The position numbers were made by a program, and so were the translations under genes. 64,000 nucleotides of DNA from Bacteroidota bacterium (GTDB taxonomy: Bacteria; Bacteroidota; Bacteroidia; B-17B0; Aurantibacillaceae), in contig JAIUNM010000008.1 in assembly GCA_020162035.1 (NCBI GenBank), positions 62,001 through 126,000 on the forward strand, in the 5' to 3' direction. The notes under the pieces are model-generated. The model was not told where the DNA came from. It was given only the letters and a program-made list of their open reading frames with translations, and searched no databases. Each line of letters opens with the position of its first letter. Positions within the stretch are counted from its first letter, which is position 1. This document shows, one piece after another, positions 1 to 64,000 of the stretch.

Positions 1-593
1 TTGTATATTATAGTGTATTTTTTATTTGGCACAGAGTAATCTATAGTTATTGCAATAGAATCATTTGAAATAGTATTAGGGTATGGGTAATGTTTAGCAT
101 CAAATGGTGATGGTAAGCCTGCAATTCTTACGCTATCTAATGCGTTAGCTTTTGCGGTAAATGTTTCGTTTGTTTTGTTATTTTTAATTGTTAGCCTGTA
201 CTCACCATCGGTAAATAATTTATCGTTTGTAAAATAAACACGTTGCTTTGAACTGAAAACACCTGCTGATGTTTCTAAAACTTTTTCTCCAAAAACTACA
301 GTTTGGTTTTGGTAACTAGCGTTAACTTGCGCACCATTTACAAATCTATTTAAAGTTACTGTAAGTTCGCCTGCAGGGTAATTTACAGAATCGGCTACTT
401 TAGCCATATCTAAAGCATTGCCTTCGCCTAAAAATGTTTTATTTATACGAATAGTTTGTTCGGGTAATTGAGGGCACAACACCGCATAAACATTTGGAAT
501 ATCTTTATACGGTGCGTTTACTTGTAATTTATTTTTACAACTAAAAAACAAACCAACAAACAACAATACTATAATTAATACATTTATCCTCAC
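1..593 (-). CDS. Surface lipoprotein, DUF4249-like (3' end outside window)
   Basis: The reading frame is open from a GTG at 593 to the window edge, so the C-terminus is missing. The first residues (MRINVLIIVLLFVGLFFSC) form a lipoprotein signal with a cysteine at residue 19. The following sequence (residues about 30-190) is a beta-rich extracellular-type region with motifs such as IPNVYAVLCPQLPEQTIRI. It resembles the DUF4249 lipoproteins of Bacteroidota in layout, but this is a resemblance only. No in-frame ATG lies near the signal peptide, which supports the GTG start. It is transcribed divergently from rho. It is probably exported to the outer membrane; function unknown. Confidence 0.6.
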   Translation of the reverse strand, partial: MRINVLIIVLLFVGLFFSCKNKLQVNAPYKDIPNVYAVLCPQLPEQTIRINKTFLGEGNALDMAKVADSVNYPAGELTVTLNRFVNGAQVNASYQNQTVVFGEKVLETSAGVFSSKQRVYFTNDKLFTDGEYRLTIKNNKTNETFTAKANALDSVRIAGLPSPFDAKHYPYPNTISNDSIAITIDYSVPNKKYTIIY

Positions 594-749
594 TTTGTAA
601 AGGTATAAAATTATTTTAAAAATATTTTTGCATTCAAATTATTTTTAGTAAACTTGCCACCGATTTCGTTAATTGTTGTAATTTCTTTACAACTATAAAA
701 TCTAAAAACAATATTATCTTTTATCTATAAAAATATTATCTATTAAATT

Positions 750-2339
750 ATGTTCGAAGTAATGGACTTAAGCGCACGCGCTTTACCTGAATTAAAAGAA
801 ATTGCAAAAGGCTTTGCAATTGATTCAAAAGGCTTATCTAAAGCAGATTTGGTATTAAAAATTGTTGATGCTCAAATTGCTAACCCAACTTTAGCTGCTA
901 ATTTGGCTACTAAATTTGTAAAAAATGAAAAAGCAGAAAACATTACAACTAAACCAATTAAAGAAGATAAAGTTGCCAAAGAAAAACGTCCACGTAAAGT
1001 AAAACTCGATCCAATACCAGATGAAATTATTTCAGAAACCATTGTTAACTCAGATACAGAAGAAATTCCACAACAAGAGACTAGTAAAATTGATGAAGTA
1101 ATTTCTGAAACAAATAACGAAAGCATCGAGGTACAAAGTGGAGATGAGGTAACTTTAGATGTAACAAAAGACCAACAAGAGGTAGAGCAAATTAAAAAAC
1201 CAGAAAAGGTATATTACAATTTTGATAACATAGTATTTACAACTGGCGTTTTAGAAGTTATGCCTGACGGATATGGCTTTTTAAGAAGTTCAGATTATAA
1301 TTATTTAAACTCACCTGATGATGTTTATGTATCTCAATCTCAAATAAAATCTTTAGGGTTAAGGCCTGGAGATGTTGTAACAGGCGGTGTGCGCCCACCA
1401 CGTGAAGGCGAAAAATATTTTCCGTTAATTAAAGTAGATAAAATTAATGGCAGAGACCCAAGTTATGTGCGTGATAGAGTAATGTTTGATTATTTAACAC
1501 CATTATTTCCTTACGAAAAATTAAAGTTAACCGGCCATGGGCAAGAAAACTTAAGCACTCGAGTTATGGATATGTTTGCTCCAATTGGTAAAGGGCAAAG
1601 GGGTTTAATAGTTGCGCAACCAAAAACAGGTAAAACAGTATTATTAAAAGATGTTGCCAACGCAATTGCTGCCAACCACCCAGAGGTTTATTTAATTATT
1701 TTATTAGTTGATGAGCGCCCAGAAGAGGTTACAGACATGGCACGAAGTGTAAAAGCAGAAGTTGTGAGTAGTACTTTTGATGAACCAGCTGAAAAACACG
1801 TTAAAATTGCAAACATAGTTTTGGAAAAAAGTAAACGTTTAGTTGAGTGCGGGCATGATGTTGTTATTTTATTAGATAGTATTACACGTTTAGCTCGAGC
1901 TTACAACACAGTATCGCCTGCAAGTGGAAAGGTTTTAACAGGAGGAGTAGATGCAAATGCTTTGCATAAACCAAAACGTTTTTTTGGTGCAGCGCGTAAA
2001 ATAGAAGGAGGAGGTTCTTTAACCATTTTAGCTACAGCATTAACAGAAACAGGCAGTAAAATGGATGAAGTAATTTTTGAAGAATTTAAAGGTACTGGTA
2101 ATATGGAATTGCAGTTAGATAGAAAGTTAGCAAACAAACGTATTTATCCAGCAATTGATTTATTAGCATCTTCAACACGAAGAGATGATTTATTAGTTGA
2201 TAAAGAAACCTTAAGCAGACTTTGGGTATTGAGAAAACATTTAGGAGATATGAATCCTCAAGAAGCTATGGAGTTTTTATTAGACAGATTAAAAAAAACA
2301 AAAAGTAACGAAGAGTTTTTAGTTAGTATGAATGGATAA
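750..2339 (+). CDS. rho: Transcription termination factor Rho
   Basis: Rho is the hexameric RNA-dependent ATPase that ends transcription of untranslated RNA. The 529-residue protein has the Rho N-terminal helical domain (about 1-45), a charged, low-complexity linker (about 55-150), the cold-shock-like primary RNA-binding domain (about 160-225, with GYGFLR and DVYVS), then the RecA-like ATPase. Walker A is QPKTGKT near residue 290 and Walker B is VVILLD near 371. The Q/R-loop region with [20 protein letters not shown] follows. It is longer than the roughly 420-residue E. coli protein because of the linker, as is common in Bacteroidota. The ATG at 750 is the first start compatible with the N-terminal domain. 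Identification is secure. Confidence 0.98.
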
Positions 2340-2359
2340 TTTTTCTTAAAGTAATTACA

Positions 2360-2893
2360 ATGAATAAAAAAGCGTTAATAGTAGGTTTACTATACAGTGT
2401 TTGTTACATAATTTATAAATTAATTTTATTTTTAAATCATTTAACTTTCGAAAAATTTTGGTTTAATTTTGCACATATTATTTCTGTTTTAGCGCTTATT
2501 CCTTTTTTTGTTATTAGTATTTATTGGATAAAATCTAAAGATTACAACGGAACAATAAGTGGAAAAGACGCAGCCAGAATGGCTTTAACTACATTTGCTG
2601 TTGCATTAATTTTAACAGCCATATATAATTATGCCGAGTTTAAAGTTTCTTTACCACAGCAAATAGAATATTATAAAAGCGAAACGCATTATAAAACAAT
2701 GCTTGAACTACAAGCCAAAAACGCTTCAAAATTTAAAGTAGAACAAATTCCAACAATTATTGACGAGCAAATTGCTAGTTTATCTGCAATTAAAGCTACA
2801 ACAGGTAAATTGTTTTCTATGCTAATACTTGGTATGTCGGGCGCGTTTATTTGTGCATTAATAATGAAAGGTGGTAAAAAAACAGTTATTTAA
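2360..2893 (+). CDS. Small integral membrane protein, DUF4199-like
   Basis: This 177-residue protein begins 20 bases after rho and may be cotranscribed with it. It shows hydrophobic segments near residues 5-25, 38-57, 75-93 and 150-170. A polar region at about 100-145, containing KSETHYKTMLELQAKNASKF, lies between the third and fourth segments. This arrangement matches the DUF4199 family of Bacteroidota inner-membrane proteins, often found beside envelope or lipid genes. No catalytic motif is visible and the biochemical role is unknown. The family assignment is by architecture and should be treated as probable, not proven. Confidence 0.65.
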   Translation: MNKKALIVGLLYSVCYIIYKLILFLNHLTFEKFWFNFAHIISVLALIPFFVISIYWIKSKDYNGTISGKDAARMALTTFAVALILTAIYNYAEFKVSLPQQIEYYKSETHYKTMLELQAKNASKFKVEQIPTIIDEQIASLSAIKATTGKLFSMLILGMSGAFICALIMKGGKKTVI

Positions 2894-2954
2894 TTTGTAA
2901 GTTAATAGCTTTAATCAATAAATTACTTACTTCAATCATTTTATGCTGTTTTTA

Positions 2955-2986
2955 TTTGTAATTTTAAAAACAATAAGTTATCTTTG
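2955..2986 (+). promoter_or_regulatory. Bacteroidota-type promoter for the 3021 lipoprotein gene
   Basis: TTTG at 2955-2958 and TATCTTTG at 2979-2986 are separated by 20 bases, matching the Bacteroidota -33/-7 pattern TTTG / TAnnTTTG. Transcription would begin near 2991, giving a leader of about 30 bases before the ATG at 3021. Confidence 0.65.
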
Positions 2987-3020
2987 GTAGTAATATTCCA
3001 TTGCTAAAAGTTTAAGGTTT

Positions 3021-3578
3021 ATGAAAAAAAATTTATATATATCGTTTTTAACTGTTGTTTTACTTTCAGTTATTATAATTGCTTGTACAAAAAAGAAAGA
3101 TAATGGTGCTATAACACCTACGTATAAAGAGGCTGCAGGCGGTACAGCAGGCAACCCTAATGTTGGTAACCAAACTGTAACAGGCACAAACACTGTTACA
3201 AATCCTGCTACATCTAACTCACAATTAATTGCAGGCGGAAGCGGTTGGTTAAATTCAGCTTGCGTTACTAGCAGTAGTTTATCTGTTAAAGGTACAAACG
3301 GTACATCTAATGTTACAATTACTTTTGGTACAATTTTACCTCCGGGTAGCACAACATTACAAGTAGCATCAACTCCAATTGGTAACTCTGCATGTTCTGT
3401 TGTTGTAGATAATGCTCCTAATCAACCTTCAGGTATTACCTGGTATGGTAAATCGGGTACGGTAATTGTACAAACAAACTCTACTGGTATAAATGCACAA
3501 TGTATTGGTGTACAATGCGCTCAACAAAACTTTAATTTCCCTACTGTTTCAGTATCTGGCAGCGTATCTTGCCAATAA
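3021..3578 (+). CDS. Secreted lipoprotein of unknown function
   Basis: I do not recognise this 185-residue protein. It begins with a hydrophobic signal ending in IIIAC at residue 22, followed by the charged stretch TKKKDN, so it is a lipoprotein. The rest is rich in Ser, Thr, Gly, Asn and Val and looks like a small beta-sandwich. Several cysteines (in LNSACV, NSACSV, NAQCIGVQC and VSCQ) could form disulphides outside the cytoplasm. It stands alone between a clear promoter (2955-2986) and a hairpin terminator (3602-3630), so it is probably a single-gene transcript. Confidence 0.75.
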   Translation: MKKNLYISFLTVVLLSVIIIACTKKKDNGAITPTYKEAAGGTAGNPNVGNQTVTGTNTVTNPATSNSQLIAGGSGWLNSACVTSSSLSVKGTNGTSNVTITFGTILPPGSTTLQVASTPIGNSACSVVVDNAPNQPSGITWYGKSGTVIVQTNSTGINAQCIGVQCAQQNFNFPTVSVSGSVSCQ

Positions 3579-3601
3579 TTAAAAAATAAATAAAATTTTA
3601 G

Positions 3602-3630
3602 AAGCCAAATTAACGTTTGGCTTTTTTATT
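3602..3630 (+). terminator. Rho-independent terminator after the 3021 lipoprotein gene
   Basis: The stem AAGCCAAA (3602-3609) pairs with TTTGGCTT (3616-3623) around a six-base loop and runs into a T-rich tract, 23 bases after the stop codon. Confidence 0.8.
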
Positions 3631-3707
3631 TGTGTTAAACTACGCTTAAATATTGTCGTTTTTTTACTTAATTAGTATATTTATGACCTCACTTAACTTG
3701 TTATGAT

Positions 3708-6062
3708 ATGATTAAAATCATTAATTATTTCGCTTTTATTTTGTTATTTATAAGTACAAAGTTTTTCGCGCAAAACATTCAAAACAATCCTAAATCTAAT
3801 CATGGAAACAAATTTGAACAACTTGGCACAATATTACCTACACCAAACGAATACCGTACCGCTAGTGGCTCGCCTGGTGCAAAATATTGGCAACAACAAG
3901 CAGATTATGATATTGATGTTAAGTTAGATGAAAAAAACTTATCAATTATAGGCACCGAAACTGTTACCTATCACAACAATGCTCCCGAAAGTCTTTCTTA
4001 TTTATGGTTACAGTTAGATGAAAACCAACACGACCCAACAAGCGACAACCATACTTGGGACGAAAACAAAGTAAACGAACCTATTACTCCAAATACAATA
4101 GACGCACTTGAAAAAAAACATTTACAAGAATTAGGCGATAAAATTGATGCAGTTACTGATGAATTTGGAAAACCACTTAAATACACCATTAACCAAACTA
4201 TGATGCGAATTGACTTACCAAAACCTTTACTAAATAAAGGTAAATTTAAGTTTATAGTTAAGTGGCATTATAAAATGATTGAGCGCACACGTTATGGCGG
4301 ACGTGGAGGTTACGAACCTTTTGCCGAAGATGGTAACTGTTTATTTACTATGACTCAATGGTTCCCTAGAATGTGTGTTTACAGCGATTTTCATGGTTGG
4401 CAAAACAAACAATTTACTGGTAGGGGCGAATTTGCCTTAGCTTTTGGTAACTATAAAGTAAAAATGACTGTACCAGCCGATCATATTGTTTGCTCAACCG
4501 GCGAATGTCAAAATTACGCACAAGTTTTAAGTCCAGCTCAATTAACACGTTGGCAAAAAGCACAAACAGCAACAGAACCTGTTGAAATTGTTCTATTAGA
4601 TGAAGCAAAAAAAGCAGAAACAAATAAAAGTACTGCAACTAAAACTTGGATTTTTAAAGCAGATAGCGTTAGAGATTTTGCTTGGGGAAGTTCGCGTAAA
4701 TTTATTTGGGATGCAATGGCAATTAATAATTACGGAAAAAAAGTAATGTGTATGAGTTTTTACCCTAAAGAGGCTTATGGACTTTATAGAAAATATTCAA
4801 CTAAAGTTGTTGCGCATACAATAAAAACATACAGTAAATATTCGGTAAACTATCGTTACCCCGTTGCGCAAAGTATTGAAGCTGCTAACGGAATGGAGTA
4901 CCCAATGATTTGTTTTAATTTTGGAAGAACTGAAAAAGATGGTACTTATGCTGAAGGTATAAAAAACGGAATGATACTCGTTATTATTCATGAAGTTGGG
5001 CATAACTTTTTCCCAATGATAATTAATAGCGATGAGCGCCAGTGGAGTTGGATGGATGAAGGTTTAAATACTTTTATACAATATTTAACCGAAAAAGAAT
5101 TTGATGTAAATTATCCATCGGGGCGAGGGCCTGCATATAAAATTACAGATTATATGCGCTTACCAAAAAAATATTTAGAGCCAATAATGGTAAACAGCGA
5201 AAATATAATAGATTTTGGCTCTAACGCATACGGCAAACCAGCAACAGCATTAAATATTTTACGTGAAACAGTAATGGGACGAGAATTGTTTGATTATGCA
5301 TTTAAACAATATTGTAACAAATGGGCATACAAACATCCCGAACCAGCAGACTTTTTTAGAAGTATGGAAGATGCAAGTGCAGTTGATTTAGATTGGTTTT
5401 GGAGAGGTTGGTTTTATGATACCGACCCTGTAGATATTTCAATAGACACAGTTAAAGCGTTTCAAATTGTTCAAGGTAAAGCTATTGTAGTTAAGACAGA
5501 CACTGTTAGATATATGCCAAGGAAAAAAAATAATTTTGAAAGTATAACTCAAATTAATAATAAAAAAGCTGGTGTTAAATCATTAATTGATATAGATACA
5601 ACATTACGCGATTTTTATTACACCTATGTGCCCGAAGAAAAAATGATAGAAGAAGTTCGTACGCATAATGATAATATTGAGGTAATGAATGATGACGATT
5701 TTAGTAATTACCAAAATAAATTTTTATACGAAATAAAATTTTTAAATAAAGGAGGCTTAGTTATGCCTATTATAATTCAATTTAATTATGAAGATGGAAG
5801 CTCTGATATTGAAAGAGTGCACGCATATGTTTGGCGCAAAAATGAAAATGAAGTAACTAAAACTTTTGTAAAAAACAAAAAAGTACAAAGCATACAATTA
5901 GACCCGTACAAAGAAACTGCTGATATTAACGAAAATAATAATTTGTGGAATGTTAAAGAACAACCTAGTAAATTTAGAATGTTTAAAGAAAAAACTAACG
6001 CAGCAAAACCACGTGGTCAAAGCACTGGTAGCAACCCTATGCAAAAAGAAAAAGCTAAGTAA
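3708..6062 (+). CDS. Secreted M1-family zinc metallopeptidase
   Basis: This is a 784-residue exported gluzincin-type aminopeptidase-like enzyme. Residues 1-21 (ending FFAQN) form a signal peptide. An N-terminal beta domain (about 50-250) begins with the M1-typical DYDIDVKLDEKNLSIIGTE. The zinc site is H428-E-V-G-H432 with the third ligand E451 in WSWMDEG, exactly the HExxH-x18-E spacing of clan MA(E). The canonical GAMEN exopeptidase motif appears in the variant form NGMEYP, as in many Bacteroidota M1 homologues. A C-terminal helical and beta region follows and ends in a basic tail. It has no type IX sorting tail that I can recognise, so it may be periplasmic. Substrate unknown. Confidence 0.92.
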   Translation: MIKIINYFAFILLFISTKFFAQNIQNNPKSNHGNKFEQLGTILPTPNEYRTASGSPGAKYWQQQADYDIDVKLDEKNLSIIGTETVTYHNNAPESLSYLWLQLDENQHDPTSDNHTWDENKVNEPITPNTIDALEKKHLQELGDKIDAVTDEFGKPLKYTINQTMMRIDLPKPLLNKGKFKFIVKWHYKMIERTRYGGRGGYEPFAEDGNCLFTMTQWFPRMCVYSDFHGWQNKQFTGRGEFALAFGNYKVKMTVPADHIVCSTGECQNYAQVLSPAQLTRWQKAQTATEPVEIVLLDEAKKAETNKSTATKTWIFKADSVRDFAWGSSRKFIWDAMAINNYGKKVMCMSFYPKEAYGLYRKYSTKVVAHTIKTYSKYSVNYRYPVAQSIEAANGMEYPMICFNFGRTEKDGTYAEGIKNGMILVIIHEVGHNFFPMIINSDERQWSWMDEGLNTFIQYLTEKEFDVNYPSGRGPAYKITDYMRLPKKYLEPIMVNSENIIDFGSNAYGKPATALNILRETVMGRELFDYAFKQYCNKWAYKHPEPADFFRSMEDASAVDLDWFWRGWFYDTDPVDISIDTVKAFQIVQGKAIVVKTDTVRYMPRKKNNFESITQINNKKAGVKSLIDIDTTLRDFYYTYVPEEKMIEEVRTHNDNIEVMNDDDFSNYQNKFLYEIKFLNKGGLVMPIIIQFNYEDGSSDIERVHAYVWRKNENEVTKTFVKNKKVQSIQLDPYKETADINENNNLWNVKEQPSKFRMFKEKTNAAKPRGQSTGSNPMQKEKAK

Positions 6063-6207
6063 ATTCTTTTTGCATTTTTAGATTTTAATCTTTTAATAGT
6101 TCCAAAAGTTAAGATTGCGCTTGATTTATAAAAAGAAAAGAAAAACCCGTCATTAAAGTTTGGATTTTAATTATATGCTATAGAATTAAGCAAACTAAAA
6201 ACTGTAC

Positions 6208-6469
6208 ATGAAAGTAGCTTTTAAATTAGACATTATTAGAAAACTCTTAAAAGAACAAGCCTTGAGGTAATGAGCAGTTAACGCCAAGTATTTTATTATA
6301 AGTAATTAGAGGGAAAAGATTTTAAAATAAAAAATGAACTTTATAAATTTAGAACGAGATATCTTAAAAAGATGTATAGTATCTCCTCGTAGAACAACAA
6401 GCTGTATATAGCTTTATTATAAACCTTAAAGATGAATTTCCTTTAGAGAAAACACATAAATGTATATAA
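6208..6469 (+). pseudogene. Possible degraded IS3-family (IS150-like) transposase remnant
   Basis: This lies in the 477-base gap between 6063 and 6539, which has no intact gene. Three short frames, each shifted against the last, resemble consecutive parts of an IS3-type OrfA and the start of OrfB. The first is MKVAFKLDIIRKLLKEQ from 6208. The second is NELYKFRTRYLKKMYSIS from about 6333, like the leucine-zipper region. The third is LVEQQ...INLKDEFPLEK from 6386, like the helical start of OrfB. Stop codons interrupt every frame. The order is right for a decayed element, but each match is short and read by eye, so the call is tentative. I saw no clear terminal repeats. Confidence 0.35.
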
Positions 6470-6494
6470 TTCAAACACATTGATATAAAAACAA

Positions 6495-6520
6495 AAAAGC
6501 CGCTCTATTGAGCGGCTTTT
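6495..6520 (-). terminator. Terminator after the 6540-7502 lipoprotein gene
   Basis: An 11-base perfect stem, AAAAGCCGCTC (6495-6505) with GAGCGGCTTTT (6510-6520), closes a TATT loop. It lies 19 bases past the minus-strand stop codon and has A/T tracts on both sides. It could therefore also stop readthrough from the plus strand. Confidence 0.85.
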
Positions 6521-6539
6521 AAATTTAATTTATCAAAAA

Positions 6540-7502
6540 TTAGTTTTGAGTAAATACACTTAAAGTAATATTTTGAGCATTACGGTTTTCGTTGCTAAAT
6601 AAACCATTAGGGAATGTAGCAGCGTTATTGTAAACACCAGTTTTACCTGTAACAGTAGATGTAACAACTAAAGTTGTACCAATGTTAACAAGTGTATCAC
6701 GAGTTTTAACTAAATCATCAACCCAAATTTTAGCATTTTGGTTAAATCCACTTGTACCAGCAGCAACAGTAGCTAAACCAGTAAAGCTATAACGACCAGC
6801 AGCATCAGTTGTAGTTGTATAGATTTTTTTCATTAATGAAGTTGGATCTTTATCAAATTCGCATAATACAGTTACTCCAGAACCAACAGGGATGTTAGTT
6901 GATGAGAAAGCAGGAGCTGTAGTTGGAGTAGCGCGTGATTTTAATGCTAAGTCAATAAAAATTTGACCACTAGCTTGTGCAGTTCCAATTTGAGTTGAAT
7001 TTGGATTTGAACTTACAGCAGAGAAACCAGCTGTGTAATTTTGAGTTTGGTTTGAACCTGAAGACACATTGTAAGTATTCATATAACCAATAAACGTACC
7101 AGGGTAACCAACTTTAGTAACACCATTAATTAATGTATCTAAAGTTCCATTCCAGCTTTCGATAGTTAAGAAACCAGAAGCACTATTTAAACCTGGAGTT
7201 TTAATAGTTAATGAATATCTACCATTTGCATCAGTAGTTGCATTGTAAACGTTATAACCCATAGCTTGAGAACCTGGATATAAAGCTGATTTTGCAACAC
7301 GGAAAGAAACAGGTACACCAGCAGCAACTACTTGTCCTGTTGTCCAGTTACCAGATGCATTGTGAGTAATAATGTTTTTAGATACAACACCACTTAAAGT
7401 CATTGAACCTGTTGTGTCAGTAACTTCTAAAGTATTTTCTTTTTCTTTTTTACAAGCAACAAATAAAGTTGCGATTGATAAAGCTATTGCTATTTTTTTC
7501 AT
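6540..7502 (-). CDS. Lipoprotein with two carboxypeptidase-regulatory-like beta repeats
   Basis: The 320-residue product starts with a lipoprotein signal ending LFVAC at residue 17, then KKEKEN. Two regions with the same pattern follow. One is about 35-115 (GVPVSFRVAK ... TTDANGRYSLTIKTP) and the other about 185-275 (GVTVLCEFDKD ... TTDAAGRYSFTGLA). Both contain the DAxGRYSxT signature of carboxypeptidase-regulatory or SdrD-B-like beta-sandwich modules. Such modules usually bind or scaffold at the cell surface and have no enzymatic role. The gene lies 35 bases downstream of a beta-barrel gene (7538-8542) with no promoter visible between them, so they are probably cotranscribed. Function unknown. 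Confidence 0.75.
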   Translation of the reverse strand: MKKIAIALSIATLFVACKKEKENTLEVTDTTGSMTLSGVVSKNIITHNASGNWTTGQVVAAGVPVSFRVAKSALYPGSQAMGYNVYNATTDANGRYSLTIKTPGLNSASGFLTIESWNGTLDTLINGVTKVGYPGTFIGYMNTYNVSSGSNQTQNYTAGFSAVSSNPNSTQIGTAQASGQIFIDLALKSRATPTTAPAFSSTNIPVGSGVTVLCEFDKDPTSLMKKIYTTTTDAAGRYSFTGLATVAAGTSGFNQNAKIWVDDLVKTRDTLVNIGTTLVVTSTVTGKTGVYNNAATFPNGLFSNENRNAQNITLSVFTQN

Positions 7503-7537
7503 TTTATTTAGTTTTAATTTTTATTAATTTGTTAATT

Positions 7538-8542
7538 TTAGAAATGGAACATTAAAGTAATTGCACCTGAACCACCATTTAAGTTAGTGTTACCCAATAA
7601 GTTATTCATTGAGAAACCATTGTTGCTATTGTTATCAACCGAGAAACCTTTTTGAGCTTCGCGAGAATCAATATCAACTGTTTCATTAAATACTTTAGGT
7701 CCATCTTGTGCATTTTGATAAACTTCACGTACTAAAGTTTGTCCACGTCTCCAGTTTAAAGCATAACCCCAACCAAATTCAGCACCAACTGAAATTTTAG
7801 GAGCGAAGAAATACTCAACACCAATAAAACCACGTAAACCTAAACGGAAATTACCACGCTCACGCACTGATAAGTTACGAGTTACCCTTTGGTTAGCAGG
7901 GTTTTGAGTAGTAATTGCACCTGAATTAAAGTTGTTAACAAAATCAACACCTGTAGTAATATCTCCACTAAAGTTGTTGCCATAAGTGTTAAATTGACGA
8001 GCGCTTGTGCCACCAATCATAAATTCACCACCATAAAAACCTTGTAATCTTCTGTATCCACGACGCATTTCGTAACCTACAGCTAAGTTAATATTACTTT
8101 TGCTATAAGTTGCTTTATCATCTACTCTTAATAATTGAGCAGCTTGTTGGTCGTTAACAGTTCCAAAAGAAGCATCGTAACGAGCTTGAGCATCTTGAAC
8201 TTGGTAAACAAAGTTACCAGAAGTTGTGTTTACAGAAACTCTTGCACGAATTGCTGTTGTGTTAGATAAAAAATATTTACCTACAATTTGGTTGTTAGTG
8301 TTGTTAACGTATCCGTTAGCATTTGAGTTTTGTGCACCAACTGCTTGGTTTAATCTAACAGCATTAACTAAAACGTCCATTACTGGGATTGCGTTAAAAC
8401 CTAAACCAATATCACCTGCTTTAGGCAATATTTCATGACCTTTTTTGTTTTTAACTACCTTGTCATCATCGGTAGTAGCTTCCTGAGCTGTTGCAAAAAA
8501 ACTTGCTACCAAACTTGCTGCAATAAGGAAATTTTTATTCAT
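7538..8542 (-). CDS. Outer membrane beta-barrel protein
   Basis: A 334-residue protein with a signal peptide cleaved near residue 19 (FFATAQEAT). Alternating hydrophobic and aromatic strands continue to the C-terminus, which ends GAITLMFHF, a terminal phenylalanine strand typical of outer membrane barrels. Segments such as INLAVGYEMRRGYRRLQGFYGGEFMIGG and IGVEYFFAPKISVGAEFGWGY are barrel-like. It is first in a probable two-gene unit with the 6540-7502 lipoprotein and is preceded by a strong promoter match. It may be a small porin-like or structural barrel, and the downstream lipoprotein may be its partner. No substrate can be inferred. Confidence 0.75.
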   Translation of the reverse strand: MNKNFLIAASLVASFFATAQEATTDDDKVVKNKKGHEILPKAGDIGLGFNAIPVMDVLVNAVRLNQAVGAQNSNANGYVNNTNNQIVGKYFLSNTTAIRARVSVNTTSGNFVYQVQDAQARYDASFGTVNDQQAAQLLRVDDKATYSKSNINLAVGYEMRRGYRRLQGFYGGEFMIGGTSARQFNTYGNNFSGDITTGVDFVNNFNSGAITTQNPANQRVTRNLSVRERGNFRLGLRGFIGVEYFFAPKISVGAEFGWGYALNWRRGQTLVREVYQNAQDGPKVFNETVDIDSREAQKGFSVDNNSNNGFSMNNLLGNTNLNGGSGAITLMFHF

Positions 8543-8566
8543 ACTAGTTTTTGTTAAAATTTAGCG

Positions 8567-8598
8567 CAAAGATAAACAAAATTATTTAATCGACCAAA
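8567..8598 (-). promoter_or_regulatory. Bacteroidota-type promoter for the beta-barrel/lipoprotein unit
   Basis: Reading on the minus strand, TTTG (8598-8595) and TATCTTTG (8574-8567) are 20 bases apart, a full match to TTTG / TAnnTTTG. The leader to the ATG at 8542 would be about 20 bases. Confidence 0.7.
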
Positions 8599-8782
8599 TA
8601 GTTTAATTAACCTTTCAACAAAATTTTGTTTATGATTGGGGAAATTTAATGGTTTTTGTTAATCTTTTTTACGAATGGTAGGTTTTACTTTGTAAATTGC
8701 ATAGTAATTTGAAATTTTGCACAAGTAAATTAGATTTAATCTAAATTAACTATTTGTTAAATTCTGATTCTATTTATAATAA

Positions 8783-8790
8783 TATATTTG
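8783..8790 (+). promoter_or_regulatory. -7 promoter box for the OmpA-like gene
   Basis: TATATTTG at 8783-8790 matches TAnnTTTG and lies 16 bases before the ATG at 8807. The nearest upstream TTTG (8753-8756) is 26 bases away, longer than usual, so only the -7 element is convincing. Confidence 0.45.
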
Positions 8791-8806
8791 CAAAAAATTT
8801 AAAAAC

Positions 8807-10231
8807 ATGCAATTTATAAAAAAACTATTTGTAGCTGGTATTTTAATTACAACAGTTGCAACTGCTCAAAAAACCATTAAAATTACTTATCCTGATTCTA
8901 TTTACCCAAAAGGATTTCACCAAATTGGATTAGATAAAAATTTTTCTAACGCTAATAAAGGAACTGTAGATCTATTTAGTTCTCGCATAAAAGGAGCATT
9001 AGCTTTAGGAATTCCGAAAAATTATGTTGGTTTGCAAGATTCTATTGGTAACAGTAATTACTTTGGGTTAATTACCTATAATTCTGCCAATGTTTGCGAG
9101 ATGAAAGGCTTTAAAAAAGTTTGTGAAGCTAAAGAAAACTACGCTGAATATTTACAAATACAATTACCTGAACCTTGCCAAGCTGGCCGTTCTTACGAAG
9201 TTAGCTTCTTTGTGAGTTTAGCTGATTACTCGGGTTTTGCAACAAGTGGCTGGGGTTTATTATTTAGCGAAAATGCAACAAATGAACCAAATGAAAACCG
9301 CTTAAGCATTGAGCCAAGTGTTAATGTAGAAGGAATGGTAACAAACATAAAAGATTGGACAGAATTAAAAGGAGTTTATACTGCAAAAGGTGGCGAGAAA
9401 TTTTTAACAATAGGAGTTTTTGCTAAAAACTTTAAACAACAACCAGTTGCAGAGTATAAATACAGTAAAAGTTTTGCTACAACAAAAGCTTACTATTACT
9501 TAGGTAATATTAGCTTAAAAGAGTTTGAAATGGATAAAGATAAAGACGGCATTCCTGATAACCAAGATAAATGTCCTGATGTATTTGGTGTAGCTCAATT
9601 TAATGGTTGCCCTGATACTGATGGTGATGGTATACAAGATAGTGAAGATAAATGCCCTACTGTAAAAGGTATTGCACAATTTAACGGTTGCCCTGATAGT
9701 GATGGAGATGGCGTACAAGATAGTGAAGATGCTTGCCCACAAGTTGCAGGTAAAAAAGAAGCTAAAGGCTGCCCTGATACTGATGGTGATGGAATTGCAG
9801 ATAATGATGATCGTTGCCCTAACATTGCAGGTCCAATTTCAAATAATGGTTGCCCTGAAGTAGCATTAGACAATAAAGCAAAACAAATTTTCCAACAAGC
9901 TATGTCTGGCATTCAATTTGAAACAGGAAAAGATGTAATTAAGAAAACATCGTACGGTATTTTAGATAATGTTGTTTCAGTTTTAAAATCTAACCCAACA
10001 TGGGATACTGAAGTTGAAGGGCATACAGACAATGTAGGTAATGCTGAAGCTAACAAAGAATTATCTCAAAAACGTGCAAATGCAGTAATGAAATATTTAC
10101 AAGATAAAGGTGTTGTAAATAAATTATCTGCAAGAGGATTTGGTATGGAAAGACCAATTGCTGATAATAAAACTGCAAAAGGTAAAGCAAAAAACCGACG
10201 TGTAGAGTTTAAAGTTACTTACCAACAATAA
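8807..10231 (+). CDS. OmpA-family protein with four thrombospondin type 3 repeats
   Basis: A 474-residue envelope protein. After a signal peptide (about 1-20, ending VATAQ) comes a beta-sandwich domain (about 25-240). Next are four consecutive 27-residue calcium-binding thrombospondin type 3 repeats (about 244-352), with DxDxDGIxDxxDxCP motifs and GCP closings. A C-terminal OmpA-like peptidoglycan-binding domain (about 360-474) contains the VEGHTDNVGNAEAN and NRRVEFKV motifs. The protein probably anchors the outer membrane or a surface structure to the cell wall. The repeats are also visible in the DNA as an 81-base period beginning near 9605, 9686 and 9767. It is followed by a shared terminator. 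Confidence 0.93.
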   Translation: MQFIKKLFVAGILITTVATAQKTIKITYPDSIYPKGFHQIGLDKNFSNANKGTVDLFSSRIKGALALGIPKNYVGLQDSIGNSNYFGLITYNSANVCEMKGFKKVCEAKENYAEYLQIQLPEPCQAGRSYEVSFFVSLADYSGFATSGWGLLFSENATNEPNENRLSIEPSVNVEGMVTNIKDWTELKGVYTAKGGEKFLTIGVFAKNFKQQPVAEYKYSKSFATTKAYYYLGNISLKEFEMDKDKDGIPDNQDKCPDVFGVAQFNGCPDTDGDGIQDSEDKCPTVKGIAQFNGCPDSDGDGVQDSEDACPQVAGKKEAKGCPDTDGDGIADNDDRCPNIAGPISNNGCPEVALDNKAKQIFQQAMSGIQFETGKDVIKKTSYGILDNVVSVLKSNPTWDTEVEGHTDNVGNAEANKELSQKRANAVMKYLQDKGVVNKLSARGFGMERPIADNKTAKGKAKNRRVEFKVTYQQ

Positions 10232-10251
10232 TAAGTAATTAATAAAAAGTT

Positions 10252-10281
10252 AAAAGCCTCGCAAATTTATGCGGGGCTTTT
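10252..10281. terminator. Bidirectional terminator between the ompA-like gene and mce
   Basis: AAAAGCCTCGC (10252-10262) pairs with GCGGGGCTTTT (10271-10281), with one G-T pair, around an eight-base loop. The loop contains the stop codon of the minus-strand epimerase gene (10267-10269), so the hairpin overlaps that gene's end and serves both convergent transcripts. Confidence 0.8.
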
Positions 10282-10677
10282 TTCTTGGCATAATTCTATT
10301 AACACACCATTAGTGGTTTTAGGGTGTAAAAAGCAAATTTGTTTGTTATCTGCACCATTTTTTGGTTGTTTATTAATTAACTCAAAGCCTTCGGTTTGTA
10401 ATCTATCCATTTCTTTATTAATATCATCAACTTCAAATGCAATATGATGAATACCTTCTCCTTTTTTATCAATAAATTTCGAGATTGCACTATCACTAGT
10501 TGTAGCTTCAAGTAATTCAATTTTAGTACCGCCTAACATAAAAAAACTTGTGCTTACGCCTTCACTTTCTACGGCTTCAATTTTATAGTGGCTTCCGCCA
10601 AAAAGTTTTTTAAATAATTCGTTACTGTTTTGTAAACTTTTTACAGCTATGCCTATATGTTCAATTTTTTTAATCAT
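10267..10677 (-). CDS. mce: Methylmalonyl-CoA epimerase
   Basis: This 136-residue vicinal-oxygen-chelate protein should interconvert (2R)- and (2S)-methylmalonyl-CoA in the propionate/succinate pathway. The family pattern is clear. It opens with IEHIGIAVKSL carrying the first metal-ligand histidine, has KIELLE near residue 55, GEGIHHIAFEVDD with the second histidine near 78, and ends with GVLIELCQ carrying the ligand glutamate. Length is normal. Its ATG overlaps the last 8 bases of the upstream J-domain gene, indicating translational coupling. Methylmalonyl-CoA mutase is not in the window. The next-best alternative would be a glyoxalase-like VOC protein, but the motif set favours the epimerase. 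Confidence 0.92.
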   Translation of the reverse strand: MIKKIEHIGIAVKSLQNSNELFKKLFGGSHYKIEAVESEGVSTSFFMLGGTKIELLEATTSDSAISKFIDKKGEGIHHIAFEVDDINKEMDRLQTEGFELINKQPKNGADNKQICFLHPKTTNGVLIELCQEKSPA

Positions 10678-11587
10678 AATTTTTATTTAAAAATTGTTGT
10701 TCTGTTATATTAAATAAGTTTGTGTGTGTGTTATTAAAATTTAAAGTTTCGTTTTTTGTTATTTTTATTTTATTGTTTAATTGAGCATACCCTTTGTTAA
10801 CGGAGAAATTACCATACAACTCATTAGGTAAAACAGTTTTATCATAATCCCAATTATTCCCAAAACAAATTTTAATTATTAAACTATCTTGTGGTAATTC
10901 TAAAATTTCTGCTTGTGTTTGATCTAGTAAAACCGCACTTCTAACAAATTTATTTTGCGAAAAAAAACATATTACAAAATCGTAATTTGAAGTATTTTTA
11001 ACTATTAGGGAATGCTTATTAGTTGTGTCAAAATGTAATCTTCCAAAATAATTAGAAAAAGGCACATCTCCCATTTCTATCCCACGAATTGGCTTATTTA
11101 CAATTTCTTTTTTAAGTTTATCTTTAGGTAATTCTGAATTTTTATTAACTGTAAAAGCAATAAATACAAATAAAATAACAGCAAGTGGCGATGCTAATAA
11201 AATATATTTAAACTCGTTGTAAGTACTTTTTTTAATTTCGGTTGCGTTAACACTTGCATACGTTTTTGCATATTTTTTAATGTGCTCATCATAATATTTT
11301 CGGCGTTGAGCTTCTTTTTCATCAAATGAATGGTGCTTTTTTTTGTAAGTGTTATGTTTATGATGGACATGAGTTTGATTTAATGATACATTTAAATTAT
11401 AATCAAACTGAGTTTTTAAATAATTGTTGGTTAATACTTCGTACGCCTTTAATATTGTTGCAAATTGTTCTTTACCATTTGGATTTTTATCTGGATGATA
11501 TTGTTTTGCTAGTTTTCTAAATGCAACTTTTATATCTGCAATAGTTGCAAAATTTGGAACTCCAAGTATTTGATAATAATTTATCAA
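10670..11587 (-). CDS. Membrane-anchored J-domain (DnaJ-like) protein
   Basis: Residues 1-65 are a J-domain (YYQILGV, HPD at 31-33, then KAYEVLTNN and FDYNL), which stimulates the ATPase of a DnaK partner. A basic, histidine-rich linker follows. One transmembrane helix lies at about 129-150 (LLASPLAVILFVFIAF), and a C-terminal domain of about 150 residues probably sits outside the cytoplasm. There is no Gly/Phe or zinc-finger region, so this is a type III J-protein. The start is TTG, directly after the TAA of the upstream dehydrogenase. It is chosen because the J-domain begins at once and no nearby ATG would keep it. Client unknown. Confidence 0.85.
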   Translation of the reverse strand: MINYYQILGVPNFATIADIKVAFRKLAKQYHPDKNPNGKEQFATILKAYEVLTNNYLKTQFDYNLNVSLNQTHVHHKHNTYKKKHHSFDEKEAQRRKYYDEHIKKYAKTYASVNATEIKKSTYNEFKYILLASPLAVILFVFIAFTVNKNSELPKDKLKKEIVNKPIRGIEMGDVPFSNYFGRLHFDTTNKHSLIVKNTSNYDFVICFFSQNKFVRSAVLLDQTQAEILELPQDSLIIKICFGNNWDYDKTVLPNELYGNFSVNKGYAQLNNKIKITKNETLNFNNTHTNLFNITEQQFLNKNYD

Positions 11588-13030
11588 TTACAATTTTATA
11601 CAAACATTTTTAGGTTCTGTAAAAAAATCTAATGCTTCAAAACCACCTTCTCGCCCTACTCCACTAGCTTTTACACCACCAAAAGGAGTACGTAAATCTC
11701 TTAACAACCAACAATTAATCCAAACAATGCCTGCATGTAATTGGTTAGCCATTTTTTGTGCTTTTGTTATGTTTTCTGTCCAAACTACACTTGCTAAGCC
11801 ATAAATTGTACTGTTTGCCATTTTTAAAACTTCATCTTCGGTATCAAAAGGTGTAATTGTAACTACTGGTCCAAAAATTTCTTCTTGGTTTGTTCTGCAA
11901 TTGTAATCCAAACCTTCAATAATTGTTGGTGCAATGTAATAACCTTGGCTTAATTCATTTTCTAAAATTATTTTATTTCCACCACAAAGTATTGTTCCGC
12001 CTTCTTTTTTAGCAAGTTCGATGTAACTTAAAATTTTTTCTTGATGTTGTTTTGATACAACGGCTCCAATTTTAGTTTTTTCATCTAAAGGATTACCAAT
12101 GGTAAGTTGTTTTGTTTTATTTACAAAATCAACTTTAAATTTTTCGTATATTTTTCTTTCAATAAAAATTCTTGAACCACACAAACATATTTGTCCTTGA
12201 TTAGCAAAAGACGAATGCATTGTTGTGCTTAACATTTTATCATAATCACAATCGGCAAAAATTATATTAGGGTTTTTTCCACCCAACTCTAAAGAAAGTT
12301 TTTTAAACATTGGTGCTGCAATAGATGCAATATGTTTACCAGTAACTGTACCACCGGTAAATGATATTAATGGGATATTTGGATGAGACACAATTGCATT
12401 ACCAACTTTAGAGCCTAACCCATGAACAATATTTAAAACACCATTTGGCAAACCTGCTTCTATGCAAATTTCTGAAAGTAAAAAGGCTGTCATTGGAGTA
12501 ATTTCGCTTGGTTTAGCAACTACAGTACAACCCGCAGCCAAAGCTGGTGCTATTTTCCAACTAAAAAGATATAAAGGTAAATTCCATGGGCTTATGCAGC
12601 CTGCAACACCAACAGGTTGGCGCAATGTGTAGTTAACTGCTGTTTCCTCCATACTATGCGAATTTGCCGCATAATGTAAAATGCCTGTACCATAAAAATT
12701 AAAATTTGCTGCAGCTCGGGGTATATCAACAGTTTTAGCTAGTTTTAAAGGTTTACCATTATCTATGCTTTCAGCTAACGCTAATTTATCAAGGTTTTTT
12801 TCTATTAATGATGAAATTTTAAGTAAAATTTTACTGCGTTGTTCCTTAGGTAAAACACTCCAACTGTGAAAAGCATTCTTTGCTGCAACATACGCTAATT
12901 CAACATCTTTTTCGTCACTATCAGGTATTTGCGAATATACCTTGCCAGTACTTGGTTGATAATTATCAAAATATAAATTGCTTATTGGTTCTATAAGCTG
13001 GCCATTTATGTAATTTTTTAATTTTATCAT
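11588..13030 (-). CDS. Aldehyde dehydrogenase, probably (amino/hydroxy)muconate-semialdehyde type
   Basis: A 480-residue NAD(P)-dependent aldehyde dehydrogenase. Visible family residues are N150 in SPWNLPL, K173 in VAKPSE, the general base E248 in LELGGK and the catalytic C282 in NQGQICLCGSR. The C-terminal NCWLLRDLRTPFGGVKASG and GREGG motifs are those of the ALDH8 / 2-hydroxymuconic or 2-aminomuconic semialdehyde dehydrogenase group. This suggests a role in tryptophan/kynurenine or aromatic catabolism, but no other gene of that pathway is present here. It is the first gene of an operon with the J-domain protein and methylmalonyl-CoA epimerase. Confidence 0.9.
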   Translation of the reverse strand: MIKLKNYINGQLIEPISNLYFDNYQPSTGKVYSQIPDSDEKDVELAYVAAKNAFHSWSVLPKEQRSKILLKISSLIEKNLDKLALAESIDNGKPLKLAKTVDIPRAAANFNFYGTGILHYAANSHSMEETAVNYTLRQPVGVAGCISPWNLPLYLFSWKIAPALAAGCTVVAKPSEITPMTAFLLSEICIEAGLPNGVLNIVHGLGSKVGNAIVSHPNIPLISFTGGTVTGKHIASIAAPMFKKLSLELGGKNPNIIFADCDYDKMLSTTMHSSFANQGQICLCGSRIFIERKIYEKFKVDFVNKTKQLTIGNPLDEKTKIGAVVSKQHQEKILSYIELAKKEGGTILCGGNKIILENELSQGYYIAPTIIEGLDYNCRTNQEEIFGPVVTITPFDTEDEVLKMANSTIYGLASVVWTENITKAQKMANQLHAGIVWINCWLLRDLRTPFGGVKASGVGREGGFEALDFFTEPKNVCIKL

Positions 13031-13037
13031 ATAAGTT

Positions 13038-13045
13038 CAAATTTA
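13038..13045 (-). promoter_or_regulatory. -7 promoter box before the aldehyde dehydrogenase gene
   Basis: On the minus strand TAAATTTG (13045-13038) matches TAnnTTTG and ends seven bases before the ATG at 13030. No TTTG lies at the right distance upstream, so support comes from the -7 box only. Confidence 0.35.
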
Positions 13046-13097
13046 CTAAATAAATAGCTTTTTTAAGGTATGTTTTTCTTTAAAAAAAACATTAACC

Positions 13098-13128
13098 TTG
13101 CACCTCTTAAATTTGTGTTATAATTTTG
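13098..13128 (+). promoter_or_regulatory. Promoter of feoA, apparently giving a leaderless mRNA
   Basis: TTG (13098-13100) and TAATTTTG (13121-13128) are 20 bases apart, a good -33/-7 match. The box ends only four bases before the feoA ATG at 13133, so transcription would start at or next to the start codon. No Fur-like palindrome was recognised. Confidence 0.6.
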
Positions 13129-13132
13129 TAAA

Positions 13133-13360
13133 ATGTCTCTTCTATCTTATATTAAACCAGGTAATAAAGCTATAATTACAAAAATAATAGATGAACAGTT
13201 AAGTTTACAATTACTAGATTTTGGTTGTTATATTGGGCAAACTATAGAAATATCATATAAAGCACCATTGGGTTGTCCAATTGCAATAAAAATATTAGAC
13301 TCGATAATTAGTTTACGAATTGCCGATGCTGAAAAAATTGAAGTAGAATTAATAAATTAA
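13133..13360 (+). CDS. feoA: Ferrous iron transport protein A
   Basis: A 75-residue SH3-like protein of the FeoA family, a cytoplasmic partner of the FeoB iron transporter. It contains the family features ISLQLLDFGCYIGQTIEI and a C-terminal ISLRIADAEKIEVE, which corresponds to the usual ALRxxEAxxIxV ending. It lies four bases upstream of feoB, so the two are surely cotranscribed. The length is normal for a stand-alone FeoA. The start is placed at the ATG that follows the promoter box by four bases. Confidence 0.9.
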   Translation: MSLLSYIKPGNKAIITKIIDEQLSLQLLDFGCYIGQTIEISYKAPLGCPIAIKILDSIISLRIADAEKIEVELIN

Positions 13361-13363
13361 AAT

Positions 13364-15367
13364 TTGTCTAATATTAAATCAAATATAACAATTGCTCTTG
13401 TAGGAAATCCAAATACCGGAAAATCTACACTATTTAATTCGTTAACAGGTTTAAATCAAAAAACAGGTAATTACGCAGGTGTTACAGTTGATAAATTAGA
13501 AGGCGTTTTTAATCATAATTATAATTCAACAACATATAAAATTAATGTTATTGATTTACCTGGCACTTATAGTTTATATCCAAAATCAATTGAAGAAGAG
13601 GTTACAACAAATTATTTATTAAACAATTCAATAGATGTTGTAGTTGTAGTACTTGATAGTTCTAATTTAGAGCGCAATTTACTAATTGCAACACAAGTAA
13701 TTGATTTAAAAATTAAAGTAATTTTTGTATTTAATTTTTATGATGAGGTAACTAAACAAAATATAACTATTAATGTTCCGGAGCTTGAAAAAGCTTTTGA
13801 TACAAAAATAATTTGTACAGATTCAAGATCAAAAAACGGGATTGAAGATTTGAAAAATCAAATTATAAATGCTCAAATTTCGAAAGCACATTTTTATGAT
13901 ATAAATAGCGAAGGTTTTAAAACTATTGAATATAAAGAGATTCTTAAAAATAAAAATTCGATATTAGAAAATTCAGATAAATTACATAGATTAAAAACAA
14001 TAAATTATTTAGTTAAAAAACACATTACACAACCAAATGATTTATTATTAAAAACAAAAACAAAAAAAATAGATAAAATTATTACTCATCCTTTTTTTGG
14101 GTATTTAATTTTACTACTTATACTTTTTATTGTATTTCAATTTATTTTTTATATGGCCGAATTGCCAATGAATTGGATAGAAAATAGTTTTTTATTGCTT
14201 CAAAATTTTTGCTCACAAGCATTACCTAACAATAAAATAACCGATTTACTTATTAATGGTGTAATTCCTGGAATTAGCGGTGTATTTATGTTTATACCCC
14301 AAATTGCTATTTTATTTTGTTTTATTTTTATTTTAGAAGATAGTGGTTACATGGCTCGCGCTAGTTTTATAATGGATAAACTTATGCGCAAGTTTGGGTT
14401 AAGTGGCAAATCTGTTATTCCTTTAATTAGTGGTACTGCTTGTGCCGTACCATCAATAATGGCTACCAGAAGTATATCTAATACAAAAGAAAGATTAATA
14501 ACAATTTTTGTTTTACCATTAATAAGTTGCTCTGCAAGGCTCCCAATTTACACATTGTTTATTGCAATGTTATATCCAAACGATAAGTTACTAGGTTTTA
14601 TAAATGCGCAAGGTTTAGTATTATTTGCGTTTTATTTGTTAGGCTTTGTATTAACTGTAATTGTTGGATTTATTGCTTCAAAAATTATTAAAAATAAAGA
14701 AACCTCTTTTTATTTAATGGAATTGCCTATATATAGAAAACCTAAATTTTCAACTTTACTAATTCAAGTTTTTACTAAAGTTAAAGTGTTTGTTGTTGAT
14801 GCTGGTAAAATTATTTTTAGTTTGTCAATCATACTTTGGTTTTTAACTGCACACAGTCCGGGTATTGCAATTACAAAATTAAACGAACAACAAAATAAAA
14901 TTTTGCTAGAAAACTCTCAACAAAACGTTGATTCATTAATTAAAAACATAGAACACCAAAAATTAGAAAGTAGTTATTTAGGAATAATTGGTAAAAGTAT
15001 TGAACCTGTAATTAAACCTTTAGGATTTAATTGGAAAATTGGCATAGCAATATTAAGTTCGTTTGCAGCGCGCGAAGTTTTTGTTGGTACAATGTCAACC
15101 ATATACCAATCAAACAATGATGATGGCGAAATGCAAAGTATTAAAGAAAAATTAAATAAAGAAATTAATGCTGATGGAACAAAATCATACTCGCCAGCAA
15201 CCTGTTGGTCGTTATTAATATTTTACGCAATAGCATTACAATGTATGAGTACAGTAGCAATAGTAAAACGAGAAAGCAAAAGTTGGTGGTTTTCTATTTT
15301 TCAATTTGTTATATTTACTTTACTGGCTTATGTTGCGTCTTATATAACCTATCAACTATTAACATAA
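13364..15367 (+). CDS. feoB: Ferrous iron transporter FeoB
   Basis: FeoB imports Fe(II) across the inner membrane, using an N-terminal G domain. The 667-residue protein shows G1 GNPNTGKS (14-21), G3 DLPG (64-67) and G4 NFYD (124-127). G4 differs slightly from the usual NxxD sequence NMMD but keeps N and D. A helical spacer follows to about residue 225. The membrane domain has FeoB Gate motifs, including SGTACAVPSIMATR and SCSARLPIYTLF, plus a second gate region near AAREVFVG. The start is TTG, chosen because it gives the standard short N-terminus and follows feoA closely. No FeoC is visible. Confidence 0.96.
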   Translation: MSNIKSNITIALVGNPNTGKSTLFNSLTGLNQKTGNYAGVTVDKLEGVFNHNYNSTTYKINVIDLPGTYSLYPKSIEEEVTTNYLLNNSIDVVVVVLDSSNLERNLLIATQVIDLKIKVIFVFNFYDEVTKQNITINVPELEKAFDTKIICTDSRSKNGIEDLKNQIINAQISKAHFYDINSEGFKTIEYKEILKNKNSILENSDKLHRLKTINYLVKKHITQPNDLLLKTKTKKIDKIITHPFFGYLILLLILFIVFQFIFYMAELPMNWIENSFLLLQNFCSQALPNNKITDLLINGVIPGISGVFMFIPQIAILFCFIFILEDSGYMARASFIMDKLMRKFGLSGKSVIPLISGTACAVPSIMATRSISNTKERLITIFVLPLISCSARLPIYTLFIAMLYPNDKLLGFINAQGLVLFAFYLLGFVLTVIVGFIASKIIKNKETSFYLMELPIYRKPKFSTLLIQVFTKVKVFVVDAGKIIFSLSIILWFLTAHSPGIAITKLNEQQNKILLENSQQNVDSLIKNIEHQKLESSYLGIIGKSIEPVIKPLGFNWKIGIAILSSFAAREVFVGTMSTIYQSNNDDGEMQSIKEKLNKEINADGTKSYSPATCWSLLIFYAIALQCMSTVAIVKRESKSWWFSIFQFVIFTLLAYVASYITYQLLT

Positions 15368-15368
15368 T

Positions 15369-17009
15369 ATGAAAAATATTTTATTTAAATTAATTGTTAC
15401 AGCTTGTATTTGTTGGCTACCATGTGTTTCTCAAAACAATAATCTAAAGCCAAAATTAATTGTAGGTATAGTTGTTGATCAGATGCGAAACGATTTTATT
15501 TACAGATATTGGAATAGATATTCAGAAGGTGGATTTAAACGAATAGTTAAAAATGGATATTATTTTAAAAATGCGCATTATAATTATATACCAACTTATA
15601 CTGCACCCGGGCATTGTAGTATTTACACAGGCACAACACCAAAAACGCATGGCATTATTGCAAACGAATGGTTTGATAAAAAAACTAAAACCGAAATTTA
15701 TTGTGTTTATGATAGTTTAGTTAAACCAATAGGCACACAACACAAAAACGGAAAAATGTCTCCTAAAAATCAATTCAGTAGTACAATTGGAGATGAACTG
15801 CTTATGTCGAACAATAAAAAAAGTAAAGTGTATGGCGTTGCATTAAAAGATAGGAGCTCTATACTTCCTTCTGGACATGCGGCAAACGCAGCTTTTTGGT
15901 TTGATGAAAGCAATGGGAATTTTGTAAGTAGTTCGTGGTATATAAACGAATTGCCAAATTGGTTAAAGCAATTTAACGATCTAAAAAAGCCAAAGTATTA
16001 TTTAAGTAAAGATTGGAATACCTTATACCCTATTGAAACATATACCAATTCTATTGAAGATAATAATAAGTATGAAAGTATTCCTAATAAACAAAAAGAA
16101 CCAATTTTCCCTTATAATTATAATACCTATTTAAAAAAAGAAAAATATGGTATAATAAAAGCAACGCCTTATGGAAACTCAATTACAAAAGATGTTGCAA
16201 TAGAGTGTATTAAAAATGAAGCTTTAGGTATAGATGAGTTTTGCGATTTAATTTCGATAAGTTTTTCGAGTACAGATATTTTAGCGCATGCCTATGGCCC
16301 TAGATCTATAGAGGTTGAAGATGTTTATTTAAGATTAGACAAAGACATTGAAGAAATTTTAAATTATTTAGATAAAGAAATTGGAAAAGACAATTACACA
16401 TTGTTTTTAACTGCAGACCATGGAGGCGCAGATGTTCCAAATCATTTATTAGATAATAAAATTCCTGCTGGTTATATTAAAGATAAACAGCTTGTTTCAA
16501 TTTTAAAAAAATATTTACAACAAAATTTTAATGATAGTACACTATTGCAAAGCGTTAGTAACGAACAGGTTTTTTTAAATGAAGAAAAAATTAAATTATT
16601 AAAAATAAATAAGACTGATTTAGAAAAAAATATTTGTGAATTTTTAATTACGCAGCCAGGAATATCAGAAGCTTATCCATCTGATGTAATTAAATATCAA
16701 AGTTTTAATTCAGAAGACTATAAAAGTTTGTTACATAATGGCTACAAACATAACATGAGTGGTAATATTGCTTTTTTATTAAATCCAGCCTGGATGGACT
16801 TTGCAGAAAAAGGCACAACGCATGGCTCTGCTTATAATTACGACACCCATATTCCTATTTTATTTTATGGTAAAGGAATTAAAACAGGCGAAAGTTTTGA
16901 ATACATTAACATTACACAAATAGCACCAACAATTTGCGAACTACTCGAAATTAATCAGCCTAATGGCTGCACCTCACAGCCATTAAATGATAGCATAAGA
17001 TTAAAATAA
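15369..17009 (+). CDS. PafA-like secreted alkaline phosphatase
   Basis: The 546-residue protein has a signal peptide (about 1-22) and an alkaline-phosphatase-superfamily core. GIVVDQMRND carries the first metal ligand (D37). The PTYTAPGH motif near residues 75-82 contains the nucleophile threonine and resembles the PafA / nucleotide phosphodiesterase family. SSTDILAHAYGP, LTADHGG and GTTHGSAY supply the other Asp and His ligands. It probably hydrolyses phosphate monoesters in the periplasm. Its ATG starts one base after the feoB stop, so it belongs to the feo transcript. This couples phosphate scavenging to iron uptake in expression, but not necessarily in function. Confidence 0.9.
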   Translation: MKNILFKLIVTACICWLPCVSQNNNLKPKLIVGIVVDQMRNDFIYRYWNRYSEGGFKRIVKNGYYFKNAHYNYIPTYTAPGHCSIYTGTTPKTHGIIANEWFDKKTKTEIYCVYDSLVKPIGTQHKNGKMSPKNQFSSTIGDELLMSNNKKSKVYGVALKDRSSILPSGHAANAAFWFDESNGNFVSSSWYINELPNWLKQFNDLKKPKYYLSKDWNTLYPIETYTNSIEDNNKYESIPNKQKEPIFPYNYNTYLKKEKYGIIKATPYGNSITKDVAIECIKNEALGIDEFCDLISISFSSTDILAHAYGPRSIEVEDVYLRLDKDIEEILNYLDKEIGKDNYTLFLTADHGGADVPNHLLDNKIPAGYIKDKQLVSILKKYLQQNFNDSTLLQSVSNEQVFLNEEKIKLLKINKTDLEKNICEFLITQPGISEAYPSDVIKYQSFNSEDYKSLLHNGYKHNMSGNIAFLLNPAWMDFAEKGTTHGSAYNYDTHIPILFYGKGIKTGESFEYINITQIAPTICELLEINQPNGCTSQPLNDSIRLK

Positions 17010-17011
17010 TT

Positions 17012-17133
17012 TTATACCATTTGCAATTATTATATAGATCAAAGCACAGTTAAACTTAGGAGAGAACTTACTATAATTATGACTAATTTTTGCTCGATAT
17101 AATATTAAATTATCTTGCGATTAAAAGGTATTA
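17012..17133. repeat. Imperfect inverted repeat, possible MITE-like remnant
   Basis: This lies in the 277-base gap after the phosphatase gene. The ends share ATACC-TTT (17014-17022 against the complement of 17124-17131). Internal arms 17028-17044 and the complement of 17088-17104 match at about 14 of 17 positions. No coding frame is present. The sequence is AT-rich, which raises the chance of accidental pairing, so this is tentative. Confidence 0.3.
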
Positions 17134-17249
17134 CATTTTTATAAAAGATAGCGTGTGAAAAATAGATAAAGTTTAAAACTTCAAACTTTGATGTTTTTTA
17201 ATAAAAATAAAATTCTCAGGGGCATAATAATCTCTATTGCTATTAAACA

Positions 17250-17277
17250 AAAAACCCTTGCAATGCAAGGGTTTTTT
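17250..17277. terminator. Terminator at the end of the respiratory operon
   Basis: AAAAACCCTTGC ending at 17261 pairs with GCAAGGGTTTTT from 17265 around an AAT loop. It lies about 10 bases past the coxA stop, with an A/T tract on each side. It can also stop the convergent feo/phosphatase transcript. Confidence 0.85.
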
Positions 17278-17286
17278 GTTTAATTG

Positions 17287-19110
17287 TTAATGACCTCCGC
17301 CATCCTGTTCACCATCTTTTAATGGTACAGTTTGAGGTATAAAATCGTTTTCGGCACCTGGTTTGCTATAATCATAAGCCCAACGTTCAACAGTTGGTAA
17401 CTCTCCTGGCCAGTTACCGTGAATGTTAGCCATTGGTGTAGTCCACTCTAAAGTATTTGAATTCCAAGGATTTTGTGGAGCTTTTTCGCCACGGAACATA
17501 CTATAGAAAAAGTTAAATAAGAATACGCCTTGCGCTAATGCACCAATAATTGCACAAACAGAAACTATAACATTAATATCAACTAAATTATCAAACATAG
17601 GGAAATTACTGTTAGTGTAATACCTACGTGGCACACCTGCTAATCCTAAAAAGTGCATAGGGAAGAACACCCCATAAGCACAAATAAAGGTTAACCAAAA
17701 ATGCAAATACCCTAATTTTTTATTCATCATTCTTAAAAATAATTTAGGGAACCAATGGTACACACCTGCAAACATTCCAAATATTGCACTTAGTCCCATT
17801 ACAATATGGAAATGTGCAATTACAAAGTAAGTATCGTGTACATTAATATCTAAAGTTGCATCTGCTAATATAATACCAGTTACACCGCCTGTAATAAATG
17901 AACTTACTAATCCAATACTAAATAACATTGCAGTAGTGTATTGTATGTTACCTTTCCATAAAGTTGTAATGTAGTTAAAAGCTTTTACGGCAGATGGAAT
18001 TGCAATTAATAACGTTGTAAATACAAACACAGATCCTAAAAACGGACTCATACCTGTAACAAACATATGGTGTGCCCAAACGATGAATGATAAAAATGCA
18101 ATTGCTAACATTGAACCAATCATTGCGCGGTATCCAAAAATAGGTTTACGCGAGTTTGTTGATATAATTTCTGAAGTTATACCAAATGCAGGAATAATTA
18201 CAATGTAAACCTCCGGGTGACCTAAGAACCAAAATAAATGCTCAAATAATATTGGGCTACCACCTACATTATCTAAAGGGCGGCCTCCAATATAAATGTC
18301 TGATAAATAAAACGAAGTTCCAAAGCTTCTATCCATTATTAATAACACAACACACGAAACTAAAACAGGGAATGATAATACACCAATAATTGCGGTAATT
18401 AAAAATGCCCAAACCGTTAAAGGTAATCTGGTCATACTCATTCCTTTTGTACGTAAATTAATAATTGTAACGATATAATTTAAACTACCTAATAAAGATG
18501 ACACAACAAATAAAGTCATAGAGATTAACCACATTGTCATACCTAATTTTGAACCATTAATTGCTTCAGGTACTGCTGATAAAGGAGGATAAATTGTCCA
18601 ACCTGCATTTGCTGGACCATCATCTATAAAACAAGAAGCTAACATGATAACACTAGAAATAAAGAAAAACCAGTATGAAAGCATGTTTAAAAAGCCAGAA
18701 GCCATATCTCTAGCTCCAATTTGATATGGAATTAAAAGATTTGAAAACGTTCCGCTTAATCCGCCAGTTAAAACAAAAAATACCATTATTGTACCATGTA
18801 TCGTAACTAAAGCTAGGTACATATCTGGGCTTAAAATACCATCTTTTGCCCATTTATCCCCTAATAACGCATTTATAAATGCAAATTTTTCGCCAGGCCA
18901 TGCTAATTGCATACGAAAAATAACACTCATAGTCATAGCAACTACCGCCATAACAACAGCAGTAATTAAAAACTGACGAGAGATCATTTTGTGATCCATT
19001 GAGAAAATATATTTGCTCACGAAGCTTTCTTCGTGATCGTCATGATCATGCACATGACTATGGTGTGCTAAGTGATCTTTTTCTAGTTCTGAGTGAGTTA
19101 CGCTAGCCAT
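17287..19110 (-). CDS. coxA: Cytochrome c oxidase subunit I (A1-type heme-copper oxidase)
   Basis: This is the catalytic subunit that reduces oxygen to water at the heme a3-CuB site. The 607-residue protein has about 12 membrane helices. WFLGHPEVYIVIIPAFG contains H298 and the cross-linked Y302, with the glutamate typical of A1-type proton channels. AHHMFVTG supplies the CuB ligands H347/H348, and DTYFVIAHFHIVMG supplies the heme ligands. An N-terminal His/Asp-rich cytoplasmic tail (HLAHHSHVHDHDDHEE) is a common Bacteroidota feature. It is the last gene of the act-cox operon. Subunits III and IV are not seen in the window; ActF and the complex III partners lie upstream. Confidence 0.97.
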   Translation of the reverse strand: MASVTHSELEKDHLAHHSHVHDHDDHEESFVSKYIFSMDHKMISRQFLITAVVMAVVAMTMSVIFRMQLAWPGEKFAFINALLGDKWAKDGILSPDMYLALVTIHGTIMVFFVLTGGLSGTFSNLLIPYQIGARDMASGFLNMLSYWFFFISSVIMLASCFIDDGPANAGWTIYPPLSAVPEAINGSKLGMTMWLISMTLFVVSSLLGSLNYIVTIINLRTKGMSMTRLPLTVWAFLITAIIGVLSFPVLVSCVVLLIMDRSFGTSFYLSDIYIGGRPLDNVGGSPILFEHLFWFLGHPEVYIVIIPAFGITSEIISTNSRKPIFGYRAMIGSMLAIAFLSFIVWAHHMFVTGMSPFLGSVFVFTTLLIAIPSAVKAFNYITTLWKGNIQYTTAMLFSIGLVSSFITGGVTGIILADATLDINVHDTYFVIAHFHIVMGLSAIFGMFAGVYHWFPKLFLRMMNKKLGYLHFWLTFICAYGVFFPMHFLGLAGVPRRYYTNSNFPMFDNLVDINVIVSVCAIIGALAQGVFLFNFFYSMFRGEKAPQNPWNSNTLEWTTPMANIHGNWPGELPTVERWAYDYSKPGAENDFIPQTVPLKDGEQDGGGH

Positions 19111-19135
19111 CTTTTTTATAATTTAAATTAATATA

Positions 19136-20167
19136 TTATTTACTTGCAACTGATTTAAATGATTTTTGTTTTGCCAACCAAACTTTATAATCAGCAGGAG
19201 TTTCAACAATTACGTTCATTTGCATATTGTAATGTGATACGCCACAAATTTTATTACATAATAAAAAGTAATCAAATTCAACTGGTTCTTTATTTTCTTC
19301 GGCACGTTTTGCATTAATCCCTTCCATTAATTGAATAACATAAGGGTCTTTACGCATTTCTTTTGTAGTTTTTGTAGGTGTAAATTTAAAAGAAGTAACC
19401 ATACCCGGTACACAATTCATTTGCATTCTAAAATGCGGCATGTAAGCACTGTGTATTACGTCACGGCTTCTCATTTTAAATTCAATTTCTTTTCCAATTG
19501 GAATATGAATTTCATTCTTTACAATAATATCATCGTAACCGTTAGCATCTAAAGTATCCATACCAACTGAGTTACTTCCGCTAATTTGACGGTAATCTGT
19601 TTCTCCTAATTTACCATCTTTGCCAGCAAAACGAGCAGTCCAATCAAACTGTTTAGCATATAATTCTATTGTTACTTTATTTTTTGGATCAGCTTCATCA
19701 GTAATTTCATTCCAATACTTTAACCCAAAAATAATTACAAATGCTAAAACTACTGCTGGCACTACTGTCCAAATCATTTCTAATTTATTGTTGTGTGCTA
19801 AATAAGCAACTTGGCGGCCTTTTTTACCGCGATATTTATAAGCAAAATAAAATAATAGAGCGTTAGTTAATAAAAACACAAATGAGATTAGATACATATT
19901 TGCATCCCAAAGCGCATCAATTTTTTCACCATGTACAGATGATGCTGGTGGCAAAGTTCTATCTATCCATCTTTCAATTTGCCAAAAGAAAAAAGCAAAA
20001 AATAACACCATAAAAACAATCATGGCTTTACCCATCATATCATTATCGTTATCGTTTACTGTCCATTCTTTAGACTTTTTTAAACCGCGACTTAATTCTA
20101 TTACCTTTAATAATTGATGACCTGCAATTATTAATAGAACAATGGCTAACAGTACTAATAGATTCAT
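19136..20167 (-). CDS. coxB: Cytochrome c oxidase subunit II
   Basis: The subunit that receives electrons at the CuA centre and passes them to subunit I. The 343-residue protein has membrane segments near 1-20, 48-66, 90-112 and 132-152, then a cupredoxin domain. The CuA motif C-NKI-C-GVS-H-YN-M is complete (Cx3Cx3HxxM), and an upstream ligand histidine lies in RSRDVIHSAYMPHFR. There is no fused cytochrome c domain, so this is an aa3-type subunit, not caa3. In this operon the electron donor is likely a heme of the alternative complex III (ActA or ActE). Confidence 0.96.
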   Translation of the reverse strand: MNLLVLLAIVLLIIAGHQLLKVIELSRGLKKSKEWTVNDNDNDMMGKAMIVFMVLFFAFFFWQIERWIDRTLPPASSVHGEKIDALWDANMYLISFVFLLTNALLFYFAYKYRGKKGRQVAYLAHNNKLEMIWTVVPAVVLAFVIIFGLKYWNEITDEADPKNKVTIELYAKQFDWTARFAGKDGKLGETDYRQISGSNSVGMDTLDANGYDDIIVKNEIHIPIGKEIEFKMRSRDVIHSAYMPHFRMQMNCVPGMVTSFKFTPTKTTKEMRKDPYVIQLMEGINAKRAEENKEPVEFDYFLLCNKICGVSHYNMQMNVIVETPADYKVWLAKQKSFKSVASK

Positions 20168-20222
20168 TTTATTTAATTTTTAATTTTTAATATTCTTTCT
20201 TTGTTAAACTAACTTACATTTT

Positions 20223-21458
20223 TTATATTGAATGATGTAAACTTTCATCTAAATATGGATGATTTTTAACCATTAATGGAGCTTTTGCAAGTGCTCTTGT
20301 TACAACAAAAATAAATAACCCTAAGAAAAAAGCAAAACATCCAAGTTCCATCCAGCTTAATCCTGTCCAAGCGTGTCCAACAGTACCAGGCATAACAATC
20401 ATTATCACGTCTAAGTAATGACCAATAAAAATAATAGTTGCAATAAACATTAAAAATGCAAAATTACGTTTACTATCTCTACTCATTAAAATAACCATTG
20501 GGAAAGCAAAGTTTACAAAGAAAACTGTCCACATTAAAGTTTTATAAGATTCCCAACGAGTTTGGAAATAAATTACTTCTTCAGGAATATCAGAGTACCA
20601 AATTAACATGAATTGAGAGAAGTATAAGTATGTCCATAAAAACGAAATTGCAAACATCCATTTACCCATATCATGAATTGTACTTTCAGTAACAAATTCT
20701 AAATGACCTAATTTTTTTAACCAAATAATTAAAACAATAGTTGCAATAATTGCACTAACCCACATCCCCGAAAATATATACCAACCAAATAAAGTAGAGA
20801 ACCAATGCGTATCAATACTCATAACCCAATCCCATGATGAAGTTGATGAAGTAACTGCAAATAAAACCATAAACCAAGCCGATAATTTTACGTTTTTCCA
20901 ATGGTAGCTATTATTTACGTCAACATCTAAAGCATCTGCTTCGCGAGAGTTTTTTACTAACTTATTAGTAAACCACCACCAACCAATCATATATAAAATT
21001 GTGCGTACCCACCAAAATATGCCAAAGTATCCAATTTTAGCAGCAATAACAGAATCGTAATTAGGGCTATTTGGATCTGCTACACCACTTAACATCCAAT
21101 GATAAATGTGATGAACTTGTAATTGACCTAAAATAAATAATAGTAACATAAACGCTAAGCCCCATGGTAAATAAGCTGTTACGGCCTCTAAAACACGTTT
21201 AATTGTAGTTGCCCAACCTGCTTCGGCAGCGTACTGCATTCCTAAAAAGAAAGCTGCAGCTAGTGATAAAGCCATAAAATAAAACGCACCAGCAAAAATA
21301 TTACTCCATGCTCTTGTGTGTGCATGGTAATGTAATTCTTCGTTACTTTTATCAAAAACAAACATTAAAATTATTGATAATAATCCTACTGCCATTAATA
21401 TAAATGATAGTTTTTTTGTTTTTGAAGGAACTGTGAAGTTTAATTTTTCAGTATTCAT
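20223..21458 (-). CDS. actF: Alternative complex III subunit ActF
   Basis: A 411-residue polytopic protein of the quinol:cytochrome c oxidoreductase ActF family, a quinone-interacting membrane subunit of alternative complex III. About ten hydrophobic helices are visible. Conserved-looking stretches include SSWDWVMSIDTHWFSTLFGWYIFSG and YFSQFMLIWYSDIPEE, characteristic of this family and related to NrfD-like ActC. It lies between actE and coxB in the fixed order actABCDEF-coxBA. The start is an ATG placed just before the first cytoplasmic segment. The assignment is firm from sequence and position. Confidence 0.93.
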   Translation of the reverse strand: MNTEKLNFTVPSKTKKLSFILMAVGLLSIILMFVFDKSNEELHYHAHTRAWSNIFAGAFYFMALSLAAAFFLGMQYAAEAGWATTIKRVLEAVTAYLPWGLAFMLLLFILGQLQVHHIYHWMLSGVADPNSPNYDSVIAAKIGYFGIFWWVRTILYMIGWWWFTNKLVKNSREADALDVDVNNSYHWKNVKLSAWFMVLFAVTSSTSSWDWVMSIDTHWFSTLFGWYIFSGMWVSAIIATIVLIIWLKKLGHLEFVTESTIHDMGKWMFAISFLWTYLYFSQFMLIWYSDIPEEVIYFQTRWESYKTLMWTVFFVNFAFPMVILMSRDSKRNFAFLMFIATIIFIGHYLDVIMIVMPGTVGHAWTGLSWMELGCFAFFLGLFIFVVTRALAKAPLMVKNHPYLDESLHHSI

Positions 21459-21489
21459 AGTTTTCTTAATTTCTTAATTCTGTTTCTTT

Positions 21490-22104
21490 TTATTTAGTAG
21501 CTGTACTGTCTGTTGCAGTTTCTTTTGGTCCTTGTAATTTTTGAACAAAATAAACTAATTTCCATCTTTCTTCTTGCGTTAATTGGCTTGCATGTGAACC
21601 CATAGAACCTTTACCATAAGTAATAGAATGGAAAATTTTTCCTTCAGGTAAATTTTTTAATGCACCATTATATGCAGGAGGAGGACCAGGTAATTTACCG
21701 CCTACTTTTCCATCTCCAGCACCAGTAGCGCCATGGCAATGAATACAAAATTTACCATAAATTACTTCGCCTTCTTTTTCGTATTCTTCTCTAGATTTTG
21801 AAGTTAATGGGTTTTTTAAATTTAAACCTGCTGCTTCGTAGCCTTGAGGCGTATTTTCATATGCATAAGGAATAAATCCTCTTGCTACAGTCCCTTTTAC
21901 TGGTAACATTGCATTATCTGCAGTATCACCATCAATTGTATGTGTAGAATAGTACTCTAATGAAGGAGAGCGGTACATATCTGGCATAAATTCAACACCA
22001 GGGCTATTTGAATCTTTTTTTCCACATGCTGTTAAACCTGCTAACAATAATCCTGTTAAAGCAGTTGCAAAAGTGAATTTTATTGTTTTATAATGTTTTT
22101 TCAT
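21490..22104 (-). CDS. actE: Alternative complex III monoheme cytochrome c lipoprotein ActE
   Basis: A c-type cytochrome that should transfer electrons within or out of alternative complex III. The ATG at 22104 gives MKKHYKTIKF followed by a lipoprotein signal ending GLTAC and the tail GKKDSN. The heme site is CIHCHG near residue 120, and methionines in GKGSMGSHAS may provide the sixth ligand. A TTG four codons upstream (22116) would also be in frame. I prefer the ATG because it yields a typical basic signal-peptide start. The gene begins 14 bases after the actD stop. Confidence 0.93.
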   Translation of the reverse strand: MKKHYKTIKFTFATALTGLLLAGLTACGKKDSNSPGVEFMPDMYRSPSLEYYSTHTIDGDTADNAMLPVKGTVARGFIPYAYENTPQGYEAAGLNLKNPLTSKSREEYEKEGEVIYGKFCIHCHGATGAGDGKVGGKLPGPPPAYNGALKNLPEGKIFHSITYGKGSMGSHASQLTQEERWKLVYFVQKLQGPKETATDSTATK

Positions 22105-22118
22105 TTTAACTTTCAATA

Positions 22119-22700
22119 TTAATGAGATTCTTCTAAAGTGTAAGCAGGGGGAACAACGTATGAACCTTTGTGGTTTACTTCTTCAGCACCGTTAGCTTTT
22201 AAAATCTCTTCGGCTTTTTTCGCTTGTTCGTCAACTAATTCTAATAAAATTAAAAATTTATCATCTGTAGTTCTAGGATCAGGGTTTTTGGCTTTTGCAC
22301 CAGGAACTAACCAACAACGTAAAAAATAAGTTAATGCCATGCCATGCGCTGCGCAAAATACTGTTGCTTCAAAAGTAATTGGTATAAATGCTGGAACAGC
22401 CATATAATAATTCCAATTTGGTTTACCACCTACATCATTTGGCCAATCGTGTACCATCATATACCACATCATTAATGTGGCTAAACAAGTTCCTGTAATA
22501 CCATAAATAAAAGAACAAATTGCAATTCTAGTTCTTGGTAATCCTATAATTCCATCAATTCCATGAATAGGCATTGGTGAAAAAACATCTTTAATTCTAA
22601 TACCAGATGCTCTAAGTTTTTTACAAGCTTCCAATAATGGCACTTCATCATTAAATACACCGTGAATTATGTATTTTGTTTTTGCTACTGCTGATCCCAT
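22119..22700 (-). CDS. actD: Alternative complex III subunit ActD (DUF3341)
   Basis: A 193-residue small membrane subunit of the DUF3341 family. The N-terminal region (about 1-60) is a cytoplasmic alpha/beta domain containing PMPIHGIDGIIGLPRTR, which is strongly conserved in ActD. Two membrane helices follow at about 58-82 and 98-125, and a charged C-terminal tail contains AKKAEEILKANGAEEV. Its known role in the complex is structural. It sits between actC and actE in canonical order with short gaps. Confidence 0.95.
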   Translation of the reverse strand: MGSAVAKTKYIIHGVFNDEVPLLEACKKLRASGIRIKDVFSPMPIHGIDGIIGLPRTRIAICSFIYGITGTCLATLMMWYMMVHDWPNDVGGKPNWNYYMAVPAFIPITFEATVFCAAHGMALTYFLRCWLVPGAKAKNPDPRTTDDKFLILLELVDEQAKKAEEILKANGAEEVNHKGSYVVPPAYTLEESH

Positions 22701-22739
22701 TTAATTGTATATTAATTTATTTCTAATTCTTATTTTTAT

Positions 22740-24128
22740 TTAGTGGTGAGCATGATGTGCTGCATCTTTCTTTTGTTGTTCGCCACTTGATTTTAATATT
22801 GTTTTTAATTCTGCTTGAGCAATAACAGGGAAATATCTTGAGAACAATAAAAAGAGTGTACCAAACATCCCTATAGTTCCAACAAAAATACCAATATCAA
22901 TAAATGAAGGTGTATAAGTTGTCCAAGTTGAAGGTAAATACGTTCTACATAAAGTTGGAACGATAATTACAAAACGCTCAAACCACATACCAATATTGAT
23001 TACAATTGATATAATAAAAGTAAATGTAATACTTGTTCTCCATTTTTTAACCCAAAATAATTGAGGAGAAAATACGTTACAAGTCATCATTGTCCAGTAA
23101 CTCCAAGCTAAAGGACCTGTAGCACGATTTAAAAATGCGTATTGTTCCCATTCTACACCACTATACCAAGCAATAAATAACTCTGTTAAATAAGCAACCC
23201 CCACAATTGAACCTGTTACAATAATTACAATGTTCATGTACTCAATATGTTTAATTGTTAAGTAAGCTTCTAGCTTATAAATTTTACGAACAACTAACAT
23301 TAAAGTTAACACCATTGCAAACCCTGAAAATACAGCACCAGATACGAAATAAGGTGGGAAAATGGTTGTATGCCAACCTGGTACAATTGATGTAGCAAAG
23401 TCGAACGATACAATTGAGTGTACCGAGAATACTAAAGGAGTTGATAAACCGGCTAATACTAAAGAAACTTCTTCAAAACGGCTCCAATGGCGAGCACCTC
23501 CGCCCCAACCCATTGATAGCATTCCGTAAAATTTCTTTTGCCAAGGTTTAATTACTCTATCGCGTATCATACCAAAATCTGGTACTAAACCAATGTACCA
23601 AAACACAACCGATACTGATGCGTAAGTTGAAACTGCAAATACGTCCCATAATAAAGGCGAATTAAAGTTAGGCCATAAACTACCAAATTGATTTGGTAAA
23701 GGGAATAACATATAATCTAACCAAGGGCGACCAGTATGAAGCAACACGAAAATAGCCGCACAAAGTACAGCAAAAATTGTCATTGCTTCGGCAGAACGGT
23801 TAATTGCCATACGCCATTTTTGACGGAATAATAATAATACTGCAGAAATTAACGTACCGGCGTGTCCAATACCAATCCACCATACGAAATTGGTAATATC
23901 CCAAGCCCAATCAACTCCATTATTACTTCCCCAAGCTCCAATACCTACACCAATTGTATATGCTAAACATCCTATTCCCCATAAAAAGCTTAAACCACAA
24001 AGGGTAAGTAACAAGTACCAACCACGTGCTGCTTTACCTTCAATTGGTGCAATAATGTCGTCGGTAATTTGGCGATAACTTTTATTGCCTAATATCAACG
24101 GTAACCTTATTTCTGATTCTGCGTGCAT
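22740..24128 (-). CDS. actC: Alternative complex III NrfD-like quinol-binding subunit ActC
   Basis: A 462-residue NrfD/PsrC-type membrane protein, the main quinol-oxidising subunit. About ten membrane helices are visible. Family segments include WDITNFVWWIGIGHAGTLISA, whose His and Asp lie near the quinol site in known structures, and RHWSRFEEVSLVLAGLSTPLV. A histidine-rich tail (AAHHAHH) ends the protein. It is placed 32 bases downstream of actB and is homologous in part to ActF. Confidence 0.96.
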   Translation of the reverse strand: MHAESEIRLPLILGNKSYRQITDDIIAPIEGKAARGWYLLLTLCGLSFLWGIGCLAYTIGVGIGAWGSNNGVDWAWDITNFVWWIGIGHAGTLISAVLLLFRQKWRMAINRSAEAMTIFAVLCAAIFVLLHTGRPWLDYMLFPLPNQFGSLWPNFNSPLLWDVFAVSTYASVSVVFWYIGLVPDFGMIRDRVIKPWQKKFYGMLSMGWGGGARHWSRFEEVSLVLAGLSTPLVFSVHSIVSFDFATSIVPGWHTTIFPPYFVSGAVFSGFAMVLTLMLVVRKIYKLEAYLTIKHIEYMNIVIIVTGSIVGVAYLTELFIAWYSGVEWEQYAFLNRATGPLAWSYWTMMTCNVFSPQLFWVKKWRTSITFTFIISIVINIGMWFERFVIIVPTLCRTYLPSTWTTYTPSFIDIGIFVGTIGMFGTLFLLFSRYFPVIAQAELKTILKSSGEQQKKDAAHHAHH

Positions 24129-24160
24129 AGTTTCTAAATTATGTTATTCTTTATTAATTT

Positions 24161-27100
24161 TTATGAATGTTTTTCTTCTTTATGTTTTTCTTCTTTGTTA
24201 TCATGAGCTGCTGGAGCAGAATGATGCTCTTCGTGTAACATTTTCTCATCTTGATTACGAACTTTTAATAGATAAGAAACTGTAGGTTTTACACCAACTT
24301 CTTCAAGTAATAAATAATTACGATCGTCATTTCTCCATTTTACAATTTCAGATTTGTCATCGTTTAAATCTCCAAACATTATTGCATCTGTAGGGCAAGC
24401 TTGTTGACATGCAGTTTTAATAGAACCATCTACTAATGGTGTTCCATTTTTCTTAGCTTCTAATTTACCTGCTTGTAAACGTTGTTGACACATTGAGCAT
24501 TTTTCCATTACACCACGGCTACGAACCACTACATCTGGGTTTAATACCATACGTCCTAATTCTTGTTGTGCAGGGTTAAAGTCTCCAAATGTTTCGTTTG
24601 TAATATAGTTAAACCAGTTAAAACGACGAACTTTAAACGGACAGTTGTTTGCACAATAACGTGTACCAATACAACGGTTATAAGTCATCATATTTAAACC
24701 CTCTGAGCTATGAGAAGTTGCTAATACAGGGCAAACATTTTCGCAAGGAGCATGGTTACAGTGTTGGCACATCATTGGTTGGAAAGTTACCTTAGGATTA
24801 GCTGAAGGGTTTTCCATTTCAATATACATTTCTTTAGTACCAATATTTTCGTGAGATGCCTTTTCTTTATTCATATCAGATGAATAATAGCGATCGATGC
24901 GTAACCAGAACATATCACGAGTTTTACGAACTTCTTCTTTGCCAACAACATGCACGTTGTTTTCAGATGTACAAGCAACAACACAAGCTGAACAACCTAT
25001 ACATGTACTCATATCAATAGTTAAACCCCATTTGTGGCCTAATCTATCAAAAGAGTTATATAAATCTATTTCGCTTACATGTTTTTTACCACCACCGTGT
25101 ACTGGCAACATTGCTGCTGGGTTCCAAGCTTCTTTATCTTGTTCTTTAAATTCTGGTAAAGAAACCTCACGTAGAAGATATTCTTCACGACCCATTATGG
25201 TGTGTTGAATTTGTGTAGCTGCAAACACATGTTCTCCATCTGCTTTAGTAATTGTAACATTACCAACTACATTTTGAATTGTATTGTTAACTATATTTAA
25301 TAAAGGAAATGCATTTGCTCCTAAACCATTTGCAACTTTTAAAGTTTCGCCACTTCTACCATAACCTAAAGCTAAACCAATAGTGCCTGGTGCTTGACCT
25401 GGCTGAGGGAACACAGGTGCAGTAATTTTAATTCCATTAACTGTTACATCAACAATTGAACCATCAATATCTTGGCGTAACATTTCATTTAACCCTAATG
25501 CTTTTACATCAATAGGGCTCATTGTAAAATAATTATCCCAAGTTACTTTAGATATAGGATCTGGTAATTCCATTAACCATGGGTTATTAGATTGATTACC
25601 GTTACCTAAACCTATTTTTTCGTAAACTATTAAATCAAAAGCTCCACCTTTTATTGCTGTAGCCATTGTTGCAGCTTTGCTATAATCAGGGGTAGGTAAA
25701 ACTGTGTTTACTTCTTTTGGTTGATTTTTATCAAGAGTTACTTTAATATCTTGTGCTTTAATTACAGCTGCAGATAATGAAAAAGTTGTTGCTGCGCTGT
25801 CTGTTCCAATGTTTACTTCAGGCCCTTCAACTATTGGTAAAGCAGAAGCATCTAAAACTGGATTACCTAAAGAATCTAATTTTAAAGGAACAATTGTACC
25901 ATTATCGTTATTGCTACGAGTTTTTAATTCGATAACACCATTGTGCAATGTATTAGCCCAAAATGTTGCAAAATCACCGTATTTTCCTTGCATTGGGAAC
26001 ACATTATGATTCCATACACCTTGGATATAATTTAAATAACTTGTTTTTAACCCACTCCATTTTAATAAAGTATCTTGAAATTGGCGTGTGCCTTCGTGAC
26101 GAGGGGCAGCAAAAATAGGGTTAATTGTTGGTTGTTGTAACGAGTAGCTTCCTCTTTTTGGATTAGCATCGTTCCATGATTCTAACCAATGGCTATCAGG
26201 GCAAACAATGTCAGCCATTTGTGCAGTTTCATCTAAAACAGTTGCAAATGAAATTTTTGTGCCAACTTTTTTATAAGCTTCTGCAAATTTTAATGATGCT
26301 GGTGCTGTATAAACAGGATTACAAGCGTAAGTTAATAATGTATTAACTTTACCAGAAGCCATATCAGCTACTAAATCAGCAAATGCTTTATCATCACCTT
26401 GTTTTAAGTTAAAATAATTATCAACATCAATTGTGTTGCCATAATTATCTAACATTTTATTAATTCCATTAATTAAGGTTTGTACACCTTCATCATTAAC
26501 TCCAGAAACAACTAATGATTTACCTTTTTGTTTAACTAACTCATCAGCAGCTTTTTTGATTGCTTTTGTAGCATCTGGATTAGAAATTTTACCTTCTGAA
26601 CCTGCTTTTGAATTACCAGTTTGGTTGGCAACTTCATTAAATAATGCAACAACAACTGAACCTAATTCAGATCCTTTAACCATATAACGCTCATCAGCAT
26701 TTGCTCCGGTTAATGAAAGATTAGATTCGAAATGAAAATGTTTACTCATTTCTGGATTTTCTTTAGTAACTCTACGCCCTTTTGCGTATTGTTTGGCAAA
26801 CCCAGCAGGATTTAACCAATTCCCTAAGAAATCGCAAGCAATACCAACTACAACTTTAGCTTTACTAAAATCGTAAGAAGATACAACAGCTTTACCCCAA
26901 ACATTATTATTTGCTAATGTAAGAGCATTGTATGAAATTGCATCATAAGTAACATGTTTTACATTAGGATATTTAGTTTTAAATTCTGCAATAACAGCTT
27001 TAGTTGAAGGAGAAATAATTGTTGATGTTAATAATCTTACATCTCCATTTGATAATGCTTTTGCAGCAGCAGAGTCTACATTTTTCCAACTTTCATCTTG

Positions 27101-27568
27101 TCCTTTTAATTTAGGGCCGCGTAAGCGAGCACCATCATATAATCCTAATACTGAAGCTTGAACACGAGCAGTAGTTCCACCTAATGTAATTTTAGAAAGT
27201 TCGTTCCCTTCAATTTTAATTGGGCGACCTTCGCGAGTTTTTACTAATATTGAAGAGTAATCATGTCCATCATAAAAAGTAGATGCATAAAAATTTGCAA
27301 CACCTGGTGTTACCTCTTCTGGCTTAACTAAATATGGGATAGAACGATTTACAGGTGTTTCGCAGGCTGCTAACGCAACTGCTGCAGTACTAAAACCCAT
27401 AACTTTTAAGAAATCGCGACGAGAAGTGTTAGCCTTTTCTGCTTCATCTTTATTAAGTAGTTCATCCATTGGAAGTTGTTCTGCGAACTCGTTTTTTGCG
27501 CGCTCTTGAAACTCTGAACTGTTATGAAGTTCAGGTAATCCTTTCCAGTATTTTTTTGACATAGACAT
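24161..27568 (-). CDS. actB: Alternative complex III iron-sulfur subunit ActB
   Basis: A 1135-residue protein combining a molybdopterin-oxidoreductase-like N-terminal region with a C-terminal ferredoxin-like domain. A twin-arginine signal (SRRDFLKVMGFSTAAVALAAC, shown here only as its key RRDFLK and AAC parts near 50-69) also carries a lipobox. Four cysteine groups form the iron-sulfur domain from about residue 855: CIGCSACVVAC, CQHCNHAPCENVC, CIGTRYCANNC and CSMC...TACQQAC. In known ActB proteins the N-terminal part lacks the molybdenum cofactor, and the function is electron transfer. It follows actA after 34 bases. Confidence 0.96.
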   Translation of the reverse strand: MSMSKKYWKGLPELHNSSEFQERAKNEFAEQLPMDELLNKDEAEKANTSRRDFLKVMGFSTAAVALAACETPVNRSIPYLVKPEEVTPGVANFYASTFYDGHDYSSILVKTREGRPIKIEGNELSKITLGGTTARVQASVLGLYDGARLRGPKLKGQDESWKNVDSAAAKALSNGDVRLLTSTIISPSTKAVIAEFKTKYPNVKHVTYDAISYNALTLANNNVWGKAVVSSYDFSKAKVVVGIACDFLGNWLNPAGFAKQYAKGRRVTKENPEMSKHFHFESNLSLTGANADERYMVKGSELGSVVVALFNEVANQTGNSKAGSEGKISNPDATKAIKKAADELVKQKGKSLVVSGVNDEGVQTLINGINKMLDNYGNTIDVDNYFNLKQGDDKAFADLVADMASGKVNTLLTYACNPVYTAPASLKFAEAYKKVGTKISFATVLDETAQMADIVCPDSHWLESWNDANPKRGSYSLQQPTINPIFAAPRHEGTRQFQDTLLKWSGLKTSYLNYIQGVWNHNVFPMQGKYGDFATFWANTLHNGVIELKTRSNNDNGTIVPLKLDSLGNPVLDASALPIVEGPEVNIGTDSAATTFSLSAAVIKAQDIKVTLDKNQPKEVNTVLPTPDYSKAATMATAIKGGAFDLIVYEKIGLGNGNQSNNPWLMELPDPISKVTWDNYFTMSPIDVKALGLNEMLRQDIDGSIVDVTVNGIKITAPVFPQPGQAPGTIGLALGYGRSGETLKVANGLGANAFPLLNIVNNTIQNVVGNVTITKADGEHVFAATQIQHTIMGREEYLLREVSLPEFKEQDKEAWNPAAMLPVHGGGKKHVSEIDLYNSFDRLGHKWGLTIDMSTCIGCSACVVACTSENNVHVVGKEEVRKTRDMFWLRIDRYYSSDMNKEKASHENIGTKEMYIEMENPSANPKVTFQPMMCQHCNHAPCENVCPVLATSHSSEGLNMMTYNRCIGTRYCANNCPFKVRRFNWFNYITNETFGDFNPAQQELGRMVLNPDVVVRSRGVMEKCSMCQQRLQAGKLEAKKNGTPLVDGSIKTACQQACPTDAIMFGDLNDDKSEIVKWRNDDRNYLLLEEVGVKPTVSYLLKVRNQDEKMLHEEHHSAPAAHDNKEEKHKEEKHS

Positions 27569-27602
27569 TATTTCTTAATTCTAAATTCTTGTATCTAATT
27601 TA

Positions 27603-28907
27603 TTAATAGTGACATTTAGCACATTCTAAACCACCAATTTTATCAACAGTAAATTTAACATCGTACTGACCTTTGTATTTTTCTTTTAATGCTTTATGTA
27701 ATCTATCATAATAAGCATTACCAGCCATTGAAACTTCAGTTTTACGATGACATTCAATACACCATTTCATTGTTAATGGATTTTTTTGTTCAGCAGTTGT
27801 CATTTCTTTTAAATTTCCATGACAAGTTGCACATTCTACTTTACCTACAACAACGTGTTGCGAGTGGTTAAAATAAACGTGATCTGGTAAATTATAAACT
27901 TTAATCCATTTAATTGGATTAGTTTCTCTGTTTTCGTAAACACCAGTTGTTGGGTTAAAACCACTTGCAGCATAAATTTTTGCAATTTCGGTTTCGCCAT
28001 ATTGCGGACCTTTTTGAATTGATTTGTGGCAATTCATACAAATATTAACTGTAGGAATACCAGCATGACGAGATTTTTCTACTGAGTTATGGCAATATTG
28101 ACAAGCAATTTCGTTATCACCAGCATGTAACTTATGCGAAAATTTAATTGGTTGTTCAGGTTTATAACCTTTTTGAGTTTTCCAATCGTAGTAAACACCA
28201 ATATTATAACAAGCATTCCAGCATGATTTTACTCCGGCACCTAATAGTATAATAACCATTACTCCAACAAATCTGCTATTTTTAGATGCCCATTGGCGAG
28301 CTTCTTCTCTAAATGTTGTTTCTTCAGCTTCAGGCTCGCCTGCTGCGCGATTTGCAGTATTTTGTAAAGATACTCTAACCGAACGGAAAGCAACAATTAA
28401 AATTGCTAAAATAACAATGATTCCTAAAGTAAGATAAAGTGGTTCAATTCCACTTGTTTTTTCAACAACTTCTTCACCAGCTCCAGCATTTGTTGCAGGA
28501 CCTTTAGTTGCAGCAGCTGCAGGATCTGGCCCTTTTAAAAATGCTAAAATGTCGTTAACTCCTTTTTCATCAATTTGACCTTCAAAAACAGTCATTGCTG
28601 CTTTTCCATTGTCATTAAAAATTTTACTAGCGTATGAATCTCCGCTTTTAATTAATTTTTCATTATTAATAATCCATTTTGACAACCAAGCTTCGGCTGG
28701 CTTTGGAACACGGTCAAAAATTCCTTTTAAACCTGGTCCAGTTAATTTTTGATCGGTGTGTGAAGCGTGACAAACAGCACAATTTTGTTTGTACAATTTA
28801 GCTCCATTAGCTGCATCTTGTGCATTAAGTGAGTTTGTAAATGCAAAAACCGTAAAAATAGCTACTACCAAGGTTTTTACAGAATTACGAGATATGTATT
28901 TTTTCAT
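27603..28907 (-). CDS. actA: Alternative complex III multiheme cytochrome c ActA
   Basis: The heme-wire subunit that receives electrons for delivery to the oxidase. Starting at the ATG at 28907, it has 434 residues with a signal peptide ending NSLNAQ. Six CxxCH sites are visible. One (CAVCH, residues 43-47) is in an N-terminal cytochrome c domain. Five (CQYCH, CMNCH, CATCH, CIECH, CAKCH) are in the C-terminal pentaheme domain. Two membrane segments (about 175-195 and 235-255) lie between. An upstream in-frame ATG at 28961 was rejected because it would bury the signal peptide behind 18 extra residues. First gene of the operon. Confidence 0.95.
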   Translation of the reverse strand: MKKYISRNSVKTLVVAIFTVFAFTNSLNAQDAANGAKLYKQNCAVCHASHTDQKLTGPGLKGIFDRVPKPAEAWLSKWIINNEKLIKSGDSYASKIFNDNGKAAMTVFEGQIDEKGVNDILAFLKGPDPAAAATKGPATNAGAGEEVVEKTSGIEPLYLTLGIIVILAILIVAFRSVRVSLQNTANRAAGEPEAEETTFREEARQWASKNSRFVGVMVIILLGAGVKSCWNACYNIGVYYDWKTQKGYKPEQPIKFSHKLHAGDNEIACQYCHNSVEKSRHAGIPTVNICMNCHKSIQKGPQYGETEIAKIYAASGFNPTTGVYENRETNPIKWIKVYNLPDHVYFNHSQHVVVGKVECATCHGNLKEMTTAEQKNPLTMKWCIECHRKTEVSMAGNAYYDRLHKALKEKYKGQYDVKFTVDKIGGLECAKCHY

Positions 28908-29219
28908 AAAAATGTAGAAAATAACGCTTTTTAATTGTTTATAATGACAAATTAATGACATTAAACGGTGGCAAAATTAACAGAATATGGAAAATAGACA
29001 CTCAAAATTTTAAATATTTTTCACACTTTTCTTAATTTATATTAATTCTAAATAAGAATTTAATTTTAACTAAAGTTGGTCTTTAATTTTTTAAGTTTTA
29101 TCTAATTTTATTAGTTTTTAATTTAGTCATTATTTTTTTATAGTATTTAAAAACTTTAATTAGTATTTCAAAATATCGGGAATAATTGATTATAATTGTT
29201 TTTTATTGCAATTATTTTA
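28908..29219. other. Intergenic region between actA and the TonB-dependent receptor
   Basis: No gene is visible in these 312 very AT-rich bases between divergent genes. The only signal I can support is a -7-like box for the act operon at 28972-28979. I found no hairpin, operator palindrome or RNA gene. Confidence 0.6.
28972..28979 (-). promoter_or_regulatory. -7 promoter box for the act-cox operon
   Basis: TAATTTTG read on the minus strand (28979-28972) fits TAnnTTTG. A TTTG lies 23 bases upstream (29006-29003), slightly farther than the usual 19-21. The leader would be about 60 bases. Confidence 0.4.
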
Positions 29220-31664
29220 ATGAGAAATTATTTTTATTTATTATGTTTTTTTCCTTTAATAATTCTTAGCCAAAACACTCAAGTAGTTAAAGGTAAAGTA
29301 AGTGATAAGGTTACTGGCATTGGCTTACCTAACGCAATTATACAATTAAAATCAACTTTACAAAATATTAATTGTGTTAGCGATGCAAATGGAAATTATA
29401 AATTAAATAATGTGCCACTTGGGAGGCAATCGTTTATTTTTAAATATACAGGTTATCAAACTACACCAATAAATGACATTATTGTTACCTCTGGCAAAGA
29501 AGTAATGTTAAACGTTGATTTAGAAGAAAGTTTAATTGCAATGGATGAAGTAGAGGTTAAAGCCTCTAAAGATACAGATATAGTTAATACTATGAAAATG
29601 GCGAGTATGAAATTGTTTAGTATTGAAGAAACCGAACGATACCCAGGTGCTAGGCAAGACCCTGCCCGAATGGCTAGTAATTTTGCTGGTATTCAAGGCA
29701 CAAACGATAGTAGAAACGATATTGTAATAAGAGGGAACAGCCCTTCGGGTTTATTATGGCGAATGGAAGAAATTGACATTCCTAACCCTAACCACTTTGC
29801 TGTAGCAGGTTCGGCTGGCGGCCCGCAAAGTATTATCAATAATAAATATTTAGCTAATTCTGAATTTTATACTGGTGCATTTCCGGCAAATTACGGTAAT
29901 GCAGTTGGTGGTGTGTTTGATTTAAAATTAAGAAATGGAAATAATGAAAAACATGAACGTACTTTTCAATTAGGGGTTTTAGGAACCGAAATTGCTTTGG
30001 AAGGACCAATTAGTAAAAAAACTGGGGCTAGTTACTTAATGACATACCGTTATTCTACTTTAAAATTATTTTCGAGTGTAAACTTTAACATAGGCACAAG
30101 TGCTGTGCCTGGTTATCAAGATATGGGTTTAAGATTAAATTTTCCAACCAAAAAAGCTGGGGTGTTTAGTTTTAGTAGTATTGGCGGTTTAAGTGATATT
30201 AAAATTATTTTAAGTAAACAAACTAAACGCCCAACCGAACTTTATGGTGATTTAAATAAAGATCAATATTTTTCATCAAATATGGGAGTTGGAATTTTAA
30301 ACCATACTTATGCATTTAATCCGCGCACCGTTATGAAAACTAGTTTAGCTTATGGAGTTCAAACTTTAGATGTAAATCATTATTTGGTTTTGCGTAACGA
30401 TAATTTTGTACCTAATGATACACTGCCAAAAATTTTAAATTACGATTTTTATGAAGGAAAAAGTACACTTAGTTGGTATTTAAAAAATAAAGTTAATGCT
30501 AAAAACAGCTACAAAGTTGGGTTTTTAGCAAATAGAATTGATGTAAATTTTACCGATAATGTAAAAATAAATTCGTTGTATGACACAGTAGCACAAGTAA
30601 TTAATAATAAACCCTTTAAAAACAGACTAAATGTTATAACGCATTTTTATTTATTACAACCTTACATTAGCTATGTACATAAATTTAATAACAAATTAAG
30701 TTTTAATGGTGGTGTGTTTTCGCAATATCTTACATTAAATAATAAATTTAGTATTGAGCCTAGGGCATCATTTAAATATCAAATTAAAAACAACCAAGTG
30801 TTGAGTATAGCTTATGGCTTACATAGCCAAATGCAACAAACTTACTTATACTTTGCAATACCCGATAGTATTGTTAAAAACAACACATTAATACCTAATA
30901 CAAATCGTGAAGAAGTAAATAAAAATTTAGATTTTACAAAAAGCAATCATTTTGTTTTGGGATATGATTATTTTATTACACAACATTTAAAATTAAAAAC
31001 TGAAGTATATTATCAATACTTATGGAATGTGCCTGTGTATGATGTAAAATCTAGTGTAAGTATGCTTAACAGAGGAGCTACATTTAATCGCTTTTTTCCT
31101 ATTTATAGCATGAATAATAATGGTACGGGCTACAATTATGGTTTAGAATTAACACTTGAAAAACTATACCACAATCATTTTTTTTATATGTTTAGTGGAA
31201 GTGTTTTTGAAAGTAAATACACAGGAAGCAATGGCGTAACCGCTAATACAGATTTTAATGGTAATTACATTTTTAATGCTTTAGGAGGTTTAGAATATAC
31301 AATTGGCAAACAAAAGAAGAACAGCATTAGTTTTGGGGCTAAAGCAACCTACGGAGGAGGCAAAAGATACTCGCCTGTAAATATAGCCGCAAGTAACGCG
31401 GTTATGGATGTTGTTGCGCAAGACGATAAAGTAAACACATTAAGATTTAACCCTTATAATCGAATTGATTTTAGAGTTTCGTATAAAATTAATGGTAAAA
31501 AAATTGCAACTGAAATTGCTTTAGATTTAGTAAATATTTTAAATACAAAAAATGTGCTGGCTTTAAGTTATGCGCCAGACCCTGCAAACATTAATGCCAA
31601 CCCTTTAATAAAAAATTATCAATTAGGGTTTTTGCCTTTGTTTTATGTTAAGGTTGATTTTTAA
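29220..31664 (+). CDS. TonB-dependent outer membrane receptor
   Basis: A TonB-gated transporter of about 814 residues. The ATG at 29220 (MRNYFYLLCFFPLIILSQN) starts a signal peptide. A TTG eight codons upstream (29196) is a poorer choice. Residues about 20-100 are a carboxypeptidase-regulatory-like domain (GKVSDKVTGIGLPNAIIQL). A plug domain (about 120-230) and a 22-strand-type barrel follow, and the protein ends with an aromatic strand (FYVKVDF). No SusD partner is adjacent, so it is probably not a glycan-uptake Sus pair. The ligand cannot be predicted. It would be energised by a TonB system such as the one at 61.5-64 kb. Confidence 0.9.
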   Translation: MRNYFYLLCFFPLIILSQNTQVVKGKVSDKVTGIGLPNAIIQLKSTLQNINCVSDANGNYKLNNVPLGRQSFIFKYTGYQTTPINDIIVTSGKEVMLNVDLEESLIAMDEVEVKASKDTDIVNTMKMASMKLFSIEETERYPGARQDPARMASNFAGIQGTNDSRNDIVIRGNSPSGLLWRMEEIDIPNPNHFAVAGSAGGPQSIINNKYLANSEFYTGAFPANYGNAVGGVFDLKLRNGNNEKHERTFQLGVLGTEIALEGPISKKTGASYLMTYRYSTLKLFSSVNFNIGTSAVPGYQDMGLRLNFPTKKAGVFSFSSIGGLSDIKIILSKQTKRPTELYGDLNKDQYFSSNMGVGILNHTYAFNPRTVMKTSLAYGVQTLDVNHYLVLRNDNFVPNDTLPKILNYDFYEGKSTLSWYLKNKVNAKNSYKVGFLANRIDVNFTDNVKINSLYDTVAQVINNKPFKNRLNVITHFYLLQPYISYVHKFNNKLSFNGGVFSQYLTLNNKFSIEPRASFKYQIKNNQVLSIAYGLHSQMQQTYLYFAIPDSIVKNNTLIPNTNREEVNKNLDFTKSNHFVLGYDYFITQHLKLKTEVYYQYLWNVPVYDVKSSVSMLNRGATFNRFFPIYSMNNNGTGYNYGLELTLEKLYHNHFFYMFSGSVFESKYTGSNGVTANTDFNGNYIFNALGGLEYTIGKQKKNSISFGAKATYGGGKRYSPVNIAASNAVMDVVAQDDKVNTLRFNPYNRIDFRVSYKINGKKIATEIALDLVNILNTKNVLALSYAPDPANINANPLIKNYQLGFLPLFYVKVDF

Positions 31665-31690
31665 AAAACAATATTAAAATTAAAATAGGT

Positions 31691-31716
31691 TAATTGATTT
31701 AAATGTAAATCAATTA
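31691..31716. terminator. Hairpin between convergent receptor and methyltransferase genes
   Basis: An 11-base perfect stem, TAATTGATTTA (31691-31701) and TAAATCAATTA (31706-31716), closes an AATG loop between two convergent stop codons. It is AT-only in most pairs and has no strong T tract, so terminator function is plausible, not certain. Confidence 0.45.
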
Positions 31717-31722
31717 CAGAAT

Positions 31723-32484
31723 CTAATTCGTAATTTGCCTATAAAATTCAGATATTACAATTGATGCGGCAATGGCTGCGTTTAAAGATTCTGTTCCGTT
31801 GTTAACTGCTGCTGGTATAGTTAATGGGCAAGTAATTTTATTTAAATTGTTTTGATGTATGCCATTAGCCTCGTTACCAATAATTATTAAGCCAGGTTTT
31901 AATTGCTGTTTGTATAAATTGTTTCCATTTAGTAGGCAACCATAAACATTTTTTACATTTTGCGTTTGTAGCAATTCACTTAAATTTATGTAATTGCAAT
32001 TTACCCTTAAAAACGCACCCATAGAGGCTTGTATAACTTTAGGATTATAAAAATCGCATGAGTTTGGAGAGCAAAAAATTGTATTAATTCCGTACCAATT
32101 AGCAAGTCTAATAATAGTTCCAAAATTTCCTGGGTCTCTTACATCATCTAAATAAAATGTAAAATTTGCATCAAAATTAAAATTTACTGGCTTGTTATTA
32201 AAAAAATTACATATTGCTAAAACCTTATTTGGCGTACTTTGTAGGCTAATTTTTTTAAGTTCAGTTTCGTTTATTTCAATTGTTTTTATATTATTATTTT
32301 TTAACAAAATATGATTGCTGCTTATAAAATCATTTTCAGCATACAATTCGTTAATAACTTGAGGCATAGCGTTTACAAGTTCCATAACAGTTTTTATACC
32401 TTCGGCTATAAATAATTGATGTTTATCTCTATACTTTTTTAGATGCAAACTTTGTATAAAACTTATTTGATTTTTACTAATCAT
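31723..32484 (-). CDS. SpoU/TrmH-family RNA 2'-O-methyltransferase
   Basis: A 253-residue SPOUT-class enzyme that should methylate a ribose in rRNA or tRNA using S-adenosylmethionine. The three SpoU motifs are present: FYLDDVRDPGNFGTIIRLA with N and R, IIIGNEANGI, and IPAAVNNGTESLNAAIAASI. The N-terminal region (about 1-100) resembles the L30e-like substrate-binding domain of 23S rRNA methylases of the RlmB/TsnR type. It is divergent from the TamL-like gene. The exact target nucleotide cannot be read from sequence. Confidence 0.92.
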   Translation of the reverse strand: MISKNQISFIQSLHLKKYRDKHQLFIAEGIKTVMELVNAMPQVINELYAENDFISSNHILLKNNNIKTIEINETELKKISLQSTPNKVLAICNFFNNKPVNFNFDANFTFYLDDVRDPGNFGTIIRLANWYGINTIFCSPNSCDFYNPKVIQASMGAFLRVNCNYINLSELLQTQNVKNVYGCLLNGNNLYKQQLKPGLIIIGNEANGIHQNNLNKITCPLTIPAAVNNGTESLNAAIAASIVISEFYRQITN

Positions 32485-32512
32485 TTTAAAGACTAATTTA
32501 GTAAATTATTAA

Positions 32513-35026
32513 GTGCCAAAATTATTAATAAATAATATATATAAGTTAAGTGTTTTAATTCTGGTTATAACATTTGGTTGTAGTCCTACTAAAAAATTAA
32601 AACAAGGCGAATATTTAGTAGAAAAAGTTGAAATAGTAAATGTAAAACAAACCAAACTTCCACCCGAAGAATTAGAGGCTTTTATAAGGCAAAAACCAAA
32701 CCGTAAGTTGTTTAGAAAAGTTCATTTTTTTGTTTGGTGGTATAATTTATTTGACAATGAAAAAATAAAACTAAAAAAAGAAGAGCGTAACGCAAAATAC
32801 GATAAAATTAATATTGAAAGAAGTCGTAAAACAGATGAAGAAAACATTAAACGTGTTGAAAAAGGCAAAAAACCAAAAAAACCAAAATTAAAAGATAAGG
32901 AAAGTCAGTTAACCATTGAAAACATTAGAGATATTGGCGAACCTGCAGTTTTATTAGATTCAACTTTAACAGAACAAACTCGCGCTCAATTACAAATGTT
33001 TTTATTTGGCAAAGGTTTTTTTAATAATGTTGTAACAGATACAATTAAATTTCATAAAGACAATAAACGAGTTACAGTAAAATATATTTTACAAACTAAA
33101 TTACCTTATACAATAAAAAACATAAACTACACCTTAAACGATGAAAAACTAGGTCAGCTTATACTTAACGACACATTAAAATCGCTGCTAAAACGCGGTG
33201 CTAATTATGATGCAGATGTAATTGCAAATGAAAGGCAACGAATAACAAATTTTTGTTTAAATAATGGTTACTATTTTTTTGATAATGCTTATTTAAAATT
33301 TAATGTTGATTCTAATTTAGCTTCGCATCAAATAAATATAAATATAGAGTTGGAAAAATTTTCTAGGCCTTTTAGCAACACAAACGATTCATTAGTTTTA
33401 GTAAATCATACACAATATAAAATTGATAATATTTACGTAATTACAGAGCAAGTAATTGGTAAAGTAAGAGATGTGGAGTTTAAAGACACTTTAGCCGTTA
33501 AAAACAAAAGTTTAGTTTATTTAACTAACTCTAATTTACCTTATCGCAAAGTTTTAATTTCTAATTATGTTGATTTATATCGCAATCAATTATTTAGAAA
33601 AGATACAGCAGAAATGACCTATCGTCAATTAATAGGTTTAAGTATCTTTAAAAATGTATCTATTCAATTTTTTAAAAGTAAAAAATATTCGAATAGGTTA
33701 GATTGTTATATAATTTGTAATCCTTTAGTTAAACAATCAATTACCACTCAAGCCGAAGGAACAAACACATCTGGTAACTTAGGCATAAATGGTGGTATAT
33801 TGTTTCAAAATAAAAACACATTTAGAGGGGGCGAATTATTAGAGTTAAAATTAAATGGAGCAATATCGGCACAAAGTCAATTAAGCAACAACTCCAAGCC
33901 TGTTGTAAATTCTATAGAAGATGTTTCTGATTTACGAAAAATACAAGGTGCGTTTAATACTGTACAGTTTGGGCCTGAGTTTAGTTTTTCGGTACCTCGA
34001 GCATTTTTCCCATTCTCGTTATTGCCATTTAAAAAAGAAATGTCGCCACGTACATTTATAAAAGCATCATTAAATTATCAAGCGCGCAGCGAGTTTGCAA
34101 GGGTAATTAATACAATAGATTATGGTTTTAATTTTAAATCAAACAAAAATCAATTAAGGCACAACATTATTCCGCTTGAGGTGTTGTTAGTTAGAGCAAG
34201 CCTTTCGGATTCTTTTAGAATAAATTTAAGTAATTTAAATGATGCATTTTTAGTTAACTCTTTTCAAGATCATATTACAACCTCAACAAAATATATAATT
34301 GATTTTACATCAAAAACAGATCCTAATAATTATAAAAAACCATCAATATATTTTAAAATTGGAATTACAAGTGCGGGTAATATTTTAAGAACATTTTTTA
34401 ATCAAAATGGAAGGGCTAAAGATTCGTTAGATAGATATTTAATGTTTGGAATACCATTTGCTCAATTTGTAAAAGTTGATGCCGATTACAGATTTTATAT
34501 TCCTATCCGTAAAAAAAGTCAAATAGTTTATAGGGTTGCTGGGGGTATTGGAAAACCTTTAAAAAATTTAAATGTATTGCCTTACGAACAAAGTTTTTTT
34601 GCTGGTGGGCCAAATAGTATAAGGGCTTGGCGCGCAAGAACATTAGGCCCTGGAGGATACGACCCAAGTAACAGCTCAGCAAGGTTTGATAAAATTGGCG
34701 ATGTTTTATTGGAAGGAAATATGGAATACCGTTTTCATATTATAAAATCGTTTAACGGTGCCTTTTTTGCTGATGCAGGTAATATTTGGCGTTTAGAAAA
34801 ATCATCGGACAAACCAAATGGCGAATTTAGAGTTGAGGAATTTTGGAAACAAATTGCAATTGGCGCAGGTTTTGGTATTAGATGGGATTTATCGTTTTTT
34901 GTGTTAAGGTTAGATTTAGCAACACCCATTAAAGACCCAAAATATGCCGAAGGCGATAGATTTACTTATGATAAAAAACCGTATAAAAATATTGTTGCTA
35001 ATTTTGGCATTGGTTATCCATTTTAA
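32513..35026 (+). CDS. tamL: TamA/BamA-family outer membrane assembly lipoprotein (TamL type)
   Basis: An 837-residue Omp85-superfamily protein. The GTG start gives a signal ending LVITFGC, a lipobox with cysteine near residue 23. Lipidated TamA homologues (TamL) are the form described in Bacteroidota. POTRA-like repeats cover about 30-420, with an unusual Lys/Glu-rich insert near residues 85-135. The 16-strand barrel occupies the C-terminal half, with the Omp85-type FFAGGPNSIRAWRARTLGPGG motif near 697-717 and a final strand ending GIGYPF. It should help insert outer membrane proteins or handle lipid transport with TamB, which is not nearby. Plain BamA is less likely because of the lipobox. 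Confidence 0.87.
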   Translation: MPKLLINNIYKLSVLILVITFGCSPTKKLKQGEYLVEKVEIVNVKQTKLPPEELEAFIRQKPNRKLFRKVHFFVWWYNLFDNEKIKLKKEERNAKYDKINIERSRKTDEENIKRVEKGKKPKKPKLKDKESQLTIENIRDIGEPAVLLDSTLTEQTRAQLQMFLFGKGFFNNVVTDTIKFHKDNKRVTVKYILQTKLPYTIKNINYTLNDEKLGQLILNDTLKSLLKRGANYDADVIANERQRITNFCLNNGYYFFDNAYLKFNVDSNLASHQININIELEKFSRPFSNTNDSLVLVNHTQYKIDNIYVITEQVIGKVRDVEFKDTLAVKNKSLVYLTNSNLPYRKVLISNYVDLYRNQLFRKDTAEMTYRQLIGLSIFKNVSIQFFKSKKYSNRLDCYIICNPLVKQSITTQAEGTNTSGNLGINGGILFQNKNTFRGGELLELKLNGAISAQSQLSNNSKPVVNSIEDVSDLRKIQGAFNTVQFGPEFSFSVPRAFFPFSLLPFKKEMSPRTFIKASLNYQARSEFARVINTIDYGFNFKSNKNQLRHNIIPLEVLLVRASLSDSFRINLSNLNDAFLVNSFQDHITTSTKYIIDFTSKTDPNNYKKPSIYFKIGITSAGNILRTFFNQNGRAKDSLDRYLMFGIPFAQFVKVDADYRFYIPIRKKSQIVYRVAGGIGKPLKNLNVLPYEQSFFAGGPNSIRAWRARTLGPGGYDPSNSSARFDKIGDVLLEGNMEYRFHIIKSFNGAFFADAGNIWRLEKSSDKPNGEFRVEEFWKQIAIGAGFGIRWDLSFFVLRLDLATPIKDPKYAEGDRFTYDKKPYKNIVANFGIGYPF

Positions 35027-35032
35027 TATTAC

Positions 35033-35905
35033 ATGAAAGTTGCAGGATTTACAATAATAAGAAACGCAGTAAAGTATGATTACCCAGTGGTAGAAGCAAT
35101 AAATTCAATATTACCAATTTGTGATGCTTTTTATGTTGGTGTTGGCAATAGCGAAGATGAAACCAAAAAATTAATTGAAAATATAAATTCTGATAAAATA
35201 AAAATTATTGATACCATTTGGGATGATAACTTAAGAGTGGGCGGCCATGTTTTAGCTAACGAAACAAATAAAGTTTTTGACGCAATACCAAAAGAATTTA
35301 ATTGGTGTTTTTATATACAGAGCGATGAGTGTGTGCATGAAGATGATTTGAATACTATAAAAACTGCAATGCAAAATAATTTATTAAATAAAAACATAAA
35401 TGGTTTATTATTTAAATACAAACACTTTTATGGGCAATATAATTATATTGGAGTTGGCAGACGTTGGTATGCAAACGAAATTAGAATAATTAGAAATGAT
35501 AAATCAATTCGATCATATAAAGATGCGCAAGGTTTTAGGTTTACAAACAACACTAAATTAAAAGTAAAAAACACAAACGCATTTATTTACCATTATGGAT
35601 GGGTTAAACCACCTAAAGCGCAACAAGCTAAACAACAAAATTTTCATAAAATGTGGCACGATGATAATTGGGTTAACGAAAATGTGAAAAAAAACGAAGA
35701 ATTTGATTACAGTAATATTGATTTACTTGAGATTTATAAAGGCACTCACCCATTGGTATTTAAATCACGCATAAAAAATGCAGATTGGGAATTTATTTAC
35801 AACTCTAAATTTGTGAAAACAAATTTTAAATATAAATTTTTATATTTTATAGAAAAGTTAACGGGTTGGCGTATTGGCGAAAATAAAAACTATATAGAAG
35901 TTTAA
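35033..35905 (+). CDS. Glycosyltransferase, family 2-like
   Basis: A 290-residue cytoplasmic protein with the opening MKVAGFTIIRNAVKYDYP, typical of small GT2-like transferases that modify surface glycans. The acidic motif FYIQSDECVHEDD (about residues 94-106) is the likely DxD-like metal/nucleotide-sugar site. A downstream basic region, GVGRRWYANEIRIIRND, could contact the acceptor. It starts seven bases after tamL and is probably cotranscribed. Its stop codon overlaps that of convergent smpB within TTAA. Sugar and acceptor are unknown. Confidence 0.8.
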   Translation: MKVAGFTIIRNAVKYDYPVVEAINSILPICDAFYVGVGNSEDETKKLIENINSDKIKIIDTIWDDNLRVGGHVLANETNKVFDAIPKEFNWCFYIQSDECVHEDDLNTIKTAMQNNLLNKNINGLLFKYKHFYGQYNYIGVGRRWYANEIRIIRNDKSIRSYKDAQGFRFTNNTKLKVKNTNAFIYHYGWVKPPKAQQAKQQNFHKMWHDDNWVNENVKKNEEFDYSNIDLLEIYKGTHPLVFKSRIKNADWEFIYNSKFVKTNFKYKFLYFIEKLTGWRIGENKNYIEV

Positions 35906-36354
35906 AACTTGCGATTAGTTTCTCTTTCAGTATCTCGTTTTTTTATTGCTTCGCGTTTATCAAATTGTTTTTTGCCTTTAGCTAAAGCTATATCAAGTTT
36001 AGCAAACCCTTTATCACTTATATATAATTTTACAGGAATTATAGTTAACCCACTGTCTTTTACTTTTTTTTGAAGTTTATTAATTTCTAATTTAGTAAGT
36101 AATAATTTGCGTTCTCTTAAAGGTGTGTGGTTATAAAATGAAGCTTCTGAGTACTCGGTAATATGCATGTTTTTTATAAACAACTCATTATTTACGATAT
36201 AACAATAACTATCTGCTAAACCAGCTTTTCCTTCTCTTATTGATTTTATTTCGGTACCTTTTAACACAATGCCTGCGGTAAGCCGTTCAATAAATTCGTA
36301 ATCAAATTTAGCTCGTCGGTTTTCAATATTAATTCTATTACTTAATTTAGGCAT
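35902..36354 (-). CDS. smpB: SsrA-binding protein SmpB
   Basis: SmpB binds tmRNA and brings it to stalled ribosomes for trans-translation. The 150-residue sequence is full length and has the conserved NRRAKFDYEFIERLTAGIVLKGTEIKSIR core and HTPLRERKLLL. Its basic tail, KKQFDKREAIKKRDTERE, inserts into the ribosomal decoding channel. The tmRNA gene ssrA is not in the window. Its ATG follows a TAATTTTG promoter box by four bases. The start also overlaps the possible TTG start of the divergent acetyltransferase gene. Confidence 0.97.
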   Translation of the reverse strand: MPKLSNRINIENRRAKFDYEFIERLTAGIVLKGTEIKSIREGKAGLADSYCYIVNNELFIKNMHITEYSEASFYNHTPLRERKLLLTKLEINKLQKKVKDSGLTIIPVKLYISDKGFAKLDIALAKGKKQFDKREAIKKRDTERETNRKF

Positions 36355-36358
36355 TGTA

Positions 36359-36366
36359 CAAAATTA
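36359..36366 (-). promoter_or_regulatory. -7 promoter box of smpB, four bases before its ATG
   Basis: Minus-strand TAATTTTG (36366-36359) is followed by TACA and then the ATG at 36354. The spacing equals that at feoA and suggests a leaderless mRNA. I found no good -33 TTTG. Confidence 0.45.
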
Positions 36367-36371
36367 ACAAA

Positions 36372-36863
36372 ATGCAAATTGTAAAACTAATTAAAGCAAA
36401 TAATAATGATGTTTTAAGCATAGCGGAATTAGCTAAAACTATATGGCATCAACATTACCCAAGCATAATAAGTATTGAGCAAATTAATTATATGCTTAAT
36501 AAAATGTATTGTAAGCAAAGCTTAGAAGAGCAAATAAATGTATTAAACCACAAATTTTATTTTATAATGTTTGAAAATGAAAAAATTGGTTTTATTTCTG
36601 TAAATGAAACAGAACCAAATAATTGGCACATAAATAAGTTTTATATTTTACAAACTATTGCTGCAAAAGGGGTTGGGACACACTGTTTTAATGAAATTTT
36701 AAAGTTACTTACGCCAAAAAAAATTACCTTAACTGTTAATAGAAAAAATTATAAATCCATTAATTTTTATTTTAAAAATGGATTTAAAATTAACGAGGTA
36801 AAAGATTTTGATATAGGGAATGGTTATTTAATGGAAGATTTTATAATGGCTTGGGGTAATTAA
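36372..36863 (+). CDS. GNAT-family N-acetyltransferase
   Basis: A 163-residue acetyl-CoA-dependent acyltransferase of the GNAT fold. The acetyl-CoA loop is seen as LQTIAAKGVGTHCFNEIL (about residues 97-114). The C-terminal NRKNYKSINFYFKNGFKI motif is typical of RimI-like GNAT enzymes. I choose the ATG at 36372 (MQIVKLIKAN), because the alternative TTG at 36354 overlaps the smpB start codon and adds only six residues. Substrate unknown. It may acetylate a small molecule or protein. Confidence 0.85.
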   Translation: MQIVKLIKANNNDVLSIAELAKTIWHQHYPSIISIEQINYMLNKMYCKQSLEEQINVLNHKFYFIMFENEKIGFISVNETEPNNWHINKFYILQTIAAKGVGTHCFNEILKLLTPKKITLTVNRKNYKSINFYFKNGFKINEVKDFDIGNGYLMEDFIMAWGN

Positions 36864-36925
36864 TAATAAATTTATTAATTACTAACTCACTTCACTAATG
36901 GACAACAATTTTGTTTGATTTATTT

Positions 36926-36933
36926 TATATTTG
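36926..36933 (+). promoter_or_regulatory. -7 promoter box of the histidine kinase gene
   Basis: TATATTTG at 36926-36933 fits TAnnTTTG and ends four bases before the GTG start at 36938, the same spacing as feoA and smpB. No TTTG is found at the expected -33 distance, so only this box supports it. Confidence 0.45.
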
Positions 36934-36937
36934 TTAA

Positions 36938-39796
36938 GTGCGTAAATTATTTTTTATACTTTTTTTATTGTTTTTTACAAAACTAATTTATGCGCAACAA
37001 CCTGCATATTTTATATTAGGAGAAAATCAATTTAAGGGCTTGCATATTTACGATATAATTCAAGACAAGGAGCTGAATTATTGGATTGCAACAAACGAAG
37101 GTTTATATTATTTTAATCATTATAAGTATGTGAAAATTGAATGTGAAAACGCCAAGAGTAGTGCAGTATTTAATTTTGTAATAACAAAAAAAGGAACTAT
37201 TTTTTGTTTTAATTTAAATAATCAAATTTTTAAAATTGAAAATAAAACTTTAAACTTATTTTATGAATTAAAAACCGACGAAATAAAAACTGATATAAAT
37301 CTTTCTGTTATTTCAGATAGTTTATTATTAATAGGGGCTAAAAAAATAATACTAATATCTGAAGATGGCACAATAAAAAAGAATTTTTCGTACAAAAATC
37401 ATTACTTAGGTCCAGCATTTAAACTATTTAATGAAAAAACAATTTACCATTTAAATTCAAGCGATTCCATTTTAATAATATCTAATAAAAGTGCATCTTA
37501 TGCACATTTACATTGTGTTAATTTTAAATTAGTAAACAATGACGTATTACATTTTTTCAAAATCAAATCAAATTATTTTGCAATAAGTTTACAAACAAAT
37601 ACAATTTATAATTTTGATCCTAATAAAAACGAATTGTTTTTATCTAATAATGACTCACAATTAAATACAAAATCAGCATTAAGACTATATTCAACTGATA
37701 ATGAAGCCTGGATAGCAGGAGGTTTACCTGGAGTTTACAAAATTAGTAGTCTTAAAAATGATTCGCTAAAATTAATATTTAAAGATTTTTTTATTTCGAA
37801 TGTATATAAAGACTTAGAAGGAAATATTTTGTTAAGCACATTTGATAAAGGGATTATTGTGGTGCCAGACGTTAACAGTCCTGATGTAGTTTGTAAAAAT
37901 CAAAATGGGTTTTTTACTTCTATTTTATATAATTCTAAAGAAAAATTAATATTAGGAGCTTCTAACGGTAAACTTTATTCCTTTAAAAACAACAATTTAT
38001 CAATTTTAAATAATAATGGTAAAAAGGCAATAGAACACTTATTTCAATTAAATGGTTCGCCTTTAATAATTTTCGATAATGGTGAAATTACAGCATACAA
38101 TACAACTAACAATCAATTTAATACATTATGCGATGCTTCACTTAAAGATGTTGTGTTTGTTGCACCTTTTGAATTTTATATAGGTACAAACAGAGGAATT
38201 TATAAATGTAATTGGAATAAAACTGAAGGGTATAAAACAGAATTTATTCCAAACATTAATTATAGGATATATGCAATTGCTTACAATCCATTTTACCAGT
38301 TAATTTATGCGGCAACATCAAATGGTTTATATACAATAAATAAATTAGGTAATTGCCATAAAGTATACATTAATAATAAAGACATGTATATTAATACATT
38401 ATTTTATAAAAACAGTAAAATATTTGCTACAGATAAAAAAGGATATATTCATATTATTGAAAATGAAAAAATAATTTCAACAATACAACTTAAACAACAA
38501 AACAAAACGTATAGTTTTTCTAAATTAAACATATACAACAATACTATAATTGCTAAAAATGCTAATGAATTATGTCAATTTAATTTAAACGGAGATTATA
38601 TTAAAACATTAACTAATTCTAAAGGCAATAAAGACTTAAGAATTTTTGATTATTGTTTTAATAATGATACTTTATGGGTATGTAATGCAAATGGAATTCA
38701 AGAAATTGTATTAAATAAAATATTTCAAGACACTATTAAGCCTAAAATATTTATAACTGAAATTAAAATTAACGATAGTTTAAAAATTAATAAAACAAAT
38801 AATTTCAGCAGTAACAAAAAAAAGTTTCAATTCACCTTAATTTCACCTTCAATATTAAATTCTAACAATACTTTTTACCATTATAAACTGCAAGGCAACG
38901 ACGAAACTTGGTCAATTAATACTTATTATGCCAACGAAATAATTTATAATGCATTAGCTCCAGGAAATTACACTTTTAATGTGTTTGCCGAACGACAAGG
39001 TATTGTAAGTAATACCATTTCGTATTCGTTTGTTATTAATGCGCCGTTTTATACAAAGTGGTGGTTTATTTTATTTCTTATTTTAATTTTTTTAATGATT
39101 GTATACAAAATATATAATTGGAAATTAAGTATTCAACAAAAAAAGGCAAAACAAATAAACGAACTTAATGCCTCAAAACTTACAGCAATTCAATCGCAAA
39201 TGAATCCACATTTTATTTTTAACTCATTAAATTCTATACAAGATTTAATTTTAAAAGGTGATGTTGAAAAATCTTACTCCTACATAACCACTTTTTCTAA
39301 TTTAGTTAGAAGAACATTAAGTTATTCGGATAAAGACTTTATTGATTTTGAACAAGAAATTAAATTATTAGAATTATACTTATCATTAGAAAAATTACGC
39401 TTTAAAAAAGATTTTAATTTTAATCTTCAAACAAATCAAATTGTAGATATTCAAATACCTCCTATGCTTATACAACCATTTATAGAAAATGCATTAATTC
39501 ACGGTTTATTACATAAAGAAGGCGAAAAAAAATTATCTATACTATTTGAATTAAACGAAATTTTAACTTGTAAAATTGAAGACAATGGCATTGGAAGAGA
39601 AAAAGCTAAAGCCATAAAAATTAGGCAACGAAACAACCATGAATCTTTTTCGGTAAAAGCAATTAAAAAAAGATTTGATATTTTAAGTGAAACTTTAAAC
39701 GGAAGCTTTGGCTATAGTTATGAAGATATTAAAGAGGATGGCGTTGTTGTTGGAACACGTGTAACTTTATCTATACCTATAAAACATAAATTTTAA
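36938..39796 (+). CDS. LytS-like sensor histidine kinase with beta-propeller sensor
   Basis: A 952-residue membrane sensor. A signal peptide (ending KLIYAQQ) exports a large N-terminal region (about 25-600) of propeller-type repeats, for example LNYWIATNEGLYYFN and YQLIYAATSNGLYTI. Next is a Y_Y_Y-type beta domain (about 605-700), then one membrane helix near 705-725. The cytoplasmic kinase is of the LytS/His_kinase type with the phospho-acceptor H758 in QMNPHFIFNSLNSIQDLI. An HATPase region follows, with IPPMLIQPFIENALIHG and DNGIGREKA. The start is GTG. The gene is paired with the LytTR regulator 74 bases downstream. The ligand is unknown. Confidence 0.92.
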   Translation: MRKLFFILFLLFFTKLIYAQQPAYFILGENQFKGLHIYDIIQDKELNYWIATNEGLYYFNHYKYVKIECENAKSSAVFNFVITKKGTIFCFNLNNQIFKIENKTLNLFYELKTDEIKTDINLSVISDSLLLIGAKKIILISEDGTIKKNFSYKNHYLGPAFKLFNEKTIYHLNSSDSILIISNKSASYAHLHCVNFKLVNNDVLHFFKIKSNYFAISLQTNTIYNFDPNKNELFLSNNDSQLNTKSALRLYSTDNEAWIAGGLPGVYKISSLKNDSLKLIFKDFFISNVYKDLEGNILLSTFDKGIIVVPDVNSPDVVCKNQNGFFTSILYNSKEKLILGASNGKLYSFKNNNLSILNNNGKKAIEHLFQLNGSPLIIFDNGEITAYNTTNNQFNTLCDASLKDVVFVAPFEFYIGTNRGIYKCNWNKTEGYKTEFIPNINYRIYAIAYNPFYQLIYAATSNGLYTINKLGNCHKVYINNKDMYINTLFYKNSKIFATDKKGYIHIIENEKIISTIQLKQQNKTYSFSKLNIYNNTIIAKNANELCQFNLNGDYIKTLTNSKGNKDLRIFDYCFNNDTLWVCNANGIQEIVLNKIFQDTIKPKIFITEIKINDSLKINKTNNFSSNKKKFQFTLISPSILNSNNTFYHYKLQGNDETWSINTYYANEIIYNALAPGNYTFNVFAERQGIVSNTISYSFVINAPFYTKWWFILFLILIFLMIVYKIYNWKLSIQQKKAKQINELNASKLTAIQSQMNPHFIFNSLNSIQDLILKGDVEKSYSYITTFSNLVRRTLSYSDKDFIDFEQEIKLLELYLSLEKLRFKKDFNFNLQTNQIVDIQIPPMLIQPFIENALIHGLLHKEGEKKLSILFELNEILTCKIEDNGIGREKAKAIKIRQRNNHESFSVKAIKKRFDILSETLNGSFGYSYEDIKEDGVVVGTRVTLSIPIKHKF

Positions 39797-39870
39797 CTAT
39801 TAATAAATTAATTTAAGCAGTTTATAAATTAAAAAAAATTGAATGTGTAAATTGTTGTAATTTTACTCTA

Positions 39871-40614
39871 TTGAATTTGTTAAAAGTAATAATTGTTGAT
39901 GATGAAGAAAGCGCATGTGATGTGCTTGAAAATTTATTGTTGCGTTTTTGCGAAAATGTAAAAGTTATGGGTAAATACCATAGCGTTTTACAAGCCGTAG
40001 AAGCAATTAATACAGATAAACCTGATATAGTTTTTTCTGATATTGAAATGCCAAATTATGCAGGATATGAAATAGTGAATTTTTTTAAAGAAATAAATTT
40101 TGACATAGTTTTTATAACTGCTTACGATCAATATGCAATAAGAGCTTTTGAAGTTGCTGCTATAGATTATTTGCTAAAACCAATTGATATTGAGAGGTTA
40201 AAAAAAGCAATTGAAAGAGTTAGAACAAAACAAAATAACCTTTTACAAGTTGAACAGCTTAATTTATTAAGCAATTCATTAGAAACAAAAAAATTAAAAA
40301 ACATAGTTGTAAGTAACAAAGGACAACAAAATATTATTTCAATTGATAACATAATAGCTATTGAAGCTTCAGAGTCTTATTGTACTTTGTACACAACCGA
40401 AAAAAAATATTTAGCGAGTAAAAACTTAAAACATTTTGAAACTTTATTAGAAAACAATAGCCAATTTATTAGAATACACAAATCGTGGTTAATTAATAAA
40501 AATTATTTAGTTCATTATTCTAAAACCGAATTAAATGTTTTGCTTAAAGGAAACATTACTGCTAAATTATCTAAATACAAAAAAACAGAGTTTGAGAGTT
40601 TTATTTTAAGTTAA
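39871..40614 (+). CDS. LytTR-family DNA-binding response regulator
   Basis: A 247-residue response regulator. The receiver domain (1-120) has the acidic pair D10-D11, the phospho-accepting D57 in FSDIEMP, T83 in FITAYDQ and K102 in DYLLKPID. The C-terminal LytTR domain (about 145-245) contains IIAIEASESYCTLYTT and FIRIHKSWLINK, which bind DNA. It should be phosphorylated by the upstream kinase. The start is TTG at 39871, chosen because the receiver domain begins immediately. TAATTTTA (39858-39865) could be a degenerate -7 box for its own promoter. Targets unknown. Confidence 0.93.
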   Translation: MNLLKVIIVDDEESACDVLENLLLRFCENVKVMGKYHSVLQAVEAINTDKPDIVFSDIEMPNYAGYEIVNFFKEINFDIVFITAYDQYAIRAFEVAAIDYLLKPIDIERLKKAIERVRTKQNNLLQVEQLNLLSNSLETKKLKNIVVSNKGQQNIISIDNIIAIEASESYCTLYTTEKKYLASKNLKHFETLLENNSQFIRIHKSWLINKNYLVHYSKTELNVLLKGNITAKLSKYKKTEFESFILS

Positions 40615-40640
40615 TGTTATTTTTTTTATTTATAAAAACA

Positions 40641-40671
40641 AAAAACCACATTTTAAGATGTGGTTTTTTGT
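40641..40671. terminator. Bidirectional terminator after the response regulator gene
   Basis: AAAAACCACAT (40641-40651) pairs with ATGTGGTTTTT (40658-40668) around a TTTAAG loop. It has a T tract on the plus side and an A tract on the minus side, and lies between convergent genes. Confidence 0.85.
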
Positions 40672-40690
40672 TTTTAAATAATTTATTATT

Positions 40691-41644
40691 CTATTTAAAA
40701 CTTGATGCGTTGTATGTTTTACCGCAATTTTGACCATTTAAATCCAATAACAATTGATCTGTTTTATCAAGCTGTGTGTTATTGTTTGGTCTTTTAGTGC
40801 CTTTATATACTTTACCACCTCCCGAACATGAAAATTCTTTCTTTTCTCCTGGCTTTAAAAATGTTGATACACCTTGTCCGTGGCACATTAAAAACTCAAC
40901 ATTGGTATCATTATAAATATAAACTGGAGATTGTGCCCATTGTGCTTTCTTTTTTTGACCTTCTGCAGATCCCCAATATCTTCCATTAATAGAATCTACA
41001 CAAAATTTATATCTATCTTTTCCTGCTTGTTTCTTATCAACAAGCGCTTTGTTTTTTTCTTTCCAACCTGGTAAAACTTCTTCTTGTTTTTTAAATGCTT
41101 CATCAAAATATTTTTTAAGTGCTTCTTTATGTTTAGCTTCTTCCATTGTTTTTGATGATGACATTGCTAATTTCATTAGTTTTAATCCTTTTGCCTCACC
41201 TTTTTTAAAACATTTAGATATTTCATATCTGTCTTTGTTTTCCCATTTAGTTAAAATATAAACCCACTCATCTAAAAAAACTAAACGTGTGTGCGAACGA
41301 TAATCGATGTAATCATACCCTACCATATACTTTGCATTATCTTTATACCCTAAAATATAAGTGCAAGGGTAACCTTCTTCATCTGGATAATACCTGTAAA
41401 TATCATTACTTTCTTCTTTTTGTACTACAACTTCTTTTAAATTTTCTTGAAATGGTTTAAATGTTAAACTCCAAGGTTTGTCATCTATTCCATCATAACT
41501 TAATGTTCCACTATTATCAAAAACTTTATAGCACAAAAATTTACCTTCACCCATTTTTGTAGCTTTTGCTGTTTGATCTTCTTGTGCGCTTAGAATTGAC
41601 GTGCTTAACAAGCCCACACATAAAATTTTACTTATTGTTTTCAT
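40691..41644 (-). CDS. Secreted Lys-rich protein of unknown function
   Basis: I do not recognise this 317-residue protein. It has a cleavable signal peptide (about 1-20, ending SILSAQ). The middle part (about 40-150) has aromatic-rich beta patterns, such as YRYYPDEEGYPCTYILGYKD. Residues about 155-210 form a charged helical or coiled region (MEEAKHKEALKKYFDEAFKK). The C-terminal part (about 225-317) has Cys- and Gly-containing beta segments (FLMCHGQGVSTFLKPGEKKE). It is transcribed alone, facing the two-component pair across a terminator. It may be periplasmic. No type IX tail is visible. Confidence 0.7.
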   Translation of the reverse strand: MKTISKILCVGLLSTSILSAQEDQTAKATKMGEGKFLCYKVFDNSGTLSYDGIDDKPWSLTFKPFQENLKEVVVQKEESNDIYRYYPDEEGYPCTYILGYKDNAKYMVGYDYIDYRSHTRLVFLDEWVYILTKWENKDRYEISKCFKKGEAKGLKLMKLAMSSSKTMEEAKHKEALKKYFDEAFKKQEEVLPGWKEKNKALVDKKQAGKDRYKFCVDSINGRYWGSAEGQKKKAQWAQSPVYIYNDTNVEFLMCHGQGVSTFLKPGEKKEFSCSGGGKVYKGTKRPNNNTQLDKTDQLLLDLNGQNCGKTYNASSFK

Positions 41645-41759
41645 ATATTTTTTTTACGAAAGTATTGTCAAAAAATATATGATTAAATTTTTGTTTATGA
41701 ATAGACAATAAAATTTAGGAATAGCAATTTAAAAAAATGTGATATTTGTTTTATACAAA

Positions 41760-42167
41760 CTAATTTTTAAAACTCAACATTACGGTTTTACCATTATTTA
41801 AAAACTCAACTGTATCTGCTAAATTTCTCATTAAAAATATTCCTCTTCCATGAGGCTTATCAATATTGGCAGGGTCTGTAGGATCTGGCAATGAATTATA
41901 ATTAAAACCACTCCCTTCATCACTTACATTAAAGGTTAACATTTGCGTGCCTTTATCAAAGCCTATTTTAACGTATTTATCTGGATTATTTTTATTACCA
42001 TGTTGAATAGCGTTGTTTACGGCTTCGGTAACTGCAATTAATATGTTGCCATAACTGTCTTCGTTTACATTATAAATCTGACAAACATCATCAATTAATT
42101 TTTCTACTAACCTTAGGTTTTCGTTGTTACTACTTATTTTAATATGCTCTCCTTTAGCGGGAATCAT
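41760..42167 (-). CDS. RsbW-like anti-sigma factor / histidine-kinase-type ATPase
   Basis: A 135-residue stand-alone GHKL ATPase domain. The N-box ILIAVTEAVNNAIQHGNKN (about 42-60), the G1 box DEGSGF (about 87-92) and the G2 box HGRGIFLMRNLAD (about 108-120) are all present. Similar small proteins are serine kinases that bind anti-anti-sigma factors or sigma factors. No cognate STAS protein or sigma factor lies nearby. Its ATG overlaps the TGA of the upstream DUF4175 gene (ATGA at 42164-42167), so the two products are translationally coupled. Role uncertain. Confidence 0.85.
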   Translation of the reverse strand: MIPAKGEHIKISSNNENLRLVEKLIDDVCQIYNVNEDSYGNILIAVTEAVNNAIQHGNKNNPDKYVKIGFDKGTQMLTFNVSDEGSGFNYNSLPDPTDPANIDKPHGRGIFLMRNLADTVEFLNNGKTVMLSFKN

Positions 42168-45100
42168 GGCTTAATACTTCCGGTATTATTATTTAAATAT
42201 AAATTTACTTTTTCTTTATAATATGGGGTTAAATTTGGTGGAACAGTATTTAACATCTCCATTTCTTTTTCTTTCATCCTTTTATACTCTAAAAATTGTT
42301 TTGGGTTGCTAAATTCTTCATTTTTTGCTTCATTACTTTTTCTTTTTTCATCTTGTTCTCTTTCTCGTTCGGCTTTTTCGCTTTCAAGCAATTTTGTTAA
42401 AATATCTTGTTGTCGTTTCATGGTTTCGTTAGTTAACTGCTTGTTAACCAAATCTTTCTCGGTTTGTTCCATTAAATCTGCTAAATTTCCACCGGGGTTT
42501 GATCCTTTATTTTTAAGTTTTTCCATCATTTGTTGCATTTGTCTTCTTAAAGCCTCTTGCTGTGCTGCCATTTTTGCAAATTGTTCACTTGTTCCTGGCA
42601 TCATGCCCATTGTACCATTTTTACCATTTCCTGGGGTTTGACCACTGCCGGGTTTTTCTCCAGGTTTTTGCCCTGGTTTTTCTCCGGGTTTTTGTCCTTT
42701 TTCTAATGCGTCTTTTAATTGTTGCATTTGTTTATTTAATTGCTCCTGCAACTGTTTCATTGATTGCATGCTGGGTTTTGGTTGACCTTGACTAGGGTTT
42801 GTGCCTTTGCCAGGTTTTTTACATTTTCCACTTCCAGGTTTAGAATTTTTCATTTGCTTCATTTGCTTTTGCATGTTTTCTAAACTTTCGTTTAATAATA
42901 AAGCTAAATTGTTTATTGAAGTCATGGCGCTTTGCATACGCATGTTTGCTTCACCTGTGTTTCTTTCTGCTAAAACTTTAATAGTTTTATCCATGTTGCT
43001 ATTTATTGCGCTAATTTCACGATTTACTAAGGCACTAATTTGAGGTGCTCTTTTACTTAAAGCTAATAAACTGTCTTCAATAATTTTACTATCATCTTTT
43101 AATTTGCTTTGTTGCTTAGGAATATTCACGTATAACGGATTATCAATTCGGGTTTTAGGTAAAGTTTTTAATAATTCTTCTTGCGAAAATGATAAATTAA
43201 GTAAGTTTTCTAAAATTTGTCTTAAGGTTGCCATGTTTTCTTCTTCTTGTTGTTGCTCCTCTTCTTGCATAGCTTCTTCCATGGCCTCTTTCATTTCTTG
43301 CATTTTTTCTGATGCATTTTTTTGATTTTGTGAAGCGTTACTTTTTGAATTTTTACTGTTTTTAGATAATTGTTCTTTTGCATTATCCATTTCTTTCGAA
43401 ATTTCTTTTTGCAACTCTTCCGTTTTGGCTAATTTATTAGGTTCCTCTAATTGTTCGTTCTTTTTTTCAATTTCTTTTAAATCTTCTTTTAATTTATTAA
43501 AGTCTTTGTTTAATTCGTCTTGTTTTTTATTTAAATCCGAATTTTTTTGATCATTGTTTTTTTCATCAGCTGCTTTTTGAGTTTCTTTATTTAATTCATC
43601 TTGTTTAGTTTTAAGTTCATCTAACTTATCTATTGCGTTTTGCATTTTTTGCTCTAATTCTAATTGCTTAAATGCTTCTAAATTTCTATCTAATTCTTTT
43701 TCTATATCTTTATTAGTAAGTTTAATTTCTTCGAGTTTTTCTTGAACTTGATTTTTATCAAGCTTTTCCATCATTTTTTGTAATTCATCAAAAAGTTTTT
43801 TCATTTCTGGTGTCATTACATTTTCAAAAAGTTGTTCTAACTGTTTTTGTTTTTCTAATAAAGATTCGTCTGTTTCGTTAAGTTGATTTTGTTGCTGGTT
43901 ATTTGCCTGGTTTTCTTGTTTAATTTCTTCTATTTTATTTTTTAATTCGTTTTGTTTTTTAAGTAAATCTTCAATTTTCTTTTTCTCTTCATAACCCAAT
44001 TGTTTTTTATCATTTATTTTTTTAGATAATTCATTTAAATCTTTTTGTAATTGTTTTGTTTTAGTGATACTTTCTTCAATATCTTTTTTAATTTCAGTGT
44101 TATTTTTTTGAGTTTTTTCGGCTAGTTCATCTTTTGTAGGTGCTTTAAGTTGCATTGTTTGAGTTTTTGAACTTTTACTTCCATTTACACCATCGTTATC
44201 AAAAATTTCAAAATAATATTCTATTCTATCTCCTAATTTAAGGTTGTAGTTTTTTCCATTTAAATAAAAGAAAAATGGTTGGGTTATGTTTTCCTTTTTA
44301 ATTTCAATTGGTTGATTACCTTTATTTTCGGTTGTTTTACCAGTAGAATCGGAAGAATAAATTGTGTAATTAAAATTTAATTTATTAAATCCATAATCAT
44401 CTTTAACTTGCCCGCTAAAATAAACGTTTCTTAAATCTAATGAATCAACTTTTTCATTTACTTCTATAACTGGGTATTGATCGGCAATTACACTAATTCC
44501 ATAAGAAACTGAATCAGATAAAACATTAGTGAGATTATTTAAAGCCTTAATGGTGTATTGGTTGTTTGATAAAAATTTTCGCGAAAAAGCAAATTGATTT
44601 TCGGATTTTTGTTCAGGAGTAATTAATGTATCAGAAAATTTTAATTGTAATAGCGAAGTGTTTAAAGTATTAAATGTCCAAATTACTTTTGTACCTTGAG
44701 GGATTTGTATATCTCCAGTATTTTCTATCGATTCGTTTACTTTTTTTATGTAAGCAGGATAAATTAATTGTAAATTAAATTGTTTTAATGTTGGTTTTGG
44801 TAAAACTTTTAATTCGTAAGTTTTGGTTGTAAACCCTGCGGCAGATAATTGAAATTGAATGTTTTGTTGAATGTTTTTAAATAAATATGAAAATTTTATT
44901 TTATTTTCTTTATCTAACTTAAACTCTGTATTATCAATTTTAATAAAAACCTCATTTGGTAATTCGTTACCTGTTGCATTAACCTTTAATAAAAAATCTT
45001 GAGTTTGACCTACAACTAATTCTTTATTTAAAAGTTCTAGTTTAAAAGGCATTTCTTTTTCAAAATGCTCTGAGTAATTAATAATTCTTTTAGTTGAATT

Positions 45101-45640
45101 TGTAATAATTTGAGGCCAAATTATTATTACGGCAACCGTTAAAAATAAAAATGGTAAAGTGTATTTTAAATACTTTTTATTTTCTTTAAAATCTATTGCT
45201 GCTGAAAAAGGCACTGCTTTTAAATCATTAATTTTTTGGTTGATGCTTGCAAATAATAAATCGTTTGATCCTCCAATTATTTGATTATTATGGAGCTGCA
45301 GCACATTTAATAATTTATCTTGAACTTTTGAAAAATGTGTGCCTATTATTGAAGCCGCCTGTTCATAAGAAAGAACATCTCCAATTTTATTTAGTTTAAG
45401 AATAGGAATGGCGATAAATTTTCCTAATAAAAATAAAAGTAAGGTAAGGTAACCAAAAAACAAAGCGCTTCTAACATAAGAATTAAACTCGCCAAAATAT
45501 TCTATTAAAGTTACTGTTAAAAATGCGGCTAATAAAACTGCGCTTGAATATAAAACTCCTTTTATTAATTGGTTTTTATAATATTTGCGAATAAACTCAT
45601 CTAGCTTATTAATTAATTCTTTATGGTTTGAGCTATTCAT
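42164..45640 (-). CDS. Large DUF4175-family membrane protein with long coiled coil
   Basis: A 1158-residue protein of the DUF4175 type. Three membrane helices near the N-terminus (about 25-46, 55-76 and 153-175) precede a beta-rich region (about 190-500). A very long Lys/Glu/Gln-rich coiled coil (about 505-830) follows. A Gly/Pro-rich spacer near 965-1000 has GQKPGEKPG-type repeats, and a Met/Gln-rich helical tail ends the protein. The extracytoplasmic portion is likely long enough to bridge part of the periplasm. Biochemical role unknown. The overlapping anti-sigma-like ATPase downstream suggests a shared process. Confidence 0.8.
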   Translation of the reverse strand: MNSSNHKELINKLDEFIRKYYKNQLIKGVLYSSAVLLAAFLTVTLIEYFGEFNSYVRSALFFGYLTLLLFLLGKFIAIPILKLNKIGDVLSYEQAASIIGTHFSKVQDKLLNVLQLHNNQIIGGSNDLLFASINQKINDLKAVPFSAAIDFKENKKYLKYTLPFLFLTVAVIIIWPQIITNSTKRIINYSEHFEKEMPFKLELLNKELVVGQTQDFLLKVNATGNELPNEVFIKIDNTEFKLDKENKIKFSYLFKNIQQNIQFQLSAAGFTTKTYELKVLPKPTLKQFNLQLIYPAYIKKVNESIENTGDIQIPQGTKVIWTFNTLNTSLLQLKFSDTLITPEQKSENQFAFSRKFLSNNQYTIKALNNLTNVLSDSVSYGISVIADQYPVIEVNEKVDSLDLRNVYFSGQVKDDYGFNKLNFNYTIYSSDSTGKTTENKGNQPIEIKKENITQPFFFYLNGKNYNLKLGDRIEYYFEIFDNDGVNGSKSSKTQTMQLKAPTKDELAEKTQKNNTEIKKDIEESITKTKQLQKDLNELSKKINDKKQLGYEEKKKIEDLLKKQNELKNKIEEIKQENQANNQQQNQLNETDESLLEKQKQLEQLFENVMTPEMKKLFDELQKMMEKLDKNQVQEKLEEIKLTNKDIEKELDRNLEAFKQLELEQKMQNAIDKLDELKTKQDELNKETQKAADEKNNDQKNSDLNKKQDELNKDFNKLKEDLKEIEKKNEQLEEPNKLAKTEELQKEISKEMDNAKEQLSKNSKNSKSNASQNQKNASEKMQEMKEAMEEAMQEEEQQQEEENMATLRQILENLLNLSFSQEELLKTLPKTRIDNPLYVNIPKQQSKLKDDSKIIEDSLLALSKRAPQISALVNREISAINSNMDKTIKVLAERNTGEANMRMQSAMTSINNLALLLNESLENMQKQMKQMKNSKPGSGKCKKPGKGTNPSQGQPKPSMQSMKQLQEQLNKQMQQLKDALEKGQKPGEKPGQKPGEKPGSGQTPGNGKNGTMGMMPGTSEQFAKMAAQQEALRRQMQQMMEKLKNKGSNPGGNLADLMEQTEKDLVNKQLTNETMKRQQDILTKLLESEKAEREREQDEKRKSNEAKNEEFSNPKQFLEYKRMKEKEMEMLNTVPPNLTPYYKEKVNLYLNNNTGSIKP

Positions 45641-45718
45641 CCTTATACTAACAAATTTAAATTAAAATTGTGCAATTATATAATTAAACTTGTTAAAAAG
45701 TGTTTCAAAATAATTTCG

Positions 45719-47467
45719 TTAAACTTCTATAGTATTGGATAAATGATACATTGAGTAAAATTTACTGTTTTTATTGTTTAACAAATTAAATGGCGTATCT
45801 GTTTCAATTATTTGCCCTTTATCTAAAACAACAATTTTATCTACATTTTTAATTGTAGATAACCTATGGGCGATAATAATTGAGGTTCGATTATGGGCTA
45901 TTTTAGCAGTAGCTATTTTAATTAATTCTTCGGTATTTGAATCTATGGTTGCTGTTGCTTCATCTAAAATAAATAGTTCAGGGTTATAAACGTAAGCTCT
46001 TATAAAAGCAATTAGTTGTTTTTGACCGGCTGATAAACTGATTCCACGCTCACTAACAACATAATCAAACCCATTTGGCAAAGATAAAATGTAATTATAT
46101 AAACCTATTTCTTTTGTAGCTTCAACAACTTTATTATAACTAATATTTGGATTATTTAAAGTTATGTTATTAAAAACCGTATCGTTAAATAATTGAACAT
46201 CTTGTAACACAACACCTGTATTTTGCCTTAAACTTGTTAGTGTATATTTGTTAATGTTAATGTTATCAATTTCAATAATTCCATTATTAATGTCGTAAAA
46301 CCTACTTAATAAATTAATAATTGTACTTTTGCCAGAGCCTGTTGCTCCAACAAACGCAACAGATTCTCCTTTTTTAATTTCGAAATTAATATTTTTTAAA
46401 ACCTCAACATTTTTAGTATAAGAAAACGAAACATTTTTAAAACTAATTTTATCTTTCATTTTAGTAAATTTTATTTTACCAGTATCTTCAATTATTTCGT
46501 TAGTATCTAAAATTTTAAAAACGCGTTCGGCACTTACAAAACCCATTTGTAAAGTATTTAATCTATCGGCTAACATTCTTATAGGTCTAAACATTAAATT
46601 TACCATCATTATAAAAAAAGTTAAGTCGCCTAAATTAATGTTATGTTTGTTTGCGTTAAATCCTGCATACCAAATAACCAATGCTATAGAGCAGCCTGCT
46701 AATATATCAACAACAGGAAAAAAAACAGAATAATAAAATATTGATTTAATGTTTGCAACGCGATGTTCATTATTAATTTGTTTAAACTTTTCATATTCGG
46801 CCTTTTGTCTATTAAAAATTTGAACCAGACTCATTCCAGTAATATGTTCTTGTGTAAAAGTGTTCAAATTACTAACTGCATTTCTTACCATTGTAAATGT
46901 TTTTTTTACACCTCGCTTAAATAATGCAGTTGCAATAAATAAAAAAGGGATGGTACTAAAAGCTAATAAAGCTAAAGCCCAATTTTGATTTAGCATAACA
47001 GAACAAAAAATAATCAGCATTAAAATATCTCCTGCAATAACTATAAAACCTTGTGCAAACACATCACTTAAACTTTCAATATCGCTTATGCATCTGGTAA
47101 CTAGCATTCCTATTGGTGTATTGTCAAAATAGGCATTTTTAAGTTTAAGAATATGTTTATAAACTTGGTTTCGTAAATTATTTATTATGTTTTGTCCTAT
47201 TAAACTAGTTATTCGAATGTTTAATATTTGAAATGCAGCATCTAACAATAAAGAGATTAATATGAGTAAGCAATAAAAATTTAAATGATTTATGTTTTTA
47301 TTAGAACCAACTGCATCGTTAAGTACATTTTTAATAAGTAAAGGCCTAATAATTGCAAAAGAAGCAATAATTATAGTTAATAATACAGATGCAAAAAACA
47401 ATTTTTTATATTGTTTAGTGTAAGATAAAATTCTAAAAATTAATTTGGTATTTAAATTTAAATTCAA
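45719..47467 (-). CDS. ABC-type exporter, fused permease and ATPase
   Basis: A 582-residue half-transporter of the MsbA/multidrug exporter type that works as a homodimer or heterodimer. The first about 310 residues are six membrane helices. The ATPase domain has Walker A GATGSGKST (374-382), Q-loop LRQNTGVVLQD, signature LSAGQKQ and Walker B LFILDEATATID with the H-loop in IIAHRLSTI. The start is TTG, sharing bases with the TGA of truA (TTGA, minus strand 47467-47464). No ATG is available before the first helix. Substrate unknown; lipids or drugs are typical. Confidence 0.92.
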   Translation of the reverse strand: MNLNLNTKLIFRILSYTKQYKKLFFASVLLTIIIASFAIIRPLLIKNVLNDAVGSNKNINHLNFYCLLILISLLLDAAFQILNIRITSLIGQNIINNLRNQVYKHILKLKNAYFDNTPIGMLVTRCISDIESLSDVFAQGFIVIAGDILMLIIFCSVMLNQNWALALLAFSTIPFLFIATALFKRGVKKTFTMVRNAVSNLNTFTQEHITGMSLVQIFNRQKAEYEKFKQINNEHRVANIKSIFYYSVFFPVVDILAGCSIALVIWYAGFNANKHNINLGDLTFFIMMVNLMFRPIRMLADRLNTLQMGFVSAERVFKILDTNEIIEDTGKIKFTKMKDKISFKNVSFSYTKNVEVLKNINFEIKKGESVAFVGATGSGKSTIINLLSRFYDINNGIIEIDNININKYTLTSLRQNTGVVLQDVQLFNDTVFNNITLNNPNISYNKVVEATKEIGLYNYILSLPNGFDYVVSERGISLSAGQKQLIAFIRAYVYNPELFILDEATATIDSNTEELIKIATAKIAHNRTSIIIAHRLSTIKNVDKIVVLDKGQIIETDTPFNLLNNKNSKFYSMYHLSNTIEV

Positions 47468-48222
47468 TAAATATGTTTGGGGTATTTGATCCCGGTTAAA
47501 AATAAAGCTTCGGCAGGTGCATTATTTCCAGCTTTTGATCTGTCTTTACATTCTATAATATTTTTAAATTCTTGTAATGTTATTTTGTTTTTACCAACTA
47601 ATAATAAAGTACCAACAATTGCGCGTACCATTCCTCTCAAAAACCTATCAGCTGTAATTACAAAGCGCCACTCGTTAACATTTGTTTTTTGCCAAACTGC
47701 TTTTGTTATTTTACAATTGTTAGTTTTAGTTTGTGTGTGTAATTTACTAAAGCTTGTAAAATCATTATAATCATACAGTATTTTAGCAGCTTTATTCATT
47801 AGTTCAAAATCAACATCTCCATAAACATATGTGCTAAAATTTTCAATAAATGGGTTTTTATGTTGATGTATAAAATAATAATAGGTTCTTTCAATTGCAT
47901 CAAAACGAGCGTGTGCATTTTCTTTAACCAACACTATATCGTTTATAGAAATGCTTGTAGGTAATACTGTATTTATTTTATATATCCAGTGTTTTTTATT
48001 TTGAGCTAAGTCTAAATAATTACTATCAAAATGCGCAATATAATTTTTAGCATTAACTCCTGTATCTGTTCTACCACAACCAACCAATTCAATTTTTTCT
48101 TTCATAATCATGCTCATTTTTTCCTCTAAAACTTGTTGTATGGTGTTAACTGTATTGTTTTGTATTTGCCATCCATTATAAGTTGAACCGTTGTATGACA
48201 GAGAAAGAAAATACCTTTGCAT
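47464..48222 (-). CDS. truA: tRNA pseudouridine synthase A
   Basis: TruA converts U38-U40 in the tRNA anticodon arm to pseudouridine. The 252-residue protein has the catalytic aspartate D53 in GRTDTGVNA, the N-terminal YNGSTYNGWQIQ motif and the C-terminal FLRGMVRAIVGTLL motif. The Asn in GVNA replaces the common His of GVHA. Length is normal. It is translationally linked to the ABC exporter by the TTGA overlap. A TAAATTTG box lies six bases before its ATG. Confidence 0.96.
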   Translation of the reverse strand: MQRYFLSLSYNGSTYNGWQIQNNTVNTIQQVLEEKMSMIMKEKIELVGCGRTDTGVNAKNYIAHFDSNYLDLAQNKKHWIYKINTVLPTSISINDIVLVKENAHARFDAIERTYYYFIHQHKNPFIENFSTYVYGDVDFELMNKAAKILYDYNDFTSFSKLHTQTKTNNCKITKAVWQKTNVNEWRFVITADRFLRGMVRAIVGTLLLVGKNKITLQEFKNIIECKDRSKAGNNAPAEALFLTGIKYPKHIY

Positions 48223-48228
48223 GAGCTA

Positions 48229-48236
48229 CAAATTTA
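48229..48236 (-). promoter_or_regulatory. -7 promoter box just upstream of truA
   Basis: Minus-strand TAAATTTG (48236-48229) ends six bases before the ATG at 48222. No matching -33 element is visible. It may give a near-leaderless transcript for truA and the ABC exporter. Confidence 0.35.
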
Positions 48237-48271
48237 CTTAAAATTTTGTTTTAAAGTTTAATTAAAAAGCA

Positions 48272-48295
48272 TAAAAAAACCCGCATTTGCGGGTT
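48272..48295 (-). terminator. Terminator after the 48301-48936 gene
   Basis: On the minus strand AACCCGC, AAAT loop and GCGGGTT are followed by a run of T. The hairpin (48278-48295) lies five bases beyond the stop codon and before truA. Confidence 0.8.
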
Positions 48296-48300
48296 ATATA

Positions 48301-48936
48301 CTATTGGTCATATTTATTATAACCTGCAGGCACTTCTAATTCTTTATCGTCAGGTGTACGTTTAGTTAATTTAAAAACTTCTAGTTTTGAAATTAGTTTT
48401 CCTTCAGATATTGATTTTTCTTCACTTAAAAAAGGCATACTTCCTTCTGGTAATCCATCAATTTTAGCAAAATATACGCTTTGTTTATCTTTCCTATTCC
48501 ATAACTTTAAAATTGGTTGAAAAAAATTATATTTATCAAGTGCAATCCAATAAGTTATTTGTGTGTTTTCCTCTGTGTTTTTTACTGTGTATTCCGTACA
48601 ATTTACGCCTTGTATTTTTTTTGTGCCTCCTTTAGTAACTACACATTGTCCTCTAACAATTGCGGGAGTTTCACTTTTATTAAAGCCCCATACTTTTCGT
48701 TTTGGGTTTAAAAATTTAACTGTATTTGCCGTTAAATCAAAAATAAAGCTTCCTTCAATTGTTGTTAAACTTTTTTTGTACTGATCTAATTTTATTAAAT
48801 TATCTTTTACAATATAAATGTTAGTTGATGTGTCTTTAGAATTGTAATATTTAAACTCTATATTGCCATTAAAATTTTGTGCTATGCCATTTATTGTAAA
48901 TGCAATTGTACTAAGTATAAAAATTATTTTTTTCAT
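48301..48936 (-). CDS. Secreted DUF4412-like protein
   Basis: A 211-residue exported protein with a signal peptide ending GIAQN at about residue 20. The pattern of repeated beta strands, FNGNIEFKYYNSKD, GSFIFDLTANTVKFLNP, IQGVNCTEYTVKN and ITYWIALDK, is typical of the DUF4412 and related GLPGLI families of periplasmic Bacteroidota proteins with a lipoprotein-carrier-like fold. No lipobox is visible. It has its own terminator and is divergent from yraN. Function unknown, family assignment by fold-like pattern only. Confidence 0.65.
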   Translation of the reverse strand: MKKIIFILSTIAFTINGIAQNFNGNIEFKYYNSKDTSTNIYIVKDNLIKLDQYKKSLTTIEGSFIFDLTANTVKFLNPKRKVWGFNKSETPAIVRGQCVVTKGGTKKIQGVNCTEYTVKNTEENTQITYWIALDKYNFFQPILKLWNRKDKQSVYFAKIDGLPEGSMPFLSEEKSISEGKLISKLEVFKLTKRTPDDKELEVPAGYNKYDQ

Positions 48937-48978
48937 ATTTAAATTTTAAGTGCTAATATATGTATTTTAGCTTTATAA

Positions 48979-49350
48979 ATGAATAGTTCATCGAAAAAAT
49001 TAGGAATAATTGGCGAAACAATAGCTTGCAACTACTTAATAGAAAATGGTTACGAAATTATTGAAAGAAATTGGAGATTTAAAAAATATGAAATAGATAT
49101 AATTGCTAAAACAAATGATGCTATAATTGTAATTGAAGTTAAAACTCGAAAAAGTGCTAATTTTGGGCAACCCGAAGATTTTGTGAGCATTGCCCAACAA
49201 AAATATTTAACACAAGCAATTAACGAATACGTTGTAAAAAACAATATTAATTTAGATTGCATGTTTGATGTTATTTCAATTGTAATTAATGAAAACAAAC
49301 AACCAATTTTAAACCATTTAAAAAATGCTTTTTACCCAACACTTAAATAA
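48979..49350 (+). CDS. yraN: YraN-family (UPF0102) endonuclease-like protein
   Basis: A 123-residue member of the UPF0102/YraN family, which has a restriction-endonuclease-like fold. The catalytic-type residues are visible: E14 in GEIA-like GETIACNYL, then EIDIIAKTNDAIIVIEVKTRKS with the D-ExK pattern (about 36-56). Length is normal. The 3' end overlaps the start of miaA by 26 bases in another frame, so translation is probably coupled. The physiological substrate is not well established for the family. Confidence 0.92.
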   Translation: MNSSSKKLGIIGETIACNYLIENGYEIIERNWRFKKYEIDIIAKTNDAIIVIEVKTRKSANFGQPEDFVSIAQQKYLTQAINEYVVKNNINLDCMFDVISIVINENKQPILNHLKNAFYPTLK

Positions 49351-50275
49351 TTTTAATTGCATTGTTGTTTTGGGTGTAACCGCAAGTGGGAAAACTAATT
49401 TTGCTTGTAAACTTGCACATGAACTTAATGGGTCAATTATTAGTGCGGATAGCAGGCAAGTTTATAAACAATTAACTATTGGCACTGGTAAAGATTTAAA
49501 TGAATATAATATAAATGGGAATAAAATAAATTATTATGGTATTGATGTTTGCGATGCAGACAAACAATTTTATTTACATAATTTTTGCGATTTACTTTTA
49601 TTATCCTTTAATAAAATAACTAACGATAATAAATTACCAATAATTTGTGGAGGAACAGGCTTATACCTTGATGCATTAGTTAAAAACTTTGAGTTAACTC
49701 AAATACCAGAAAATTATATTATTAGAAGTGAATTAAAAAATAAAAGTAAAGATGACTTAATTAAATTATTAGCCAATTATAATTTTGAAAACACGTTGCA
49801 TGTAGATAAAAACTCCATTAAGCGTTTAATTAGAGGCATTGAAGTAGCAGAATATTTAAAATCTAATACTATAACAAAATCTATACTGCCTTATAAACCT
49901 ATTTATTTTGGCATTAAAGTAAATGCAAATGAATCTGAAAACTTAATAAAAACTCGATTAATAAGTAGGCTTAACAATGGTTTAATTGAAGAGGTAGAAA
50001 CTCTTTTAAAAAATAATATTTCTTTTGATAGATTATTGCAATTAGGCTTAGAGTATAAATTTATTGCTATGTATTTGCAAAGTAAGATTGATTATCAAAG
50101 TTTAATTATTCAATTACAAACTGCAATTATTAAATATAGCAAAAGGCAATTAACATGGTTTAAAAAGATGGAAAAAGAAGGGGTAATAATTAATTGGATT
50201 GAGAAAGAGAATTTAACTTCGGTAACACTAAATAACATAATAAATTCCATAAAAAAAGCGAAACCAATTAATTGA
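49325..50275 (+). CDS. miaA: tRNA dimethylallyltransferase (MiaA-like, divergent)
   Basis: MiaA transfers a dimethylallyl group to A37 of tRNAs reading UNN codons. The 316-residue protein has the P-loop GVTASGKT near residues 17-24, ISADSRQVYKQLTIGTGKDL, IICGGTGLYLDALVK and a C-terminal RQLTWFKK. The third motif corresponds to SADSMQVYxxMDIGTAKP in typical MiaA but is altered (GTGKD for GTAKP). This is a divergent subtype, although the catalytic aspartate and threonine are retained. The ATG lies inside yraN. The stop codon lies within a hairpin shared with the convergent PUR gene. Confidence 0.85.
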   Translation: MLFTQHLNNFNCIVVLGVTASGKTNFACKLAHELNGSIISADSRQVYKQLTIGTGKDLNEYNINGNKINYYGIDVCDADKQFYLHNFCDLLLLSFNKITNDNKLPIICGGTGLYLDALVKNFELTQIPENYIIRSELKNKSKDDLIKLLANYNFENTLHVDKNSIKRLIRGIEVAEYLKSNTITKSILPYKPIYFGIKVNANESENLIKTRLISRLNNGLIEEVETLLKNNISFDRLLQLGLEYKFIAMYLQSKIDYQSLIIQLQTAIIKYSKRQLTWFKKMEKEGVIINWIEKENLTSVTLNNIINSIKKAKPIN

Positions 50276-50284
50276 TTTCGCTTT
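50255..50284. terminator. Bidirectional terminator between miaA and the PUR gene
   Basis: AAAGCGAAA (50255-50263) pairs with TTTCGCTTT (50276-50284), and an inner CAATT/AATTG pairing extends the stem after a C/A mismatch. The miaA TGA (50273-50275) is inside it. On the minus strand it is followed by a strong T tract. Confidence 0.75.
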
Positions 50285-50303
50285 AAAATACTTTTTTAAA
50301 AAA

Positions 50304-50621
50304 TTAGTTTCCTAAATCTTCAAAATTTACATCGCTGCCATTATTGTTTGAAGCAATACTAGGTGAATTTTGATTAATGTGTTGAATAGTTTCATTTAAC
50401 CCTTCTACAAATTTTTCAAAATCTTCTTTATATAAAAAGATTTTATGTTTTTCATAAAAAAATTTACCATCATCACCAAATCTCTTTTTGCTTTCGGTAA
50501 TCGTAAGGTAATAATCATTTCCCTTTGTACTTTTTACATCAAAAAAATACGTGCGTTTTCCTGCCCTTACAGGTTTTGAGAACATATCACTGCGCTCATT
50601 TCTTTCAAAGTCTTCAGACAT
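50304..50621 (-). CDS. PUR-family nucleic-acid-binding protein (DUF3276)
   Basis: A 105-residue protein of the DUF3276/PUR-alpha-like family, found almost universally in Bacteroidota and in spirochaetes such as Borrelia. The KPVRAGKRTYFFDVKSTKGNDYYLTITESKK region (shown here by its ends, about residues 16-46) and KHKIFLYKEDFEKF are the PUR repeat halves. These proteins bind single- or double-stranded nucleic acid and act as regulators or chaperones. An acidic Asn/Ser-rich tail ends it. It has its own promoter and terminator. Confidence 0.9.
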   Translation of the reverse strand: MSEDFERNERSDMFSKPVRAGKRTYFFDVKSTKGNDYYLTITESKKRFGDDGKFFYEKHKIFLYKEDFEKFVEGLNETIQHINQNSPSIASNNNGSDVNFEDLGN

Positions 50622-50640
50622 AATTGTTTTATTGTGTAAA

Positions 50641-50670
50641 CAAATATTGTAAAAAACTTACACCTTACAA
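50641..50670 (-). promoter_or_regulatory. Promoter of the PUR-family gene
   Basis: On the minus strand TTG (50670-50668) and AATATTTG (50648-50641) are 19 bases apart. The second box differs from TAnnTTTG only at its first base. The leader would be about 15-20 bases. Confidence 0.5.
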
Positions 50671-50745
50671 TACAGTGTTAATAATTTAATTATTTGTTAA
50701 TAGCATTGCTTTTTACAAAAAACTGTTTGCTTTTTGTTAATAACA

Positions 50746-51696
50746 TCAAAAAGCACACTCGCTAACGGAGTATTTAGTTGCTTTTTGTATAACCTCTCCA
50801 CCAAAAACGGGGCTAAAACTTACCATTACTTCAACCGTATTTGGATTTGTTTTTAATAATTTATTTATACTTAAATCGTAGGCAAAACCTACATTCCAAT
50901 TATGCAATAATCTAAACTGTACTATACCACAAATAAAATTATTCATTCGTAGGCTCATGCCTAAAGCAAGGCGTTTATTGTAATAGTTCATTACATTAAG
51001 TTCCAAATTTGGAATACTTGTAAATGCACCTTTTGCATTAACCGAAAATACTAAATTATCAAAATCATTAATTTTAAGTTTTGTGCCAATGCTAGAATTA
51101 TAATTTAAAGCTATTCTACTGGGTGTGCCAATTGTACCTCCTATGCCTCGCCTACTCCAAACACTAGCATGTTGTATTGCCATATCCCAAAAAAATTTTC
51201 TGTTTGTTAATCTAATTCCGGGCACAACATCAGGTATTGCCCAAACACTTCCTGCGCTTGAACTAACAGCTGGGTCATTTAAATCAAATCTACTTTTTTC
51301 TAAACTGTATTGTTTTGCGCCTACAAAAACTCCAGCACTTAATAACCATCTTGCGCTTGCAAGCATATGAATGGTATAGCTTAACCAATAATCATTTTGT
51401 TTATAAACTCCATTTTGATCTTGTGCTAAATAAACACCAACATTATGCCACCGCTTGTAACTCCTTTTTGGTACAAAATTATAATTTGCCGAAATAAATG
51501 CACTTTTAGGATTATTGGAAATACCAAGCCATTGTGTTCTTCCACCAAAAACAAGTTCAAACGGCACACGCGCAACTGTTCCACTTGCCGCGGGGTTATA
51601 ACCAATTTTATTAAATAAAAACTGTGTGTATTGAGGGAATTGTTGAGCTTTACAAACGCCAACAACAATAAAAAAATATGTAAATAGTTTTTTCAA
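50746..51696 (-). CDS. PorP/SprF-family type IX secretion membrane protein
   Basis: A 316-residue outer membrane barrel of the PorP/SprF family, whose members work with the type IX secretion system and usually partner specific sorting-tail proteins. The signal peptide ends VCKAQ. The family opening QFPQYTQFLFNKIGYNPAASGT is present and is followed by repeated barrel strands (GGRTQWLGISNNPKSAFISANY). The start is TTG, overlapping the TGA of the upstream sorting-tail gene as TTGA (minus strand 51696-51693), so translation is coupled. The paired upstream product is its most likely cargo or partner. Confidence 0.92.
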   Translation of the reverse strand: MKKLFTYFFIVVGVCKAQQFPQYTQFLFNKIGYNPAASGTVARVPFELVFGGRTQWLGISNNPKSAFISANYNFVPKRSYKRWHNVGVYLAQDQNGVYKQNDYWLSYTIHMLASARWLLSAGVFVGAKQYSLEKSRFDLNDPAVSSSAGSVWAIPDVVPGIRLTNRKFFWDMAIQHASVWSRRGIGGTIGTPSRIALNYNSSIGTKLKINDFDNLVFSVNAKGAFTSIPNLELNVMNYYNKRLALGMSLRMNNFICGIVQFRLLHNWNVGFAYDLSINKLLKTNPNTVEVMVSFSPVFGGEVIQKATKYSVSECAF

Positions 51697-52244
51697 CGTA
51701 ATATGGTTACATCACCTTTTATAGTTTTTTTATCTGTACCATCTTCGTATGTAATAATGTAATAATAAGTTGCATCTACAGCTTTTACTCCATTCCAATT
51801 ACCATCCCACGGTATATATTTATTACTTTGTTCGTGTACTTTTTGGCCCCATTTATTAAATACAATAATGTCAAATTTATTTAATGTGTTAATGTTTGTA
51901 ATTTGCCAAGTATCATTATAATTATCTCCATTTGGTGTAAAATGATTTGAAGGATAAATTGGGCAGGCTACTTTATCAATAGTAAAATTAATGGTTGTGT
52001 CTTTTTTGCCTTTTATTATAACATTTACATTATAGTTTCCTACATTTAATTCAGTTATAGAAAAAACATTGGTAAAACCATTACTCCAGTTAATACTTAA
52101 TGTATCTGTTGTTTTTAAGCTATCAATTTGTATGCCTGCACTGCCTGTGGTACATATATAATCTATTTTAGATAGATTAATTAAATAATTATTCTGAGCA
52201 AAAACCGATGTTTGCATTAACAACAAAAGAATAATTCTTTTCAT
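51693..52244 (-). CDS. Small type IX-secreted protein with type B (gliding-type) sorting tail
   Basis: A 183-residue protein starting at the ATG at 52244 (MKRIILLLLMQTSVFAQ), which gives a proper signal peptide. An upstream ATG at 52277 was rejected. Residues about 18-90 resemble one SprB-like beta repeat (INWSNGFTN, LNVGNYNVNVI). Residues about 98-183 are a gliding-motility-associated C-terminal (type B) domain, with YPSNHFTPNGDNYNDTW, FNKWGQKVHE, WDGNWNG and TYYYIITYEDG. The domain directs export by the type IX system. The protein is far smaller than SprB itself. It is coupled to the PorP/SprF gene downstream. Confidence 0.9.
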   Translation of the reverse strand: MKRIILLLLMQTSVFAQNNYLINLSKIDYICTTGSAGIQIDSLKTTDTLSINWSNGFTNVFSITELNVGNYNVNVIIKGKKDTTINFTIDKVACPIYPSNHFTPNGDNYNDTWQITNINTLNKFDIIVFNKWGQKVHEQSNKYIPWDGNWNGVKAVDATYYYIITYEDGTDKKTIKGDVTILR

Positions 52245-52316
52245 TTTTAAAAAATAAAAATAACAAAAAAACATCATAAAAAAGGTATATTAAACGTATA
52301 TTTACAGCTAACTTTT

Positions 52317-53255
52317 ATGCAAAATATAATTTCGCCTGTTAAAAAAGAAGATTTGTTAAGCGAGCTAAACAAATCAACATTTGTTCGCAAAACAAATAAT
52401 GGCAATAATGAAATATACATTATTACACATCACAATTCTCCAAATGTAATGCGCGAAATTGGTAGATTACGAGAAGTTACTTTTAGACATGCAGGTGGCG
52501 GAACGGGTTTAGAGATAGACATTGATGAATTTGACACTTCATCACACCCCTACCAACAATTATTGGTTTGGAACCCAGAAGATAAAGAAATTGTTGGAGC
52601 TTATAGGTTTATTTTATGTAAAGATGCAGAATTTATAAATGGAAAAATAAATTTAGCAACTACTAAACTATTTAATTTTAACGAAAAGTTTTATAACGAA
52701 TATGTAAATTACACTATAGAACTTGGCCGTTCTTTTATTCAACCGGCATACCAGCCAAGCGAACAATACAGAAAAGGTTTATTTAGTTTAGATAACCTAT
52801 GGGACGGGCTTGGAGCAATTGTTGTTGATAATCCTTCACAAAAATACTATTATGGTAAAGTAACCATGTACACAGATTTTAATGTAACCGCAAGAGATTA
52901 TATTTTAACCTTTATGCAACATTACTTCCCTGATCCTGAAAAATTAGTAACGCCAATTCATGGATTAACTAATAAAACAGATGTAAGTACATTTGTGAAC
53001 GAATTAAAAAACCTTGATTACAAAGCTGGCCATGCACATTTAAATAAAAGTGTAAGGGCACTTGGCGAAAATATTCCTCCGCTTGTTAATGCATACATGA
53101 ATTTAAGTCCAACAATGAAAAGCTTTGGCACTGCAATTAATCCAACATTTGGCGGAGTTGAAGAAACAGGAATACTTGTAACAATTTCTGATATTTACGA
53201 ATCTAAAAAAGAAAGGCACATACAGTCTTACCTTTCCGAAAAAGCAGCAAGATAA
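52317..53255 (+). CDS. GNAT/OlsB-like N-acyltransferase
   Basis: A 312-residue protein with an Acetyltransf_5 / hemolysin-type GNAT domain. The motifs include IGRLREVTFRHAGGGTG, followed by the acidic stretch EIDIDEFD, DKEIVGAYRFILC and ELGRSFIQPAYQPSEQYRKGLFSLD. These are typical of OlsB/GlsB-like enzymes that N-acylate an amino acid with a fatty acid to make lyso-aminolipids. Fused or paired PlsC-type second acyltransferase is not present nearby. Its TAA is immediately followed by the TTG start of engB. Amino-lipid synthesis is a reasonable inference, but substrate is unproven. Confidence 0.8.
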   Translation: MQNIISPVKKEDLLSELNKSTFVRKTNNGNNEIYIITHHNSPNVMREIGRLREVTFRHAGGGTGLEIDIDEFDTSSHPYQQLLVWNPEDKEIVGAYRFILCKDAEFINGKINLATTKLFNFNEKFYNEYVNYTIELGRSFIQPAYQPSEQYRKGLFSLDNLWDGLGAIVVDNPSQKYYYGKVTMYTDFNVTARDYILTFMQHYFPDPEKLVTPIHGLTNKTDVSTFVNELKNLDYKAGHAHLNKSVRALGENIPPLVNAYMNLSPTMKSFGTAINPTFGGVEETGILVTISDIYESKKERHIQSYLSEKAAR

Positions 53256-53864
53256 TTGAAAATTTCTAAAGCCATATTTATAAAAAGTGCTGGGCAATTT
53301 AAAGATTGTAAAAAAAGTAATTTGCCCGAATATGCTTTTATAGGCCGTAGTAATGTGGGCAAATCATCTTTAATAAATATGCTTTGCAATAATAATAAAC
53401 TAGCAAAAACATCTGCTACACCTGGTAAAACACAACTTATAAATTTTTTTTTAATTAATGAGAATTGGAGTTTAGTAGATTTACCTGGTTACGGTTACGC
53501 TAAAAAAAGTAAAGCCTTACGCGATAGTTTTAGTACATTAATAATAGATTATTGCACTAAAAGAGAAAATTTAGTTTGTTTATTTGTTTTAATAGATAGC
53601 CGATTACCTTTGCAAGGTATAGATTTAGAATTTATGCAGTGGTGTTCAGAAAAAAACATTCCATTTAGTATTGTTTATACAAAAGCAGATAAAAATAGTA
53701 AAAGCGAATTGCATAAAAATATAAAATCTATTGAAACAAGTTTATTAAAACACTGGGAAGAATTGCCAAATACGTTTACAACAAGTAGTGAAAAACATAC
53801 TGGTAAAGATGATTTGCTTGAATTTATAAACTACCATAATAGTAATATAAATGAAAAAGAGTGA
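53256..53864 (+). CDS. engB: Ribosome biogenesis GTPase EngB (YihA/YsxC)
   Basis: A 202-residue essential-type GTPase that assists large-subunit ribosome assembly. Motifs are G1 GRSNVGKSS (30-38), TSATPGKT near 52-59, G3 DLPGYGYAK (75-83) and G4 TKADK. The start is TTG, directly after the TAA of the upstream gene. No ATG lies before the first conserved strand. It overlaps the following gene by 14 bases. Confidence 0.96.
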   Translation: MKISKAIFIKSAGQFKDCKKSNLPEYAFIGRSNVGKSSLINMLCNNNKLAKTSATPGKTQLINFFLINENWSLVDLPGYGYAKKSKALRDSFSTLIIDYCTKRENLVCLFVLIDSRLPLQGIDLEFMQWCSEKNIPFSIVYTKADKNSKSELHKNIKSIETSLLKHWEELPNTFTTSSEKHTGKDDLLEFINYHNSNINEKE

Positions 53865-54183
53865 TTGGGAAATACTATTACAAAAGCTTGAAGAAAGATT
53901 TGGTACACCAATGGATTTTGATACAATTTTATTTACAATAGGATTACAAGAATTAAACAAACCTTTTAAAAAATATAAAAAAGACGAAAAAATAGATGTA
54001 ATGCACATTGCCATTTGCACTTTACTTGAGCCCTATGGTTTTTACGAATATAAAGGTATAGATGATGACGGTTGGCCACACTGGGAACTTAAAGAAAACA
54101 TTCCGCACCTAGAAGCAAAACAGCAAAACAAATTAATTATTGATTCTATTTTAGATTACTTTAAAAAAACAAATTTTATTTAA
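53851..54183 (+). CDS. Conserved small acidic protein, unknown function
   Basis: I do not recognise a named family in this 110-residue cytoplasmic protein. It contains helical segments (WEILLQKLEERFGTPMDFDTILFTIGLQEL), a Lys-rich stretch (KKYKKDEKID) and a conserved-looking aromatic motif (LLEPYGFYEYKGIDDDGWPHWEL). It ends in a helix. The ATG lies 14 bases inside engB, so both are probably translated together, which hints at a ribosome- or growth-related role. The overlap and normal codon usage support it as a real gene. Confidence 0.75.
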   Translation: MKKSDWEILLQKLEERFGTPMDFDTILFTIGLQELNKPFKKYKKDEKIDVMHIAICTLLEPYGFYEYKGIDDDGWPHWELKENIPHLEAKQQNKLIIDSILDYFKKTNFI

Positions 54184-54213
54184 TAAATAACACGCACTTA
54201 TAAACCGTTAGTT

Positions 54214-54705
54214 ATGACTACAAATTTTAACGCTTTGCAATCACCTCGAAGAAATGACTTTTTAAATGTTTTATGTATTTTATCTTTTGTAGCAATAGGT
54301 TTAATGCTAATATTTTCTTTTTTTATGATGCTTTGTTTAGCAATTGATGTAAATAAATTAAACGACGTTTGGGATCAAGCAGTTCAAGCCAACCCTATGC
54401 TCGAAAACTTTAATCCATCAACATTAATGCACGGTGTTGGTATTATGGGCGCATTAACATTAATTGCAAATTTGTTTTCATTAATGGGGGTAATTATGAT
54501 GTGGAAACTTCAATTTAAAGGATTAATTATTTATGCAATTGCCGAAATTTTTGCAAATTTTATTTCATTATTTATAGATTTAGGAATGCCTCAAGGTCAA
54601 CAAACATCAATAGGTGGTATAATTTTTTGGATATTAATTGATGGCTTATTTGTTTTAGCCTATTATCACAATCTTAAAAAATCACTTACTCAAAACACTA
54701 ATTAA
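54214..54705 (+). CDS. Four-helix membrane protein, unknown function
   Basis: A 163-residue inner membrane protein with hydrophobic stretches near residues 20-45, 72-92, 98-118 and 128-150. There are no charged catalytic motifs and no signal peptide. The GVGIMGALTLIANLFSLMGVIMMWKLQFKG segment is typical of small Bacteroidota membrane proteins that lack a named function. It lies two bases before the peptide transporter gene, so the two are probably cotranscribed. Confidence 0.65.
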   Translation: MTTNFNALQSPRRNDFLNVLCILSFVAIGLMLIFSFFMMLCLAIDVNKLNDVWDQAVQANPMLENFNPSTLMHGVGIMGALTLIANLFSLMGVIMMWKLQFKGLIIYAIAEIFANFISLFIDLGMPQGQQTSIGGIIFWILIDGLFVLAYYHNLKKSLTQNTN

Positions 54706-54707
54706 CT

Positions 54708-56336
54708 ATGAAACAAAAATATCCTAAAGGCTTATTCTTTTTAGTTTTTACCGAATTTTGGGAACGCTTTGGTTACTATTTAATGATAGGTATATTTACT
54801 TTATACATGACTGCCGATGCCAAAGAAGGTGGGTTTGGTTGGGATAACGAAAAAGCCTACGATATTTTTGGAACATTTATTGCAGCCGCATATTTAACCC
54901 CTTTTATGGGCGGTTTGTTAGCCGATTTAAAATTAGGTTATCGGTTTTCAATTATTTTAGGTGGTGCATTAATGGGAATTGGTTATTGTATGCTTGCAAT
55001 TCATCAAGAATGGGCTTTCTATACTTCTTTATTTATTATGGTAATTGGAAATGGTTTCTTTAAACCAAACATTTCTACCTTACTTGGTAATTTATATAAC
55101 TCGCCCGAGTTTAAAGATAAAAAAGACAGTGGTTATAACATTTTTTACATGGGCATTAACCTTGGTGCATTTATTTGCAATTTTATTGGTGCAATATTTT
55201 TAAATAAAATTGGTTGGAATGGGGCATTTATTGCGGCTGGTGTAGGTATGTTTATTGGTGTAATTACTTTTAGTGTTGGACTTAAAAATTTTGCAAATGT
55301 TGATGTTAGAAAAGAACCAAGTAAAGAAGATAAACCTTTTTTAATTCAATTTATTGGAGTTTTATTAGTTGGAACTTTTTTAGCATTAATTAGTTGGTTT
55401 ACAAAAGGTACTATACTTAGCAGCGAAAGCTCTGATGCCTTTTTTATATTTTGTTTACCTGTAATCTTTTTCTTTACTTCTATTTATTTAAAAGCAAGCA
55501 GCGAAGAAAAAAAACCTCTCGGCACCATGTTTACCATATTTTTAATAGTAATTTTATTTTGGACAATTTTTAAACAAAATGGTACAGCACTTACTACATA
55601 TGCTAAAAACTATACAGATAGAAGTGTTCCTGAAAAATACGTTTCTACATTAAACAGTTTGGGTTTTGCCGAAAAAATTAAAGCTGAAAACAAAGAAGTT
55701 GATCAACTAGATGAACAATTTAGAAAAATAAAAGATAAAGAAGGAAATGTTGTTAAGTGTAAAGATTACCCTCCATATTTTAAAAATATCGACCCTAATC
55801 AAATGCCAAAAGAAGGCGAAGAAATTAATTTAGTAAACACAAGTATTTTTCAATCTATCAATCCGTTTTTTGTTGTTGTTTTAACCCCATTATTGGTGGC
55901 ATTTTTTGGTTTTTTAAGAAAACGAGGCAAAGAACCAACCACGGCAAGTAAAATAATGTATGGTTTATTAATTAGTGCTTTATCAACATTAGTAATGGTT
56001 GCAGCAATTCATTTTACAAATAATGGTATGCATAAAGCAAGCGCATGGTGGCTAATAGGTTGTTATGGCGTTATAACGGTTGGCGAGTTGTGTTTAAGCC
56101 CAATGGGATTATCAATGGTTTCAAAATTATCGCCTCCTCGTTTAACTGCTTTAATGATGGGCGCATGGAGTTTAGCAACCTCTATTGGAAACAAAACCAG
56201 TAGCGAAATTGCTAAATTTTGGGATAAATATGACAATAAGGCCGATTACTTTTGGCTAAACTTTGGCTTATTAATGTTGGCATTTTTAATAATGTTGTTT
56301 TTATTAAAACGTTTAAATCAAGTTTTTAAAAAATAA
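54708..56336 (+). CDS. POT-family proton-dependent oligopeptide transporter
   Basis: A 542-residue major-facilitator-type transporter that should import di- or tripeptides with protons. The diagnostic EFWERFGYY motif (ExxERFxYY, about residues 16-24) is present near the N-terminus. Other POT signatures are GGLLADLKLGYR and NGFFKPNISTLLGNLY, a match to the FIxxGxGxxKP pattern. A hydrophilic loop (about 300-370) divides the halves, as in several Bacteroidota members. It starts two bases after the preceding gene and ends five bases before pdxH. Confidence 0.93.
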   Translation: MKQKYPKGLFFLVFTEFWERFGYYLMIGIFTLYMTADAKEGGFGWDNEKAYDIFGTFIAAAYLTPFMGGLLADLKLGYRFSIILGGALMGIGYCMLAIHQEWAFYTSLFIMVIGNGFFKPNISTLLGNLYNSPEFKDKKDSGYNIFYMGINLGAFICNFIGAIFLNKIGWNGAFIAAGVGMFIGVITFSVGLKNFANVDVRKEPSKEDKPFLIQFIGVLLVGTFLALISWFTKGTILSSESSDAFFIFCLPVIFFFTSIYLKASSEEKKPLGTMFTIFLIVILFWTIFKQNGTALTTYAKNYTDRSVPEKYVSTLNSLGFAEKIKAENKEVDQLDEQFRKIKDKEGNVVKCKDYPPYFKNIDPNQMPKEGEEINLVNTSIFQSINPFFVVVLTPLLVAFFGFLRKRGKEPTTASKIMYGLLISALSTLVMVAAIHFTNNGMHKASAWWLIGCYGVITVGELCLSPMGLSMVSKLSPPRLTALMMGAWSLATSIGNKTSSEIAKFWDKYDNKADYFWLNFGLLMLAFLIMLFLLKRLNQVFKK

Positions 56337-56341
56337 TAACT

Positions 56342-56992
56342 ATGGAAAACACAAGTAATACAATTTCGCAAATTAGAGAAGAATTTATTAAAGGCAGTTT
56401 ATCTGAAAACGAAGTAGAAAGTTTACCTGATTTACAATTTAATAAATGGATGCAACAAGGTATTGATGCTAAAATTACCGAAGTTCAAGCATTTAATTTA
56501 TGTACGGTTAGTGCTGAAAACAAACCGAGTAATAGAATTGTTTATTTACGAGAGTTTGGCAATAATAAGTTTTATTTTTATACTAATTATCAATCAAAAA
56601 AAGGAATTGATATAGCCCATAACAATAATGTAAGTGCATGTTTTTTTTATCCAGAACTAGAAAGACAAATAAGAATTGAAGGCACAATTACATTTGCCGA
56701 AAAAGAAAAATGTGACAGTTATTTTAACTCTCGCCCACGCGAAAGTCAAATTGGAGCATGGAGCTCTCCTCAAAGTAAAATAATAAATACACGCAACGAA
56801 CTAGAAAATATTTTAGACTCTAACACTTCTAAATTTAGCAATCAAGTTATTCAACGTCCTGATTTTTGGGGGGGCTATATTATAAATGCAAATTATTACG
56901 AGTTTTGGCAAGGCCGTAGAAGCAGGCTACACGATAGAATTTGTTACGAATTAAAAAACAATAAATGGGAAATTTATAGAATTGCGCCATAA
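56342..56992 (+). CDS. pdxH: Pyridoxine/pyridoxamine 5'-phosphate oxidase
   Basis: An FMN enzyme that produces pyridoxal 5'-phosphate. The 216-residue protein has PSNRIVYLREF (FMN/substrate binding), FYTNYQSKKGIDIAHN, YFNSRPRESQIGAWSSPQS and the C-terminal FWQGRRSRLHDRICY with the substrate-binding RxH. All family-defining motifs are intact and the length is normal. It lies between a peptide transporter and an agmatinase-like gene, apparently as a simple neighbour. Confidence 0.97.
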   Translation: MENTSNTISQIREEFIKGSLSENEVESLPDLQFNKWMQQGIDAKITEVQAFNLCTVSAENKPSNRIVYLREFGNNKFYFYTNYQSKKGIDIAHNNNVSACFFYPELERQIRIEGTITFAEKEKCDSYFNSRPRESQIGAWSSPQSKIINTRNELENILDSNTSKFSNQVIQRPDFWGGYIINANYYEFWQGRRSRLHDRICYELKNNKWEIYRIAP

Positions 56993-57010
56993 AATATTTC
57001 ATAAAAAACA

Positions 57011-58069
57011 ATGACAAAACAAGAGAAGATTAAAAATTTTGATGCAAATGGTATAGGACAATTAAACGATGGTATGTTTGGTTTACCCTTTACTAAAGAT
57101 GAATGCGAAACCATATTAATTCCTGTACCTTGGGAGGTAACCGTTAGTTATGGAGGAGGCACTGCAAATGGACCTCAGGCAATTTTAGATGCAAGCTATC
57201 AAGTTGATTTATACGACCCTTATGTAAAAAATGCTTGGCATTTAGGTATTGCAATGGAAGAAATTAGCGAGGAAGTAAAAACAAAAAGCAATAATAACAG
57301 AGAGGCGGCAGAAAATTACATTAATGAATTAGCTAATGGCGCTAATCAATCTAATCCTGAATTGCTAAATATTGCAAACTTAATTTTAAACGAATGCGAG
57401 TGGTTAAACAATTGGGTTAAACAAAAATGTTTATTCCATTTAAACCAAAATAAAACAGTTGGTTTAGTTGGTGGAGATCACAGCACACCATTGGGGATGA
57501 TACATGCCCTATCTGAAAAATATTCAGAATTTGCAATTTTACAAATTGATGCACATGCCGATTTAAGAGTTGCTTACGAAGGTTTTACCTACAGCCACGC
57601 AAGTATTATGTATAATGCTTTAAAAACTAAACAAGTGCAAAAGTTAGTACAAGTTGGCATTCGAGATTATTGCGAAGAAGAACTAAATATTATAAACAGC
57701 AGCAATGGTAGAATAAAAACTTTTTTTGACAGAGATATTAAGTATGCACAATTTAATGGGGATAGTTGGGATAGAATTGTTAACCGTATAATTAATGAAT
57801 TACCTCAAAATATTTATTTAAGTTTTGATATAGATGGCCTAGACCCAAAATTATGTCCAAACACTGGGACGCCTGTAGCAGGCGGATTTGAAACAGAACA
57901 AGTTTTGTTTCTTTTAGAAAAAATTGTAAGTACAGGCAGAAAAATTATTGCTTTTGATTTAAATGAAGTTAGTCCAGCAATAGATAATGATTGGGATGCA
58001 AACGTAGCAGCAAGATTAATTTATAGAATTTGTAATTTAGTTGCATATAGTCAAGGTAAAAAAGTTTAA
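57011..58069 (+). CDS. Agmatinase/arginase-family ureohydrolase
   Basis: A 352-residue manganese ureohydrolase. Metal-binding motifs are complete: GGDHS (154-158, H157), IDAHADL (D180, H182, D184) and SFDIDGLDP (about 273-281). The sequence VPWEVTVSYGGGTANGPQAILDAS is typical of agmatinase (SpeB), whereas an arginase would have different substrate loops. It likely cleaves agmatine to putrescine and urea. Formimidoylglutamase is the other possibility. The stop is four bases from that of the convergent transpeptidase gene. Confidence 0.88.
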   Translation: MTKQEKIKNFDANGIGQLNDGMFGLPFTKDECETILIPVPWEVTVSYGGGTANGPQAILDASYQVDLYDPYVKNAWHLGIAMEEISEEVKTKSNNNREAAENYINELANGANQSNPELLNIANLILNECEWLNNWVKQKCLFHLNQNKTVGLVGGDHSTPLGMIHALSEKYSEFAILQIDAHADLRVAYEGFTYSHASIMYNALKTKQVQKLVQVGIRDYCEEELNIINSSNGRIKTFFDRDIKYAQFNGDSWDRIVNRIINELPQNIYLSFDIDGLDPKLCPNTGTPVAGGFETEQVLFLLEKIVSTGRKIIAFDLNEVSPAIDNDWDANVAARLIYRICNLVAYSQGKKV

Positions 58070-58073
58070 AAAA

Positions 58074-59747
58074 TTATTTATAAACCATTTTCATCATTTC
58101 TTCATCTTTTCTATAAATATCTATAAACTTTTGTAGGTTACCCACACTGTCTGTTGTTGCGGTATAATAACGCACATAAAGCTGTAATGGTTTTTTAATA
58201 TTTATTTGCCTTTGTTCTTGCTTACCAAAATAAGCAGTTAATGTATCATAAGGTATTTTTAAAGTATCCTCTCTAATTAAAAACCTTGCAAATGCGTCAA
58301 ACTGCTCAAGTCTCATACAGCCATGACTTTGAAAACGATAAAAGGTTTTAAAATAACGTTTACTATTTGTGTCGTGTAAATAAACACCATGTTTATTATT
58401 AAAATTAAACTTACAAATTCCTAAACTGTTTTCGTTTCCTATTCTCTGTCTAAATTTTACTGGTAAATAATTTTTATTAAATCGTTTCCAATTTAACTTA
58501 CCTAAATTTGTTACAACTTTACCATTACCATCAATAACTTCAAAATTCTTTTTATGCAGGTAATTAGTGTCTCTTTGTACAGCTGGTAAAATCTCTTCCC
58601 AAGCAATTTTATAAGGCACGTTCCAATAAGGATAAATCATCATGTAATTTATTTTGCTTTTTAATGTTGGAGTTTGATTTTCGGGCTTACCAACTACTAC
58701 TCTACTTTTTAAAACTAAAGTATCTATTTTGTGTTTTTTATCCCATTCCCAAACATACATCATAGCAGAGGGAATGTTAACAATTGTATATTGTTTAGGG
58801 TATTTAGCAGGTTCCCATCGCCACCTTTCAAGCGCCATTTCAATTTGTCTAATTGTTTTTTCTTTATCTAAACCAAGTGCTTGTTTTGTGTATTTACCTA
58901 GCTTACCATCTGTTTCTAAATTAAATGTTGCTTGAAATTTTTTAATTGCTTTTGCAAGTTTTAAACTATCATTAATTTTTAATGTGTCGTTATAATATCC
59001 TGTTTCTATAAACCTTTGTTTTAATTTATTTTTTAGAGCGGGAGTATCCAAAACATTTGTAAATGAAATGCTATCCCAAAATAATTTATCATTTTGAAAA
59101 ATATAATTACGCAAAGCTTGTTTTAAAAATTGATACCCTTCATGTTTTGGCTCTAAAGAATCTAATGCAGTTCTAACTTTGTTTGAGTCTATTCCAAATT
59201 TCAAAATACCTAACCAATTAGTATCTAATTTTAAAGGATTCCATTCGCGCAAAAGTGTATCGTATGCAAAACGACCTTTATTTAAATGTGCGCCAAACAT
59301 AAGGTAAGCATTAGTAAGTAAAACTTCAAATTTGGCAATATTGGTAACATTATAGGTACTATCTGTTTTATTATAAAAATTATTTTTTAACGAATCTAAT
59401 TTTTTAAAATGATATTCGTTTGCATACAAGCCATATTGCCTGGCTTCTTTAACTATTTTAAAAAGAGTATCACATAAAACGTTAAACTTTCCTGATTTTG
59501 TATAATTTAATTGATTAAGTTTTATTACATTTTTATAAAATGGGTAAGCAAATAAAGTGTCAGAATCTATAATCAAAAGAGTATCTCCTTTAACATTATT
59601 GTGCAATTCATTTAAAATTAACAGGGCTTCAGCATCAACATTTTGTGGCTCTTTAATCTTTCTAACAACAATTTCATTATTATTATTTTTAGTATTACAT
59701 GCAAATAATAGTGTTATAAAAAAAAGTAATATGTAAATTCCTTTCAA
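58074..59747 (-). CDS. L,D-transpeptidase (YcbB-like) lipoprotein
   Basis: A 557-residue cell-wall enzyme that should cross-link peptidoglycan. The TTG start gives a signal with lipobox LFACN near residue 17. Residues about 60-230 are a helical scaffold. A peptidoglycan-binding domain (about 255-285, KLAKAIKKFQATFNLETDGKLG) and a YkuD catalytic domain (about 310-510) follow. The catalytic motif is SHGCMRL with C477 and H475, and a further conserved site is GVYLHDT. It faces the agmatinase-like gene across four bases. Regulation is not visible. Confidence 0.9.
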   Translation of the reverse strand: MKGIYILLFFITLLFACNTKNNNNEIVVRKIKEPQNVDAEALLILNELHNNVKGDTLLIIDSDTLFAYPFYKNVIKLNQLNYTKSGKFNVLCDTLFKIVKEARQYGLYANEYHFKKLDSLKNNFYNKTDSTYNVTNIAKFEVLLTNAYLMFGAHLNKGRFAYDTLLREWNPLKLDTNWLGILKFGIDSNKVRTALDSLEPKHEGYQFLKQALRNYIFQNDKLFWDSISFTNVLDTPALKNKLKQRFIETGYYNDTLKINDSLKLAKAIKKFQATFNLETDGKLGKYTKQALGLDKEKTIRQIEMALERWRWEPAKYPKQYTIVNIPSAMMYVWEWDKKHKIDTLVLKSRVVVGKPENQTPTLKSKINYMMIYPYWNVPYKIAWEEILPAVQRDTNYLHKKNFEVIDGNGKVVTNLGKLNWKRFNKNYLPVKFRQRIGNENSLGICKFNFNNKHGVYLHDTNSKRYFKTFYRFQSHGCMRLEQFDAFARFLIREDTLKIPYDTLTAYFGKQEQRQINIKKPLQLYVRYYTATTDSVGNLQKFIDIYRKDEEMMKMVYK

Positions 59748-59793
59748 AATATTGCTAAAAATTTAGTTTTTAATTTGATAACAAACATAAATA

Positions 59794-59827
59794 AAAAAGC
59801 CCTTCAAGAATCTTGAAGGGCTTTTTA
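59794..59827 (-). terminator. Strong terminator after the type A sorting-tail gene
   Basis: A near-perfect 14-16 base hairpin (AAAAAGCCCTTCAAGA at 59794-59809 and its complement at 59811-59826) with T/A tracts on both sides. It lies about 15 bases past the stop at 59842, upstream of the transpeptidase gene. Confidence 0.9.
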
Positions 59828-59841
59828 TTTTTTTAAATTAA

Positions 59842-60891
59842 TTATTTATTTAAAACAATTCTTTTAACCATTTTATCTTTACCGTTACTTACTGTAACAA
59901 AATAAATACCGTTATCAAATTTGCTTAAATCAATAGAAACGTTTTCAAATTGAGCATTTTTAATTTCTCTTGCTTCAATTACTTGGCCTAAAGTATTTGT
60001 AACATTTATTGAAACATTTGCAGCCTCAGTTAATGCTAAGTTAACAAACACATCTCCATTAGTTGGGTTAGGTAATACAGATACATTTTTATTTAAACCT
60101 GTAGCTTTTGTCATACCTACTGTACTAACACTTCCGCTAATAATTGGGAAAATTGCTAAATTAGCTTTAAATGTAGAGCCCCAAGCTGGGTTCATTCCAT
60201 TCCATGAATCATCCGACCATTTTTCCCATGCATTATTAACTGCAGCAAGTGTTCCTGATTGAGCATAAACAACCATAGTGTCGCCAGCAGTTGTAGGGGT
60301 AACAACAGAAGCATAAAAACCTGCAGTAACTGATATTGGAGTTGTGAACATAAATGTATATGTAAATGCTGCGGTACTAGTGCCAGCTGCAGCTACAATT
60401 GTACTAACTGATTCAGATTTTGAACCCATTAATGCACCTGGTGCAGCAGTGTTGCTAGTTCCTGCATAAATATTTAATGCAGTCATAGGGTTGTTAGTTG
60501 ATGAAGATACGCCATAGTTAAGAGCAGCATTTCTATATAAATATACTACTGCACCTGTAATTGACGCATTTGATACAGCGTTAGAATAAGAAGAAGCAGG
60601 GAAATATTGCGCTTTTTCTTTATCATCGTAACAATTTGATCCTACAACATAACCAGCCTTTGGAGAACATCCTGGTGTTGCAGTATCAGAACCTGCTGTG
60701 TTTAAACCAATAGAAGTGCTAGTGCCTGAAAATGGGCTTACTAATACTGTTGTTGGTGTGCTGTTAGCTTTTGCTGCAGCAGTTACATCAATAAAACCAT
60801 ATTGAGTTGTTGAAGTAACAATTTTTCCTGTTTGTGCTACTGCAGCAGTTGATAATGCAATAGCAGAAATTGTAAGTAATTTTTTAATCAT
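59842..60891 (-). CDS. Secreted protein with type A type IX sorting domain
   Basis: A 349-residue exported protein. After a signal peptide (about 1-20, ending AAVAQ) comes a Ser/Thr/Ala/Gly-rich beta domain (about 20-265) of no family I recognise. The C-terminal about 80 residues are a type A sorting domain. They carry VSVLPNPTNGDVFVNL, VTNTLGQVIEARE and the end motif FDNGIYFVTVSNGKDKMVKRIVLNK (given by its ends), which target the protein to the type IX secretion system. Cargo function unknown. Confidence 0.85.
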   Translation of the reverse strand: MIKKLLTISAIALSTAAVAQTGKIVTSTTQYGFIDVTAAAKANSTPTTVLVSPFSGTSTSIGLNTAGSDTATPGCSPKAGYVVGSNCYDDKEKAQYFPASSYSNAVSNASITGAVVYLYRNAALNYGVSSSTNNPMTALNIYAGTSNTAAPGALMGSKSESVSTIVAAAGTSTAAFTYTFMFTTPISVTAGFYASVVTPTTAGDTMVVYAQSGTLAAVNNAWEKWSDDSWNGMNPAWGSTFKANLAIFPIISGSVSTVGMTKATGLNKNVSVLPNPTNGDVFVNLALTEAANVSINVTNTLGQVIEAREIKNAQFENVSIDLSKFDNGIYFVTVSNGKDKMVKRIVLNK

Positions 60892-60943
60892 GTTTTGTGT
60901 TTTTAAAATTTTGTCTAAAATAGTAAATAATTTAATTGAAATG

Positions 60944-61294
60944 TTATTTTAAAGTTAATTTTTTTTGTTTTGTTAAACCACTAAAAACTAAATTGTAAGA
61001 ATCTAAAATCCAATTTAATACCAGTTTTGAATTTGTGCCTTTTTCGCAAACAATAGTGTTCCAATGTTTTTTGTTCATATGGTATCCAGGTTCTACAAAA
61101 TGGTATTTTTCTCTTAGTTCAACAGCATAATTAGGTTCACATTTAACATTAATACTTATAGGGTTGCTATCCAACGCTAATAATAAAAACATTTTGCCAC
61201 CCACTTTAAAAACTAAAGTGTTTTCATCAAACGGAAAACTCTCCTCTACTCCTTTTAATTTTAAACAATAATCTCTAATAAATTCAACATCCAT
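60944..61294 (-). CDS. MmcQ/YjbR-family protein
   Basis: A small cytoplasmic protein of about 116 residues of the MmcQ/YjbR double-wing DNA-binding-like family. The pattern EFIRDYCLKLKGVEESFPFDENTLVFKVGGKMFLLL and PGYHMNKKHWNTI is characteristic. The ATG at 61294 (MDVEFIRDY) is preferred over an upstream one at 61330, which adds 12 hydrophobic residues. Its role is not established for the family. It is divergent from exbB. Confidence 0.85.
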   Translation of the reverse strand: MDVEFIRDYCLKLKGVEESFPFDENTLVFKVGGKMFLLLALDSNPISINVKCEPNYAVELREKYHFVEPGYHMNKKHWNTIVCEKGTNSKLVLNWILDSYNLVFSGLTKQKKLTLK

Positions 61295-61430
61295 AAACCA
61301 AATATGCAAAAAAACATACCATTTATACAATAATATTTAAAAAAATAAGTTTTAATAAGCAATTTTGCTCATAAAATTACTTAACATTAAATTAATGTAA
61401 AAATTGGTTTTAAGTTCAAAAACAATTTAT

Positions 61431-61438
61431 TAAGTTTG
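61431..61438 (+). promoter_or_regulatory. -7 promoter box for the exbB-exbD-exbD-tonB operon
   Basis: TAAGTTTG at 61431-61438 fits TAnnTTTG. A TTG lies 24 bases upstream (61404-61406), a little far, so the promoter is moderately supported. The leader to the ATG at 61481 would be about 35 bases. Confidence 0.4.
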
Positions 61439-61480
61439 ACAAAATTTATATTAAACATAAACACAAAAAAATAAAGAAGT

Positions 61481-62284
61481 ATGAGTTCAAAGAAAACATC
61501 GGGAGGTTTCCCATTAATCGTTTCGTTTTTAGCCATTGTAATTTGCTTAGCAATTGGTTGGGGTATTTACAAAGGCATTTTAGGTGCGCCTGCTAACTTT
61601 GAGGGAGGTAACATAGACTCGCACAAACCTATAAACATTTTAGGTACAATGTACATGGGTGGTTTTATTGTGCCTATTTTAATTGGATTTTTATTAACTG
61701 TAATTACTTTCGCAATTGAACGTTTTTTCACAATATACAAAGCTGCAGGTGTTGGTAATACAGATAAATTTATTGCAAACGTAAAACAATTAGTGAGTGC
61801 TCAAGATTTTGAAGGTGCTATTGCTGCTTGTGATAAACAAAAAGGCTCTTTAGCAAACGTAATACACGAGGGTATTGCAAAATATCAATTCGTACAAAAC
61901 GATTCTTCAATGGATAAAGACGCAAAAGTTGCATCTATCCAAAAAGCTTTAGAAGAAGCTACAGCTTTAGAATTACCTATGTTATCTAAAAACATGGTGG
62001 TTATTTCTACAATGGCTTCTATTGGTACTTTAGCTGGTTTAATTGGTACAGTTGTAGGTATGATTCGTGCGTTTGCCGCTTTAGCTAACGCTGGCGCGCC
62101 TGATACCGCTGCTTTAGCAACTGGTATTTCCGAAGCCCTTGTTAATACCTTAGTTGGTATCTTAACTTCTGCTTTTGCAATTATTTTCTACAATTATTTT
62201 AGCAATCGTATCGATCAAATTACTTACGCAATGGATGAAGCTGGATTCTCTATAATTCAAGAATTCCAATCTCACGGTAAGTAA
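61481..62284 (+). CDS. exbB: MotA/TolQ/ExbB proton-channel protein
   Basis: The 267-residue proton-channel subunit that uses the proton motive force to energise TonB. Membrane helices are at about 11-31, 51-75, 168-190 and 205-235. The conserved channel region ATLELPMLS...IGTLAGLIGTVVGMIRAF (about 157-195) is present, with the family loop DTAALATGISEALVNTLVGI. It is first in an operon with two ExbD genes and tonB, which is the common Bacteroidota arrangement. Confidence 0.95.
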   Translation: MSSKKTSGGFPLIVSFLAIVICLAIGWGIYKGILGAPANFEGGNIDSHKPINILGTMYMGGFIVPILIGFLLTVITFAIERFFTIYKAAGVGNTDKFIANVKQLVSAQDFEGAIAACDKQKGSLANVIHEGIAKYQFVQNDSSMDKDAKVASIQKALEEATALELPMLSKNMVVISTMASIGTLAGLIGTVVGMIRAFAALANAGAPDTAALATGISEALVNTLVGILTSAFAIIFYNYFSNRIDQITYAMDEAGFSIIQEFQSHGK

Positions 62285-62364
62285 TAAACCTTTAACTCTA
62301 AAAAAATATTTTATTAGAGTTATGGAAATTTAAATAATTATACATCTAAATAAAAAAAGAAATT

Positions 62365-63063
62365 ATGTCAAAAAAACCATCAAAAGGAGGAGCCCCCGCA
62401 TTGGATATGACGCCAATGGTTGACTTGGCTTTCTTATTGGTAACATTTTTTATGTTGACAGCTTCTTTTCGCATGGCAGAACCAGTAACGGTAGACCCTC
62501 CATCTTCTATTGGAAATGTGGCTTTACCTGATAATCATATATTGGTTACAATCGACCCAAATGGACGCATATATTTTGGTATTTCAAACACAACAGCAAA
62601 AGTTAATGCTTTAAAAGAAATGTCAGCAAAATATAAAGTTGATTTTAACGAAAAACAGTCTGCAAAATTTGGCGGAATTCCAAGTTTTGGAGTTGATATA
62701 AAAGATTTACCTGCATACATTGATGCGAAAGATGAGGAACGTAAAAACTTTAAAGGAATTAATAAAAATGGCCAATCTGGTGTACCAATGGATACCATTA
62801 CACCTAACAATCAATTAAAAGATTGGATTGCTATTGGAGGGCGCGAAGCAGTAAGAGTTTACAACGAAGCAAAAGCAGAAGCTACAGCCTCGGGACAAGA
62901 TTTTAAAGCTGAAAAACCGCGCTATGCAATTAAATGCGACTCTAAAACAAAATACATTTTTGTTAAAAATGTAGTTAAAACCTTTACAGATTTAAAAATA
63001 TTCCAGTTTAATTTAATTACATCGCTCGAGGGCGGTGGAACTGTAATTGAACCAACAAAATAA
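62365..63063 (+). CDS. exbD: ExbD/TolR-family protein (first paralogue)
   Basis: A 232-residue ExbD-type protein with one N-terminal helix. MTPMVDLAFLLVTFFMLTASFRMAEP (given by its ends, about 15-40) carries the conserved proton-carrying aspartate D20. A periplasmic domain of about 190 residues follows, larger than E. coli ExbD (about 140) because of an insertion near residues 70-150. It sits between exbB and the second ExbD. Confidence 0.92.
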   Translation: MSKKPSKGGAPALDMTPMVDLAFLLVTFFMLTASFRMAEPVTVDPPSSIGNVALPDNHILVTIDPNGRIYFGISNTTAKVNALKEMSAKYKVDFNEKQSAKFGGIPSFGVDIKDLPAYIDAKDEERKNFKGINKNGQSGVPMDTITPNNQLKDWIAIGGREAVRVYNEAKAEATASGQDFKAEKPRYAIKCDSKTKYIFVKNVVKTFTDLKIFQFNLITSLEGGGTVIEPTK

Positions 63064-63117
63064 TTGTTTTACCATAATTAATGAAAAATTAATCATTAAT
63101 AAAGAAAATATAAAAAA

Positions 63118-63759
63118 ATGGCAGAAATAGCAGATAGTGGTGGCGGAGGCCACAAGGGCGGTAAAAAACGCGCAAAAAAACAAAGCACGCGAATAGATAT
63201 GACGCCAATGGTTGACTTAGCGTTTTTGTTATTAACGTTTTTCGTTTTAACTGCAACGTTTAGCAAACCAAAATCAATGGAATTAACTTTTCCAGACCCT
63301 AACATTATACCCGAAGAACAAACTAAAATTAAAAAAGGGGTTACTTTTTTATTAACAAAAGACGATAAAATTTTATATTATGAAGGGGAGTTTAGAGATA
63401 AAGATGACGATAAAGGTAAAATGACCGTTTTACAAGAACTTAGTTTTTCTCGAGATGCAAAAAACAGTTTACGAGCTTATGTTTTAAAAAATAGCGAAGA
63501 AATGCATACTAAAATATTAGCGCTTAAAAAACAATTTGAGGCTGATCAAATGCCAGACACTACTTACAAAAGAAAAGTGCGTGAAGTTAAAGCAGATAAA
63601 GAATCTTTTACCTATTTAATTAAAACTGACGATAAAGCAACCTATAAAAATGTTATTGATGTTATTGACGAGTTAAACTACAACGCAGTTGGTAAATATG
63701 TAATGGTTGATTTAATTAAACCGGAGTTTGATATGTTAATTGCTAAAGTAGGACAATAA
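63118..63759 (+). CDS. exbD: ExbD/TolR-family protein (second paralogue)
   Basis: A 213-residue ExbD-type protein. After a Gly/Lys-rich N-terminal segment comes DMTPMVDLAFLLLTFFVLTATF (given by its ends, about 28-50), with the conserved aspartate near residue 34. The periplasmic region (about 55-213) differs from the first paralogue in sequence. Two different ExbDs in one operon are common in this phylum. Confidence 0.92.
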   Translation: MAEIADSGGGGHKGGKKRAKKQSTRIDMTPMVDLAFLLLTFFVLTATFSKPKSMELTFPDPNIIPEEQTKIKKGVTFLLTKDDKILYYEGEFRDKDDDKGKMTVLQELSFSRDAKNSLRAYVLKNSEEMHTKILALKKQFEADQMPDTTYKRKVREVKADKESFTYLIKTDDKATYKNVIDVIDELNYNAVGKYVMVDLIKPEFDMLIAKVGQ

Positions 63760-63769
63760 AAAAATTAAT

Positions 63770-64000
63770 ATGATAGTTTTAGGAATTATATTATTAACAT
63801 TTGCTATAATACAAGGTATTATGCTAATGCTTGATTTAGGAACAGGTTGGAACGGCGAAACTTATTTAAGTCGTAACGATGTTGTTTTCGAAGGTCGAAA
63901 CCAAAGTTATGGCGCATACGAAATTCGCAAAAATTACAATAAACGTGTAATGTATATTATAATTGGCGTAATTGGTTTTGCATTTATGTTGTATGGCGTA
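63770..64000 (+). CDS. tonB: TonB-family energy transducer (5' part only)
   Basis: The first 77 codons of the next gene, open to the window edge. The start is the ATG 10 bases after the second exbD. It begins with a hydrophobic segment (about 2-21) and then the motif YLSRNDVVFEGRNQSYGAYEIRKNY (given by its ends), a signature of Bacteroidota TonB-like proteins (NxxYGAYxxRKxY). A second hydrophobic helix starts near residue 62. The typical cytoplasmic start with a single helix would lack the first segment. The C-terminal TonB domain is outside the window. Confidence 0.75.
   Translation, partial: MIVLGIILLTFAIIQGIMLMLDLGTGWNGETYLSRNDVVFEGRNQSYGAYEIRKNYNKRVMYIIIGVIGFAFMLYGV

Follow-up and report, generated by a model that had tools for sequence, protein, structure and literature searches.

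Bacteroidota lack Shine-Dalgarno sequences and, to our knowledge, how their ribosomes choose a start codon is still being worked out. According to the sections on 5' ends in the published reports, ~3.7% of 5' UTRs in Bacteroides thetaiotaomicron are shorter than 10 nt, sensor kinases among them (PMC7366714), 5.5% of the mRNAs of Flavobacterium psychrophilum are leaderless (PMC9723704), and 13% of the leaders in Flavobacterium johnsoniae are of 10 nt or less (PMC6847099). Leaderless minorities have thus been published for both Bacteroides and Flavobacterium, and the phenomenon as such is already known in the phylum. In the passages on promoters from these sources, F. johnsoniae transcription starts 4 or 5 nt after a -7 box with the refined consensus TAHHTTTG (PMC6847099), and the F. 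psychrophilum box lies at -12 to -5 (PMC9723704). With such spacing, a box followed by any four bases and a start codon puts +1 on the first base of that codon. The alternative mode in the same genomes, as outlined in the relevant part of PMC6847099, is Kozak-like initiation on leadered mRNAs, also without a Shine-Dalgarno sequence, for which the leader carries A at -3. In Actinobacteria and Deinococcus-Thermus, leaderless genes were predicted much as we do here, from a box at a fixed short distance and with shuffled controls (Zheng et al., 2011; PMC3160421). Those groups differ, however, in having a TANNNT-type box ~12 bp upstream and in the size of the class, which exceeds 20% of genes.

We investigated three genes with a four-base gap between box and start codon, feoA, smpB and a sensor histidine kinase gene, in a 64,000-nucleotide stretch of a Bacteroidota draft genome (the window). 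A preliminary description had proposed that their mRNAs are leaderless, and had noted similar boxes at six bases from truA and at seven bases from an aldehyde dehydrogenase gene. All five boxes are present in the sequence at these distances, with the four-base spacers and start codons of the first three exactly as described (Table 1), and all three four-base boxes fit TAHHTTTG. The arrangement resembles that of the leaderless mRNAs of B. thetaiotaomicron and Flavobacterium, as the consulted portions of those reports describe them, in phylum, in the TAnnTTTG box, in its spacing to the start and in belonging to a small minority of genes. It differs in that 5' ends in those model species were inferred from RNA data, whereas the class considered here is predicted from sequence.

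Table 1. Positions in the window of the genes and promoter elements discussed in the text.
Feature	Position	Strand	Comment
Aldehyde dehydrogenase family gene	11588..13030	-	Divergent from feoA
Aldehyde dehydrogenase -7 box, TAAATTTG	13038..13045	-	7 bases before ATG; leader would be ~2-3 nt
Candidate feoA -33 element, TTG	13098..13100	+	20 bases 5' of the -7 box
Second -7-like feoA box, TAAATTTG	13108..13115	+	17 bases from ATG; leader would be ~13 nt
feoA -7 box, TAATTTTG	13121..13128	+	Followed by TAAA and ATG 13133 (4-base gap)
feoA (75 aa, Pfam FeoA)	13133..13360	+	Predicted transcript start 13133 if leaderless
smpB (SsrA-binding protein)	35902..36354	-	Predicted leaderless mRNA from 36354
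smpB -7 box, TAATTTTG	36359..36366	-	Followed by TACA and ATG 36354 (4-base gap); conserved in the genus
GNAT acetyltransferase gene	36372..36863	+	Divergent from smpB, whose promoter extends into it
Kinase -7 box, TATATTTG	36926..36933	+	Followed by TTAA and GTG 36938 (4-base gap)
LytS-type sensor kinase gene (His_kinase, Y_Y_Y)	36938..39796	+	GTG start; in-frame TAA directly 5'
truA	47464..48222	-	
truA -7 box, TAAATTTG	48229..48236	-	6 bases before ATG; leader would be ~1-2 nt

The draft genome that contains the window, placed in Bacteroidota on the basis of its SmpB relatives, comprises 3.17 Mb in 31 contigs, of which 1.66 Mb (52%, window included) was sampled. A coding-hexamer model that is blind to upstream sequence called 1,385 genes, and 1,371 of these were used for counts; all gene starts in this genome are therefore computational, from a coding-score caller. 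At distances (d) of 0 to 9 bases between TANNTTTG and the start codon, the numbers of boxes were 0, 0, 0, 6, 23, 11, 9, 15, 7 and 5, and the mean over 5-24 bases was 6.8 per position. The preliminary description had made its proposal depend on a genome-wide excess over shuffled controls, and such an excess was found: the 23 boxes at d = 4 compare with a mean of 1.34 and a maximum of 4 in 100 dinucleotide shuffles. Every one of the 23 fits TAHHTTTG and, among all 256 patterns of TANN plus a 4-mer, TTTG ranked first at this distance in count as well as in excess. By contrast, a raw tally of TANNTTTGN4ATG in the whole genome came out only a little above that of the reversed pattern (108 and 93, respectively) because most copies of the motif lie in coding sequence, hence the need to count at gene starts. 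Operon-internal genes carried a four-base box in 2 of 536 cases. In a complete member of the genus (400 kb), TTTG boxes at d = 4 numbered 3 and TTTA boxes 5. We also noted that TANNTTTA is enriched at starts in the window's own genome (21 genes at d = 4, 19 at d = 5) and, in several relatives, occupies the box position at smpB or feoA; it is probably a weaker -7 variant in the genus.

For other Bacteroidota, we pooled 80 contigs retrieved through an SmpB alignment, almost all of them titled as Bacteroidota, with 20 stretches from relatives, nearly all of other families. Counts cover 1,244 non-smpB genes from these ~100 contigs, and some neighbor genes (pcm, recJ) recur since the pool is centered on smpB. 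Boxes at d = 0-8 numbered 0, 0, 0, 1, 18, 9, 5, 3 and 3, those at d = 9-14 numbered 0, 4, 0, 1, 2 and 2, and from 15 to 25 bases there were ~10 per position, while permuted motifs averaged at most 1.2 at any position. The distribution is bimodal, as the totals of 38 (4-8 bases), 9 (9-14) and 54 (15-20) show, and the trough has a Poisson probability of ~1e-12; in the window's own genome the trough is shallower (52, 23 and 34). Neither data set has a box at 0-2 bases. The excess was repeated when unrelated Bacteroidota contigs were pooled in bins of 33-54% GC, and was weakest in the highest-GC bin. The trough suggests that very short leaders, of ~5-10 nt, are disfavored, which sets the leaderless class apart from leadered genes. 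We did not find this trough in the literature searched, which omits most subscription journals, and within that scope it is new here.

The base at -3 also differs between the two classes in the pool. It was A in 6 of 38 (16%) short-distance genes (d = 4-8) and in 74 of 173 (43%) leadered genes (P = 0.0016), so that short-distance genes lack the enrichment associated with Kozak-like initiation in the part of PMC6847099 that describes it. In the window's own AT-rich genome A at -3 was not reduced at d = 4 (52% A). Base composition over codons 2-8 showed no clear difference. From the boxes, the spike at four bases, the trough, the conservation described below and the loss of A in the pool, we infer that mRNAs with a four-base box are, with high likelihood, leaderless or nearly so and form a distinct minority class. 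Of the original proposal, the leaderless reading is upheld by the excess, the published spacing, conservation and the pool, less securely for feoA and the kinase than for smpB. The distinct initiation mode that it proposed would be that of a separate minority class, and is not one unknown in Bacteroidota, given the leaderless mRNAs already reported there.

The mechanism would run as follows. At predicted promoters of the housekeeping sigma-ABfr type, with the -7 box TAnnTTTG close to the gene, RNA polymerase would begin transcription at the start codon's first base, and boxes 5-8 bases away would give a leader of 1-4 nt. Translation would then begin at a 5'-terminal AUG or GUG, presumably by an intact 70S ribosome or by a 30S subunit together with fMet-tRNA, both of which are known to initiate on leaderless mRNAs elsewhere. 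A leaderless class with such sharp bounds could be read from the sequence of any Bacteroidota genome, providing a gene list for a second initiation mode.

The strongest case, and the most conserved member of the predicted class, is smpB. A TAnnTTTR box lies 3-5 bases from a start codon in 29 of 31 smpB genes of the genus, and exactly four bases away in 21, although in a few of the 31 the distance depends on the choice of start. Across these 31 genes the box columns hold 0.7-1.8 bits, except -9 and -5, whereas the spacer from -4 to -2 is random (0.04-0.13 bits). T stands at -1 in 22 of them and a purine at +1 in all 31. A pyrimidine/purine step is favored by RNA polymerases at the start, and the two positions agree with what would be expected of a transcription start. 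In the wider phylum, TAHHTTTG lies 3-8 bases before the start in 24 of 99 smpB genes, compared to 39 of 1,244 other genes (P ~7e-13). The start codon is GTG in 24 of the 31 genus genes, a preference limited to smpB, as four-base genes in general show no GTG enrichment (1 of 23 in the window's own genome, 0 of 18 in the pool). In E. coli, GUG works poorly as the start codon of leaderless mRNAs, and a predicted leaderless smpB with GTG is thus a natural test case.

A deeply conserved, predicted leaderless smpB, usually started by GTG, appears to be undescribed in the literature searched, which leaves out most subscription journals; neither this nor the trough is stated in the portions consulted of the B. 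thetaiotaomicron and Flavobacterium reports. We consider it doubtful that a leaderless smpB is a selected regulatory arrangement across much of Bacteroidota. Intact 70S ribosomes can initiate on leaderless mRNAs under conditions that impair normal initiation. If the arrangement were selected, synthesis of SmpB, the key partner of tmRNA, would continue during ribosome stalling or a shortage of initiation factors, and ribosome rescue would be tied to an initiation mode of its own.

A divergent ORF of at least 120 codons begins close to smpB in 30 of the 31 genus members, usually 17-23 bases away, so that the smpB promoter has its upstream half within the divergent gene. In the window the GNAT and smpB start codons are 17 bp apart (36355..36371), and most members of the genus retain this tight arrangement. 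The 60 bases upstream of the GNAT gene contain no TAnnTTTR box, hence its promoter would be of another type or located within smpB.

Could the four-base boxes be chance matches in a genome of 30% GC, with transcription starting farther upstream? The motif is common, with 109 copies in the window (itself below the 146 expected), and the raw genome-wide count above, taken alone, would leave room for this explanation. However, chance does not account for 23 boxes at called starts where 1.3 are expected and none at 0-2 bases, nor for the virtual absence of the pattern inside operons, its repetition in unrelated Bacteroidota contigs across the GC bins, or the fixed position of the box at smpB throughout the genus. 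We therefore regard chance as a very unlikely source of the class as a whole; single genes, about one in twenty, may nevertheless be chance matches. An artefact of start calling is likewise very unlikely. TAA or TAG within a box could act as an in-frame stop and force the start to be called just downstream; distances of 4 and 7 would place TAA in frame, and the third base is A in 14 of the 23 boxes. Yet the third base is T or C in the other 9 and in most pool boxes, and other TANN patterns that carry the same stop lack an equal excess.

A more serious contender, which we hold to be possible though not the expected case, accepts the promoters but not the leaderless status of feoA and the kinase: feoA would be transcribed mainly from its second box, and transcription or translation of the kinase would start elsewhere than assigned. 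This does not extend to smpB. For feoA, the second box, which the preliminary description did not mention, is present in the sequence, and the nearest box in relatives is usually 7-15 bases from the start; conservation of the four-base box was sought in these relatives and not found. The four-base box in the window would accordingly be a local change or secondary to the box at 13108. Against this, TTG 20 bases upstream accompanies only the four-base box of feoA. Among the window boxes examined, feoA is the only one with TTG 17-22 bases 5' of its -7 box, as the preliminary description had observed of its -33 partner; the -33 element (TTTG/TTG) is weak in F. johnsoniae too, in the promoter section of PMC6847099. 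The gene is thus ambiguous as a leaderless case and may use its other box. For the kinase, orthologs at ~50% identity have neither the box nor ATG or GTG at the equivalent place, with a single exception that has ATG. On the other hand, the in-frame TAA abuts GTG 36938 and closes the reading frame, making this the first possible start, and it is the only one that retains the whole signal peptide. A leaderless GTG start remains plausible for this gene. We also noted that in kinase orthologs of the genus (L162-L165, L167) the frame is open across the signal peptide with no ATG or GTG nearby, and that near the signal peptide same-genus orthologs offer ATT, ATA or ATC only, or a more distant TTG. 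Translation of these orthologs may begin at a non-canonical codon or farther away.

Returning to the predicted leaderless class as a whole, we estimate that it comprises some 2-3% of all genes, spread over many kinds of housekeeping gene. Boxes 3-5 bases from the start make up ~10-15% of genes with a recognizable box, some chance matches included. In the window's own genome the four-base genes include pyrE, purN, kdsA, dusB, radA, miaA and ribF, as well as genes for an MntR/DtxR-type regulator, aspartate decarboxylase and a MarC protein. Those in other Bacteroidota include recR, dnaG and genes for a RelA/SpoT protein, a BrxC-like protein and an Asp/Glu racemase that is probably murI. The gene for ribosomal protein S17, a sampled four-base case, is operon-internal (gap of 9 bp) and probably a chance match. 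Of the 13 genus members in which a radA box was found, 9 have it at a distance that drifts between 4 and 8 bases; miaA was left out of the genus comparison because its start placement is unclear in most relatives.

Scans of the window for Rfam families and tRNAs gave no matches. The shortfall of TANNTTTG across the window, relative to the shuffles, gives the impression that genes avoid promoter-like boxes in their interior. Lastly, the genome has two miaA-like genes (C9:92255 and C8:111358-111471, the latter at ~49358-49471 of the window), and two are also present in most members of the genus.
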